From positions 25,833,276-25,897,275 of the forward strand of contig NW_027467782.1 in NCBI RefSeq assembly GCF_004210375.1: a stretch of 64,000 bases of DNA, given 5' to 3'. The first letter of the stretch is position 1; every line of letters begins with the position of its first letter. Under the pieces are notes generated by a model. It was not told the DNA's origin, made no database searches, and worked only from the letters and a program-made list of their open reading frames with translations. Position numbers and translations under genes: made by a program. Positions 1 to 64,000 of the stretch are shown here, piece after piece. The DNA is from Tachypleus tridentatus (lineage: Eukaryota > Arthropoda > Merostomata > Xiphosura > Limulidae).

Positions 1-1555
1 TTGTTTGTTGTTTAACGTATAGTTTTACAATTGGTTATACGTGCTCTTTCACTAAGAATATTAAAATTCGATGTTTTGGTATATGATTCTCTCATACTAA
101 CCACTCAGCTACGAATGTTATGGAGTAAAAGTCTTTTCTCAAGATGGCAAACCATGACATAAGTAACCTACTTGTTATCATATGTTAGTATCAAGCATAT
201 TATATCTTTTAATAATGCACTTTATTGATGAGTGAAACGCGTCGTACGCAACAGATATGTCGAAATTAAAGTGGTTTGAATACTATTGTTATACATTATT
301 CTAATTGTTGAAAGTTTTCATGGGACTAGATATAGAATATAGTATTATAAATGTAATAGGTTTAACATTTATTTCTGTCGGTATGTACAGTAATATAATC
401 TCGCTTCGCCAGCTTGATGCCCAAGTTAATTCACCCATGATTTGTGACAGACGTTTATAATCAACAAGAAGTTGAATAAACTATCATTACACGTAAAACC
501 ATCACTTAAATTGAGATTAATACAATTTTAACTTCTTGATATTTTCACTGTAAATGTTTACTGTAGGTTGTCATTTATATCACGTAATGCTTTCTGTTAA
601 CATTTTACAAAGAACAATTCATTCGAACTTCTGTGGTGGATTTAACATTTGGGAAACATAACAGGAGTTTATCTAATAGATAGTGATGTTGATTTCAGAA
701 TTGTGACTATTAGCACGAGAAAAGGTATGCGTGTTCTAATTAAACTATGTTAATGACAACATCTGGAGATAATCCAGGTAACAACTTCCCAAACTCATAC
801 ACACAATACATCAAGTCCTCATTCATCAATGTTCTGTAGTCTAATTATTTAGGTTTATGTACACTCATAAAACAAAGGAAGAAAAATGAATTTTGTTCAT
901 TGAACTACTAACCAATCAGTACTCGCTATTCGTGTTATTATGTGCCCATGCTTTTCATATTGGGCAGAACTGTTGTGCAGTGTTATTCTTACGAGTTCAG
1001 AAAACTGAATGTCGTATCTTAATCGCCACACACTATAAAAACGCAATACAGCTATAACACTAAATAAATAACAACGAACATACGTCTAATTCATTTGAAT
1101 TCGTAGGTTGTTATGTATGCAGTCTACACGAACTTTCTATACAGAGTACCTATTGGACGGATATCTACCAACTGACAGGTACCACTTCGTCTCTTCGCAA
1201 CGGTAAACTAACAAGTCACGTGATTATTCTTATTCTTGATAGGTACAAAATTACAAAATGGAATACACGAGAATACCTCGCACAGTGCGATTAATGCGTT
1301 GGAAAAACTACCGCATTGATTGAATCAGCACTGAATGGGGGGAAAAGTTTCAATAGGAAAAATAATGATACGTGGGTACCATAAGGAATTTCTTCATAGT
1401 AGAAATAATTAAGCCTCATTAGTTAGAAAAAACACAAATAGTTATGAGGTAAAATAAAAACGATATTAATTGATAACCTTTATTTAAAAAAATTAAAACA
1501 ATGAATATTTTATTTTGGAAAAATGAAAAGTGTAAAAATTTACTGTTTAATGAAA
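1..1555. other. Intergenic or intronic AT-rich sequence, no gene seen
   Basis: No splice-bounded exon, long open frame or recognisable repeat stands out here. Base composition matches the rest of the non-coding window. Confidence 0.5.
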
Positions 1556-1842
1556 ATCTATCAAATCTTAGTTGCACCATTTTCTTTTTCTTCATTTCTT
1601 CGTAGTGTTCTGGATCATGATTCATAATTAAGTCTGTAGTAGTTTCCACTGCCCGAAACATTGTTTCAAGTTCCTGTAAGAGAAATTATTCTTCCTGCTC
1701 ATCACTAGTACTTTCGTTACATTCTGGACTTTCTTCTTCTTCATGATATTGCCCAATCTTGGTCTAAATTAAGGAGCGTATCATTGTCGAGAGCTTCAGA
1801 ATGTGCGTAAATGCATTCTCGAACATTATCCACTTCCTAAGC

Positions 1843-1965
1843 CTCGCCCCCCCCCCCGCTAGTACAGCGGTATGTCTCTGGATTTACAACGCTAAAATCA
1901 GGGGTTCGATTCCCCTCGGTGGGCTGAGCAGATAGCCCGATGTGGCTTTGCTATAAGAAAAACAC
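1843..1965 (+). mobile_element. Short tRNA-derived SINE (family B) in the Tigger relic
   Basis: A run of eleven C is followed by the Pol III-like head GTACAGCGGTATGTCT, a B-box-like GGTTCGATTCC, and the family tail GAGCAGATAGCCCGATGTGG. It lies inside the Tigger relic and so inserted later. The C run may be an expanded or poorly resolved homopolymer. Confidence 0.8.
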
Positions 1966-2969
1966 GCAAAAAAATACACTCCTAAGACTCGAATTCAATA
2001 TTGTGTCCAATTTCGACGACGTCTTGCTAAACATCCCTAATTTCGGACTCAAAGCGGCAGGAATGGCTTGTGCAATCAGACAAAATGTTCTTCCACGCCG
2101 CTCTCGTGTTACTCATGTTAACTTGGAGCCACGCTTCGTTAATGCTTCCGATAGAATTTCTGATGTTGTAACTTTCTATAATTCAGTTAAAGATAGTGCA
2201 GTTTCTCCAGTTGTAGCCTTCACTGCTTCAAAAAACGTTCGCTTCAAATAGTAAACTTTAAACGTCGCAATTACAGCTTGATCCACTGGTTGCAGTGGAG
2301 ATGCTGTATTGGATGGAAGAAAGTGAATTTTGACATTTTCGTTAAAGTCACAAAGTTCCGTTAGATGGCCTGGTGCACGACCTAATAACAACAAAGCTTT
2401 AAAGTCCAAGTTTTCTTTGCAATAACGTTCAACTGTAGGACAAAAGTAACTTTATAACCAGTCATCAAACAAAGTTTTCGTAATTCATACTTTTTTTTTG
2501 ATCGCCAAACAACTGGAAGACTCTCTTTTGCCCAGTGTTCGGGGGGTTTTCATACGATTCACAAGCATGGGTTTTAATTTAAAATCGCCAGATGCATTTC
2601 CGATTAACAAAAGTGTCAAACAATCTTTTGACGTTTTGTAAACTAGCTGAGGTTTTTTTTTTCATTTTCTGATAGAAAAATTCTTGAAGGTAAGTTTTCC
2701 CAAGATAAACCAGTTTCATTAACATAAAAAATTTGGTCATCTTTGCACCGAACTTTTTCAATAATTATTTATAAATTTAATAGAATAATTTTCAGCAGCA
2801 TCTTCGTCTTCACTTGGACTTTTACCTGCAATACCAACATTATGAACCATAGAGCGTTTTTTGAAACGAAATAACCAACCATGGCTTGACGAAAATGTTT
2901 TATTAATTACCCCTTCTCCAGTTTTCTTTAAGGACGTTGAGGACTCAAAACTTTCGTTTGAATTTCCAT

Positions 2970-3062
2970 TTGACCTGAAGATGACATAGGAAGGTTGAAA
3001 CGTTGTTCTCTCTTTTTCAATAAAAGTGTTGATACCCATATCAGCCGTTCCGAGATGCATTT
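2970..3062 (+). mobile_element. Penelope-like element tail fragment (fossil)
   Basis: CTGAAGATGACATAGG followed by GGTTGAAACGTTGTTCTC and, further on, ATATCAGCCGTTC repeats the order of motifs seen at the clearer Penelope end at 63.2 kb (CTGACGATGACC, GGTCGAAACGTTGTTCGC, AGCCGTTTTTGC). It is a diverged terminal piece only, overlapping the 5' part of the Tigger relic. Known: Penelope-like elements end in such terminal repeats. The assignment rests on matching the other copies in this window. Confidence 0.5.
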
Positions 3063-3099
3063 TTATTTCGAGTGGATTTCTCGTCATTAATAAATGTTT

Positions 3100-4140
3100 G
3101 AAATGTATTTAGGATGTTTTAGAGAGTATGTAAAAAATATTTGAGATTTTGAAGGTGAAGAATTGTTCTCTTAATCCTAACATTAAATCCATTTAGATTC
3201 AGACGAGTTACCAAACAGACACTATTTTCGCAAACACATTTCTAGTAAAAATATTTCATTAAACAATCTGTAATCTTTACTGAAAGTATACCAAATTTTG
3301 TAAAAATACATATGCTATATCAAAGGTTATAGCACAAACACATAATGCGTGGAAGAGTGTAGACGAACTCGTGTATGTTATACCAAGCCCACAGTGAAAG
3401 GGTTAACTAAGTTCGTGACCCCAAATTGACCTTTATTGTGTCCATTCAACAACTTATATGTTTTGTTCATCTCTAGTAAATATCAAAAACTTTCAGTAGT
3501 CATCGGGAGCCATATTTTGACAAAAATAGAGAATTTTTAATGAAGTATTTTCAATAAGTATTTCTCCATGAACATATGGAGTCAAAGTGTTGGCTGCTCG
3601 GAGTGCAAAACGATTTTTATGTTAAAATTAGAAAGTACTTCCACTTATCTGAAAAATTCTGAAATTTCATTTCCGTGACCTCTTAAAATCTCCTAACAAA
3701 GTTTTAAATGTTTCTATCAGTAAAACATTATATTTTATCTATCATTTTCTCTACTGTAACTTTATATGAGGTTGTCCCATTTGACTGACCTTGTGACCAC
3801 CAAATAAAAAAATCAATATACACTTAAATTACATTTTTCTTTCTAGAATAACTTCAGATTGTAACATGAAACATTTCTTTATTCTAAATATCTTGAAATG
3901 TACAACAGTATATATCTGATTATACTTATAGTTTTATTGTCCTTTTGAATAATATTTAACTGATATTCTCACCATAAAATTTGTAATTTACTTTGTAAAT
4001 GTGAAGATCAAATTACCCTACTGAATCACATAAGACTGCTTATGAGTTGCTTGCAAGCATACCTCATAAAAACTTATTATTCCTTATTTTATGTAATCTA
4101 ACCTAAAACGGTTATAATCAGCTAAGCTCATTGATGTGTT
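3100..4140. other. AT-rich non-coding sequence, nothing recognised
   Basis: No exon, SINE or open frame was recognised in this stretch. Confidence 0.5.
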
Positions 4141-4143
4141 TGC

Positions 4144-4329
4144 ATGGGAATAAAGTTTGAACTGCAAGTGAAAATAGACAATTCTCAATACAGAAAACAA
4201 TTTATCTCATTTGATAAATTAAAACCTTTGCTTCCTATTGAATATAAAAATATAGTATTAAACACAGAGAAAATTAACAGCAACTCTGAAAAACAGGATT
4301 TGATGGGTCAGTGTGAATGTGGGGTATGA
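4144..4329 (+). mobile_element. Possible LTR-retroelement (Gypsy-like) pol C-terminal relic
   Basis: A short open frame includes QYRKQFISFDKLKPLLP. This resembles the 'xxFDRLKPC' block at the C-terminal end of some Gypsy-type pol proteins, after the integrase. Nothing else of such an element was found around it. The assignment is a weak family resemblance; it could equally be a chance open frame. Confidence 0.25.
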
Positions 4330-5246
4330 TTTCCTATTTTGTAGCACTGTAACTAAATAAAATTTGCCTGAACACTGTTAATATCATAAGCAATTTATTT
4401 CAAATTTAATATTTCTTGGAGGGATTGTAAATACATTAGAGAAGAGGGATGTCAAGAAGAAAAGTCACAATTCTTGTACTAATGTTACCTTGTAAAATTA
4501 AGGACTGAAACCTGATGTGTTACTAAAATTTGGATTATTAACTATGTTTCTATGACAAACTTATTCATATACCACGATAAGAAAGTAGTTCAATTAAATT
4601 TAAAATATAACTCACTAAAACACCATAACATTCACAGAAAAAAAATTAAACAAGGGTGGAAATATATACAACAGAAAAGTTAAAGGTCTCTTTCCTAGTA
4701 TTTAGTCAAGAACTTAATAATAAATTATAATTCAAGCAAGTCCTTATATCTGACTATTCAATAAACACACCTGTTAGCCACACATACTTAACATCTTGAA
4801 ACAGAGATCTCAAGTGATGAAAATTACAAAGAAAGAAAATGATTACTTAATAGACACACAATCACAGTAATACATCTTATGCTGTGTTTAAAATATATTT
4901 CTCTGTAACTGACTACTTTTATATCTAGCTCTGAAATATAATGAGTAATTTTACTTGACATTGAGGTTAGTCTTGCAAAAATCTTTGACAATTTAAAACA
5001 AGACATTTCTTTCTCTTCAAAGCTCATACAAATGCAAAAATGACAGCATTTGCAAAATATGAAATGCAAAAGGAAAAAAAACTGTAGGTGCCCAAAACCC
5101 TTTAATTGTCTCTCAACTACAGAATTAACATACAATTTCAAGAAGTAAGGTCATTCTAAAGCTGTGAAAAAAAATCTTCAGAAAAATATGTGGATCTCTT
5201 ATGAATATTAAATGGAGAAATGTATCCTGTATTAATTTATAATATG
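4330..5246. other. AT-rich non-coding sequence, nothing recognised
   Basis: Low-complexity A/T-rich sequence. Minus-strand open frames here have the composition of translated AT-rich DNA and no recognisable domain. Confidence 0.5.
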
Positions 5247-5247
5247 T

Positions 5248-5370
5248 GTTTGTTTGTTTGTTTGTTTAGAATTAGGCACAAAGCAACACAATAGGCTATC
5301 TGTGCTCTGCCCACCATGGGTATTGAAACCTGGTATTTAGCAATGTGATTCTGCAGACATACTGGAGTAT
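5248..5370 (-). mobile_element. Short SINE (family B), minus orientation
   Basis: The sequence begins with a (GTTT)n tail and runs through TAGGCACAAAGCAACACAAT, GGCTATCTGTGCTCTGCCCA and a B-box complement (GGTATTGAAACC). This is the reverse complement of the short SINE family seen at 25.48 and 61.41 kb. Confidence 0.85.
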
Positions 5371-5968
5371 CTACAAATCATGAGAGGACTTTAGAGCACA
5401 ACAGTACAGATCAGATATTCTATACTTGTTCTAAAACTAAGCTGAACTCACTTTATGGATTTGTTTCGTTTTCTTGAATTATTCCTGTAGATGATCTGTT
5501 AAAAAATGATCCTTCAACAGGACAACTGTTTTTGAACACTAAGTGCAACTTTTTCTAATTCACTCTGAGGTTCATTTTCTACAATCTTAACAATTTGCTT
5601 AAGAATAAGTTTTATCAGAATGATTATATTTTGATTTTAAAATCTACCTTAGTGTTTATTTTTAATTATAAGGTCTATGTTTGCATAATAATATTGGTAT
5701 TTTAGTATTAAAACACAGTTGTCAGTGCTAATAAAACCAAGGCTAGCTCACTCTAGATTACTGCAAAAAACAAGGTTCTCTTGAGTATCAAACATTTTGT
5801 TTTTTATACTAAAATATAAGTGAAATAATTTCAATGCAAAAACAAGTAATTATGGAAATGTTTAATATTTGCATAAATCTTGTTGTTTCTTTATATTAAG
5901 CTACAGAAATAAGCACTACAAATACTGCAGAATAATTTTTACAAATAACATTACAACTAAGTGTAAGC

Positions 5969-5971
<3 letters not shown>

Positions 5972-6004
<33 letters not shown>
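5972..6004. repeat. (TA)n microsatellite
   Basis: About 16 uninterrupted TA units; a simple repeat with no other visible role. Confidence 0.95.
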
Positions 6005-6007
<3 letters not shown>

Positions 6008-6200
6008 ATATGTATTATAAATAAACTGATTTTAACTCTGTTATAGACAAGTATAATATATTAATATCAGATTAAGTGAAGAAGGCCTTTTGACTTTCAA
6101 GAACAAAATTAATGCAACATCATAATTATATAACTATCATAAGCATATTTGTATATATCATCTTGCATATTTAAATTTGTAGTAATTTTTGTTAAACATG

Positions 6201-6524
6201 TTTTATTTGGAGGTCATTTGCATCAGTGATCATCAGATTTATTGAGTAACAACAGGTAATCTCTGATATTTTGACAAAAGACCACTAAAAACTTGCATTT
6301 AATGTCGGATGGTAGAGCTATTATAGTTTTATATTTATCATATCATGATACATACGCCACAGTTTTATTTGGAGGTCATTTGCATCAGTGATCATCAGAT
6401 TTATTGAGTAACAACAGGTAATCTCTGATATTTTGACAAAAGACCACTAAAAACTTGCATTTAATGTCGGATGGTAGAGCTATTATAGTTTTATATTTAT
6501 CATATCATGATACATACGCCACAG
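6201..6524. repeat. Two-copy 162-bp tandem duplication, apparently identical
   Basis: The unit beginning TTTTATTTGGAGGTCATTTG and ending ACATACGCCACAG occurs at 6201-6362 and again at 6363-6524, with no difference seen by eye. No target-site duplication, open frame or known element is visible. It is either a very recent local duplication or an assembly artefact. Confidence 0.95.
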
Positions 6525-6529
6525 TAAGA

Positions 6530-7545
6530 CAAATACACTGAAACACACAATCTGTACTACATCTCTAATTAATTGACGTAAAAGAAATATTCATCAAACA
6601 ACACAAACATTTTAACAAAAGCACATTTGTGATAAATAATAAGTCATTTACTTGAATTTAACACAGTTCAACCATCCCATCCAAAGACAAAAACATTTAA
6701 AATGTTAAATTTACAACACTAAAAATGAAACTAACAATTCCTTTCACAGGTTTTCTCTACACTTTCTGCAAGTTGACCTCCTCATAATGTCAGCATATGT
6801 ACAAAGACATGTTCATTCCACCCCACTCCAACATCAATGACATTTTAATCAGCTGACATAAATTTTTATTTTTGTGAAGGTTTACTCAACCATTTTCTAT
6901 ACTGCCAGGAAACCCAAAATATTTCCACAATACTAAACTAAAGAGCATTAAATGCCTTCAAATTTGAGGTGCAAGAATTTCATTTTAATGTAAGGATTTT
7001 CCAATTTCTTTAAATACACTGAAATTGTATTGGTGACAAATAAGTGACTATTTGCACATAACTTTCTCATTCAGTGCTGCCCTCTTTGTACTTCCCACTA
7101 TCTTCAAGACTTTCATCTAAGCTCATGTTTATACATGGAATTGCTGCATACTAATAAGTACATGAAAATCCTCCACTATATGAAGTGTGACTCATTAATA
7201 GCACAACTCACTCCCTCTGTATTCAACCATCATTATGAAAGCAAGAAATTATGCACTAAAGAGAAGGGTGAAAGGAAGTATCTATCAGAAATACATTTCA
7301 GTCCATGAAAATGTTGAATGTTAAATTCTATTTACATACAACTATAATCCAACACTGAAACAGTGAAGGGATCACAAAAACAAAATTTACTTCAAGAAGC
7401 ACTCAAAATGAACCAATAGCATGAGACATTGTATACAATGGAACAGTATAGAAACAAACAGTATCAATACTCTTTTGAAGTAGTTAAAAAGGTTTGGATA
7501 TGCTTATATATAGATCCTTATTTTAGTCAGGGCCATTTCTAAAAT
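6530..7545. other. AT-rich sequence, possible 3' UTR or downstream flank
   Basis: No coding signal is seen. If the exon at 7550-7603 is real, this stretch would be its 3' UTR or downstream flank, because the gene would run on the minus strand. Confidence 0.35.
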
Positions 7546-7549
7546 AACG

Positions 7550-7603
7550 TCACTTTTGCAGGAAAGCATGGATGTGACTTTTAACTGGCTCTGTCACCAG
7601 GCT
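7550..7603 (-). CDS. Likely terminal coding exon of an unidentified gene
   Basis: On the minus strand a strong acceptor (TTTTTTCTTTTACAG) is followed by 17 codons and a stop, reading SLVTEPVKSHIHAFLQK. The stretch is richer in G+C than its surroundings, as an exon should be, and the pyrimidine tract is one of the best in the window. I do not recognise the protein. I found no upstream partner exon with matching phase between 7.6 and 13.5 kb, so the rest of the gene may lie across long introns. A chance match of splice signal and short frame cannot be excluded. Confidence 0.4.
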   Translation of the reverse strand, partial: SLVTEPVKSHIHAFLQK

Positions 7604-8790
7604 CTGTAAAAGAAAAAATGTTCTCTCTTTAAATTCTGGAAAAATGCAGTTTCAGTGAAAGCATCATTCACACATTGTTTCTTTAAAGACAAAGGAAAAC
7701 CAAGAAGAATAATTAAAACTCATTACATAGTCAGTGTAATCCATTAAGACAACACAGTAACAAAAAAATTTGATGAAAGTGAAAAGATGTCCACTATATA
7801 ATTAGTTGTGAACAAAGATGAGAACAGTTATGTCTAATCAATCCCTAGTAAACTCTAACTTTTGAAAGTGTCTACAATTTTCAACTTAGAATTAAAATTT
7901 AGAAGAATTACTCTAAATTCCTAATGAATTTTTTCTGTAAATTTATGGACAACATATAGAAACATCTCCTTTGAAAAACTAATTTTTACAAATTAATTTC
8001 CAATACCATATATTTTTCTCTTATACTCCTAGCATTTCAACAGTAACAATCAAGTCTATCCTTTTCTACTTTCTGTACTAACTTCCCATGGAAAATTTTT
8101 CATTTCCTCTTATTCTTTGCGTTTAGTTTTAGTTTAAAACCTCCTTTATAGCTGAGTTAATAGTCTTAGAAAACAAGCAAGCTGCTACAGTATTTAAAAA
8201 TAAACCTCCCATTCCAAAAAGCACCCTTCCTCCTCTGAACTAGTTGATATAAGTCCAGTCAGTCTACTATCCTTACAGTTTACCTAAACCTAACATTTAA
8301 CCCTAGTGACCTACTTATAAGTTCATTTACACAGATTATTCTATCCATATATCTTGTCAATAAATCACCCACAAATTCCACATACTTCTCTGATCTTTTA
8401 ATTTCATTCTTTCCAACATTTCATGTGCAGAAGGCAAATTCTGAAATTTGTTTGTCAATAAAATAGGCTCATTACAACTAAATTCATTATTTTTTACTCT
8501 ATACTAATAGCACTCTTTCTACCTTCCTGAAAGTCACTGTCATCTGATATATCCCTTGCATATAAATAAATTATGCTCCCTCAGAATACTGCTTCCATTT
8601 CCCATGATCTACAATTCTTTTCATTGTCTCCAACTTATCCAATATAAAAATTCTACAAAAAAAATCGTACAGCTTCGTCAAAAGTTTTCTCAAGTACAAG
8701 TACGTAGCGGCCCGGCATGTCTATCTGCTCAAAATACTTCGCCTGTACTCTTGAGCGGCAAAATAGGATTTACCGAACTTTATAGCGTCT

Positions 8791-8905
8791 TGGGTGGTGA
8801 TGTCTAGCTGCCTTCCCTCTAGTCTTACACTGCTAAATTAGGGACGGCTAGCACAGATAGCCCTCGAGTAGCTTTGTGCGAAATTCCCAAACAAACAAAC
8901 AAACA
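8791..8905 (+). mobile_element. 5'-truncated tRNA-type SINE (family A) with 15-bp target duplication
   Basis: The 3' half of family A is present (GGTGGTGATGTCTAGCTGCC, CTAATTT-like body, GCGAAATTCCC tail, CAAA repeats). It is flanked by an exact 15-bp direct repeat, AACTTTATAGCGTCT, at 8776-8790 and 8906-8920. The tRNA head is missing, yet the target-site duplication is complete, so truncation happened during insertion, as expected for copies mobilised by LINE machinery. Confidence 0.9.
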
Positions 8906-9249
8906 AACTTTATAGCGTCTTTATGGATGAAAGAACACACACTAGAAAGGATAAAAGAGAATGTTAAGTGACGGGGAGATTCGAACTCTTTGTTAACACT
9001 CCTACGAAAAGTGGGGCCTAATAGGCCCCAGAGCAACTTGAAAGGTTATTAATATTAGGATAATAATTTTGTATTTAAATGAAATTGCCATTAACTGACC
9101 CTATCCCTTTATATTTTAAAGAGCAATAATATTTTGACTTTTCAGACATTTGCGAAATAATATTTAAAAAAAAATTAAAACATCCACTAAGGGTATTCAG
9201 ATCAAAAAACATAAAAATGACTTTATTTATTTCCTGAATAATTCTAGAA

Positions 9250-9396
9250 CAGGCCTGGGCAACCGAAAAAAGCAAATTATAGTAAAAATATATTAATTTT
9301 ACAACTTCTTTTCAAAAGATGGATATTTAGGATAATAACTCTACTCCAACAATAATTTTAGACGGTCCTGATTATTGCCTAGTTTGCCCACGCCTG
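9250..9396. mobile_element. hAT-type MITE, 147 bp, with 8-bp target duplication
   Basis: Terminal inverted repeats CAGGCCTGGGCAAC and GTTTGCCCACGCCTG bound a 147-bp AT-rich, non-coding core. The 8-bp duplication TTCTAGAA flanks it at 9242-9249 and 9397-9404. The 8-bp duplication and CAG..GGGCAAC ends are typical of hAT elements. The target, TTCTAGAA, is itself a heat-shock-element-like palindrome at the edge of the array described next. Confidence 0.9.
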
Positions 9397-9490
9397 TTCT
9401 AGAACATTCTAGAAACTTTACAGAAGTATTTAGAATATTCTAGAAGCTTCAAGAATATTCTAGAAGAATCCACAAATCCAATATATATAG
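9397..9490 (+). promoter_or_regulatory. Heat-shock-element array plus TATA box
   Basis: At 9433-9465 seven alternating GAA/TTC units occur in exact 5-bp register: GAA 9433, TTC 9438, GAA 9443, TTC 9448, GAA 9453, TTC 9458, GAA 9463. This is the canonical nGAAnnTTCn array bound by heat-shock factor trimers. Further imperfect units lie at 9397-9426. A TATATATA tract follows at about 9479-9489, and the first ATG of the piggyBac-like frame is at 9519. A start site 25-30 bp past TATA would leave only a very short leader. The array is seen directly. That it drives the transposase frame is inference. Confidence 0.8.
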
Positions 9491-9518
9491 GAGCTGAAAT
9501 CTTCAAACTGTGTCAAAA

Positions 9519-9893
9519 ATGATATCTCTTGATGAAGTTGTACATTTACTGACAAAACCATCCGACGATGAAAGTGAACATGATAATGTCGAAGACTACT
9601 CTGAAAGTTGTGAGGATGATCCTTCTGAAGCCGAAAATGATGAACAAATCGCGCCGTACCCTTCTGAAAGTGAAGAAAGTAATCAAGAAGATCTTACTAC
9701 GATGCCAGTGAACGAACTTTTGTCCAAAGATAAGAATTTTAGTTATTCAACAACACCTTCAAGGATCAACAGGAGAACCGCAGCTCTCAATATATTCAAT
9801 GGGAACCCAGGCATTACAAGGCAAGCTGCTCCAAGAGTCTCTACACCATTCGAAACATTCAAAATTTTCATTTCTGATAATACTGTAACCTGA
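9519..9893 (+). pseudogene. piggyBac-like transposase, N-terminal remnant
   Basis: The frame starts MISLDEVVHLL, runs through an Asp/Glu/Ser-rich segment (DDESEHDNVEDYSESCEDD), then TTPSRINRR and GNPGITRQA, and ends PFETFKIFISDN. This order (LDEVLxLL, an acidic linker, 'GPTR', 'PLEAFxLFF') is the N-terminus of piggyBac-family transposases. Only about 124 residues remain of the usual 500-600; the catalytic domain is absent downstream. The frame can be extended three codons upstream without an ATG; I use ATG 9519. It lies 50 bp downstream of a perfect heat-shock array. Confidence 0.8.
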
Positions 9894-9989
9894 CTGTAAC
9901 CTGTATTACAAAACTCAGATTAATATCTAAAAACACACAGTAAGTGTTTTTATGTCTCTGTCATATGTCTGCAAAAATCAACATCAAGT

Positions 9990-10190
9990 ATCTCTGTTTT
10001 CCTGAAATTATGGAGGAACATTCTTTACTATGACTAGCTGGGGTACCTGTACCGTGGATGGAAGTTATGTGAATTCATAATTAATGAAAGGTTATCTCAG
10101 GATATGAAAAGTTTTTATCTCTACACATAATAAAAAACACCCTAAAATAACAAAAATAAAATTATGAAACCATAAATTTGAATATATCTC
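9990..10190 (+). repeat. Possible degraded repeat, left part, interrupted by a SINE
   Basis: Phrases such as CTCATGGATGC, AGTGAAGATCCATC and CTCATGGATC, AAAAGATCCATG recur with about 95-bp spacing around 10.19-10.6 kb, together with ACAGACAGTACTATTC. They look like the 3' end of an old dispersed repeat split by the SINE at 10202. I cannot name the family. Confidence 0.3.
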
Positions 10191-10201
10191 CTCATGGATG
10201 C

Positions 10202-10413
10202 GTCGCGCCAAATATGTTCGCCCTCCCAGCCGTGGGGATGTTATAATGTGACGGTCAATTCCACTATTCGTTGGTAAAAGAGCAGCCCAACAGTTGGCGG
10301 TGGGTGGTGATCACTGGCTGCCTTTCCTCTAGTCTTACACTGCTAAATTAGGGACGGCTAGCGCAGATAGCCCTTGAGTAGCTTTGCGCGAAATTCAAAA
10401 ACAAACAAACAAA
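10202..10413 (+). mobile_element. SINE (family A), head-truncated, with 12-bp target duplication
   Basis: The body runs from GCCAAATATGTTCGCCCTCC through ATAATGTGACGGTCAATTCC, GTCTTACACTGC and AGATAGCCCTTGAGTAGC to a CAAA-repeat tail. Exact 12-bp direct repeats CCTCATGGATGC lie at 10190-10201 and 10414-10425, marking both insertion edges. Confidence 0.95.
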
Positions 10414-10429
10414 CCTCATGGATGCAACA

Positions 10430-13400
10430 AACCTTCGTGCCAAATTTAGTGAAGATCCATCTCAGGTGCTAAGTAATGAAGGGGAAAAAACAGCAAAATG
10501 CAAAATTGATAACTTGTGTATTTCCTCATGGATCTAATGAACTTCCATACCGATTTTTGAAAAAGATCCATGCAAACTGTGCGAAGTATTTACATGGCCA
10601 AATAACAGACAGTACTATTCTTTTATATATATGACGCCAGTAAATTAGATCTGCGTGTGTTGTATTTATGACGTCATATGTTCACCCCGAGAGCGGAGAA
10701 AAATGAATTTTTCTGGAGAGGAAACTGAAGTGAAATCAGAAATTCGTAACCCTACTGCAAACCTACATGCACTCAGGATAAATATTTCGAGAAGTTCGAG
10801 GTTACACATTGCATAATAAAAACGTTTTTTCAAGTATCATTCAAGCAAAAATTCCATTATAGTATGAAGAGTAAACTTGGTAAGAAAACATGGCTTTAAC
10901 AACAAGCACCAAACTGTAATGTAAATATAAATATAAGGTAAAAATAGATAAACACACATAAACTTTTAGAACACCTACATTACCTCTTTGTTTAATCTTT
11001 CAGTTACTGTGATTATGTTTAACTACCTTTCTTTAATGCTTTTATAGCTATGCCTTGTTTGTTTTTAAATAAACCGATACGAGAAATGAGTCTTAGGTTA
11101 CATTTCTTAAGCTTAGAAATATTAGAATGAAAAACCCCATCGAGAATTTTTTTTAATTTTTACAGACGCAAATTAAAGACAGTTGACACTTCAGCTTACC
11201 ATTCTATACCCACAATCTTTATTATATTCTTACAGTATTATGTATTATATCTGTTAAAGTTTACACTTGTAATATCACGTAGCAGCAAAAACAGTTTTAA
11301 TTTCTCTTTTAAACGTTTCTTTCTAAAATAAAGGAGTAAAACTTAGATAATATAAAAGTTGTAACGTACTTTATAATAACAATTTCATTAAAATACATTC
11401 ATATTAAAGTGGTTTAATTACATTTTAACGTAACTCAGTAACATGGACATTAGGTTTGAAAATGGCTTCGTTGACACATGTTGACAGGAGTAATGCCATA
11501 CTTTTAATCATAACATATGCATAACAACTACTTTATGTCTACGACCAATGACGAACTCAATTTCTGTAAATCTGAAACATAATATTTTCATATCAACGAC
11601 TTTATGCCTACAATCAATGACAAACTTGATTTCTGATAATATGTTTCCAGTCAACTTCAGAGGTAGTTACTTTAAAGTTACTAAGTTCGTTAGTAACATC
11701 TTTCTTTGTTAGGGCTGTGGTATATAACCATACCTTGTGTTTTTTACCTCCTTGTATTAATACTGATTTATTTTAACATTTGGTATTTATGCAGTTCCAG
11801 CATAACATGGTCAAGTAAGTCACTAAATTTCCTTTGCTCAACATGTTTTGTATCATTCACCTAAATAACACTACATGTCTTTTTGTGGTAGAAATGGCAA
11901 TAACATCATCTATTATTTGTGAAGTTGTACATTTAACATTTTTATTGAAAGTCGAGTGATCTCTTGAAAAATTAACTTCCAAATATCTAATGTTAACCAG
12001 GTTGGATGAGTGTGTTGTTAATGAGTTAATTCAATTAGTAACATGATATTTATTCAGTTTGGAACATGGTCTTAACAGAATTATTATTCCTTGTGATTTC
12101 ATCCAAACACCTTACAACAACATCAAACCTGACTCTACACTAAACGCAACCATCCATTGTAGCATATATTTGTTTGAATAAGGATCATTTACTTTGATTT
12201 TACATTTATGTCTCACGAATTAAGGTAATCTAATATTACAAAATTATTTCACACTACATGTCTTGAAGAATCTCCCATTATTTAGCTGAACTATAGTGCA
12301 GGAAATCGGTGCCAATTTCAATTTGTAAACTCATCGTTAGAAATGTTAAAATATACATGTTATTTTTATAAATTCTATATGTATTATTTTGGTATAAGTT
12401 AAATGACTAATAAATTAGTAAAGTTTGCCGAATACATTATATATTAGAGTATTTTAGCTGCATTAAGAGAGTTCAGGTATACTGAATAACTTGGATCAAC
12501 TAATAAGTAAAACAAATACAAGTCGGTCCGTAAACACGAAGCAAGGTAGTCGTTGGACCTGCTGTCCTTTATTCAGCTGACCCAAATGTACCTGAAACTA
12601 CGATGCGATTATCCCACATTTCCCGATCAAACTCTATATAATTAACTACTTTTATCTCTCAAAATTGAATAGCATAGTTAAAATCTGGATGTACAATGCC
12701 TAATATTAAGTTGATTTCAATCAATGTATTAATCGGGAACGATTTTTAAATCTTCTGTTTTGCTTGTTACACTAGAGTTTAAACAACTATCTAAAAAAAT
12801 ATTTATGTTTAATATATAATACTGTACAAAATAAAACAAAAACTATATTCTTGTCTTTCTATAGATATTTTCAGAAATCTTTTATTTGAGCTTGTTTCTT
12901 GCTGACTAAAACTATTTACATTCATATTAAAAGCTCGATAAATTCTCATTGTCAAAAATTATTAGACACAACTCTAACTTAGTAATATTCTTATAATAAA
13001 ACAGTTGCTGTATACTTCATGACCAGTATCAGTAATATATCTTTAAACGTTCGGGACTCTTTCAGGAATATTGCTGACACTTGAATATAGCTTATAACCA
13101 GAAGAGACTTATCAATTATCATATCAAAAGAACCTTCAGTCAAAAATCAAAGTATTATTCTTCCACATTTTATATATCCAATATACTTATGTCTGTTATT
13201 GTAGAACACACCTTACAATAACAATGTGAAATTACAGGCTTGAGAAAAAAACTGACACATTTATTGACAAAATTTCTAAATACACTGTTATTCTATAAAC
13301 ACTTTAGTTCATAAAATACCAGATCAACTTTCATTAAACTTTTCTACACTATGTTTTTATTACGGTTGCAGATAAAGTCTGTATTTTACATCTGTATAAC

Positions 13401-13590
13401 AATACGAGAAAATAAACATTGATACATCATACCAAACATATTTCAATACACAAATAAACGAATAATGGATTCAAAATAAACTAAAGATGTAAGATTTCAC
13501 TTTGTCGGCTCAGAAAATTATTTTACGTTTCAAATGTTTTCTTCAGATGTAATCGATTATCTTCTACTTCATTGAAACATCATCAAATAC
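10430..13590. other. Long AT-rich stretch with no gene recognised
   Basis: About 3.2 kb without a recognisable exon, SINE or long frame. A palindromic TGACGTCA (CRE-like) occurs at about 10668, but with no promoter context. Given the minus-strand gene at 13.6-26.3 kb, this is downstream flank or intron. Confidence 0.45.
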
Positions 13591-13591
13591 A

Positions 13592-14053
13592 TCAATAATA
13601 AGAGGTGCAACTGAAGTTAGGTTGGTTTTTAATTCTATACTTTGGATTCTGGCAAAGAAATTCTGCAAGAGCTGTGAGTTTAGAAATGGTGGATTGAAGT
13701 GAAGGAGATTTTGTATCCTGTTCTACAGATAAGGTATTTGTATTCTTTTTCAACTTTGATTTCAAATTATTTGAGAAATTTCTTTGTGGGTGTTTTGAAG
13801 AAGAGGTGCAATTGAAGTTCGGTTGATTTCTAATTCTATACTTTGGATTCTGGCAAAGAAAATCTGCAAGAGTTGTGAGTTTAGAGAGTGTATATTGAAG
13901 TGTAGGAGATTTTGTCTTTGATTCTGCAGATAATGGAAATGTTTTTGAATGATTCTCATCGACAGGTTCAAAGAGTTGGTTGGTAATTTTAGTTTTCGGC
14001 AATCCATCAATCCATCAATTTCCCTTGAAATTATTGGCTTTTTGTTATCCTTG
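13592..14053 (-). pseudogene. Copy 'a' of the duplicated tail block, frameshifted
   Basis: This is homologous to the block at 17.85-18.2 kb, with the same order: a TTTATTTCACAAG acceptor-like start, DNKKPIIS, ENHSKTFPLSAE, then YTLSKLTTLADFLCQNPKYR. Relative to copy b it lacks a stretch equivalent to DLTKS and has a short direct duplication (GGATTGATGGATTG) that shifts the frame. The remaining frame 13592-14002 holds two copies of a roughly 205-bp internal repeat (about 13600-13720 and 13805-13925), both ending in CQNPKYRI.NQPNF. It lies beyond the second TM exon. If spliced, it could only give a short or altered tail. Confidence 0.55.
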
Positions 14054-14191
14054 TGAAATAAACAAAAATATATTAATAATATATTTGTCTGAAACAAAAT
14101 CGGTCACGTAAAATAAATAATATCCTTATTTAACGGAAAAACATTCGTAATTAAGTAACTCAAATGTATTAATATTGATGTTAAAAATACA

Positions 14192-14456
14192 CGGCCTGGC
14201 ATAGCCAAGCGCGTAAGGCGTGCGACTCGTAATCCGAGGGTCTCGGGTTCGCGCCGTGTCCCGCTAAACATGCTCGCCTTCCCAGCCGTGGAGGTGTATA
14301 ATGTGACGGTCAATCCCACTATTCGTTGGTAATAGAGTAGCCCAACAGTTGGAGGTGAATAGTGATGACTAACTGCCTTGCCTCTAGTCTTACACTGCTA
14401 AATTAGGGACGGCTAGCACAGATAGCCCTCGAGTAGGTTTGTGCGAAATTCCAAAA
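14192..14456 (+). mobile_element. Full-length SINE (family A), younger than the host duplication
   Basis: A tRNA-like head with A box (TAGCCAAGCGCG) and B box (GGTTCGCGCC), then the complete family A body and a short A-rich tail. It is flanked by TAAAAATACA at 14182-14191 and 14457-14466. The equivalent position in duplicate b (about 18310) holds only one TAAAAATACA, so this SINE inserted after the tandem duplication. Confidence 0.95.
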
Positions 14457-14978
14457 TAAAAATACATTAAGCTCATTTCATTTTTAAATATCAGATGTGT
14501 GGGTTTTAATATTTTCCTCTAGCAATATTTAGTGTAAATATTAATCTGTCCTATATATAGATATATAGTGGTTTGTCATTTTAAGAAAATAAAGAAATTT
14601 CGATCAGTATTAAAATACAGAAAAAGTGATTAATGCCAAATTACTTTCAGCGCTTATGATGATTTATCAATATCAGTTTACGTTCATCTTAACTTCACAG
14701 CTAACTTCAGATTGTGTACGTGACAACCGAGTAGCAAAACAGTTAAAAAACTGGTCCACCAAAACTTGTAATACAGGAAGGACGTAATAGAAACTTTAGC
14801 TACTAAGTTATTGTTCATATATCTCAGACTGTAAAACGAATTCATATTATTTATTTACTATTGAAATATTTAAAAATATCTTAAATATCATACGGTGATG
14901 AACAACTTCTTAAAAGTCGATTGTTTTTTTCATTTCACCTAAAGACTTCGATGTTAAAATTCTATAATGTAGCAGTGA

Positions 14979-15050
14979 AAGAATAGAGGGAAGGCACCTA
15001 GTTATTACCACCAGCCGTCAACTCTTGGGCAACTCTTTTACAAATAAATA
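14979..15050 (-). mobile_element. Truncated SINE piece at a deletion junction
   Basis: This matches the start of the SINE at 18830-19017 in the duplicate (GGCACCTAGTTATTACCACC, then a CCGTCAACT stretch). It breaks off inside the SINE body and joins directly to sequence matching 20.40 kb. The break marks the lower edge of a deletion of about 1.4 kb that removed the exon-5 equivalent in this copy. Confidence 0.75.
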
Positions 15051-15368
15051 GTGAAAAAAGAAATAAAAACGAAAATATTAATTGCATATTAAATGAGTTA
15101 GCTAATGAGTTTATATTTCTAACGAATACGGATAATTAACACTTGAATCTAAATTGTTTCACCCACTGTAAGTTCTAGTTAAAAATTCGAGTTTAATTGC
15201 ATAGTTCTAAAACTCCACACCTTCCTTATTCGTAAGCTTATTACATGTTAGAAATATTTAATCTGAATAAAACTCATTACCTATATACTTGAGGGAATTC
15301 GATCCTATTGGATGCCTCTGTACCACCTAACAATAAACACATTAAAACAACAAAAATATCATGCTTAC

Positions 15369-15447
15369 CATAATAAAAGTACAAGAAGGGGTATTCTCAC
15401 CGTGGCAAAAACAAGTGGAGAAGCAAATAACGTTTCTATGAGGGATG
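15369..15447 (-). pseudogene. Transmembrane exon of the duplicate receptor copy
   Basis: This 79-bp minus-strand exon has the same acceptor (TTTTAATTTCAG) and donor (GTAAGC) as exon 4 of the intact gene. It reads SLIETLFASPLVFATV, then RIPLLVLLL. Compared with exon 4 the hydrophobic core carries an Arg in place of Gly, which would weaken membrane insertion. It follows the GCC exon copy at 17062-17220 in a compatible phase. No exon-5 equivalent follows it, because that region is deleted. Confidence 0.75.
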
Positions 15448-17061
15448 CTGAAATTAAAACAATATTATCATTGTTTAACATTGATATCGTTTCTTAATAA
15501 ATGTTTTCAAGTCGCACCAGTTGGGTAATATTTAACCTGCGAAAAATATTTAATTTCAACTTTTAACAATTTCAATACCTATAACTAAAGGAAACCAACG
15601 GGAATGAACACCGAAAACCATTTGTTAAAACCTAGTCGTAACTTAAATTACAGAAGATGTTTTTATTAAATCAGATATATAGCATCTTTTTTTAAAATAA
15701 ATGTGTCGAAAAGACATCCTATATATAGAGATCATTGTACAAACATTTATATAAATACTTATTTATGGAGTTTTACTAAATTTTTTTTGTCCAAAATCAT
15801 AGACGTACGAAGAATGTTTCAGAGGGTGGCTGTACAATTTTTGTTCCATTGAGTTTATATTTTCTGCTTCAGTTTTGTCTGAATTAAAATTAAAAATCTG
15901 TCCAATTAACTGTAAGTATTACAAGCTAGAGGGGCTGTTCCGATCGTACTCAATTTCATTACCATTATTAGTAGCCGCTGATTATGTCAGTTTTTGACCA
16001 GAAACACTTTTCAAATTTTACTCTTCTCTGTATATCGGATTCTAATACCAATTTCAAAACGGCTAAAGAAATAAATGTCCATTGTATCGTTACACTGTGG
16101 ACTTTGAAGATATAGTTTGATTCCCACTATTTCAATCATTTGCCAAATGAAAACAGTTGCTGATTTGTAAACCTTTAGCCTATAATCCTTTGTTAAGTCA
16201 AATTATTGTTTATTACTCTGTAAACAATAAAAATATGTGTCCAGCTTCATCACAATTATGTTGTTTTTCAATTGTTTCTTCTCTTTAGTAATCATAATAA
16301 ATGATGAAGTTGTCCAGGATAGATTAGAGCCTCCTATACTCCTAACTTGTTGAATTCTGAAGTTTTTTCTGATTTATTGGAAAACTGAGCCCCTTTTAAA
16401 ACATTGTCCTCACTTCTACGTAGTTACCAACCATGACACAAGAACATTTTTATTTCGGAACTTTTTTGTAATCATTCGGATATAAGATGCTAAGCATGTG
16501 GCCTAATGTGCCATAACTTGCAAATACAACAATACGCTACTATATTTTATATTCTGTATTGTGAGAACGTATAATTCAGATCGTTAGAAAAAACAAACGT
16601 ATTTTTAAACAAAAAAAACGTGAAAGTCGGAGAAAATTAGGAACAAACGGTGATAATAAAAATAACTTAAGTTACATTAAAACTAACAAAAAAGAAAAAA
16701 GAAAATCTTAAAAGGTAACTGATATAGAACATCGAAACAAAAACCAGTCAAACCTCTGTTTCAAACAAAAATCTAATAAAATCAGGAGTACCAAAGAATA
16801 AAATCTCAACAAAATAATTTGTTTGAATAGTAGAAACAGGTCACTGGTCTGAACTTGGTATTAAGTTCATAACGTAAGTTGGTTTATTCACAATATAAGA
16901 AGTGGATAATATTAAACTACATAAATAACATGACTTGTTAATGATACTGACTAGAATATCTAAAGTTATTTGAAAGTTAAGTATTTGCAGCAGTATAATT
17001 TCTAAATATACCTGAGACAAAGTGGTTATTAGTGCGGTTATAAGTATGTAATAAAACTTAC

Positions 17062-17220
17062 GTTTACATGCATCCCGTGAAGAGGCTCCGGGGTTTGTAA
17101 ATCGTCTTCCAGGACAAGCCGACCATTTGCAGGATCCAAAATAATCACTGTAATGATCCTTGAGACACGGGACACATTCTTCCTGTTTTTTGCTTCTGAA
17201 CTGTCCAGGAGGGCAGGGAA
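17062..17220 (-). pseudogene. GCC2/GCC3-module exon of the duplicate receptor copy
   Basis: This 159-bp exon copy retains intact splice sites and an open frame (CPPGQFRSKKQEECVPCL, then KDHYSDYFGSCKWSACPGRR). Relative to exon 3 of the intact gene, Tyr and Cys of 'SYKCSAC' have become Cys and Trp, so the fourth module cysteine is displaced by two residues. Several other substitutions have accumulated. Together with the missing signal peptide and exon 2, this suggests relaxed constraint. An open frame kept since duplication is also consistent with a young copy. Confidence 0.75.
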
Positions 17221-17736
17221 CTTAATGAAAGGAATAATGTTTAACGTATGTATTTAACCATATCCTAAACACCACGAATTTGACAAAAGCAAGGGAATTA
17301 AATCATGTAACAGAACCAACACAAGCTCGTAAACTTTTAGTTTTATAGATAAATAAGTTATAGTATTTATAAGTTTTCTCTAAAAGCTGCTTTGTTAACA
17401 TATTTTCCAAAAGAATCGTCAGATACATCGAACGTACAGAAAATAATTAGTGAAGATCAATTTGAAATAGTGTTTAGGTGTATATATATGAAAAATATAT
17501 TTTTATGTATTGCAGATCTATGTATTATTGTTACCTTAAAAATACACAAAAATAAATTAAAAATTCTGATTTCGCATCTCAAACGATATTCTACAGTTTT
17601 CATAACAATGAAAACACTTTCCAAGATTTTTCATATAAAAGGTTTATTTGTGTTTTAAATTCACTCTGTGTGAAATTATGAAACATTTAATATGGTTTAA
17701 TATTTACTAATTAATAAAATAGTTTCCATAACTTAG

Positions 17737-17848
17737 TTTGTGTCCAACAATTTGTTGTTTGGTTTGTGACCTGGTGTCTTCTTTTCAGTAAATTACATTA
17801 CCGCTGTAGTCACCCTTATCGAAAGCTTGAACGTCTATAATTGTAAGG
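17737..17848 (-). pseudogene. Fragment of the Ig exon in the duplicate copy
   Basis: This matches the 3' part of the Ig exon at 25.88-25.99 kb. It reads IIDVQAFDKGDYSGNVIY where the intact copy has IIKDVQAFDMGDYNCNVIY. The Ig-fold cysteine after DxGxY is replaced by Gly, and the Trp codon after NVIY has become TGA. The upstream half of the Ig domain and the signal peptide are missing, because at about 17848 the sequence switches to the tail block. Confidence 0.8.
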
Positions 17849-18142
17849 TGTTTGTATATTTTCAACTTCGGTTTTACTTTATACGATAAATTTCTTTGTG
17901 GCTCTTTTGAAGAAGAGGTGCAATTGAAGTTCGGTTGATTTTTAATTCTATACTCTGAATTCTGGCAAAGAAAATCTGCGAGAGCTGTGAGTTTAGAGAG
18001 TGTATATTGAAGTGTAGGAGGTTTTGTTTTTGATTCTGCAGGTAATGGAAATGTTTTTGAATGATTCTCATCGACAGGCTTAAAGAGTTGGTTGATAATT
18101 TCAGTTTTCGGCAATCCATCAATTTCACTTTTTGTAAGATCA
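17785..18142 (-). CDS. Candidate alternative last exon (tail block b)
   Basis: An open frame on the minus strand reads DLTKSEIDGLPKTEIINQL, KPVDENHSKTFPLPAE, YTLSKLTALADFLCQN and continues across the duplication junction into the Ig fragment before stopping. An acceptor TTTCAAG at 18143 leaves one base before the frame. That base would complete the split codon left by the TM exon (20824-20902), so TM exon to this exon is a phase-consistent alternative to exon 5. An AG lies closer to the pyrimidine tract upstream, which weakens the case. It could instead be 3' UTR or a fossil exon. No recognisable domain. Confidence 0.35.
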
Positions 18143-18829
18143 CTTGAAATCATTGGGTTTTTGTTATCCTTGTGAAATAAACACAAAAATATGTTAATAA
18201 TATATTTGTCTGAAACAAAATCGGTCACATAAAATAAATAATATCCTTATTTAACAGAAAAACATTCGTAATTAAGTAACTCAAATGTTACATCAAATTA
18301 ACATTGATGTTAAAAATACATTAAACTCATTTCATTTTTAAATATCAGATGTGTGGGTTTTAATATTTTCCTCTAGCAATATTTAGTGTAAATATTAATC
18401 TGTCCTATATATAGATATATAGTGGTTTGTCATTTTAAGAAAATAAAGAAATTTCGATTAGTATTAAAATACAGAAAAAGTGATTAATGCCAAATTACTT
18501 TCAGCGCTTATGAAGATTTATCAATATCAGTTTACGTTCATCTTAACTTCAGAGCTAACTTCACGTTGTGTACGTGACAACCGAGTAGCAAAACAGTTAA
18601 AAAACTGGTCCACCAAAACTTGTAATACAGGAAAGACGTAATGGAAACTTTAGCTACTAAGTTAATGTTCATATATCTGAGACTGTAAAACGAATTTATA
18701 TTATTTATTTACTATTGAAATATTAAAAAGTATCTTAAATATCATACGGTGATGAACAACTTCCTAAAAGTCGTTTGTTTTTTCATTTCACTTAAAAACT
18801 TCGATGTTAAAATTCTATAATGTAGCAGT

Positions 18830-19017
18830 GAAAGAATGGAGGAAAGGCACCTAGTTATTACCACCAGCCGTCAACTGTTGGGCTACTCTTTTACAAACAA
18901 ATAGTGGATTTGACCGTAACTTTTTAACATCCCGATAGCTAGAAGGAGACGGGGATTCAAGTCCTCGCCTCTCACATTGAGAGTCGAGTACCTTAATCAT
19001 CTGGCCATGTCAGGCCT
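18830..19017 (-). mobile_element. Diverged SINE (family A), minus orientation
   Basis: The reverse complement of the family A body and tRNA head: GGCACCTAGTTATTACCACC, GTTGGGCTACTCTTTTAC, GGGGATTCAAGTCC (B box complement), TAATCATCTGGCCATGTCAG. It was present before the duplication, because a truncated copy remains at 14979-15050. Confidence 0.85.
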
Positions 19018-19599
19018 ACCTTGAGGTCGTAAAGACAAACTTCAACCTAATTTAATAATAAAATGTAATAAAACAATCTTGAATATCACAAAAAAATACG
19101 TTGATGAACTAATTCCTTAAAGTCAAAGAGTCAAACTTGAAGCAAATTTGAATCTTATTCAGAACAATGATTTGTCATTCCATAAGAGTGGTCTTGAGTC
19201 TGTATATTCAAATTAGAATATAAATTAAATATTTATTAAATTGTGAGAAGAATACTTATAAAGTACGTCTTTTCCGGGATTCAGTCCGTTGGCAATGTGT
19301 ATTTTGTATCAGTAGATTTAGTATTTGATATGGTACATTTTAAGATTACTGTTTCGGTCAATTTGATATAATCACTTGTCAAATGTGCCTTAGCAGCTAG
19401 AATGGGCGCACAGTTCTAAATCCATTACTGCGAATTTACTCTCTAGATTTTCTGTCTATGAGTGTGTTATAAGAGTGACGATGAAGTCCCATAATTCGAT
19501 ATTAGTAGTTCAAGTATGTGTGACGGCTGGTGTGTTGGCTAGCTGCTTTCAATCTAACGACGAGTGATGGAGATAACCTTTGTATCGGTTTTATTGTTT

Positions 19600-19790
19600 T
19601 TGTTGTTGTTGAATTTTGTACAAGGCTAGGGTTATCTTCGCTATCCGTCCCTAATTTTTAAGTGACAGACAAGACATGTGCTACTATTTATTAATAAACA
19701 GTGAAACTGATCGTCACAGTATAATGGCTATAAGGCTGTGATGACAGTCATGTTCGATGACGATATTCGATCTCGCCACTGTATATTTCA
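19600..19790 (-). mobile_element. Highly diverged SINE (family A)
   Basis: CTATCCGTCCCTAATTTTTA, GTGAAACTGATCGTCACAGT, ATAATGGC and GATATTCGATCTCG follow the order of the reversed family A consensus, with many changes. An old insertion between the SINE at 18.8 kb and exon 5. Confidence 0.5.
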
Positions 19791-19953
19791 AGTTTTTTTC
19801 TCCAGTACCTCAGTGTCCAATCTGAAGGCTTATAATACTAAAAACCGGATTTCGTTTGGATGGGCTTATGCTTCACACTAACAAAAAGCAACTTACATTT
19901 TTGTATTCATTGTATAATTACTTAATAAGATCTTGAACAAAATTTCTTAACAC

Positions 19954-20143
19954 TCACATCACAAATTTCTGATAAATTTGTCGTTGTAGAACTTCTTGTA
20001 GATTTTCTGCATCTTCCACACGTTCTACACTAGAATCTCTAATTGGTGAATATTTTACAAAATTGAAGTTTCTTTCTTTTCCTGAATTCCTGTCTTGACA
20101 ACGCAGTAATTCTTTGAGACTCTCTCGTTTACGAATTATAATA
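19954..20143 (-). CDS. Exon 5 of the Ig-GCC gene: cytosolic tail and stop
   Basis: The acceptor CATTTTTTCAG is followed by one base that completes Cys233, then IIIRKRESLKELLRCQDR and a charged tail ending LQRQIYQKFVM and TGA. The basic cluster directly after the hydrophobic segment fits the positive-inside rule. The tail has no ITAM-, ITIM- or kinase-like motif that I can see. The equivalent exon is deleted from the tandem copy. Confidence 0.8.
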
Positions 20144-23100
20144 CTGAAAAAATGAACAGTTTAATTTTGATAAACATGTCTGTAGCTATGATTATCAATA
20201 CACTTGTATCAAAAGTAACATGAGCTAACCAATAAGTAACAGCAATCTTAATATAATTTGTACAACTTTAACGTCATTACAATATTTCAATAGAATATTA
20301 GTACACTGGCAATTGACACGTTTCATAATAAGATTCTTAATTGCTTTAATCAACGTCGCAGAGTTCTGTTCTTAGAGAACAATTTTAAATCATATTCTAA
20401 ATCAGGGAAAGAAATTAAAATGAAAATATTAATTGTACATTAAACGAATTAGGTGGTGATTAAATATTTCTGACGAATACTGATAATAAGCAGTTAAATC
20501 TAAATTGTTTCACCCACTGTAAGTTCTAGTTAAAAATTCGAGTTTAATTTCATAGTTGTAAAACTCCACACCTTCCTTATTCGTAAGCCTATTACATGTT
20601 AGAAATATTTAATCTGTATAAAACTCATAAGTGCCATTTAAAATTTACTTTATAAGATATCAATTTCAAAATATTTATAACAAACCATACAGATATTGAA
20701 ATATATCCAAAATGTTACCCTGCCCAACCAATTAGCTATAAACTTGAGGGAATTCGATCCCATTGGATGCCTCTGTACCACCTAACAATAAACAAATTAA
20801 ACCAACAAAAATATTATGCTTACCATAATAAAAGTATTAGAAATGGTATTCCCACCGTGGCAAAAACAAGTGGAGGAGTAAATAACTTTTCTATGAGGGA
20901 TGCTGAAATTAAAACAATATTATCATTGTTTAACATTGATATCGTTTCTTAATAAATGTTTTCAAGTCGCACCAGTTGGGTAATATTTAACCTGCGAAAA
21001 ATATTTAATTTCAACTCATTAACAATTTCAATACCTATAACTAAAGGAAACCAACGGGAATGAAGCACCGGAAACCATTTGTTAAAACCTAGTCGTAACT
21101 TAAATTACAGAAGATGTTTTTATTAAATCAGATATATAGCATCTTTTTTTAAAATAAATGTGTCGAAAAGACATCCTATATATAGAGATCATTGTACAAA
21201 CATTTATATAAATACTTATTTATGGAGTTTTACTAAATTTTTTTTTGTCCAAAATCATAGACGTACGAAGAATGTTTCAGAGGGTGGCTGTACAATTTTT
21301 GTTCCATTGAGTTTATATTTTCTGCTTCAGTTTTGTCTGAATTAAAATTAAAAATCTGTCCAATTAACTGTAAGTATTACAAGCTAGAGGGGCTGTTCCG
21401 ATCGTACTCAATTTCATTACCATTATTAGTAGCCGCTGATTATGTCAGTTTTTTGATCAGAAACACTTTTCAAATTTTACTCTTCTCTGTATATCGGATT
21501 CTAATACCAATTTTAAAACGGCTAAAGAAATAAATGTCCATTGTATCGTTACACTGTGGACTTTGAAGATATAGTTTGATTCCCACTATTTCAATCATTT
21601 GCCAAATGAAAACAGTTGCTGATTTGTAAACCTTTAGCCTATAATCCTTTGTTAAGTCAAATTATTGTTTATTACTCTGTAAACAATAGAAATATGTGTC
21701 AGCTTCATCACAATTATGTTGTTTTTCAATTGTTTCTTCTCTTCAGTAATCATAATAAATGATGAAGTTGTCCAGGATAGATTAGAGCCCCCTATACTCC
21801 TAACTTGTAGAATTCTGAAGTTTTTTGCTGATTTATTGGAAAACTGAGCCCGCTTTTAAAACATTGTCCTCACTTCTACGTAGTTACCAACCATGACACA
21901 AGAACATTTTTATTTCGGAACTTTTTTGTAATCATTCGGATATAAGATGCTAAGCATGTGGCCTAATGTGCCATAACTTGCAAATACAACAATACGCTAC
22001 TATATTTTATATTCTGTATTGTGAGAACGTATAATTCAGATCGTTAGAAAAAACAAACAAAAAAAAACATGAAAGTCGGAGAAAATTAGGAACAAACAGT
22101 GATAATAAAAATAACTTAAGTTACATTAAAACTAACAAAAAAGAAACAAGAAAATCTTAAAAGGTAACTGATATAGAACATCGAAACAAAAACCAGTCAA
22201 ACCTCTGTTTCAAACAAAAATCTAATAAAATCAGGAGTACCAAAGAATAAAATCTCAACAAAATAATTTGTTTGAATAGTAGAAACAGGTCACTGGTCTG
22301 AACTTGGTATTAAGTTCATAACGTAAGTTGGTTTATTCACAATATAAGAAGTGGATAATATTAAACTACATAAATAACATGACTTGTTAATGATACTGAC
22401 TAGAATATCTAAAGTTATTTGAAAGTTAAGCATTTGCAGCAATAGAATTTATAAATATACCTGAGACAAAGTGGTTCTTAGTGCGGTTATAAGTATGTAA
22501 TAAAACTTACGTTTGCATGCATCCCGTGAAGAGGCTCCGGGGTTTGTAAATTGTTTTTCAGGACAAGCTGAACATTTGTATGATCCAAAATAATCACTAT
22601 AATGATCCTTGGGACACGGGACACATTCTTCCTGTTTTTTGCTTCTGAACTGTCCAGGAGGGCAGGGAACTTAATGAAAGGAATAATTTTTAACGTATGT
22701 ATTTAACCATATCCTAAACACCACGAATTTGACAAAAGCAAGGGAATTAAATCATGTAACAGAACCAACACAAGCTCGTAAACATTTAGTTTTATAGATA
22801 AATAAGTTATAGTATTTATAAGTTTTCTCTAAAAGCTGCTTTGTTAACATATTTTCCAAAAGAATCGTCAGATACATCGAACGTACAGAAAAAATTAGTG
22901 AAGATCAATTTGAAATAGTGTTTATGTGTATATATATATGAAAAATATATTTTATGTATAACAGATCGATGTATTCTTGGTACCTTAAAATACACAAAAA
23001 TAAATTAAAAATTCTGATTTTGTATCTTAATCGATATTCTACAGTTTCCATAATAATGAAAACGCTTTCCAAGATTTTTCTTACAAAAGGTTAAAATGTA

Positions 23101-26100
23101 TTTTAACTTCACTCTGTGTTAAATTATGAAACATTTAGTATGGTTTAATATTTACTAATTAATAAAATAGTTTTCATAACTTAGTCTGTTTATTTGGAAT
23201 TAAGCACAAAGCTCCACATTAGGCTATCAGTGATCTGATCTCAACGGGTATCGAAACCCGATTTCTAGCGGTGTGAGTCTTCTGACAAACCGCAGTACCA
23301 TTGGTGGTTATTTTCATAAAGTAACCTCTTTTTCACAGTAATACCACAATTTAAATATTTGAAAAATGTTTCTTATGTGGGATATTTTCCGCAATACATT
23401 TATTCATGTTTTTGTTAACATTTTGTGGGCATTTGTTGTGTTTTTGTAAACTTATTCTGAAACACGATGCAACGAATAGTTGAAAACAAATGAACCTGGA
23501 GCCATTTGAATAGTAGACCGCAACGCTATCCACTAGGAAACCTTGCTATTTTCATAACGTATAGTAAGTTGTAGGTCTTATAGAAATTTTACCTAACTGG
23601 TAATCTTTCATGTGATAATGTAATTAGCACAGGTATTTTTGTAGTGTGATATTTCGTTTTAACTGAAAGTCACAAAAAGTTTATTACATATATTGCTTAC
23701 TTCACATATTATTTTGCGTCTCTGTGTAAAAGAAATTAAAATTCAAGCGATTTTTCATCATCCTGTCGTGAAAAATATACTTGAAGAAATATACTAACAA
23801 AAACACTTTACAAGGTTTCAATAGAAGCATTTGAGTTGTGATGAATCCAAATGTACTTCATGTTTTATCTTTAAATTAATGAAAACACGTGTCTACGAAA
23901 CAGAATTTTTTCTAGAAAAAAAGAAAAGAAAAGTATATCATTATTCACAACTTACAGCAATCACTTTTCCCTAACATGTATCCATATGGACAAAAGATGT
24001 TGTTATCTGGTGGCGAATAAACTGAAATAAAAAATTAAATAAAACTGTTAACATTTGCCAAGTTAACTATTTTACTGACATAAGTTAAACAATCTTTTTT
24101 GTATGTTTTAACACGAAGTTTTAATGACGATATGTGAAATTGTCTAGTGAAATTTTTTTTGTTTATAAACGATTTATAATTTTTTGTAAATTTATAAGTG
24201 TAAACCATCAGTTAGTTAAACATCTTAAGCTGGAATGTTTATATCACATCAAAATTCAGTAACACAGATTACTCTTATGTCGGCATGATACTCACAGGCA
24301 ACATCTCTGATGAGTTTGACATTTTAAAGTCAAGATAATGCATAAAACTAGAAACTATGTCTAGAGAGTTATGGGAAAATGCTCTAATAGAAAGATTGTG
24401 GATCTTTAACTGAAGTAGCTTCGAGCTTTCCTTAGAAAAAGACTGTGTCCGCGTATCTTTGGGCAAAGAGAAACAACATTGTTAGCGCTCCTGATCTTCT
24501 GTCTATCAAGCTCATTAAGAGCTTGTTAGATCTTAGAACCCAAATACTCACCGGTGGTCTTACCTGTTTCCCAAACTCGCCAATTGCTCGGCTCATCAGA
24601 CATAGAAGGGTCCCCGATGCTGTGCTTGTCAATATACTTTTGACTTTTCTCATCATTATGGGATCCCCATTTATTGAATTCTCCCGTGGCTTCACAATGA
24701 CTAAGACCGCCCTTGAAAATACCCACCAAATTAGTTCAGTATTAAGTCTTTTATAAACGTTGGGTGTTTTTCTTATAGCAAAGCCACAAAGGGCTATCTG
24801 CTCAGCCCACCGAGGGGACTTTTATAAACGAAAGTTGAGCTCCAACGGACACGTGAATGCGTAGAAATTTGTTCCCATATAAGTTTATTGTTAATTTTTG
24901 TTGATCATAAAGGAGTGCAAAATGTAATAAACTGTCATCTATTTATGATAATTTTCGGGTTATTGTTCTATTACATTTGTTTAGTGTTCCCTTTTTTTGT
25001 CAGTAGTTATACCTCACGATTATTTTGCTTCATGAACACTCAGAAACTAATCAAAACGGTTATTTCTAGTTTGCCAATGAAAACGAAATGTGTCCCTTTT
25101 GAAAGCTCTCGGATATAAGGTATCGTATTTTTGATTTAGTAGATTTTTGCGAAGTCCACATGACCCATGAGAATATGAAACTTAGAGAGTAGCTTATAGG
25201 GTGCAATAAAAACACTATTATTATTTTTGAGAAATGAAAATTAAGGAAAATATATTTATGCATACAATACAATAAACTAGAATTGTAATGCTACATATTC
25301 ATCAATCACAATTTATAATACACTACACGAATTACAGATGGTTAAATAAAACAATATGAGTTGGAACGGTGTTGGTTGAATATTTTGATTCGTGTGCGCT
25401 TTCGCAGTTAGAAGACTTAATGGTAACGTCAATGTCTGTATATCCATCTGTTACGGTAGTAAAGATCTATGTACATCCGAGTGGCCCAAATGGTGTGTCT
25501 GTGAAGTTAGAACACTAGAAACTGGGTTTCGATACCCGTGGTGGGCAAAGCACACATAGCCCATTGTGTCGCTTTGTGCTTAACTTCAAACAAACAAGCG
25601 ATCTGTGCGGTATCCGTATATATTCCTAAATTAACTTTCAAACAGCACTTAGTTTGGCCTATGTATGTAACTTTACGGCCACTCACCACACGTGTATTTT
25701 TCTATGAGCCTTGAACGTTTTTTGTTGTACAAATATCGTATTAGATTCCACGGTAAATTTAAATTGATGTTAACTCTAAATCCCCGTTAATTAGAATACT
25801 ATGTTAGCGGAAATTATTTTCTAAGTGAAAGATAAATATTCACATGAAGTTAGAAATATTCAGTACAATTATCTACCTTTTAAATAATGGTTCACAACGA
25901 TTTGTTGTTTGGTTTGTGGCCTGATGTCTTCATTCCAGTAAATAACATTACAGTTGTAATCACCCATATCGAAAGCTTGAACGTCTTTAATTATAAGGTT
26001 GCCTGTATACTTGTCCATTCTGATTTTGTTTCCTACAGATCCAATTGTGCCTGTTCGGCTTGTCCATTTGTAGCTAACAACATCGCTGAATAAATATTTT

Positions 26101-26270
26101 TGTTTGTAACCAGGTGGGATACATTTAACTTCAATATCTTCTCCTCGACGGATGTACGTGTACTTAGCTTTTACCTGTGTGCTTGGTAAAATAGCTCTTC
26201 CAAACACCGTAGTTTGGATTTCCGCAAGGAAGATAACTAAAGCAAATAAAATTCGCAATAATAAATCCAT
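19954..26270 (-). CDS. Ig + GCC2/GCC3 single-pass membrane receptor-like protein (5 exons, 295 aa)
   Basis: Joining 25877-26270, 23956-24021, 22511-22669, 20824-20902 and 19954-20143 gives an 888-nt reading frame with a GT donor and AG acceptor at every junction and phases 1,1,1,2 all agreeing. Residues 1-24 are a signal peptide (LLLRILFALVIFLAEIQ). Residues 25-131 are an Ig domain with C50, W69 and DMGDYNC (C107). Residues 142-205 are Cys-rich and include an ephrin-receptor-like GCC2/GCC3 module (C156, C169, C172, C186, C189, C205). Residues 216-236 form a transmembrane helix followed by IRKRESLKELL, so the C-terminus (237-295) is cytosolic. The fold and topology suggest surface recognition or adhesion; the ligand is unknown. 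I recognise no named orthologue. A broken tandem copy lies downstream. Confidence 0.85.
20824..20902 (-). CDS. Exon 4 of the Ig-GCC gene: transmembrane segment
   Basis: This 79-bp exon with acceptor TTTTAATTTCAG and donor GTAAGC encodes SLIEKLFTPPLVFATV, then GIPFLILLL. It takes one base from exon 3 (giving Pro207) and gives two bases to exon 5 (Cys233). It supplies the only hydrophobic segment after the signal peptide. Confidence 0.85.
22511..22669 (-). CDS. Exon 3 of the Ig-GCC gene: GCC2/GCC3 module
   Basis: This 159-bp exon encodes CPPGQFRSKKQEECVPCP, KDHYSDYFGSYKCSACPEKQ and FTNPGASSRDACK. Spacing and Pro/Gly/Tyr positions match the ephrin-receptor-like GCC2_GCC3 repeat, with six cysteines expected to form three disulphides. 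The whole module sits in one phase 1-1 exon, the arrangement expected of a shuffled extracellular module. Confidence 0.9.
23187..23309 (-). mobile_element. Short SINE (family B), minus orientation
   Basis: CTGTTTATTTGGAATTAAGC, ACAAAGCTCCACATTAGGC, GGGTATCGAAACCCG (B box complement) and AAACCGCAGTACCA match family B reversed. It sits exactly at the upper edge of duplicate block B, in the intron between exons 3 and 2. Confidence 0.85.
23956..24021 (-). CDS. Exon 2 of the Ig-GCC gene: Cys-rich linker
   Basis: This 66-bp exon with acceptor TTTATTTCAG and donor GTAAGT encodes YSPPDNNIFCPYGYMLGKSD and C. It contributes C142 and C153 just before the GCC2/GCC3 module, resembling the beginning of another such repeat (CPYGYML). 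It is absent from the downstream duplicate. Confidence 0.85.
24430..24745. other. G+C-richer island with three overlapping open frames, unidentified
   Basis: This roughly 300-bp stretch in the intron between exons 2 and 1 is noticeably richer in G+C than its surroundings. It is open on the plus strand (GGLTCFPNSPIARLIRHRR) and in two minus frames (SRAIGEFGKQVRPPVSIW; NKWGSHNDEKSQKYIDKHS). The lack of stops in three frames follows partly from the composition. I cannot assign any frame to a family. It has no splice-consistent place in the Ig-GCC gene and may be a fragment of an inserted element or retroposed gene. Confidence 0.4.
24760..24818 (-). mobile_element. 59-bp SINE fragment (family B) with 12-bp target duplication
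   Basis: TTCTTATAGCAAAGCCACAA, GGGCTATCTGCTCAGCCCAC and CGAGGGG form the tail end of the short SINE. Exact CTTTTATAAACG repeats lie at 24748-24759 and 24819-24830. Only the end of the element was integrated. Confidence 0.9.
25480..25598 (+). mobile_element. Short SINE (family B), plus orientation
   Basis: GTGGCCCAAATGGTGTGTCT head, GGGTTTCGATACCCGTGG B box, GGGCAAAGCACACATAGCCC and a CTTTGTGCTTAACTTCAAAC tail with CAAA units. Lies in the first intron of the Ig-GCC gene. Confidence 0.9.
25877..26270 (-). CDS. Exon 1 (coding) of the Ig-GCC gene: signal peptide and Ig domain
   Basis: The start ATG (26270) opens a hydrophobic signal peptide. The exon then encodes one complete Ig-like domain with C50, the core Trp (W69) and D101-G103-Y105-C107. 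It ends at AAAAG followed by GTAGAT, in phase 1. The whole Ig domain lies within one exon. It has higher G+C than its flanks. Confidence 0.85.
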
Positions 26271-26955
26271 TATTCAGGAAATTTCTCTGTCTCTTTGATT
26301 TGCGTACGCTATGGGCTACTTGTCTCTAAAGGTTTATGTTGCTAAGATATGTTAATAATCTAAATAACTGTTGAAATTACACAATATATATTGTTGTTGA
26401 AGAACTCTTAGTAACTATATTGTGATTGTCAAAAATAATATTCAGGTAACAATACTTATAAAGTTATATATTAGTATTAAGCCTGTTGTAATGAGTATTG
26501 TTTCGCAAAATTGAAAAGAAAGGTTCGATTAATAATAATAAATATCAAATTGGCACGTATAAATGAGAACTTTAGATACGTAAACAATAAGGTATATATC
26601 GTCACGATTAATTATTCAATGGACTAATGAATTAATTATGAATATTTATCCTCGTTATTAAAATGTGTAATTTCAATGATGAAAAAAATTAACTAAAGAC
26701 TTATAGGCTTTATCCCAAAAAGTAAAGATGAGCTTGGCAATTGGCGAAGGTAATTTAATGCAGATAAAATAGCGAATCGAGTGTTATTGTTGCTGTGTTT
26801 CTTAAGAGCAGGGTTCCACAATTGATTCTCTGCGTCCTTTCCATTTTGAGGAATCGAACCTCGGATTTCAGTGTTGTTCTGTTCACTGAACATGGTATAT
26901 AGCGAATCCGATAATAGGTTAGTTCTCTATGTTATTCACCATATATTTCTTTTCT

Positions 26956-27061
26956 GGGACCGGCATGGTCAGGTGGTTAAGACACTCGACTCGTAAACCG
27001 AGGGTCGCGACTTTGAATCCTCGTCACACTAAACATGCTCGCCCTTTCATTGGTAAAGAGA
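26956..27061 (+). mobile_element. SINE head fragment (family A)
   Basis: ACCGGCATGGTCAGGTGGTT, AAGACACTCGACTCG and AAACATGCTCGCCC give the tRNA-like head, but the body stops after TTCATTGGTAAAGAG. A 3'-truncated copy. It is not a functional tRNA gene. Confidence 0.85.
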
Positions 27062-27064
27062 AGC

Positions 27065-29700
27065 GTTTTTTCATTATTATCATTCACTGATTTTAGCATC
27101 TTACATGTTACTTAATGCATCATTCCCTAGTTTGTGTTTACATTATTATTTTGGTCTGAATTACTTAATTTTCAGACATTTTTACAAAAAAGTGTTCGTG
27201 CTATTTCTTGAGTGATTATGCCATAAGATGGACATACGTTTCATGGAATTTCACATTTCTTGCAAACAGCTTTGGATCTTAGTTCAATTTTTGTTATAAT
27301 TAATCAATTTTCACCCCTTTTTTTGGCTCTTTTTAATGAATATATGACATATACTATGAAAAGGGAGTCAACTTTTCTACAGTTAATATGGGTAGCTTGT
27401 TAATTGATATATTGATTAAACTACTTAAATGTACAAGCTTTTTAGAATGTTCATTGATAAAGTTGTATATCTGTATCCCACAGCTATTACTCATTTCCCA
27501 AATAAGAAAATTACCAAAATTAGACAAATTACCATTTTTTCAGTTTATCAAATGTGGATAAACTGGTGTATTGCTTATTTGAAACTGTACATACTCAGTG
27601 TTACAGGATTGAATAGATTTTTCTCTAAAATGAAAGAAAACATTATCTGACAAATTTCAATCTTTGTAGTTTAACAAATAAACTTGATAATGAATAGAAA
27701 CTTTCAGTGTACATTATTGCACTTCTGTATTCACATCCTTACAGTAATTCTGAACAAATAGATTCAGAAAAAACAAAACAGCTGAAGTGACAATAATTCT
27801 TTTAACATAAGAAATGATAAAGTTTGAAGCCTAACTATATTTGTTACTCCATAATGCCTATTTTTATTCCCTGACTGATGGGTTTAGATAACAGTTATTG
27901 CCTATAAGATACACAACTCTTGAATTTGATGCTTTCATTAATAGGTAGGTGTTTACTAGGACCAAATTCAGTGCTATAATAATAATGGTAACTGATATGT
28001 ATAATGGATATATTTTCCAGATAGAATAAAATCGAAGCTGACCTCATTGTACTTTGTGAAGACCATTGTCTGGGAAGTGAAGAAAGGAAGTTATTTGTTC
28101 AAAACTATTTCTGGACATTTCTGAACAACTGATGGTAAGCTAAAATGTTTCCATTAGTCTACAGGTTGATTCTTCTCTTCCTCTCTTGAGAACTAAATTA
28201 GAAAGCTCCATCTTGAAAAAAAAATGAAAATAATCAACAGGTTGAATGTTATGTTCAAGCCAGTCATTTTCAGATAGATCTAATTATTGCATCCCTGCTA
28301 GTTATCAGTTGCAGGTTGTTGCACTTGAAGAGGCTGTGGTGCAACTGCAGAAGCTTGCTACAGTTGATCAGTTCTTCCTCTCCTTCCACTTCCTCTGTAT
28401 ACAGCACTGGCAGGTATTTGAGCATGTTTTAGGACTTCATCTCTCCACTCTCTTCCATTTGTAAGACACTATTCACAGGGTTGTGGAGAGTGCTGTGGCA
28501 TTTATCAGTTGCTTAGAGCATCTACCTTGCAGTCAGTAGCAGGCAGGATCCACGTTGCTATCAGTTTCAAAGCTTAGTGGTTGTATGTTATCACTGCCAT
28601 TTGTTATATTATTTTGTGTTTTATTCGTTCTGATCTTGCATGTGTGATGTGGATACCATTTTTATAATGTCCAAAATACAATAGAAATTGATTTTTTTTT
28701 TTTTACACTTTGCATCTTTGTGATAATTAGAGACAAATGGTGTTACTTATCAAATGTAATGCTATAAGATATTTCCCAAACCTTTGTTTTCATTCACTGA
28801 GAGCATATTTGGTGTTAAAAAGCCAAAAGACATAATATATTATAGCCAAATAGATAAAGGGTCGTTATTATATTTCTTATATATACAAGTTGTTGTTTTT
28901 TCATGGGAGTTATAAATTAATATTTTCATTAGATTTATTTTAAATTTATTCATCTCTATAGATTGTAACATAAACTTGTAAACTATTTCTTATGATACAG
29001 AATCATTTTTGTTTTAAAGTTTATTATAAAGATACAATAAAAACTGACTTGCCTGTTGAGAGTAATTGAATATAACAAAGATATCATAATGATACCTTTG
29101 ATTAATCAGCTTCTGATGTTCAGAAGATATATATGTTCAAAAAATCAATGAACAAGAAAAATAAGAAACCACATAATATTGGTATCTTTAAAAGGTAGAC
29201 CTTTCTTTGTTGTAGGAAAATTGGAAATTACTAAATTAAGTGTGAAGAAATGTGTAGTAACATTATAGTTATGAAAAGAAGACTATCATGATACACCAGA
29301 ATTGTTTTGATTAGATATTGATATAATTTGACATGTGGGACTAATTTTATTTGTGTTTTATGATTACAAATAAACTATGGAACAACAATTTTTGGTATAA
29401 AAGAGTATGAAAAGGTATTTAAAACATTTAACTTAAAAGGGAAATTATTATGGGTGTTTTTACAGCAAAATAATAATATGACATGAAAAGTGATTAAAAT
29501 ATAAATGTTAATAAAAGGGACATAAAGGAATTCAAAACTAATAAATATTGTTTTATGGATAATAAGTATTAAGAAATATCAGGGATAAAAAAAGTAACAA
29601 ACTTGCACCGTAACTCGACAGCTAATTTTCCAAAATATGGTTTTTCATAAAGACATGCAAACAGATTAGTAAATGACAAGCAATAGTACCCATCTTATGG
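27065..29700. other. AT-rich sequence; one unassigned decayed frame near 28.25-28.47 kb
   Basis: Mostly featureless. At 28,250-28,470 the minus strand has a G+C-richer patch reading NGREWRDEVLKHAQIPASAV and YRGSGRRGRTDQL before a stop. This looks like an old coding relic, but I do not recognise the family. Confidence 0.35.
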
Positions 29701-29719
29701 GAAAAGTTAGTCTTATTTG

Positions 29720-30860
29720 CTTCTTCCTAATCCTAACCATAAATAATATTTGTTTTATCTTTCCTTGACCAACTGTTTTCTTACAAGTTCACACCTGTCT
29801 GATTCTTATATCTTCAATTTTAATGATTCTGAATTCCTTTTCCTTGATTTCCACAATTGGGATTTCTCTTGTTAGGTTTGTTATGGGAGAATGGGGTCAG
29901 ATTATTTAGTATTGGTTTCACATTTTAGTTCTCAGTATTTTTGTCTTTACTTGATTCTTCTAACCATACTTTACCTCTCATCTCTGTGCCAAAGGCTGAG
30001 GTGCTGCACCATGCTCTTTAGAATTTTTGTAGGTGATTATCATTCCCTGTTTCTTTTCTCCACAATTTTTTGTTGTAGTCCTAATTAAATTTAATCAGAA
30101 GCTAAAATCAATCCTTCATTTTATCCTTAGTTTACACACTGTTGCAAACTGAAACTTCCACCACTATACCTTGCTTTAGTCCCCAATTTCCTGTGTAAGA
30201 ATTTCTAATTCACAACTTTCCTTTGTTACCTGTATATGATTCATTGAGGTTGTCAGTCATTACTAAATCCACTTGGGTCACACTTTTACGTACACAGGTG
30301 AGGTGGATAATTCTGTATTTTTACCTGTAGTCTTTTACCCAAATTCTCTCTCTCTTCTCCTCCAACCACTTTCTTTTATCTGCAGTATATCGAAGTTGTG
30401 GTGTTCATTAATATTTCTGAATTTTTCCTTGCTCACACTCAAGTTTCACTTGAGAGTGTTTCTTAAGCCCTTTCTGAGTTTTGCTCAGCCTTTTTCCATC
30501 TGCCTGTGAGTGACTAGTCACCAAAATCTACACTTGTTCAACTTATAGTTCATGAGAGATAATTTGATGATGGGGACCATGGCTTCACTAAAACCAACTA
30601 ACTCTTTGATCACACACAGACATTTCCATCTTCTCCTCTGAACCTTGCATTCACAGAAGAATTACTCACTGAAATCTTGACGAAAATAGTTCATATGCCC
30701 CCTCCTCCAGCCCAGGATTTATAATGGTGGCTTGCCTCTCTGGCATCACCATCAATGTGCCACTATCTTTATCTAAGATGGATCTGTATCTGTTCACTGA
30801 TGCTTCATCTCATCATATGAATGTACTCTAACTTCTGGTAGTCTGTTGGGCTTATTCATT
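29720..30860 (+). mobile_element. Relic retroelement, possibly DIRS-like (fossil)
   Basis: Several plus-strand frames over about 1.1 kb have retroelement-like composition. Near the end is MDLYLFTDASSHH, resembling the 'LFTDAS' RNase H motif in reverse-transcribing elements such as the DIRS group. It is broken many times over, with no whole frame. No terminal repeats were seen. The family is a guess from one motif. Confidence 0.3.
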
Positions 30861-31479
30861 GTTCTTACCCTTCCTCAGGGATTGTTTCGAAAAAAAATAC
30901 AAGATAAATCTACCATTTTTTTCTTCTAGAATAACTGTAGATTGTTACATAAAATAAGTTATTTATCCTAAATAATCCCAGACTTGTAACAATTTAAATT
31001 TTGTCTTCATTTAGTTTTGTTGTTTTAATATTTTTTGAACTATGTAAGTATGCACCTATAAACACCTGGTAGACAAATGACTAAAACTGGAGTAAAATAA
31101 ACAAACACTAAATTATGTAGCACATGCATTTTACATGCATAGATTCCTGAGAAATTGTTTCACTCATATTTTCTTTTCTATTCTAATAATATTCTGAGTT
31201 TCACATTGTACTCACTTTTGTAACAATAAATGAGAAATATAAAAGCAAGACTTTTAGTACTTACTTGTGGATCTTGTACTTTATTGTAGTAAGTCTGGAT
31301 AAAAGTTAACACTTGTTAATACTTTGCTGAATTAAATTAGGAACACAAAATAATAACATGCAAACATTTTATATCGTGTAATTAATATTATTTAAGTGGC
31401 TCTCTAAGTATAAACTATAAGTATATAGAAATACATAAAGAGTTCACAACATGTGAACAAACTGGCAAGTGGTTACTTA

Positions 31480-31850
31480 GAGGAAAGGTGATTGTTATTA
31501 GTGGTCAGATAAGAGCCAGATGCTCAAAAAGTGCCACGAAAGAGTCAGTTGCAAGTCAAATTACTGTTGAGGATGGTAAACCTTTCCCTGGATCAACAGT
31601 GTTGGCCTTGGTATGCCGCATGCAGGTGATTTCCGTGTCATCTGCTGAACCAGAACATGGATTTTCCCAGATGGCAGTTATTAAGGATGATTGGTGGTCC
31701 AAACTAATAAATGATTCTCTTAATGACTTGATGACAATAAAATTAGCTAAAAATAAGACCTGTGATCTTGCAAGCATAGAATTACTGTGCAAGTCTGTAG
31801 AATCCTGGTGGAAGGACAGTAAAAAAACAAAAACAACAGACAATTTGTGA
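31480..31850 (+). mobile_element. hAT-type transposase C-terminal remnant
   Basis: The open frame contains VISVSSAEPEHGFSQMAVIK followed by DDWWSKLINDSLNDLMTIKL. This is the hAT C-terminal dimerisation region (typically 'SSAxCERGFSxMNxIKTxxRxRL...LxDLMxI'). The invariant CERGFS is changed to PEHGFS here, as expected of a decayed copy. The upstream catalytic part is not recognisable. A ZNF862-like hAT-derived host gene would show the same motif, but the isolated, eroded frame favours a dead transposon. Confidence 0.75.
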
Positions 31851-32257
31851 GTCCACATGGAACTCACACACGTAAAGACAACAGAGATACTGAGTCTACA
31901 TCAGCTTATGTCTCAGTGCTGGATGACTAAATCTACCAGTTTGATTGATGTGTCATTTTTAATGGATACAAGGCTTGTTGCCACTTGCTTTGAAATAATG
32001 TTTCAGTGCTATGAATAAAATGATTCTGTTTTATATAATAATTGTCTCTACTTGATTTCTTGTTTTCGGTAATGTCCGTGAAAATTTTGAGGTGTCCTGC
32101 TGAAAATTTAGAATATTTCTACCCTTGGAGAATTAACTTAAAACGTTAGTATTTCTAGAAGGATATTAAATATCTTTATCAGCAAAATGTCAATCTGTAA
32201 ACAGTGTGAACCAACCAAGTAAAGACATCTTGGTAGCTTAAGCGAGGTATAACAATA

Positions 32258-32789
32258 TCAATTTAGGTGGGATATTGAATGAAGATTTAAAGGATGCTGA
32301 GTACTTATCTGAGACAATACCTGATTTTTTTCAGCAGAATGTTTTGTGGTATCTACTTTATGACTCCTTGATATCCTGAACTTTGAGTGAAGTATTTTAA
32401 ATGGCAAAATGTGGCTGCCAGACTTCATCCAAGAAAACATAACACACCAGTTTCTTGAGTAAGATTGAAAGTGTAATTGTGATTCCTTCCTGAGATGAAT
32501 AATCTATTATTTGTTGCAGTTCTGACTGGATTTCTTTCTTGAACAAATTTGCATGAACAGTGTCTGGCGTTCTGCTGTATAAGGAAACATCCAGATCAAG
32601 AATTTGAGGTTGAAATTTTCTGCACATACAGGGAAGCAAAGAGCTTTTGGCCCTATAGGTGAATATTGTCTTGACTAAGCTGAAAATGTTTACCAAATCA
32701 GACAAGGGATGAAGATAAATATTTATATGATGAATAATGATCATCCAAAGGCATGGATCTGTAAAGTAAAAAATATTTCTTATTTCCAA
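32258..32789 (-). other. Unrecognised decayed coding-like stretch
   Basis: Two adjoining minus-strand frames (SDLVNIFSLVKTIFTYRAKS, LVCYVFLDEVWQPHFAI, then SHKVDTTKHSAEKNQVLSQI) look protein-like and share a direction. No family is recognised and no splice sites support them. Position next to the hAT relic suggests another eroded element. Confidence 0.3.
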
Positions 32790-32914
32790 GAGATTCTGTG
32801 GATAAGAAATAAAATTTTATTTGGATTTAGAAATACTATGTAATTTACTACTATACTTGAACTAGAGTAACATTACCTTCTTCAGAACATCATAACTCCA
32901 TGATGTGAAGAAGG

Positions 32915-33018
32915 TGATGTTAACTAGTTGTGTTTACCCTAGTTTACAACTGCTAAATTATGGATGGCTACCATACATAACTCTCGAGAGCAGCTTTACA
33001 CAAAATTGGGAACAAAAA
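32915..33018 (+). mobile_element. Degraded SINE (family A) body
   Basis: GTGATGTTAACTAGTTGTG, AACTGCTAAATTATGGATGG and CTCGAGAGCAGCTTTACACA match the family body and tail with many changes. Confidence 0.65.
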
Positions 33019-33357
33019 CATTTCCTCATGAACCTCCAGTAGACTAACAATGAAATCTGCTGTGTCCTCTGAAGGGAGTTAGTCTTCTACAATTTCAACT
33101 AATAACACAATTTATCTCCATCTTATATCGTTTGGGCAGTTAACCAAAACTGGAAAGAATAATGACTGTAAACAGTGAAAGCTTGCAGAGCTCAATGTTT
33201 TACTGTCTTAAAGTTTCTTCCATGAAATTATTTTATAAGATGAATTTAATAACTTGTTTGTATCAAATTATAATTATATAATGTAGACAGTACTATAGAA
33301 AAGTGTTGAGAAAAAGTCTCAAAAATTAGATTTCAGGCTACTTTTAAAAAATAATGG

Positions 33358-33620
33358 TTTGGTTTGAATTTTGCACAAAGCTACACAAGGGCTATCTGTG
33401 CAAGCCGTCCCTAATTTAGCAGTGTAAGACTAGAGGGAAGGCAGCTAGTCTTCAACACCCATCGTCAACTGTTGGGCTACTCTTTTACCAAAGAATAGTG
33501 AGATTGATCCTCACATTATAACGTCCCTACTGCTGAAAAGGCGAGCATGTTTGGCGTAACGAGGATACGAACCCGCGACTCTCAGATAATGAGTCGAGTG
33601 CCTTAATCACCTGGCCAATA
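33358..33620 (-). mobile_element. SINE (family A), near full length, minus orientation
   Basis: TTTGAATTTTGCACAAAGCT tail, CCGTCCCTAATTTAGCAGTG, GGCTACTCTTTTACCAAAG, then a GATACGAACCCGCGACTC B-box complement and CACCTGGCCA head. Flanked by ATAATGG at 33351-33357 and 33621-33627. Inserted immediately beside the end of the Tc1-like element. Confidence 0.9.
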
Positions 33621-33633
33621 ATAATGGAAGGTA

Positions 33634-34930
33634 AATCACGGGTGAAACATTAAAAGTTTATTCACCTGCATATTTAGTATAACAGAAACTCAGTGGAAGT
33701 GCTTGAGTTTAGCACAGTTAATATTTTCTATGTCTACCATTTGCACTAATAATTGCAGACAGTCTGTAAGGCATTTCTGCAACAAGTTTAATCAAACTGT
33801 CCTTTGGGACTTTACTCCAAATCCCTCTCATACACTCCATAAATTTTCTTCAGAATTAACTTTTGATTTGTCAAGTTTTGATCTATAAAATTCCAGATTT
33901 GTTCAACTGGGCTGAGATCAGAGCTCTTTGGGGACCATCACTCCAACAGTTTCTTTCTTAGCTAAGTAATTTTTGCTTAGGTTGGATGAGTGTTTGAAAT
34001 CATTAACTTCTTGACAGTACAATCCAGTAATATGCAAACCACTGGGTATACTTTGACAGATCAGTATCTGATGGTAGTTGCACTGGTCCATTGTTTCAGC
34101 TATTTTACAAATATCTTTTGTCACCTCAGCACAAAAACACCACCAAACCATCACACTGGTTCCCCCATACGTCATGGTAGATGCTCTATATTGAGGTAAA
34201 TATATTTCACTTTTTTTTTCTTCTGCTGGATGTATAACCTATGTTATGAACCAAATATTGCAGACTTTAACTCAACTGTCCATAACACCCCTTTCAAATC
34301 ATCAACAGTACAGTTTACATAATTTTTAGCAAATTTCAGTATCTTGACAATACTTGAAAACGAGGTAAAGGTTTTCTTAACTGCTACATAACCAAATACT
34401 CCATTCTCATTGAGTCTCCTTGATACTGTAGATCTGGTCACTTTTCTGTTATTTGGTACATGGTCGTTTATCTCATAGTTTGAGATCAACAAAAGTCTTC
34501 CTTCTGCTTCAAAGACTGCATAAACAAAGATATTAAAAAAACATCGGTATCATTTAATTTAGGTGTTCTACTTTTCCTTTCCTATTTTCAAATTTACACA
34601 TCTCAGTCTCTTGATCTATGGTGTACTTGACAGTGTTTGGGAAGCATTTCAAGTCAGCAACAATTTGTCAGAGTCCAACAAACATCTCGTAAAGCTTTTT
34701 CATAATCTCTCTGCTCTACTAACTATGTTCTGTGCTTTTTTTGGAAAGTGTAATATTGTTGTGTATGCTGGTGGGTGTGGCAAGAGGTGTCTGATTTTCT
34801 ATCTGATAGCTCTGTAACTAAACAAGATACAAAGCTATAAATATTTTGTTTCAGTGATGATGGTAATATAGTGAGTAATATATGTTAAATTTTGTACTTA
34901 TAGTTGTGAATAAATTTGAAAAGGGGACAG
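33634..34930 (-). mobile_element. Decayed Tc1/mariner (Tc1-like) DNA transposon
   Basis: Minus-strand frames give the Tc1 transposase in order: SRRLNENGVFGYVAVKK at 34.24-34.49 kb (the HTH-to-catalytic linker 'RRLxExGLFGRIAVKKP'), VNCTVDDLKGVLWTVELKS ('VNWTVDDWKKVLWTDESKF'), GGTSVMVWWCFCAEVTKDIC at 34.1 kb ('GGGSVMVWGCFSAxGxGxL') and a DFKHSS / AKKETVGVM stretch ('DNDPKHTS'). The first Asp of the catalytic triad (DES) is Val-Glu here and other residues are lost; there are several stops and shifts. The ends carry a rough inverted repeat (AAAAGTTTATTCACCTG at 33.65 kb; GTTGTGAATAAATTTGAAAA at 34.9 kb). Confidence 0.85.
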
Positions 34931-34934
34931 TCTA

Positions 34935-36295
34935 TAATAAAAACTGTCACATTTGTCACAGTAGGAGAAATTTGGGATTTTAAAGAATATTGCTTTATAA
35001 AAGTAAGAAACTAAACCTTATACTATTGTAAAATATAGATTTTTAGCTACAATTTTATGCTATACTAATTAGTAGAACGTAAAAAATAGTTTAATTAAAT
35101 CCTGAATGCAAATCACTAAAATCCTCATGACACGTGCAGTAAAGGATGTATGTGGACACAGCTAAATTGTGTATCATTCTCTACATGAGCAAGAACCTAA
35201 TGAGGTATTCACTTGAACTTAAAGAGTTAATAAAACTGCAATCATATCAATTGTCATGAAATTATAAACCTGTTAAAATTAGATATTTTGATTATTTCAA
35301 TACTTAAAAATTGAATTATAAATATATATATGTTTGTTTGTTATTAAGTACAGAGCTAGATAATGGTATATTTTGTGTGTTGAGTTTTAGCTTCATTATT
35401 TATTTTTGACTTCAAGATTTTAAGCTTTGGCAATTTGAGAGAGGGAGCTCACAAATCAAGGATCTCAAATTTGATTCCAATTAACATCAAAATTGCTCAC
35501 TATTTGTTTGATATGACAAAACTACAAAGGCTATCTCTGTTGCTGCCACTCATTTTGAGTTACTGACTGGAGGAAAGACAAACAGCTAGCAACACGCACT
35601 GCCAACTTTTCTGGTTTTACTTGTACATACCATGATTTAAGAACACTGTATTAATCAGTTAATGAAGCAAGTCCAGTCTGATTAAAGTATTCATCTTTTC
35701 ACTTCAGGTTCATGCTTTATATAGCTTACAACATATCTGTATTCCTTCAGCACGTATGAATATCTCAACAACAGGATTTCAGTGTGAATCTCATAACTCA
35801 GTGAGCAGACAATATGACAAAACATTATTGATCATAATTACAGAAGTGACTGGCTATAATGAGCAATTTGCAATTCCTATGGCGTGAAGCATAATTATAA
35901 TTAATTATACTTGTCATACAACAGCAGTATTATACCTATTGTACTTTTTAATACTAAAATTCCTTATCTAGACCCTCTAGTGATTTTCAGGAATTAGAAA
36001 AGTGTATATCAAAAATATTTCAACAACAACAAAAAATTAAGTTTAAGAATATTCATTTCTGTAACATCTATATTAAAAACAAAGTAATAAATATTCAATA
36101 TATAGATATGTAATACACTGTCAACAAATGATGTTTCATGCAATAAGTTGATCAAAACACAAATATTTATTTATAAAAACAATACATAACCTGCATAATT
36201 TCTTCTTAAAGAATTTACAAGAATATTACTTTACATGAATAAGACAGAGCAATTTCAGTAAAAACTTGAAAGAACTAATTCTTTTTTTTGATACA
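34935..36295. other. AT-rich non-coding sequence
   Basis: No coding signal is seen. A fragment of a family B SINE tail (GTTTGTTTGTTATTAAGTAC) lies at 35331-35366, minus orientation. Confidence 0.45.
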
Positions 36296-36300
36296 ATAAT

Positions 36301-36381
36301 TCATGATGAACAACGAAGACAACATTTTTTATTGCCATGTTCTTGACATTCACAGCATTCAGTATGCATTTGTCGTAAGGC
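36301..36381 (-). CDS. Cys-rich terminal exon, possible last exon of SMN
   Basis: The acceptor TTCTTCTTGTTCTAG precedes 26 codons and TGA: ALRQMHTECCECQEHGNKKC and CLRCSS. The beginning ALRQM resembles what follows the YG box in other SMN proteins (human: YYMGFRQNQ), and the exon lies on the correct strand 2.2 kb downstream of the YG-box exon. However, that exon has no canonical donor that joins this frame. The nearest GT (CA|GTTACA) would read this exon one base out of frame. It may be an alternative SMN end, a sequence difference may hide the donor, or it may belong to another transcript. Confidence 0.4.
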   Translation of the reverse strand, partial: ALRQMHTECCECQEHGNKKCCLRCSS

Positions 36382-36530
36382 CTAGAACAAGAAGAATAAA
36401 AATAATGTCACTATCATGTGTTAAAGATTAAGGTTCAAAGTTCACCCTGAAATAATTATGGGTAGAAAAAGAAGGAAAGTAAGTAGTTATTATGAGAAAA
36501 CATTATCCAACAGTAATGTATTATCTAATG

Positions 36531-36688
36531 CAGGGGTTCACAACCTTTTGGCACTCGCGACATGAAAATGTAATTGATGAAATAAAATTAATGTTATCCC
36601 AAGCTACTTCTAACAATGCTACGCGACTCCCCTGCCAAGGCTTCGCGATACCCCTGGTGGGTCGCAACCCACCGGTTGGGAACCCCTG
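36531..36688. mobile_element. hAT-type MITE, 158 bp, with 8-bp target duplication
   Basis: Ends CAGGGGTTCACAACC and GGTTGGGAACCCCTG are imperfect inverted repeats. ATCTAATG flanks the element at 36523-36530 and 36689-36696. The inner sequence is non-coding (CGCGACTCCCCTGCC, GGTGGGTCGCAACCC). Its short open frame is not a gene. Confidence 0.92.
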
Positions 36689-37711
36689 ATCTAATGGTTG
36701 AGATAACCTTGTTAAAGAATGCCTGAGATCTTAACATTCAACACGTCGAGAGTTAGGGCATAATTAACATACTAGAAGAGTAAAATGAAACCAAAATATA
36801 TTTAATAAACGAGTGTAATCTATAATGAAATTGATAACACATGCATATAGTTGTTATAAATTATCACATACCTAGACTTTACACATGTAAAAATACAGAT
36901 ACAATAAGTTACGCAAAGAAATGCAGCTATGTTTAATCAAGTGATATAACTGAACAATGGAATGTAAGCATTCACATGGATACAAGTTACTTATATGCAT
37001 TAATATTTCTACATATATCATATATAATAAGGCTTAGAAACAGCAAAGTTGTAAAAGTATAAAATAGAGACACTATTAAACTTGTGGTAAGAAATCTCAA
37101 TCATGAAGTTATCCTTGGTCTATAGACAGCATTAACTGATTCATGCACGTCTATCAAAAATCATCTAAGAGGAACAGTCCAGTCCTTATTTAGCAGTAAT
37201 TCTTGGGATTACCAATAACTTTCATTGAGTTCATATGCATATCAGAATCCAAAACTTCTAAATTACTAAATTATATAAATGCTAGAGTAAAATTATAGTG
37301 AGTCAAACACTGCCAGTCATCATAGCCATGTATTCTTCCTGCCAACCAAATCTCTGCTTCCCAGTAAGCATTTTCTTTTACTTGGTTTTATTTTCTTACA
37401 ATGATTTTGTTAATCTTTTATTAAAAAATGTTTCAAGTAATGAGAACCAGCAGATGCTTAAAAGTATGAGGTTACTAAAACAAAGTAGATAAGGAAGGGT
37501 CTGAATACATATTTCATTTATTATTTAAACCTTCACCTCTGTCTCATTTCCTTATTACTGTATAAATCTTCTGGAGTTGGTGATCCATACACTTATCACA
37601 GACTGCATATCCAGTGATTTAAGTACTACTTGTAACATGGTAATTGCCTCACAATAATGTCTGTTACGATCCTACTAATAACACTGCACAACAAAGTTTT
37701 TGCTTCTTGAA

Positions 37712-38000
37712 CACTGTTGGGTGTTCCTTATAGGTTTTGGCTGTTGATCAAAAAATCACATCCAAATTTGCCCATCATGCATACCGTTTCATCGAAATCT
37801 TCAGTTTTGCTACAATGGAAAAATGATATCTGGGCAACTGGAATCCATCAATGCTTGCTGACTACTGTTGGACACTGCAACGTGATGCACGGACATTGAA
37901 TACAAACGAAAATCAGGAGCAAAACACTTCTAATTATGTTGAACTTAATAGTGTATTAGAAACATAAATGCAATTAAATACGTTATTGCCAGTAAACAGT
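37712..38000 (+). mobile_element. C-terminal relic of an arthropod repeat-encoded protein of unknown class
   Basis: The stretch carries SMLADYCWTLQRDA, matching the C-terminal 'MLADYCWTLKRD' of a protein family repeated in many arthropod genomes. The larger relic of the same family at 49.83-51.19 kb shares this end (MMEDYC). I know this family only as uncharacterised repeat proteins. It is probably transposon-encoded but its class is not established. The copy is broken. Confidence 0.6.
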
Positions 38001-38613
38001 TAACTGACTATTTCTCAGAGTTCCAATGTGATGAAGCAAAACCAAAACTATATCTATGCATACCCACCAGGTACCTGCCACAATCAGCAACAACTTTTTG
38101 GAAAGCAAAACTTTTCAAAAAAATAGTTGTGCAGTGTAATTAATGTAACTTTAATAAATTAACAGAGAATTTATCTTATTGGTATTGTTTAGCTATAAAC
38201 AAAATCCAATATGGAATCATATACTAGTGATAAAACTGCTCAATGTGTTATAAAAAAGAAGATAAGAAATTAGAAAATTTGAATTTTCAACTTAAAGATG
38301 CACCTTATGTACATAAGGGCTAAACAGCTAAGTCAAACACTTCCTATAACTCAAGTTCTGCTACTCACAATTTCAAGTTATCCACCCTCACAACCTGAAA
38401 TACTAATTATTAGGCCATACAAAAGAGGTAATACTTATGCAGATATTTAAAAAACGAAATTTTCAAGTGTACATACATTAAGAATTAGATGACAGAAATC
38501 ATCAATCCTTAGTAAAAGAGTCAAAAACAGTTACTCAGAACTTTTGAACATACTGAAGGATATAATAGTAAAATAGAATGGACAATTTTTTTGACAAAAA
38601 ATGTTTGATAACT

Positions 38614-38760
38614 TCATAAGATTTCTTTATAATGTAACTGATAGTTACCAGTATGGTATCCACTCATATACCATGACATCAGCATTGAAGCTAGAGCTTC
38701 GTCATCTGTGACACCTTCATCATCCAGAGGAAAAGGTGGTAGTGGTGGAATATCTGGAAT
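38614..38760 (-). CDS. SMN: SMN YG-box exon
   Basis: The acceptor TTTACTTAATTAAG is followed by 48 codons and TGA. [14 protein letters not shown] ends the proline-rich region, then [20 protein letters not shown] gives the YG-box helix with its small-residue/Tyr repeat (Y..G.Y..G.Y). As unspliced the protein ends LHYKEIL. A GT inside (ACTG|GTAACT) could shorten the YG box if used. Confidence 0.9.
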   Translation of the reverse strand: [48 protein letters not shown]

Positions 38761-41700
38761 CTTAATTAAGTAAAATAGTAAGTTAGAAGCAAAAGTACCC
38801 ATTACAAGTGACAGAAAACATTTAAGATAATCTTTTTTTTTAATTATTTTATGGACTTTAAAAAGGTTAGTTGTGTTGCACTCTTGATTTTATTCACTTA
38901 GAGTAAAGCTTTGAGCTATTTATGTTACCCAGCATGAAAAGTAACTGCACAGCACTTAAGTCAGGCTAAGAGCTGCTCAATAATAACATATAATAAATCA
39001 ACATTTTTATTATTTATGTTACAATTTAAAAATGTGAATGATAGTATTATTAATTCTTAATAATTTAGTTTAGAATATCCTGCAAAAAAGAACACCTGGT
39101 GTCAACATCATTCCTGCTTGTTCTCACATCACTTCTGAAGTGAATGTTGGTTTTTGCCTGCATGTGAATGTTGATTTTTGCCTGCATGTGCAGCTTTTGA
39201 ATGGGAGACAGATGAACACTGAGGCAGACAATATGGTTCACAATATGTTCATCAAGGTTAATTTTAAACAGTAGCTTTTGTTTAGCTCATTTAACCATTT
39301 CTAGACAAAAGCAATGTCACTGATACCTTTTGGTTTTTTACTTCTCAAAGTAGAAACTATTTAATCAAAGTGCATGATATTTAGTACAAACACACTAAAT
39401 AGTGGTATCTAGTATTGGCTTAAAATTTTCCTATAATTTGATGAGCATATGTATATGTATGAAACACAGACATCACATGAACACTGTTAAAGGCTCAATA
39501 AAGATACTTTACTATTGTTTTGATTTTTTGTTTAAAATTAAATTTTTACTAATTGAATGATATACTACAGTGTTATTGAGTTGCAATATTTATAAGTCTA
39601 TCGTTCAGTGTACGATAATGCGCAGTTAAACATATTCTGACGACTCAGATCTTTACTGGATATTAGTTTCTTGTTAATCCTGTTCAAACAAAATAAATAA
39701 ATTAACACATTACTGCCTTTATTTGTGATAGGGAAAAATGTTTTCAATTTGCAGAAGACTTAAGATTACTATTTGTTGGGAAAACAAATATAATATCAAC
39801 CTTGTTGTGGTATTTAGTCAATAATGATAATAAATTTGTTAAGTAGGGATATCTGTAAAACTTATAACAAATTTCTTTCTAGACAAAGCACATTTTAAGA
39901 ATATGCAAACAAGGGTATTTGGAAGAGTTTTATCATACAAAATTAAGGGTAATTCAAAACTGTTTAACAAAATCAAAACAATGTGAATAAAACAGGAAGT
40001 TTCATATTTTAAAAAAAGAGCATTGCTGAAAAATATTATAAAGACAGCACATAGCCAATTTTTAAATTTTTTTAAATTTGGTTGCATAGATTGTAGGAGC
40101 GTGCACATATTAATTAATCAAACCTAGTTGATTAATGAGCCTATTAACTAATCAATTAGCAAATGCCATTTATCACACACACTAGTCATGTTATCAGGAT
40201 TTTAATAGCAAAAGAGGGAAGAATTCTTTAAAATAAGCATTTGTGAAAATTTTGAACACAAACTGGGTGGCATTCAATTGACTTTTGAAATAATCAAAAC
40301 AAGTCAAATATATTTACAAAATATTCTTTTCACTATAGGAAATTACAATTTTATTTAAAACTTTAAACTATTTTTTTTCTTGGATACAACTGTGGCAATC
40401 ACCAAACAAAGTTAAGTAAAAGAAATATTTTAAAATTGTTAATAATTGATGTCTTAAAAGGAGTTTTACAGTTTAACTCAGATAACAAGAAAAATTTGTA
40501 CTGTTAAGGAGTGTTTATAAAGCCTGATACAACTGTGGTAACCCATAGGGTAATATAAATGAATTATTTGCTGGTACTTTTATGATAAGAGTAGAGAAAA
40601 ATAATTTGTCTTATCAACTGCATTCTAAAGTAATTGAATCAGCCTGTGTGGACTTTGATGAAAGGAAACAATTATTTAAAGCTCTGGATACAACTCTGAT
40701 AACCAACAGTGTAACAAACATTTGTATGTAAAAGTGACTTATTTTAAAATATTTTTAAAAGCAAGTGGATGTGTGCTATTTGTTTACTGTTGAAATTTAT
40801 TGCCAACAAGTTACAAACACCTTCTGCAAAAAATCCAGTCCATACATACTTAAAACCTGATACATATCTTTTTCATTAAATGAGCAATGAATAGAAGAAA
40901 GGTAGCCACAAGTTCATATAAGTGATGTTTGGAAAAATGACTACTCAGATAAAAGAAAATATTACAATGATACTGTTCACTGATTGTTGGAAATTGTGTG
41001 CATTATATTGTAAATTCACTAATATATTATTAAGAAAATATTTACAAATTCTGACAAATGTGTGTAAAAAAATGATGTTCACCACAGTGATGCCATATGT
41101 AAATTTCTCTGTTATTTGTCTGAAAACATTTGCAAATTGTGGGATAACCTTGCAAGCTAGTAAACCAAATAACATATTAGCATAAACATATGTACTCTTT
41201 GTTTTTTGAGAAATTATTTAAGAACTGAGAGGTGAGTTTACATTCTTTTAAAGACAAATGAGTGAGTCAGTTCAACATATATGGACTTACAAAAGATGTA
41301 GATGGTCCATGGAGTTGATCAGCATACTGCCAAGCTGGATTGGAACCCTGTACATACAATTGAACAAAACGGTTCAAGCTTATATATATATATAAGTAAT
41401 AAACAGTGACAATCTATATAAAAAAAAGCAATGAAAAAATTACCTTGACTTATAGTTAGCTTTATTACAATAAAAATTCAGTTATACAAATTTAGAGATA
41501 TGTTTTTCTTGTTATAATTTTAATTGAGATGTTTTGTATTTTGTGATGTCTATAAATGTTCTAAGTGTTTACAGTTGGAGTGATTTACATGCTGCATCTT
41601 AAGTTTTTGAAGACTTGGAAAAAATATATTTTAATATTGAAACATGTATCACATAGTTACTCTGTCACATAATGTGTCAGTTAATTAGTTAGTAAGTCTG

Positions 41701-43431
41701 TTACCATGTTCTCAATCACTTACTGAATTAGTGGAGGTTAAACAGCCAGATTTGATTTAGTACCACAGATAGGAAAGTTTATTTTATATGTGAGTTAGAC
41801 CTATCCCTTAGTTATTGTTAGTTCATGAAATTATGTAAGTTGTAGAGATTTCAGCTAAAGAGATAATCACTTTTTTTCCTGTAAGCAGACTGGAATTAGT
41901 AATATTTTTACTGAGTAATAAAAGAAAACAACACACCAATAGAGACTGTTGCAATATTAGCATAAGAAATAATAATATTTTAGTGTAAATAAAATAGAAT
42001 AAAGACTTCAAGATGACAGTGTATGTTTGAACCAAGATTAAAAACATGTTGGAAATCACAAAACAGTGGTAATAACGTGAAGAAAGTGAGAACAAATAGA
42101 TGTGAAATAAATTAACAGAAATCAGAATAAAGAGAAGGAAAATTAGAAGATCAAAAACACACAAGGTAAAACAAGAGAATTAATAACAAAAATAAATTTC
42201 ATTGAAGAGAGTATTGGAAATGTGCAGGAGGATAATAAGAACAAAGCTGAAGTCGTAAAATAAAATGAAATAAAAACCACTACAACATGAGTTCTTTCAT
42301 AAGGTGGGCTTTTCTTCTTCAGGGGCAAACTGGTGGTGGTGGTGTAATCAAATGAATGATATTTATATACAGAGAGGGAGTTTAGTGATATTATGAAGGT
42401 CATCCAGTTTTCCAGGAAATGTTTATTTGTCTATAAATTATTGTAAGTGTCTCATTTCTTATACAACATAGCCAATGGCAGTAATGTCTGTGGAAAGGTG
42501 TTAGGGATATTTTAATTTAGAAATGGCTAAATATATGTGTATTTAAAACTATGCTTAGGTGTTTAAGTAAAATAAAGGTGACATCTGGAGACTGATTTAA
42601 AAATATATGTCATACTAATTAATTTATAAAAAACAGGTATGAAAAGTTATCTTAAACGAACAGCAAATTTTAGAAAATTCAGCTTTCATATTTCATAAAA
42701 AAATAAGGAAAGAACAGTTATTTTTATTTTTTTGACAGAGATAAAACCAATGAACAGAGATCACCAATTCCAGGAGCTAGATTAATTCTGAAAGGTTGAA
42801 CAGTTTAGATTAGCAATCCAATAATCTTCTTTTATTTCTCTATTTGCTTTAGTTCTGAAAATTCATTATTCACCAGTAAGTTCACAAGTGACCTGTAAAG
42901 ACCATACCTGAAAACCTGTATGACATGCATGAGGTGGCATAAATGATTGGATGTGAAACAGTTTCTTTGCAGGGTTTTTTTCCAGGCTTTAGAGATCCGT
43001 ACCTGGTTCCAATCCATTCCATACTCTCACTATGGTTCTAAATAATGAATTTAGATGATACAATGTAAATGCAATTCACTTTCAAATGTTAAAACTTTTC
43101 TTACCTGAAAAATGTATTTCAGAGATACCTACTTCTCTGCACCACAAAGAGTGAGTGATTTCCTTCACACACATAGTTATATAAGTTCTTGCACATTCTA
43201 CAAGCCTTTAACAAAGCTCTCATTTCTACACATGCTAAGCGTTCTGTGCTAGTCTATAATATATAAAACTGTATAATAAATTACGCATAGTAGTTATTGA
43301 AAGGGAAAAATGAAGTATATTGTAGGTTAAACCACCAATGATAAGATGTTAACTACAGAGAACTATATTTTTAATAATACATACTGATGTGGATAAAACT
43401 GTTGGGTAATACTTTCTTCAGGTACCTTTAG
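38614..43431 (-). CDS. SMN: 3' part of survival motor neuron (SMN) gene
   Basis: Exons 43381-43431, 42908-42964 (less certain), 41291-41347 and 38614-38760 are all phase 0 and join to VPEESITQQFYPHQY, SFMPPHACHTGFQ, GSNPAWQYADQLHGPSTSF and [16 protein letters not shown], then [20 protein letters not shown] and NYQ. The last part is the SMN YG box (human: [20 protein letters not shown]), which drives SMN oligomerisation. The stretch before it is the proline-rich, profilin-binding region. SMN assembles Sm-class snRNPs in the cytoplasm and Cajal bodies. The Tudor and Gemin2-binding exons were not found with certainty; candidates are at 48.8-53.4 kb. Identification by the YG box is firm; the middle exons are inferred. 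Confidence 0.8.
38830..41285 (-). other. SMN intron; no exon seen
   Basis: AT-rich. It holds a 24-bp direct repeat (GTGAATGTTGGTTTTTGCCT and its neighbour, 39139-39190). A patch TATTAATTAATCAAACC at 40.1 kb resembles common hAT-MITE ends, but no pair of ends or target duplication was found. Confidence 0.45.
41291..41347 (-). CDS. SMN: SMN exon upstream of the YG-box exon
   Basis: This 57-bp, phase 0-0 exon has acceptor GTATGTACAG and donor GTAAGT. It reads GSNPAWQYADQLHGPSTSF. Its only open frame that joins the YG-box exon is this one. It is part of the linker before the proline-rich tail. Confidence 0.7.
42908..42964 (-). CDS. SMN: Possible SMN proline-rich exon
   Basis: A 57-bp, phase 0-0 segment reading KLFHIQSFMPPHACHTGFQ before donor GTATGG. 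The phase suits the flanking exons and the Pro content suits SMN. The acceptor (CCCTGCAAAG) lacks a good pyrimidine tract, so this exon may be spurious. Confidence 0.4.
43381..43431 (-). CDS. SMN: SMN linker exon (candidate)
   Basis: The acceptor CATTTACTATTCAG precedes LKVPEESITQQFYPHQY, 17 codons, phase 0-0, using donor TAT|GTATTA. A stronger donor (CA|GTATGT) exists five bases earlier, but it would put the following exon in a frame with a stop. In another register the exon reads YLKKVLPNSFIHI, which would suit the phase of the exon at 48.8 kb but not of the exon at 41.3 kb. Confidence 0.5.
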
Positions 43432-43439
43432 CTGAATAG

Positions 43440-46400
43440 TAAATGGAAAAGTCTTAAATTAAAGATTACACAATAATATAACAGATAAACACTTATAACA
43501 ATGTTTAAAAATGTTTGAAACAATACAATAAAGAAATTAGACTGTTTTGTACATATAAAACAATATACATGTATGTTATAATTTTAAAAAGAAAAATCCA
43601 CAACTGAAAATTTTGTAAAAGAAAGGAAAAATTAGTTGATGAAAGTTAAAAAAAAAACATCACTGAAAAAATAATACATGATTAAATAAATGCATAATGC
43701 TGTATAAAAACTGATATATAAAATATTTTACAGACTCATCTTGTGTTATCCCTATTACTAACAGTAAACCTTCTTAAATTTACAATTGAAGGCAAAGAGA
43801 GCTTTGAGAACATGGCTGTATCATGCTAAAATATCCCTGGAAAAATGTTAATTTACTTTATTCAGTGAACTTTCTTCAAAGATAATGACAGCTGGGACAA
43901 AATCTTGCTATTTGCCAATCAGCTATTTAAGGAGGAAGATATACCTACAAACGTGATCACCAAATGGGAATGACTAGGGTTGTAAAATTTGTACAAGGAT
44001 TATAACATAGGATGGGAAATCAAAAGATGGAATCTCTAACAGAAAAATGTAAAAATGTCTTAACTGAAGATAAATAGCAATGTATAAATAAACTTCTGTT
44101 TAATCCAGATTGTTAAATTCTCATTCTTCATAATGGAACACTAAAAAATGTATCAGACAAGGATACATTGCTACAGCTGTACCAAACTATCCTTAAAACA
44201 TCTCAAACTGAATGTTATGAAATAAAATCAGAAATATAATGTCACAATAATAATGTATGTTGAATAAAGTTGTTATGTTTACTTCCATAAAAATAATTTT
44301 ACGTCATTATAAGCAGAAGTATTAAATGAGAGGAACATTTTGATAGTGTGTCATAAAATTGTCTTCTTATTTTAGTTGTTAAAACAAACAGTAACAAAGG
44401 CTGTAGATTATATTCATCACGTTTTTATGACCTACAAATGAAATGATGTCTGACAAAAGTACTTAGGGAGAAGTACATGTATCTAGAGTTGCATAGTAAA
44501 TGTTACCACAAAGAACTGTGACTATACAGCAATACCTGTAAGTCAAACACAGCCTATAATAAAACAATCTACAAAAAAAAACATTTTTTGGAAACTATGC
44601 ACTAGTCATTCTGTTAACAACTGTAACATTATTTCTTAACTTAAAAAAAAACAACCAACATCTTATTGAAGTATGCTTGTTTGTTATTGGATAAAACAAT
44701 ATAGTTTCATATAATATAGTACTGGTAAATACAAACAAATTACTGTTTAAAACATTAAAAATAAACACCAGCTAACAAAACAACACTAAGTATACAATTA
44801 ACTTTTAATGTATTCTATCCATTCATCCATCCAATATTTTCAGAAACCAAAACAAATAATAAATATACTGTGTACATAAACATATAAATAAAGCTCTATA
44901 TACAACTCAAGCAAAAAAATGGTATTATTAAATAGGATCAATTTATAAACTGATTTTATGGAAATTGTTTGGTTTGTACACAAAAGTCACTTGAAAACTA
45001 TCTCCCAAAAACTCAGCAACAAAGGTATGAACAGATAGTTACAATAAACTATTTTGTGGAAAAAAAAGTAACCCACAAACAAAAAAAAAAAACATACAAC
45101 GTACAATGCAGATAAATATCTTTCTTAGTTACTAAACAAAAAAACATTCCACAATACTTGATTTCTTCAAACTGAAAACATCAACATCTAACACAACCAG
45201 AAAAATAAGTATGTTATACAGTTTCTTTCCAGCAGTTATAAGTTTATAATGATTAATAAAATATTTTCCAAACACACACACAAAAACAGTTCTGACTTGT
45301 TTCATTTGAAATCTACTTGTAAATATTTTGTTTTAAAGTTAGTTTCTCTGATAAATTTTTATTATTTACACAAAAGTATGACAATATTATCAAATTTTAT
45401 AACTTTTTAACTAGTGTTAAAGTCCCAATTGAGTTAAATGATTTTAGCTCTTTCCAGAAGTGTAAAACTAAACATAAAGAAGCACTTTATAGTTCAAAAC
45501 ATCAAAGCAATATACACATATTTACACTAATTATTCATGTCCACAGTAACATACTATTCTGAAAAAAAATTGCCTATGGTGAAAACAAAGTAATACAAAA
45601 GGCTGGGACAAGAAACAACTAAATGTTGAACATTCAAGAGTAAGCAGTTTGAATCATGATGTGACCATTGAAGTCCAACCTCACAAAATGAATTGTAAAC
45701 AACTAAGAGTTTTGTGAAAACATTTAAGAAACACAGAGGCTGATACCTTACAGAAGTTTCCACCCTTCATGATGGTTATTAGCTTACAAATATTTTGAAC
45801 CCTTAAGACAACTGATGGTAACAGAAAATGTTAACCCTTATCACTAATCTTTGTAACTGTTGAAGGACTGTGCAAGGGAACTTGTATTATCATTAACAAA
45901 TTGTTTTATATTAGTTAAAAGGCCACTCTGACTTTTTTTCACAACAAATAACAAAAACAAAACATGAAAATTTTTTACTTACTATCTAAACATGGCTATC
46001 TTTTGTTAGAATTTTATATTGCTCTGTACCTTTTTCATTTGTCTGAATCTCTTGAGTATCTAATATGATTCACAATAGGTATTCCATGAATTAAAAAAAC
46101 AACAACATGATATAGTACTATACTTGCACTAACATAAATTAATATGTAAATCAGGAGTACTAAGTCTTCTGTTTACAATCAGTAACAGGAGTAATGTTAC
46201 AAAAATTCTTCTTCATTAACAAATGTTTACTAGTAGTTCCAGTGCTGTAAACATCTACAAGTTTACCTTAAAATTGTTTCATGTAACAAACAAATCAAAC
46301 AGAAGCAGAAACAGTATAGTGCTAGAGAGAAAAAAAAACCCTTAATGTTTAATTACATCTCTCCCATGAGCAGTCAAATTTATAAATGAAAAAGCATGAA

Positions 46401-48800
46401 TGATATTTTAAAAAAGCAACACTTAATGACTAACTATGAAAAAAAATGGATCTTAACATATTTTTCATGAAGTATGTATTATTCACACAAACAAAGTAAA
46501 TTATATTACCTTAATTACAATGGACTATTCCACTAAAACCTCTTTGCAAAGAAACTACACCATCTACCAGATAGTATTTAATGTAAAGTTCAAAACTGTT
46601 GAAAATTATACCCCATAATAACCTGATGATGTATCATTCATTATGAGTCTAAAATGTACAGTACAACAAAGCTAATAATTATTTTATCTAATTAGTCAAT
46701 TACAATTCAACCAGTAGCATACTTATATGACAAGTAAAATGCACAACTTTAAATGTTTCATAAAAGTTAAGCACAACTAACTTCTTTCAGTGTCAAATTA
46801 TTAGAGAAACATGTCAAACATTATTCCCATTTTTAAGATTCTTTAAAAGTCCTTTTCCCATTTGTAGACTATCCTACCAAACATTTCTTACAAGCATGAG
46901 ATGTGCGAGATTTATTTCAAAATAAACTGAACACTGGCTTTCAGATACGCAGCATGTAAATATGTTTAATATTGAGTAAAAACCAGCTGCCAGCTATAAC
47001 TGTCTGATGTAAGTAGAGGATGAAAAGTCTGTTTATACAATGACAAACAAATTATACTACTGTGTAATATTACTACAGACATATTTGTCTTGTATATGTA
47101 ACAAACAAACTGAATTATTCTATAGTAGTAACATCATATGCTCTTCTGCATTAGTTTGGTAAACAACTTTGTCAAATTATTTAGCACCACAAAACAGTCA
47201 CCTTATAGCAACATCAAGGTACAGCACAGTGACAATCATTTAGCCACTTTTTCATGGTTGTAGTACTGTTTGTTTGTTTTTAGCATCTCCCACTATATTA
47301 GATATATACCATATTAGCACATAATTACCATTTTTTATTCCTTGTCATAGTACTGTGATTTTCTAGTGTCTGCCATTAGGTTGCAGCAGTTGTGGTATAG
47401 TAACAATCATTTAGCCATTTATGGATTATTATAACACAATGTATTATTATGTTACAGCATACCAGTCAACTATACCTAAATTATTGTACATAATACTAAC
47501 TGTTCTCTCCTGTATTGTCTGCTTACCATTTTACTTCACCACATACCAGGTTGGCAATTTTACTTTGCATCCACATGAAAATGTTTCTTCCAGTAATAAC
47601 TGGGACCACACTTGAAAAACTGTATTATGTACCATTCTAAAAATCTCATAAAGGCCCTTGGTGTTTGTTTTGAAAACACATCTTTACAGATATTGTTTAT
47701 ACAGATGACTCTCTTAACACAACTATATCAGTGTGTTGAATCATAAAGAAGACAGTTTAGATCTATCATAGCTGCTATTTATTATACTACAAGGTTTGTT
47801 TATATTCTAATATCTGTATGTAACTTTACAATTAGTTGTTAAGTTATATTCAGAAAACACAAGGAATTCAGTTGTGTCACAACAACAGTTTATAAGATGA
47901 TTCAAGTTCATTTTCTACTATCTATATATTACCTTGAGACCAAACAGTTATGAGCTAGCTATTAAATCAAATGGAAAATTAGAACAGAACTATTACATGT
48001 ACCACAATAGCAATATGTTAATTTACTCAGTGATTTCTTGAAATGTCTACATTCATACTATAATGAAGTTTTTTTCCCTAAATTTCTAAATCAGTTAGAA
48101 ACCTTATGAATTTTATTATTTTTATATTAGAAAATATTTCAGTATTTGTCTTATATTGTAATATTTTACTTATAATTTCACTCAAGGTATAATTATTAAT
48201 AGACTAATACACTAAAATCTGCCAGACAACACTGACCCGTGTTTAATGTCTTTTTTTATTATTTGTGTTATGATTACAATTTAATTATAATATCAAACTT
48301 CCCTCAGAATCACACTTTCCCTATTCTATAACACAATAAATGGGCTAAACAAAAAGTGATTTAAAACTGAGAAATAAAGCAACACATGGGTCAAATAATT
48401 TTAATAATTTAGTGTTATAAACGTTTTTGTCTCTCACAAAATTTTAAAACTATATAGCCAAACAATTAAAAACTGGTCAATACATTTTGTTAGAAATAAG
48501 TAGAAAGTGCACTTCTTGGCCTAATTTCCTTTTATGGCAGACATTAATATGGTAAGCTCTGCTGCTAGAACTATCCATTTTTAACAAAACTGTGGTAATG
48601 ATGAGAATCTTTATATTTTATTTATGTTAACTGAAATCCTGGTTCACTCTCTTCTCAGAATAATTGATATCAATGTTCTTGACATTGAACAGTCACATTT
48701 TACTAATTCATTAAACACACAAAAAACTGAATGGATACTTTCCATCAAGCCAGTAATTATAGGAAACCAAAATATGTAACAAAGGGAAGAATTAAGTACA
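43440..48800. other. Long AT-rich intron-like stretch, no exon recognised
   Basis: About 5.4 kb of A/T-rich sequence with homopolymer runs. Splice-like GTAAGT motifs occur (for example near 45.98 kb) but none bounds an open exon. Nothing else recognised. Confidence 0.5.
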
Positions 48801-48807
48801 ATTATAC

Positions 48808-48885
48808 TTATCACTGTTTGATGTTAACTGTCTGAGCTGTTTTAGGGCAGTTTCTACCAACATCTTCTTGTCTGCTTCTCTCACC
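48808..48885 (-). CDS. Candidate exon, helical segment, gene unidentified
   Basis: The acceptor TTACTCCCTTAAG, 78 bp, donor GTATAA. With the last base of the previous codon it reads VREADKKMLVETALKQLRQL, TSNSD. The amphipathic pattern and phase match to the exon at 52726-52813 (AA|G) support it. No exon with matching phase was found between here and 43.4 kb, so whether it is SMN is unresolved. Confidence 0.5.
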
Positions 48886-49829
48886 CTTAAGGGAGTAAAG
48901 AACATTTATTCACACTAAAAGTATGGATAGGTCAAATTAATATTTTAAAAAAATTAGTAAATTATATTATTAAAATTGTACAAATCCTTTTCATTCACAA
49001 GTCTGAACAAGACCTACCTAAAAAAAATAAGACCCTTTAAAAAAATGTTGCATTATTTTAAACTTGTATTTTTTAGCAATAATTTTATTTCTAAAACAAC
49101 TTGAAAGGTAGTTATACACTTTTCACAAAATAAATAAACATTGAAATTGGTTCAAAAGCATGCATTATAAAATATAAAGTGTAAACACACCATTGTAAAG
49201 TAAAAAACAAAAAACAAAAATTTTATCTTTATGACACAAATTTGTCCTAAACAATGTTTTAGGTAACACTGCATAACAAATCATTTACTACTAGAGAAAA
49301 CTCAAGTGATTCTTGGTAATTAAATACTTTTGGTTTCACATATGTAATCAGAATTTGTCCATCACCTCCAGATTTTAAGATACTGTAGTATCTCACTACT
49401 TTATCAACAATATGTGTAATACCATACAATCAGCTCAGTTCAATAGGTTTATACTGTGAAATTAAGTTTACATAGAAAGTTTAATGGACAAAAGGAATAA
49501 ATTTTTGATAACTTCAAACAGTAACTGTATTGTATTGGTGTGAAACTCCATATATATTGTTTATATGTGCTACTTGTTCTTGATAAAATTATAATGACTT
49601 GCACCAATTTTGCTTCATTCCCATGTTCACCTTTTCTGCCCAGGAATATTTGAGGAGTCCCTCAACGGAGCTTAAAATGGGCAGAGTGATACACCTCTCT
49701 CTCAACTGCTTTTCACTCACTCACACAGTTGGTTACTCACATCCTACCTGTGATATAATCAAATAAAATCAAAATTTTGTTTTTAAAATATTTTAAACTA
49801 GTTCTGTAAACATAATTCTTTTATACTTT

Positions 49830-51190
49830 TTAGATAATTATTTGATGTACTGGCTGCTTTCATTTCAAGTAAAGTCCAAAAACCACCTAAACAGTTTATG
49901 CTACATTTGTGTTGTACAGTTTCCAAATCTGGCTTCACACAGTGGCTAAATAAAAGAAGAGCAATTGTGCCATTGACAATTTCAATGATACAGTGTGAGC
50001 CCAAAGATCATCTAACTGACTGTTATTTTTGCATTAATATTTCTGGATATTCAGACAAAACTAAACAATACACTAAATATCCAGAGATTGCATCTGTGAT
50101 GAAACCAGTATCTCATGGGGATGATTTTCTTGTGTCACATCCAGCAGCAAAGTGGGAAATAGAAGTTATACTGCAAAAAGACAATGAATCATCTTTACTT
50201 CCTTCATTTAGTAATTTTACCCTGTGGCATCTCAGCATAAATTGCCTCATCTGATCACACAAGATGAACTAAATGATCAGATTTGTGACTTGTTTTATAC
50301 TGAAACAGCATGGGAACTTTCATTTACGGCAATGGAATTTATCATAAAGTCTTGCTTCTCACTACAGCATGCAAGATACTTTGTGTTTCTGTACAAATGT
50401 TGATGCACTAATTGAAGAATCAAGTACTGAATATACTCTCAAGAAAGAAAACATTTTACCAATACATCTAAAGTTAGTGTGAAAACTGTGCTTTTACATA
50501 ATGGGAACACTAAGCCATTGGTTCCTGTTATTAATGCTGTGAACATAGTAGAACATGCAGCTTATACCTGAAGCAATCAAATATCCACTACTGCTAAGTC
50601 CATAAAGTGAGTAAACCAAACACTGTAGCTTTTTGTCTGTCTGGGATAACCAATATCATAAAATTCATTAAAAAAAACGTTATGGCCAGTGAGAGAATTA
50701 CGTTCCAGGAAAACAGAAAGTTGAGTTCCAACTTTCAGTGAATCATCAAGATATGTTTCTTTCATCACTCCATCTGTCTTATAAGTTTCAAAAAGTTAGT
50801 GAAGTAAAACTAAAGGTGGTATCTTTGTTGGGCCACAGATTTGGGAAGTGCTGATGAATGGTGATTTTGAAACACTACTCAGTCAGAAAGAACTTACTGC
50901 TAGGAAATCACTCAAACTGGTTGTTGAAGTTTTCTTAGGAATTTACAGAGATGAAAACTATGTTGTGATGATTATTGATATCCCTGAGAACTAGAGGAAA
51001 ACTGGGTCCAAGATGTCACTAAATTTACACTTCTCACACTTTTAATTAAGCAGATCTAGGTGCAGTGAGCAATAATCTTGGTGAGCACTTCCCTCAAGAT
51101 ATGTCTATAATAGAACAGTAACATCAAGAAAGACAGTGGAATTCTGTGATGATGGAAGATTACTGTTGATTCTTATAGCATGAAACTAAA
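49830..51190 (+). mobile_element. Decayed arthropod repeat-encoded protein of unknown class, with nested insertion
   Basis: Plus-strand pieces follow the order of a protein family common in arthropod repeats: EPKDHLTDCYFCINISGYSD near 50.0 kb, LITQDELNDQICDLF near 50.25 kb, VLLHNGNTKPLVPVINAVN near 50.5 kb, GPQIWEVLMNGDFETLLSQK near 50.85 kb, LGAVSNNLGEHFPQD near 51.07 kb and MMEDYC near 51.15 kb. The Cys pair in CYFC and the GxLGAVSxxxGExFxQD block are family hallmarks as I know them. The copy has multiple breaks and is interrupted at about 50.57-50.78 kb by an antisense segment. The class is not established; it is probably transposon-encoded. Confidence 0.65.
50575..50780 (-). mobile_element. 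Antisense insertion, possibly piggyBac-like
   Basis: Opposite in direction to the relic it interrupts, this reads VGTQLSVFLERNSLTGHNVF, FNEFYDIGYPRQTKSYSVW. The middle resembles the piggyBac catalytic block ('LLxPxLxxGHxVxxDNFYTS'), with NEFYD in place of DNFYT. Target duplications were not seen and only one block is present, so the assignment is tentative. Confidence 0.35.
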
Positions 51191-51199
51191 AACATACAT

Positions 51200-52395
51200 A
51201 AAAGATACAACAAGTCTGTCAGGTATTTTGTAAAAAAGAAATAAAAAATAATACCATGATGAAAGTTTTAAACATAGCTTAAGTGTATTTTCAGTATATA
51301 ATTACATGTTGTTTTTGAACATTCTTAAATGCAATTATCAATAAATAAATAAAGTTATCAGAGTGTTATTTTCATAATATATAAGAATATTTAGAATAAA
51401 CCTAACATAGCTCAAAAACTAGAAGTGATCAGTAATATTCAACAATTTTTTAGAATCAGGATCAACAAACTACTCATGAACAGTTGTATTTTTATTGTAG
51501 TGGAGAAGCTTCTTTTGTGCACAGTGTAACTTCTAAACATATAATTACTGTGACTCAAACACTTATATGCTTTACATATTTCTAAAAAATTACTTTGATT
51601 GAATGACTTAAGGATATTTCAACACACAAACAAAAAACATGAATTTTATCTCATAAGTACAACTCAAAGCTGATAGTTAAAACCATATATAACTTCTATT
51701 ATAAAGAAGCTTACACATAGAACAACCTTAAATATAAAATTTTCAAAATTACTTACAGATCAACCTACACAAAATATATACTTCATGATATTCCTACAAG
51801 TATCTATATTCTTAGTTATGCCAACTAACAAGACATGCTTTAACAGATATGAGGTGTTCTTTCATTATGAAAAGCCTAGACACCTAGTTGTCATTAAAAA
51901 AAGGTAAAGGAAAACTATCGTATTTATATGCAAGAAAGTATCAATTAATTGTGCAAATTTGTGGTAAGCAGTGTTAAATAGATGAATAAACAAACATTCT
52001 GAATTTAAGTGGTTTTCTACTAAATGAAACTAATTATGGCTAAATTAACTAACACATTCATGATCATTAACTTCAAAATGTAAAATAGAATTTTAGTTAT
52101 AAACATTATACCATAAATTTAAGATTTTATTTCTATCTACCTTAGAAAAATAATATATTGATAATATTTATCTACTTTGTATTCAATGTTTTATTACTCT
52201 CACATTACACGTGGAGATGAAAATCTAAGAATGTTTATTTAATTTAAAGCATTGGAACCTATCATCTTGTGAATATGTGCAAATTGTTTGCATGTATGAT
52301 TAACTGACTACATAACAGACATTCAACTATTATTAAACTCTGGACAATTAAAACTGATTCATTAATAATTATCGTATTAATACAGAGAATTCTCA
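51200..52395. other. AT-rich non-coding sequence
   Basis: No exon, frame or repeat recognised between the decayed repeat protein and the Penelope-derived insertion. Confidence 0.5.
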
Positions 52396-52396
52396 A

Positions 52397-52546
52397 ATTT
52401 ATATAAAAAAAAACGGCTCATTTGGGTTGAGAAAATATTTTACATAGAAGAGCAAACAACGTTTCGACCTTCTATGTAAAATATTTTCTCAACCCAAACG
52501 AGCCGTTTTTGCATATAATTTTCTCAACAAGTGGGTTTCTCGACAT
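52397..52546 (+). mobile_element. Penelope terminal-repeat insertion forming a 40-bp inverted repeat (fossil)
   Basis: Arms 52411-52450 (ACGGCTCATTTGGGTTGAG..CATAGAAG) and 52469-52509 (its near-perfect complement) enclose AGCAAACAACGTTTCGAC. The right side equals the Penelope end at 63.24-63.29 kb (CTTCTATGTAAAATATTTTC, AGCCGTTTTTGCATATAA). Exact 14-bp repeats CAGAGAATTCTCAA at 52383-52396 and 52547-52560 bracket it, so the 150-bp inverted structure inserted as one unit. It carries no coding sequence. Confidence 0.85.
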
Positions 52547-52725
52547 CAGAGAATTCTCAAGTTATGTTTAATATATTACTATGATAAAAAAAATATACGG
52601 AGAGAAACTTTTGGTAATAAAATCTACAACTGTTTCCAACTTCTGATCAAAACAAAATACCTATATAGTTCAAATAAAAATTAAACAAGAAATGAATATT
52701 ATGTACATCTAACATATCACCATAC

Positions 52726-52813
52726 TTATTATGATTAGAAGGTATTAATTCATCTGTCATGGTACCCTCAATGCAAGCAAATTTTGTGCTATAATCCCAA
52801 ACACAAGATTCAG
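52726..52813 (-). CDS. Candidate internal exon, gene unidentified
   Basis: 88 bp after AAGCTAG and before GTATGG. It reads ESCVWDYSTKFACIEGTMTD, ELIPSNHN. Phase 1 in, phase 2 out: it joins the exon at 53365 (A|CT) and that at 48808 (AA|G). The frame stays open further upstream to another AG (GTGTTTAG), but that site breaks the phase. No domain recognised. Confidence 0.5.
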
Positions 52814-53364
52814 CTAGCTTAGGAGGTTTAGTTTTGTTCTAAACACATATCTTAAGATAACAATGCAAAATAATCCTCATAAACAAATATATATATATCA
52901 AACAATTTAACCAATACTAAAAATAAACTAACATTAAAGAAAGAAAAAATAAAACATTACTTTATTCAGAGTCTACAACTATTTATCATCTTACCTTCAT
53001 TCTTTCTAAATTTGTATTTACACCTGTTAAAGGCTAGTTGAGAAACTAAACAAGACTTAACTTTTAATTTAAAAATGAAACTTGACATCTTGCAGTACAT
53101 GTCTTGTTGTAAGACATCAATAGTATCAGGTATCTTAAGGGCAACATATGACTAGGTAACTAAACATACAACTTTTAAGGTGGCTATATGTTTTCATTTT
53201 CCTTTTTTAAAAATCAAAACACGCATAATAATTATTGGAAAGACTAACAATTTATAATAAAGCAGTATAGAGTGACATTTAAAATTAACTTTGATTACTT
53301 TTATGTTCCACTTACTTTTCAAGCAGAACTACAGCAACTTGTGGGTTTACCCTTCAATACTTAC

Positions 53365-53420
53365 TATTTTCTTGTCCATAGTCATGAAAGTAGGTTGCCC
53401 AGTCCATGTCATGAAAAGAT
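53365..53420 (-). CDS. Candidate exon with a Tudor-like strand, gene unidentified
   Basis: 56 bp after acceptor ATAACTTCTAG and before a consensus donor GTAAGT. It reads SFHDMDWATYFHDYGQEN. YFHDYGQE recalls the 'VxFxDYGNxE' strand of Tudor domains, which SMN also has. With the YG-box exons downstream on the same strand, this could be the end of the SMN Tudor domain, but one short strand is weak evidence. The internal Met could also be a start. Confidence 0.45.
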
Positions 53421-53694
53421 CTAGAAGTTATAAGAAAATATAACTAGAAAAGTTCTACAAGAAAAATTCCAGTGCACCAAAATAAAGTAAACTGTTATAT
53501 GTAAATTAACTAACAAAAATTACAAGAAGAAGGAATTGTACACCATAAGTCAGAAAGTAATAATAAGAAATCAGTTTTAGTGAAAGGAGACTGATGGACT
53601 CTGTGACTAAACTAAAATAATTGGAAGATGTGATATCAAAAAATATATGTAACTATTTTACGTAGTGGAGTTTCCACAGTTAATACATCTTTAT

Positions 53695-53830
53695 GTTTAT
53701 TTGTTTGTTTTTGAATTTCATGCAATGCTACACGAGGGCTATCTGCATTAGCCATCCCTAATTTAGAAGTGTAAAACTAGACAGAAGTCAGCTAGCTATC
53801 CCTAATTTAATAGTGTAAGACTATTAATAG
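53695..53830 (-). mobile_element. Degraded SINE tail (family A), minus orientation
   Basis: GTTTGTTTTTGAATTTCATG, GAGGGCTATCTGCATTAGCC, ATCCCTAATTTAGAAGTGTA, then a second partial CTATCCCTAATTTAATAGTG. The body is internally duplicated. Confidence 0.75.
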
Positions 53831-54479
53831 ACTAATTTAATAGTGTAAGTATTTCTATAGACTGGTGGAACTTTTAGGTTAATAGGTCTATTCAGATACC
53901 AATAACTATTTTGAATCTATTCAATGTTACACAGCGTGGCTTTCAAATGCATCACTAAACTTTTGGAAAAGAAATATCAATAACTAACATACTGAGCAAG
54001 AGCAAGAATTTAAACTGAACAAAATACACTATTCATTTCAAGCAGGCCAAACTAGCCTAACAATCCTTTGACTGTTTATGTACATGTAAAACTGAATGAG
54101 TGCTTAAATCTTTATCAGTACAACATATAACCCAATAAAGGTGACATAAAATATCTTAACTCGATTGACTATTCTTTTTTTAGGATAATAAAGAGCAATG
54201 ATTAGTAGGGCACATTACAAGTACAGATGTTGATGTCATTTATGTCAATAATAACAGAAGACATTCCTGTCATGTTTAGATGTACATAAAAAAATGTGTG
54301 CATTACATGAAAGATGGCAGTGACAACAGTTAAAAAAATGTTAAAACAGGTTTCACAGAATAGAAAAATAAAAAAATAAAAAGGAATGGGAATTACAGAA
54401 AATGATAATGCAAAGAAATATATAGGAAACAATATTAATATATGGGAAATAGAAAAATTAATAAAAATATAGGTGATAT

Positions 54480-55530
54480 TAATATACAGGTAACAAAAAC
54501 TAATATACGAGAAATAAAAAAATGAATAGAAATATTGGTGATATTAGTATATAGGAAACAATCCTAATATACAGGAAATAGAAGCTGAGCCTTGAATACA
54601 GTACTGTAGTCCATATATAGAACAAGCAAAGCAGTGACAGCACCAGATCAGACCAACTTAATGTCAGCAAACTTGTTCCTGTGAAGACCAACATGACCAG
54701 TTATCCAGAAAAACTGGATGTGAATAAAAGATAGAAGAAAAATAGGCCAGCCAGTGTTGAATATTGTGAAAATAAGGTGAGAATTAACATAAACGATTTT
54801 CTGACCAGTAGAGAGTGAAGAGAGTTGGTATAAATAGAACAGTGAGTGTACTGTGTAGCTTATATCATTCAGAACAAAAGAAATGCCATATAACTTGACA
54901 GTGAACACAGAAACTGTAGAGAGGATATTGTACAAAACCACCTAGCTGCAACAAACCATGGCAGATCCAATAGACTTAACTGATTTTAAACCATCTGTAT
55001 AACTGGGAATGAAAGAATGGTTCAAAAGATGTTTGGCAATGAAAACAGTACAACCAAATGGAAGTATCAACCTTCCTCAGATGACTCAGAGAAAGGCAAC
55101 AGGCAGAGGTGGTAATAAAACATAGTGTGGTGGGCTGATTGATGGAAAAAGCAACATCAATCTGTGACATACTGAACTCAGTCAGCTTCACCTAAATATG
55201 AAGACCAAAGGGAAGAATGGCAGACTGTATATTCCCAAAAAGTATAACCAGTGGAACCCAGTGTACAGACTCTGAACTGGAGACATATGGAAAGACCCTG
55301 TTCAAGGCTGAAGTCTCAGATGGTGAATAGGGTACAGCATCTTCAAGGCCAAGGCCCTGGCAGAAACTTAAATAAGAGACAAATAGTTCAGTTTTGAACA
55401 AAAAATCAATCTGCTCCACAAGAGGTGGAAGAAGGGATCTGGATGTTGAAGATGTTCAGTGCCGTTGTACACTTTGTATTTCAGTCGGTTGGTTAAGTTT
55501 TACTACTGTGTATATTTGACAATTACATCA
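54480..55530 (-). mobile_element. Jockey-like LINE fragment (RNase H and linker)
   Basis: Minus-strand frames give SYTDGLKS at about 54.98-55.01 kb and ITGHVGLHRNKFADIKL at 54.66-54.71 kb, separated by VFTVKLYGISFVLNDIS. These are the start ('YTDGSK'), middle ('FTAELYAI') and end ('GHVGIxGNExAD') of the LINE RNase H domain. Upstream, to about 55.44 kb, lies a linker such as joins RT to RNase H. The Asp of TDG is present, while the GNExAD motif has become RNKFAD. 5'-truncated and interrupted by stops. Confidence 0.75.
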
Positions 55531-56135
55531 TTATATTGGGTCAGGAAGGCATTGTAAAGTAAGAAAATCAAAAGCAGCCAACCAGGAAATGTTTAGAAAA
55601 CTGAGACTGTGCTAAAATAAAAATTGTTATTGCATTTTCACAATCTGCAATTATTTTGTATGTCCAACATTTGTTTCACTACTTTCATTACAGTTGGTGT
55701 TATGGTGGTGAAGATGAGAGAGCAAGTTTAAAGTTCTATGAAAAATAAAAAAAAATGATATTCATTAAGATGGTATTATAAGTAAGGTTAATTAAACATA
55801 AAAACCATGAAATGAGCACAATTAATTTTATTCTTAGCATGAAAAATCACACTTTACACAGAATTACTTGACAGAGAATTCACAAATTAATGGATGAATG
55901 TTTTATGAAAGCAATTTACTTGAAATATAATTTCAGTTAATAAATGGCTTGTAACTTTTACATAAACATTTGGCAAAACTCATGATGATACACTTTGTAT
56001 ATTTAGAACATTTCAGTAGTTTATGTAGTTTCATGGTTACATGGAGATTACAGAACTGGTCAGAATGACCAAGCACACATACAGGTTCAATAGAATATAA
56101 TTTAATTGATAAAGGAATGTGTATGTGGATCACAA

Positions 56136-56288
56136 TCAGTAGCCTGAATGTTTTTGTTTGAAGTACATTTTATAAAATTCTTCAGATACACTTGCCATTT
56201 TGGAAGCTTCTAGTAAGCCTAATTTTCTTTTCACTTTTGATAAAACACCACCAGTGACTTCATCAGGAAAACTGCTCTTGATTGGATG
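56136..56288 (-). CDS. Terminal exon of an unidentified gene
   Basis: The acceptor TAATTTTTTACAG precedes 50 codons and TGA: HPIKSSFPDEVTGGVLSKVK, RKLGLLEASKMASVSEEF, YKMYFKQKHSGY. It is rich in Lys and Glu with helix-forming residues, and its composition stands out from the AT-rich flanks. I believe this is a genuine conserved C-terminus but I cannot name the protein. Its upstream exons should lie beyond 56.3 kb; none with convincing splice sites was found before the window ends. It separates the exon candidates below 53.4 kb from anything further upstream. Confidence 0.6.
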   Translation of the reverse strand, partial: HPIKSSFPDEVTGGVLSKVKRKLGLLEASKMASVSEEFYKMYFKQKHSGY

Positions 56289-56299
56289 CTGTAAAAAAT

Positions 56300-57480
56300 T
56301 ACTTTTCATAAATGTACTTGCTACAGTTAATTTTAAACATGAGTGAGGAATAAAATCAGGGAGAATGTTTATAATACATAATATAAAGTTTGTTTTTCAA
56401 TGGCCCATAATTAATCTTTTTGTTAAAATACAGTTTACTTCTAATTATTCGGTATTGGAAACTTTTGTATTAAGGTGGTTAATTACCTTAGACACATTTC
56501 AGTTACATTCTTAACCATAATGTTGGCAAGTCTTTCTACAATTTTATATCAAATCATATTTCTTTATTGAAGAAATTATAACAAAATAAGTAGATTTTAT
56601 AATCTTAAAATCCCTTTCTATGGGTAAAGATTAAGTATAGAAAATCTTAGTGATTTACATAAAAAACATAATTAAATAAAAAGTTATTAACTCAAATTCT
56701 GTTAAACATTCATGAAACAAAAAGTAACTTCTGAATTACAAGGTGACAAGTGCCTGAAGGATCAAACTACTTCCTAAGAAAGATAATCAATATATTTTGC
56801 TCTGATCCATCAAATACTTATGAAGTGGTGTACAACTTTGGTATTCCTGCACAAGAAGGAATAGTGATGTATAAAGGACTGTTCAGTGTGATGCAACTTA
56901 AACTGATTATCAAGTAAAAACGAGGAAGTTATCTTTCTATTCAAGTCACTAGTTGGTCCTCGATTGTCTTCACTTGAAATATTGTGTGAGCTTTGTCTGA
57001 GTAATGACACTGATTTGTTGTAAATTGTTCACATTACAGCTACTAAAATTACTCCAGGGATGGAAAGGTTATATTAAGATCTGTTTATAAAAGATCAACA
57101 GACAAGGTTTTCAGTATGTTTAAGTGGGTGATACTAATGAATCAGGGAGATAATCCTGTCAGTGTACTATGTAGTGCTGGATTGTGACTATACACCATAT
57201 TTTATGCACAATATCTTAAGGAAGATCCAGAGGCATGCTCTCCCAGAAATATTTAAATCAGAAACACCATTCTCTCTATTTTCTGGTCTTTTTTAAAATA
57301 AGGGTATAAAAAATGATTAAATATGTAATGAACATGTGATTTAGTAAGGTGTAAAACATCTTTTCATGAATGTTATTACTCTTCCTCCTTCAGTAACATG
57401 AAGATGACTTTGAAGTAGGTAAAACTTTTTGTTAAATATAATTTTTTTGGGGGAGTGAGTGGTGAAAAGACTGATCACAA
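56300..57480. other. AT-rich sequence with one unassigned minus-strand frame
   Basis: A 66-codon minus frame at 56810-57010 (SSHNISSEDNRGPTSDLNRK) is preceded by CAAATCAG, but there is no good pyrimidine tract or matching donor. I treat it as unproven. The rest is featureless. Confidence 0.35.
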
Positions 57481-57481
57481 T

Positions 57482-57738
57482 AGGCCAGGTGGTTAAGGCA
57501 CTTGACTCATAAGCGGAGGGTAGCAGGCTTGAATCTCGATCACACCCAATATGCTCGCTATTTCAGCCATAGGAACTTCATAATGTAGCGCTTAATTGCA
57601 CTATTAGTTGGTAAAAGAGTCTTCCAATAGTTGACGGTGAGTGATGTTGACTAGCTACCATCCCATTTGCCTTACACTACTAAATTAGGGACAGCTAACG
57701 CAGATAGCCCTTGTGTAGCTTTGCATGAAATTCAAAAT
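57482..57738 (+). mobile_element. SINE (family A), near full length, diverged
   Basis: AGGCCAGGTGGTTAAGGCAC head, GCTTGAATCTCG B box, ATATGCTCGC, ATAATGTAGCGCTTAATTGC, CTACTAAATTAGGGACAGC and TAGCTTTGCATGAAATTC tail, all in order with many point changes. Confidence 0.9.
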
Positions 57739-57894
57739 AACACTGAACACAATATTCCAAATGTTTGCTCTTAAGTTATATAATATACCTGCCAGGCGAG
57801 TTGTTTAAAGAATTTTCATAACAATAATTGTGATTATCTAACAAGTATTATTGTCAAACAATAATATTTTGCAATAAAAATGGCATAATCTTTA

Positions 57895-57958
57895 GCCCTT
57901 GGTGAGCTCAGCAGATAGCCCAATGTGACTTTGCTATAAGAAAACACACACACACATA
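57895..57958 (+). mobile_element. Short SINE (family B) tail fragment
   Basis: CTTGGTGAGCTCAGCAGATA, GCCCAATGTGACTTTGCTAT then an A/CA-repeat tail. Confidence 0.8.
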
Positions 57959-58469
57959 ATCTTAATATTTTTTCCATCTCATTTTAAATTTGTATATTTT
58001 GAATTAAAATCAAAGCTGTTTCCAAATTGAATTGTGGTTCTGTGGCATTACCACAAATTTTTCACCTTCTAGTTTCTGTACTTTGTCAGCTTTAGGCATT
58101 TAATCGGAAACTTCTATAAAATATATTATTTGTCTGACATCTTTGTTGCTTCTAAGCATTGTAAAATCACGTGCTTACATTAAAAATATCAACAATGAAT
58201 TAGTTTCTTAGCAACACAGAAATTAGGAAACTTTTATAACCTTAGTTACATAAAACATTTAAATTTTAGTGCAAATAGATATAAAGTTATAGTGGAGATG
58301 AAATTATATTTACAAACATTTATTTTTATCACACTCGGTGCTTTAATAACCGCAATGCCCGCACAAACAAGAGTTAAACGTGAAGGTATTGAACTCAACG
58401 CCTTGAACAGCTTATTGTATTAAGTAGCTAATATCTATTACTGAGTATATCTTTCACTTTCGGACGACT

Positions 58470-58532
58470 AATTTAGGGATGGCTCGCGTAGCCACTCTCA
58501 TGTAGCTTTGTGCGAAATTCAAAGAAACAAAT
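58470..58532 (+). mobile_element. SINE (family A) tail fragment
   Basis: CTAATTTAGGGATGGCTCGC, CTCATGTAGCTTTGTGCGAA and ATTCAAAGAAAC match the last 60 bases of family A. Confidence 0.75.
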
Positions 58533-58639
58533 CTTTAATTTTGATCTAGGAAGATATCTTTATCTGTAGGATCAACGTGTCAATAAGAAAGCAAAATTTG
58601 AGAATGAATAGAGCACTTCGTATTGTTCTCTCTCTTGGG

Positions 58640-60440
58640 TTTTGGGTATCATATGTACTCTGAAGGGTCAGGTGCTCTTTGACCTCTTCCGCTGTTCTTT
58701 ATTTATATGATCATGCAGTGTTGGTTGGTGTTAGTTCCTGCTTTAGAGTCAGTGAGCTGAATTTACTCCGACCCTTTTAAGATCAATGTCCATGTACTGT
58801 TATACACATGCAGATATTATTTTGCCTTGTCAGTAAGAAGTCTAGTTTGATGGTGGGTCTTTTTTAAATATATATTATTATTTTATCTTTTTTTTTTCAT
58901 TCATTTTTTTTGTGTTTAAAATATGTGTTGATCAGGTAGAAGTGTTTAGGACTACCTTCATCATGTACGAGGTACCTCTCTAGTTCGCTTAATAATTCAT
59001 TTTCATCCAATCTTTATCAAAATACTTTTTTTTGTACGATGTAAGAGTCTATTTGGTATGGTTGGTATGTTTAAATATTTGTGTATGAATTTGAATGCTG
59101 CTTCTCTGGGAACTCTATATGCTGTTGTGAGGAGTGTGTTTTGAATTGTTTGCAACTTCATTTTAATTGTTTTGTCACTTACTATGCTGGAGCTGCATAG
59201 TCACTTACTGGTCTGATGCATGTTTTGTATATTTTTCGTATATTGTCTGTTGATGCTACCACTATTCTTGCAAATAAGACTCAAGCATAGTTGGTTCTTC
59301 GCCAGACTTTAATTTCGTTTACATGGTTAATTTTGTGTCATAGGCTAGACTTAGAAATTTTGCCAATGTGGTAGGCAGAAGTAGTGTTCCATTCACATAT
59401 ACTTCAGGCTGAAGTATTTTTTTGTATCTTGTCAACTATGTAAAGACGACAAGTTGCGTTTTTGCTGTATTTATTTTTATTTTGTATTTTCGACAATAAT
59501 CGTTTTATTCTGTTTAGTTTTGTTGTATGTTTATGGCTGCTGTTGTTGGTGCTGTGGCACTTTTCCATACTGCCACATCATCAGCAAACTATGAGGAGAA
59601 TCCATGCTTAGGATCCTTCAATGGCAAATTGTTTACATACATGATGAAGAGTATAGGGCTGACCACCCCTCCCTGAGGTACACCAGCTTCTGAAGTAAAG
59701 TACTCAGAAAAGGTTCCCTCTACATTTACTCCACATTTTCTATTTTTCAAAAAGGTAGATAACCAGCGAATAATTCCACGTGGTAGTCACATTTCCTTCA
59801 CATGTAACTGTAGACCATTGTGCCATGCAGTATCAAATGCTTTCTCAATGTCAAGAAAGCAGGAGACAGTGCATTGGTTTTGTTAAAGCTGTCGACTATC
59901 TCTTCAGTGAGTCTGACTAAGTGGTCAGTTGTTGTCTAAATTTTCTGAATACGTTTTGTTCTTCTGGTAACTTTCATGTTATCTCCAAGAATGTGGAGAG
60001 TCTGTTACTGACTATTCTCTCAGGAATTTTGCCTACACAGCTGATCAGGCTGATTGGTCGGTAGCCATTAGGTTTATCTGCTGGCTTTCATACCTTATGG
60101 AACATTAGTATATTAACATGCATCCAAGAAATTGGTATGTGTTCTGAGGATAGTGATAAGTTAAAAAGTGCTTTTTGGTGATCAAACAATTTCGGAGTGC
60201 CCTTTTTTGGGAGGATGGCTTGTATCTCATCTTCACCCGGAGATTTGTTTCTGTGTTTTTTATTGCTTCAAGAAGTTCATGTATGAATATTTCTTTCATT
60301 AGGATCGTGTCTTCATAGTTTATGATGTGTCTTGTATTTGCCTCAGATACACTTGTTAAGAAAAATTGGTTCAAATTGTTCTTTGTTGTTTAGTATATAA
60401 TTTGTGACTTTGTTGTAAAAATATGCATTTATATCCAGAT
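58640..60440 (-). mobile_element. Jockey-like LINE fragment (reverse transcriptase)
   Basis: Minus-strand pieces run in reverse-transcriptase order: SPGEDEIQAILPKKG near 60.2 kb ('SPGxDxI'), NGYRPISLISCVGKIPERIV near 60.05 kb ('YRPISLLxxxGKxxE'), a 'DIEKAFD'-type block near 59.84 kb, a 'GVPQGGVxSPxLF' block near 59.67 kb, FADDVAVWK at about 59.56-59.59 kb (catalytic F-A-D-D), and a C-terminal IHKYLNIPTIPNR near 59.07 kb. The catalytic Asp pair is still visible. Stops and shifts make it inactive; the endonuclease part is missing. The element is oriented like the 54.5-kb LINE and could be a related copy. Confidence 0.85.
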
Positions 60441-60483
60441 CTGTATGCATTTTAAATGTATTCTGTGGTTGGTTCACTTAATT

Positions 60484-60752
60484 TTGTTTGTTTTAAATTT
60501 CGCACAAAGCAACACGTGGACCTGCTGCACCAGCCGTCTTTAATTTAGCAGTGTAAGACCAGAGGAATGGCAGCTAGTCATCACCATCCACCACCAACTC
60601 TTGGGGTACGCTTTTACCAACGAATGTGGGATTGACCGTCAAATTATAACAAACCCGCGACTAAAGGTCGAGCGTGTTTGGTGTGATGAGGAATCAAACT
60701 CGTGATCCTCAGATTACGAGTCGAGTGCCTTAAACACCTGGCTATGCTGGGC
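60484..60752 (-). mobile_element. SINE (family A), near full length, minus orientation
   Basis: GTTTGTTTTAAATTTCGCAC tail, GTCTTTAATTTAGCAGTGTA, CGCTTTTACCAACGAATG, then GAATCAAACTCGTGATCC (B box complement), TAAACACCTGGCTATGC head. A further head fragment (TAAACACCTGGCCATGCCGG) lies at 60915-60937. Confidence 0.9.
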
Positions 60753-61060
60753 TATTTACAAAAAAAAGAATACTGAACAAAATTTGTGTAGATATTATAA
60801 TGTACATCAATTAATTGATAAGGAAGTGACTGAAAACAGAAAGGAAAAGAAAACCTCTAGAAAATTATTAAACCTTCTCAAGTGTGAAAACATTTAAAAC
60901 TTTGCTAAACTAGTTTAAACACCTGGCCATGCCGGGATCTGTTTACTCTCTCTTCTGTAAAAGATGATAAACTCAAGATTTTGTAAATAATTTTAATATT
61001 TTTGGAATATCTTCTTTCAAACATTTCCAGTCACTTTATGTTTTCTCTTATTGTGAAAAT

Positions 61061-61140
61061 GTGTTGTTCTTATAGCAAAGCAACAACAGGAAATCTTCTC
61101 TGTCTACCAATGGGAAATCAAACGCTCGATTTTAGGATTG
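61061..61140 (-). mobile_element. Short SINE (family B) fragment, minus orientation
   Basis: TTCTTATAGCAAAGCAACAA, GAAATCAAACGCTCGATTTT and GGATTGTAAATCC match family B reversed with changes. Confidence 0.7.
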
Positions 61141-61407
61141 TAAATCCTAACTTATCATTAATTATGAATGTATTTTGAGTTGAAACCTGTTGTGATTTAC
61201 AATACCACATATATATTTTAGGCTCATAACAAATTATTAACTACTTTTCTTCAGGAAAGCTCATAAATCAAAAATCCTGTTAGATATAAACAAAGTTTAA
61301 CAAATGTAGTTGATAGTTTATTTTGCTCTGTACCTATTTAATAAAAAGTATTTTATCGACTTCTAGAAGTTTGGTATAATAATATTAATGCCATATCAGT
61401 TCAAAAC

Positions 61408-61533
61408 AACCCACCCTCGTTGCACAGCGATATGTCGGTAGACTTCGAGTGTTAGAAATCGAGTCTCGATATCCGTTATCCATGGTGGACAGAGCACAAA
61501 TAGCTCATTGTTTAGTTTTATGTTCATTTTGTA
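61408..61533 (+). mobile_element. Short SINE (family B), plus orientation
   Basis: GTTGCACAGCGATATGTCGG head, GAGTCTCGATATCCG B box, GGTGGACAGAGCACAAATAG and TTGTTTAGTTTTATGTTCAT tail. Confidence 0.85.
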
Positions 61534-61539
61534 GGGTTG

Positions 61540-62400
61540 TATCGCTTCTCTGTCTTCATGAGTCATTAACTTTTGAAGTGGAGTCGTGCTTATCCTATTT
61601 ACTAGTACAAATACCCAGCATACATATGATGTAAAATTTGAGGACTTAATTTATTATTTATAATTTATCAACATGTACTGGTACCCTAGTAGAACTGGTA
61701 TCAACAGAAACAAAAGTATGAGAAGAGCAATTCTCTCCCAAAGCAAACAACTTGGAAGCATGAAAAGTAGTGGAAAACTAAAACTCCTGAAATGGTGTGG
61801 AGTGTGACAGACTAAAATAAAAGTGTTGAAAAAAAAGAAAACAGAGAGTCCAAATGTCTTCTCATTGATTACATTCTCACTTAGAAACATTGTTTTACTG
61901 AAAAGAAAAAGAAATCACTGGCAAAACCCATGAATCTAATTTCCTGAAAATTAAAGTCTGCATATAACGTTGAACTAAATTCCTGGAAAATCTTACCAGA
62001 AGCATGTTCAGCTATAATGGGAATTTCTATCGTCAATACACTGATCATATATTACTGCAGCAGTAATTTGGTTTATCAACATATTAGATACCCAGAGCTC
62101 TCAAGATTGTGAACAAATGTTCTTAATGTAAGGCTCAGGGAAAAGAGGAAAAATATCAAAGACAGGAATTTTGTTTCTTTTGTTGTTGTGGTTTTATTTC
62201 TGAAAATATTTTGACTATTTGAAAGCTGCAGGAATATTCTTCTATGACATCATATGTTTATTCTGGTTTATCAAGTGCAGTATGTAATACTTAACTGATT
62301 GAAATCCAAATTATTTATTAGATAAAATTCATCTTGACCAAAAAATATAGAATTTAAACTTTTATATTTGAAAAGAAAGATATAAACCCTTAACAGAATT
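61540..62400. other. AT-rich non-coding sequence
   Basis: No exon or repeat recognised; the minus-strand frame at 61654-61890 has no domain or splice support. Confidence 0.5.
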
Positions 62401-62419
62401 AGATTTATCTTCATTAATT

Positions 62420-63300
62420 TTCTACAAGGTACAACATACTAAGAAACCAAATAAACACAGCCATAAGACTATGCTCACCAGATAAAATTAACGATGAATT
62501 AGACAAAATAAAACAATACTTCATCAACATCAATATGTTTCCTCCACAAACCGTAGAAAACATTATACGCAAACACCTAGACAGAAAGCAAAATCAACCA
62601 ACTAAAGTAAATACAGCTCACGAATCAAAAACCACGAAACCATATACTGCTGTATACCATATATTCCTGACATCAGCAAACAAATAACCAACATTTGGCA
62701 AAAATAGTAACAAAATATGACATTCCAGTTAATACCAAATTTATTCAAAACCAGGCACAAAACTGAGGTCTATACTATGTAAAACCTACACTGACAAACA
62801 CCACACCAACATTATTTATAAAATACAATGTGATAACTGCCACGACTTCTATATTGGAAACAAGTAGAAAAATGGAAACCAGATTCAAAGAACATAAAAG
62901 TCACCTTCACACGTTTTCGAACACTGCAAGTCAAATAAACACAACATAACCATAGAAAACACTCAAATACTAAATAAAGAAACAAACATAAACAAACGCA
63001 AAATTAAAGAAGCCTTACTTATACAACAACTTAAACCCAAAATAAACCAATATAAAGGAACGCCTTTATACCTATATTAATATAATAAAATAAATAAAAT
63101 TATATATTCAAACATCTAATACCGCCCTCTACATTTCGACACACAGTTACACAACCCCTTTCAAACATGTGGTCAGCTTCCGGTCAGTTACCTCTTTCTT
63201 TGTGAACCTGACGATGACCGAAGAAGGTCGAAACGTTGTTCGCTCTTCTATGTAAAATATTTTCTCAACCCAAACCAGCCGTTTTTGCATATAAAACATA
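62420..63300 (+). mobile_element. 3' end of a Penelope-like element (GIY-YIG region and terminal repeat, fossil)
   Basis: Plus-strand pieces give KPGTKLRSILCKTYTD and IIYKIQCDNCHDFYIG, then METRFKEHKSHLH and KIKEALLIQQLKP, the order of the GIY-YIG endonuclease that follows the reverse transcriptase in Penelope-like elements (Cys pair, FYIGxT, RxxEH). After the coding part comes a terminal segment with CTGACGATGACC, GGTCGAAACGTTGTTCGC and AGCCGTTTTTGCATATAA, also found at 52.4 kb and, diverged, at 2.97 kb. The copy is 5'-truncated and has a few breaks. Confidence 0.85.
63208..63240 (+). ncRNA. Hammerhead-ribozyme-like motif in the Penelope terminal region
   Basis: CTGACGA (63208-63214) matches the hammerhead core CUGANGA. 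GACC/GGTC (63216-63219 with 63226-63229) forms stem II around a GAAGAA loop, and GAAA (63230-63233) follows. One unpaired T separates the core from stem II, and I could not define a clean stem III with the cleavage-site NUH. Hammerhead motifs are documented in Penelope-like terminal repeats. This copy may be degenerate. Confidence 0.4.
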
Positions 63301-63689
63301 CTCTATTGTCACAGGTGGCAGCAGGCTTCCTATTAATAGTAGAACACAGTCTTCAAAATTGACAGAAAAGAAGCACCAGAAACAGGAAGTGTGAGGAGAG
63401 TAAAGTATCTATCGGAAATATGTTTTCAGTGTAAGGAAATATTAACATTGATACGATATCTTACCAAAAAACACATAATAACAGGAATCACATTGAGAAA
63501 CTCACATTGACTAGGTGGAGGAACCTAGACGAGCACCCCTCGGAAAGTGTCCTCAGGATGATGTTCGAGTGTGACTTCTCTTCTTGGAGGAACACACTAG
63601 TGAGATAACGCACAAACAAGGTATACTCTTCTCCCATGTTGAAAGTACGAGTCACTAAGTTGGGTGTAAAAATGACATTCTTAACTGTA

Positions 63690-64000
63690 GATATGGTGGT
63701 CGGTCCACCTTTTTTCCCATGTTGGGAGGAGGGGCATCTTAGCAAACACAATACATATAAAGTAGTCCACCTTCTTTCCCAGGATAGGGTGAGGAGCATG
63801 CTTACCAGCGCAATACCTCTAAACGGGTCCACCTCCTTTCCCCTGATAGGGTGGGGAGCATCCTAGCGAATACAGTACATCTCAATAGGTCCACCTATTT
63901 ATTATGATAGGGTGGGTAATATCCTAGTTAAAACATTACATCTAAAGTGGTCCACCTTCTTTCACATGATTGGGGGGGAAGCATCCTAGCCAACACAATA
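63690..64000. repeat. 62-bp minisatellite running off the window
   Basis: The anchor GTCCACCT recurs at 63703, 63765, 63827, 63889 and (as GGTCCACC) 63950. Each unit also carries GATAGGGTGGGGAGCATCCT and AACACAATACATCT. Five imperfect copies are visible, richer in G+C than the flanks. Open frames across them are by-products of the repeat. Confidence 0.93.

Follow-up and report, generated by a model that had tools for sequence, protein, structure and literature searches.

A row of heat-shock elements (HSEs) stands directly before the transposase gene of a piggyBac transposon, here called E1, in the horseshoe crab Tachypleus tridentatus. We hold with good confidence that this array is the upstream activator of the gene, i.e. 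part of a promoter owned by the element and driven by heat-shock factor (HSF). This is the best reading because of the order HSE, TATA box and ATG, of the position of the array on the promoter side only, and of its recurrence in other transposons. Since a row of HSF sites directly precedes the transposase gene, heat stress probably switches E1 on, as far as DNA sequence can tell.

The heat-shock array of the window

The window is the whole stretch of 64,000 nucleotides that was analysed. The features that surround the array are as follows.

8993-8996, unstranded: TTAA target-site duplication on the piggyBac 5' side (TTAA also found at this junction in 18 of 20 other fetched copies)
8997-9882, + strand: 3'-truncated copy of piggyBac element E1, with terminus CACTCCTACGAAAA; homology to the full-length 2.24-kb copies stops at 9882
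9242-9249, unstranded: left 8-bp target duplication of a MITE, TTCTAGAA, itself an HSE dimer
9250-9396, + strand: hAT-like MITE, CAGGCCTGGGCAA ... TTGCCCACGCCTG, with a 21-nt inverted repeat, 95% complementary, target duplication included
9397-9414, + strand: HSE block 1, TTC GAA TTC GAA, including the right MITE target duplication (9397-9404)
9433-9465, + strand: HSE block 2, GAATATTCTAGAAGCTTCAAGAATATTCTAGAA, in which GAA and TTC alternate over seven units, each perfect and in exact 5-bp register
9482-9489, + strand: putative TATA box TATATATA, between array and ATG
9519-9893, + strand: truncated transposase reading frame (ATG at 9519, homology ending at 9882, stop at 9891-9893)

The two blocks are offset by 31 bp, and the ATG lies 54 bp downstream of the array end. 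The earlier note on this DNA had described the seven phased units, a TATA-type TATATATA after them and a start within 55 bp, all of which the sequence bears out; it had missed the four-unit block and the MITE just upstream. Taking at least three alternating GAA/TTC units in 5-bp register as the mark of an HSF promoter, the window copy has seven plus four. The proposal of a piggyBac-like start was also right: the N-terminus encoded in the window gave by itself no Pfam match over the cut-off, but longer genomic copies of E1 encode a transposase with the DDE_Tnp_1_7 domain (PF13843, E 1.4e-57).

That chance would hardly build such an array, as had been supposed, is clear from two comparisons. With up to three mismatches, the seven-unit pattern has six overlapping matches in the 64-kb window, every one at 9433-9465, whereas 100 dinucleotide shuffles of the window give a mean of 0.02 and a largest value of 2, none reaching six. 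Over the 2.17 Gb of genome searched, the perfect pattern has 97 + 86 matches, against 0 + 0 for a control pattern read backward. The shuffles and the empty control together rule out a chance origin.

The match to the other E1 copies stops at 9882, so that the window copy, judged from its sequence, is one that retains the promoter without most of the transposase. Its array, of the 58-bp kind, falls 10 bp short of the form most frequent in the family (68 bp). About 1 kb of 5' flank is common to this copy and to those at L013, L023 and L027 (window 7808-9882); the four therefore probably go back to a single insertion that was duplicated along with the DNA around it. A SINE-like stretch at 8791-8903 breaks up the duplicated flank; it belongs with a second stretch, at 10200-10409, to one dispersed repeat with AAACAAACAAAC tails.

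The MITE has inverted CAGG...CCTG termini, which we take to be hAT-like, and the 8-bp TTCTAGAA on both sides. As this duplication itself consists of two HSE units, the MITE landed inside the heat-shock array. Genome-wide, no MITE-free E1 was found within three mismatches of the 35-base empty-site sequence; the insertion thus predates the copies visible to this pattern. Eight MITE matches away from the listed arrays were fetched (drawn from 40 scored of 256 candidates), and each of them lies in a copy of E1, in some cases one whose array is short.

Ownership of the array in E1 and its relative E2

Defined from copies elsewhere in the genome, E1 is a 2.24-kb piggyBac element with TTAA target sites. 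TTAA borders both ends in 15 of the 20 fetched copies; of the other five, two have TCAA on the 3' side and three are truncated at one end or at both. The terminal inverted repeats are CACTCCTACGAAAA (5') and TTCGTAGGAGTG (3'); palindromes of the GGGGCCTAATAGGCCCC type, candidate transposase-binding motifs, lie subterminally at the 5' end (window about 9013-9033). The transposase is homologous to PDB 6x67 (E 5.2e-56), which we take to be the Trichoplusia ni piggyBac transposase: LTVDEQL, ITTDNFF and AGVDT align with LTIDEQL, ITCDNWF and GGVDT, motifs which presumably hold the catalytic Asp residues. We know of no HSE array upstream of the transposase gene of T. ni piggyBac.

Fourteen full-length copies differ on average by 1.2% from their majority sequence. 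Whether the array and the TATA box recur in other copies of the element, a check that the earlier note had proposed, was answered in several ways. The 40 places scored, out of 263 candidates, all span the array region, in a sample biased towards array-bearing copies because the query itself contained the array. Both flanks of the array are found exact at 157 genomic places, and at none for the backward control, with a pattern that admitted 45-75 bp only and therefore missed longer or shorter arrays. Among the 100 of these places that were listed, the array stretch measures 68 bp in 70, 48 bp in 21, 58 bp in five and another length in four. With single imperfect units tolerated inside a run, all 21 examined copies, that of the window included, have a run containing four perfect units or more, and 20 of the 21 one containing at least six. 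Two points speak against ownership: in the older copy L081 (93% identical) the array is degraded and TATATATA is missing, and several copies have shorter arrays. On these sequence comparisons the array and the TATA box are parts of E1. Since copies are free to evolve once inserted, the likeness of array bases among E1 copies is given no weight here as a sign of selection.

From 116 scored piggyBac loci, ten more were fetched: the older E1 copy L081, a member of a second family, E2 (L075, in L082), and eight loci of lower protein identity (25-30%), which a tree divides into three groups. E2 (C3:76824922) has 38-44% protein identity with E1, is flanked by TTAA and has CCCT-type ends with 11 of 16 bases matched; GGGGGTCAAAAATGACCCCC-type subterminal palindromes, candidate transposase-binding motifs, occur at both its ends. 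The MITE is absent from it. Its array is made up of two blocks, one of four units and the other of seven-of-eight, at the 31-bp offset seen in E1; TATATAAA and then the ATG follow, so that the order HSE, TATA box, ATG is the same in both families. Each of the three longer E2 copies seen has five or more perfect units in one run. By contrast, the 2 kb fetched for the eight array-free loci contain no three-unit run, and the tree sets the array-bearing piggyBacs on one side of a branch (100/100) against these eight; it has 11 rows, near-copies among them, and carries long-branch warnings.

Outside the array, the leader DNAs of E1 and E2 have no similarity. Aligned locally, they score 64, a value that falls to 20 once the array is removed; the best of 300 shuffles gives 32. 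This score beats the shuffles, yet random artificial two-block HSE arrays attain 64 in 0.9% of 2000 pairs and the E1 leader scores up to 55 with 22 unrelated CACTA-like leaders; common descent of the two arrays is for this reason favoured, not proved, and their similarity could be convergence.

The variation in length, mostly by 10-bp steps in E1, could also suggest a functionless array, neutrally expanded from TTCTAGAA through 10-bp slippage. We consider this very unlikely, since slippage accounts for a change of length, not for the position: the arrays of E1 and E2 have the same place and layout though the rest of the leader is dissimilar, they recur in the CACTA-like element described below, and the backward control remains at zero.

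Alternatively, the array might act in cis on transposition, as subterminal repeats bound by the transposase and merely resembling HSEs. It lies 425-503 bp from the 5' terminus in E1 and 294-362 bp in E2, a range possible for such repeats, which DNA transposons can have at these distances. Moreover, 41 of 93 E2 protein matches are of a deleted kind with only the last ~165 residues present, and the six derivatives of this kind that were fetched (L102-L107) all retain their first 317-348 bp and with them part of the array, inside which the deletion starts; the TATA box and gene start are gone in all six. On the other hand, runs of at least three units are confined to the promoter side and absent from the 3' end in both families; the GGGGGTCAAAAATGACCCCC-type palindromes, by contrast, occupy both ends of E2. 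The units also obey the 5-bp GAA/TTC rule and adjoin a TATA box and an ATG, and an unrelated transposon of CACTA-like type has the same layout. We thus regard a transposition signal as unlikely, and retain the promoter as the function of the array.

Arrays in a CACTA-like family and in host hsp70 genes

Of the 183 seven-unit matches, 100 were listed, all on contigs C1-C8: 54 contain the array string of E1; the other 46 lack it and come from 32 loci. With L031 as reference, 25 of these 32 loci were compared, and the other 24 all match L031; of the remaining seven, two were fetched and stand outside the comparison, and five are unfetched. The non-E1 arrays at the 25 compared loci belong to one abundant transposon, which we call CACTA-like from its termini only.

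L031, L039-L045, L047-L054, L083-L099: CACTA-like array-bearing loci

Arrays in this family reach 26 units, 21 of them perfect (L088). In the less rearranged copies the array is followed by TATATATA and then by a start codon (MASRSCK...); L085, L087, L096 and L099 are among those rearranged just 3' of the array. Three CACTA-like protein fragments gave no Pfam match over the cut-off. The ends are inverted and read CACTATGTAACA or close to it; in L054 the 5' end is CACCATGTAACA and the inverted 3' end CACTATGTAACA. The 48-base terminus beginning with CACTATGTAACA matches 4013 places with up to three mismatches. Of 100 listed termini 16 were sampled: behind three of them lie runs containing at least four perfect units, behind one (L108) runs of three units only, and 12 have no array, ten of these twelve joining a different internal sequence to the same terminus. 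TTA or TAA, a possible 3-bp target duplication, precedes 14 of the 16 sampled 5' termini, as counted on the 5' side.

The earlier note had left open whether E1 carried its heat-shock promoter or captured it. The order HSE then TATA box is indeed also that of the host: a sampled hsp70 promoter has HSEs followed by TATAAATA, and capture of a host hsp promoter could be imagined on this ground. However, two hsp70 genes of the tandem cluster on C8 have upstream one run of four and one of three units, and two further hsp70-family genes one run of three, i.e. four units per run at most in the four sampled regions (L068-L071; small hsp genes lie outside this sample). Aligned to the E1 and E2 leaders, the upstream regions L068, L070 and L071 score 22-30, within the shuffle maximum of 32; for these three, of the four sampled, capture of an hsp70 promoter is rejected, no likeness being found beyond the HSE units. 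No hsp70 match was found at the listed seven-unit arrays on C1-C8. We find capture highly improbable: "carried" fits better than "captured", because the layout recurs in a second piggyBac family and the sampled hsp70-family promoters are alike only in their HSE units.

The host genome has matches to the HSF DNA-binding domain at five places. It also has a Coagulin family match of 100 bits, a family found in none of 14 control genomes, and the last 48 residues matched are identical to those of coagulogen 1aoc, a Tachypleus tridentatus protein; this points to a horseshoe crab belonging or close to Tachypleus. In eight tandem hsp70 copies (C8:132821672-133793067) the match is in two pieces, in different frames, breaking at about residue 185 with a 10-base overlap, unlike the copy at C8:132865747, which is a single open frame; the split may be a shared frameshift or an assembly error.

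A probable heat-driven transposase and its precedents

Upon heat or proteotoxic stress, HSF trimers would bind both HSE blocks of E1, and the bound HSF would activate the TATA box ~15 bp downstream; the ensuing burst of transposase could then produce a burst of transposition.

HSE promoters on transposons are already known, from Helitrons and from ONSEN. Garrigues et al. 2019 (PMC6927752) report that Helitrons of Caenorhabditis contain HSEs occupied by HSF-1, and that their Rep-Helicase mRNA rises on heat shock in an HSF-1-dependent manner. Helitron1_CE and others of these Helitrons resemble E1 as DNA transposons with many HSEs in the transposase promoter; heat induction was demonstrated for them, while for E1 it would follow from the promoter. 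They differ by type: Helitron1_CE is a rolling-circle Helitron, and E1 a TTAA-targeting DDE piggyBac. ONSEN, a copia element of Arabidopsis transcribed under thermal stress (as mentioned in PMC6927752), is a plant LTR retrotransposon, unlike E1. Also unlike E1, TCN3 and TCN12 of Cryptococcus are LTR elements, with two and one putative HSEs respectively in their promoters and more mobilisation at 37 C, as stated in PMC12810828. In the literature searched, whose coverage mostly excludes subscription journals, we found no report of an HSE promoter on a piggyBac element.

A broader reading goes beyond E1, and we see the balance for and against it as even. At least two unrelated groups of horseshoe-crab cut-and-paste transposons—the piggyBac clade, and the CACTA-like one with its thousands of termini—would run their genes from heat-shock promoters having more HSE units than the sampled hsp70 genes. 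The piggyBac promoter would be ancestral and selectively kept, transposition would be coupled to thermal stress, and the genome would have been seeded with mobile HSF sites.

The arrangement makes testable the old idea that heat stress acts on transposons directly, mobilising them via their own HSF promoter and not through a failure of silencing alone. One promoter design shared by two piggyBac families and a CACTA-like family in one animal would mean that this strategy evolves repeatedly, or that selection keeps it. Helitrons were reported to rewire the heat-shock response in Caenorhabditis (PMC6927752); in the horseshoe crab, the arrays constitute a natural supply of mobile HSF binding sites, which could likewise rewire the heat-shock response.
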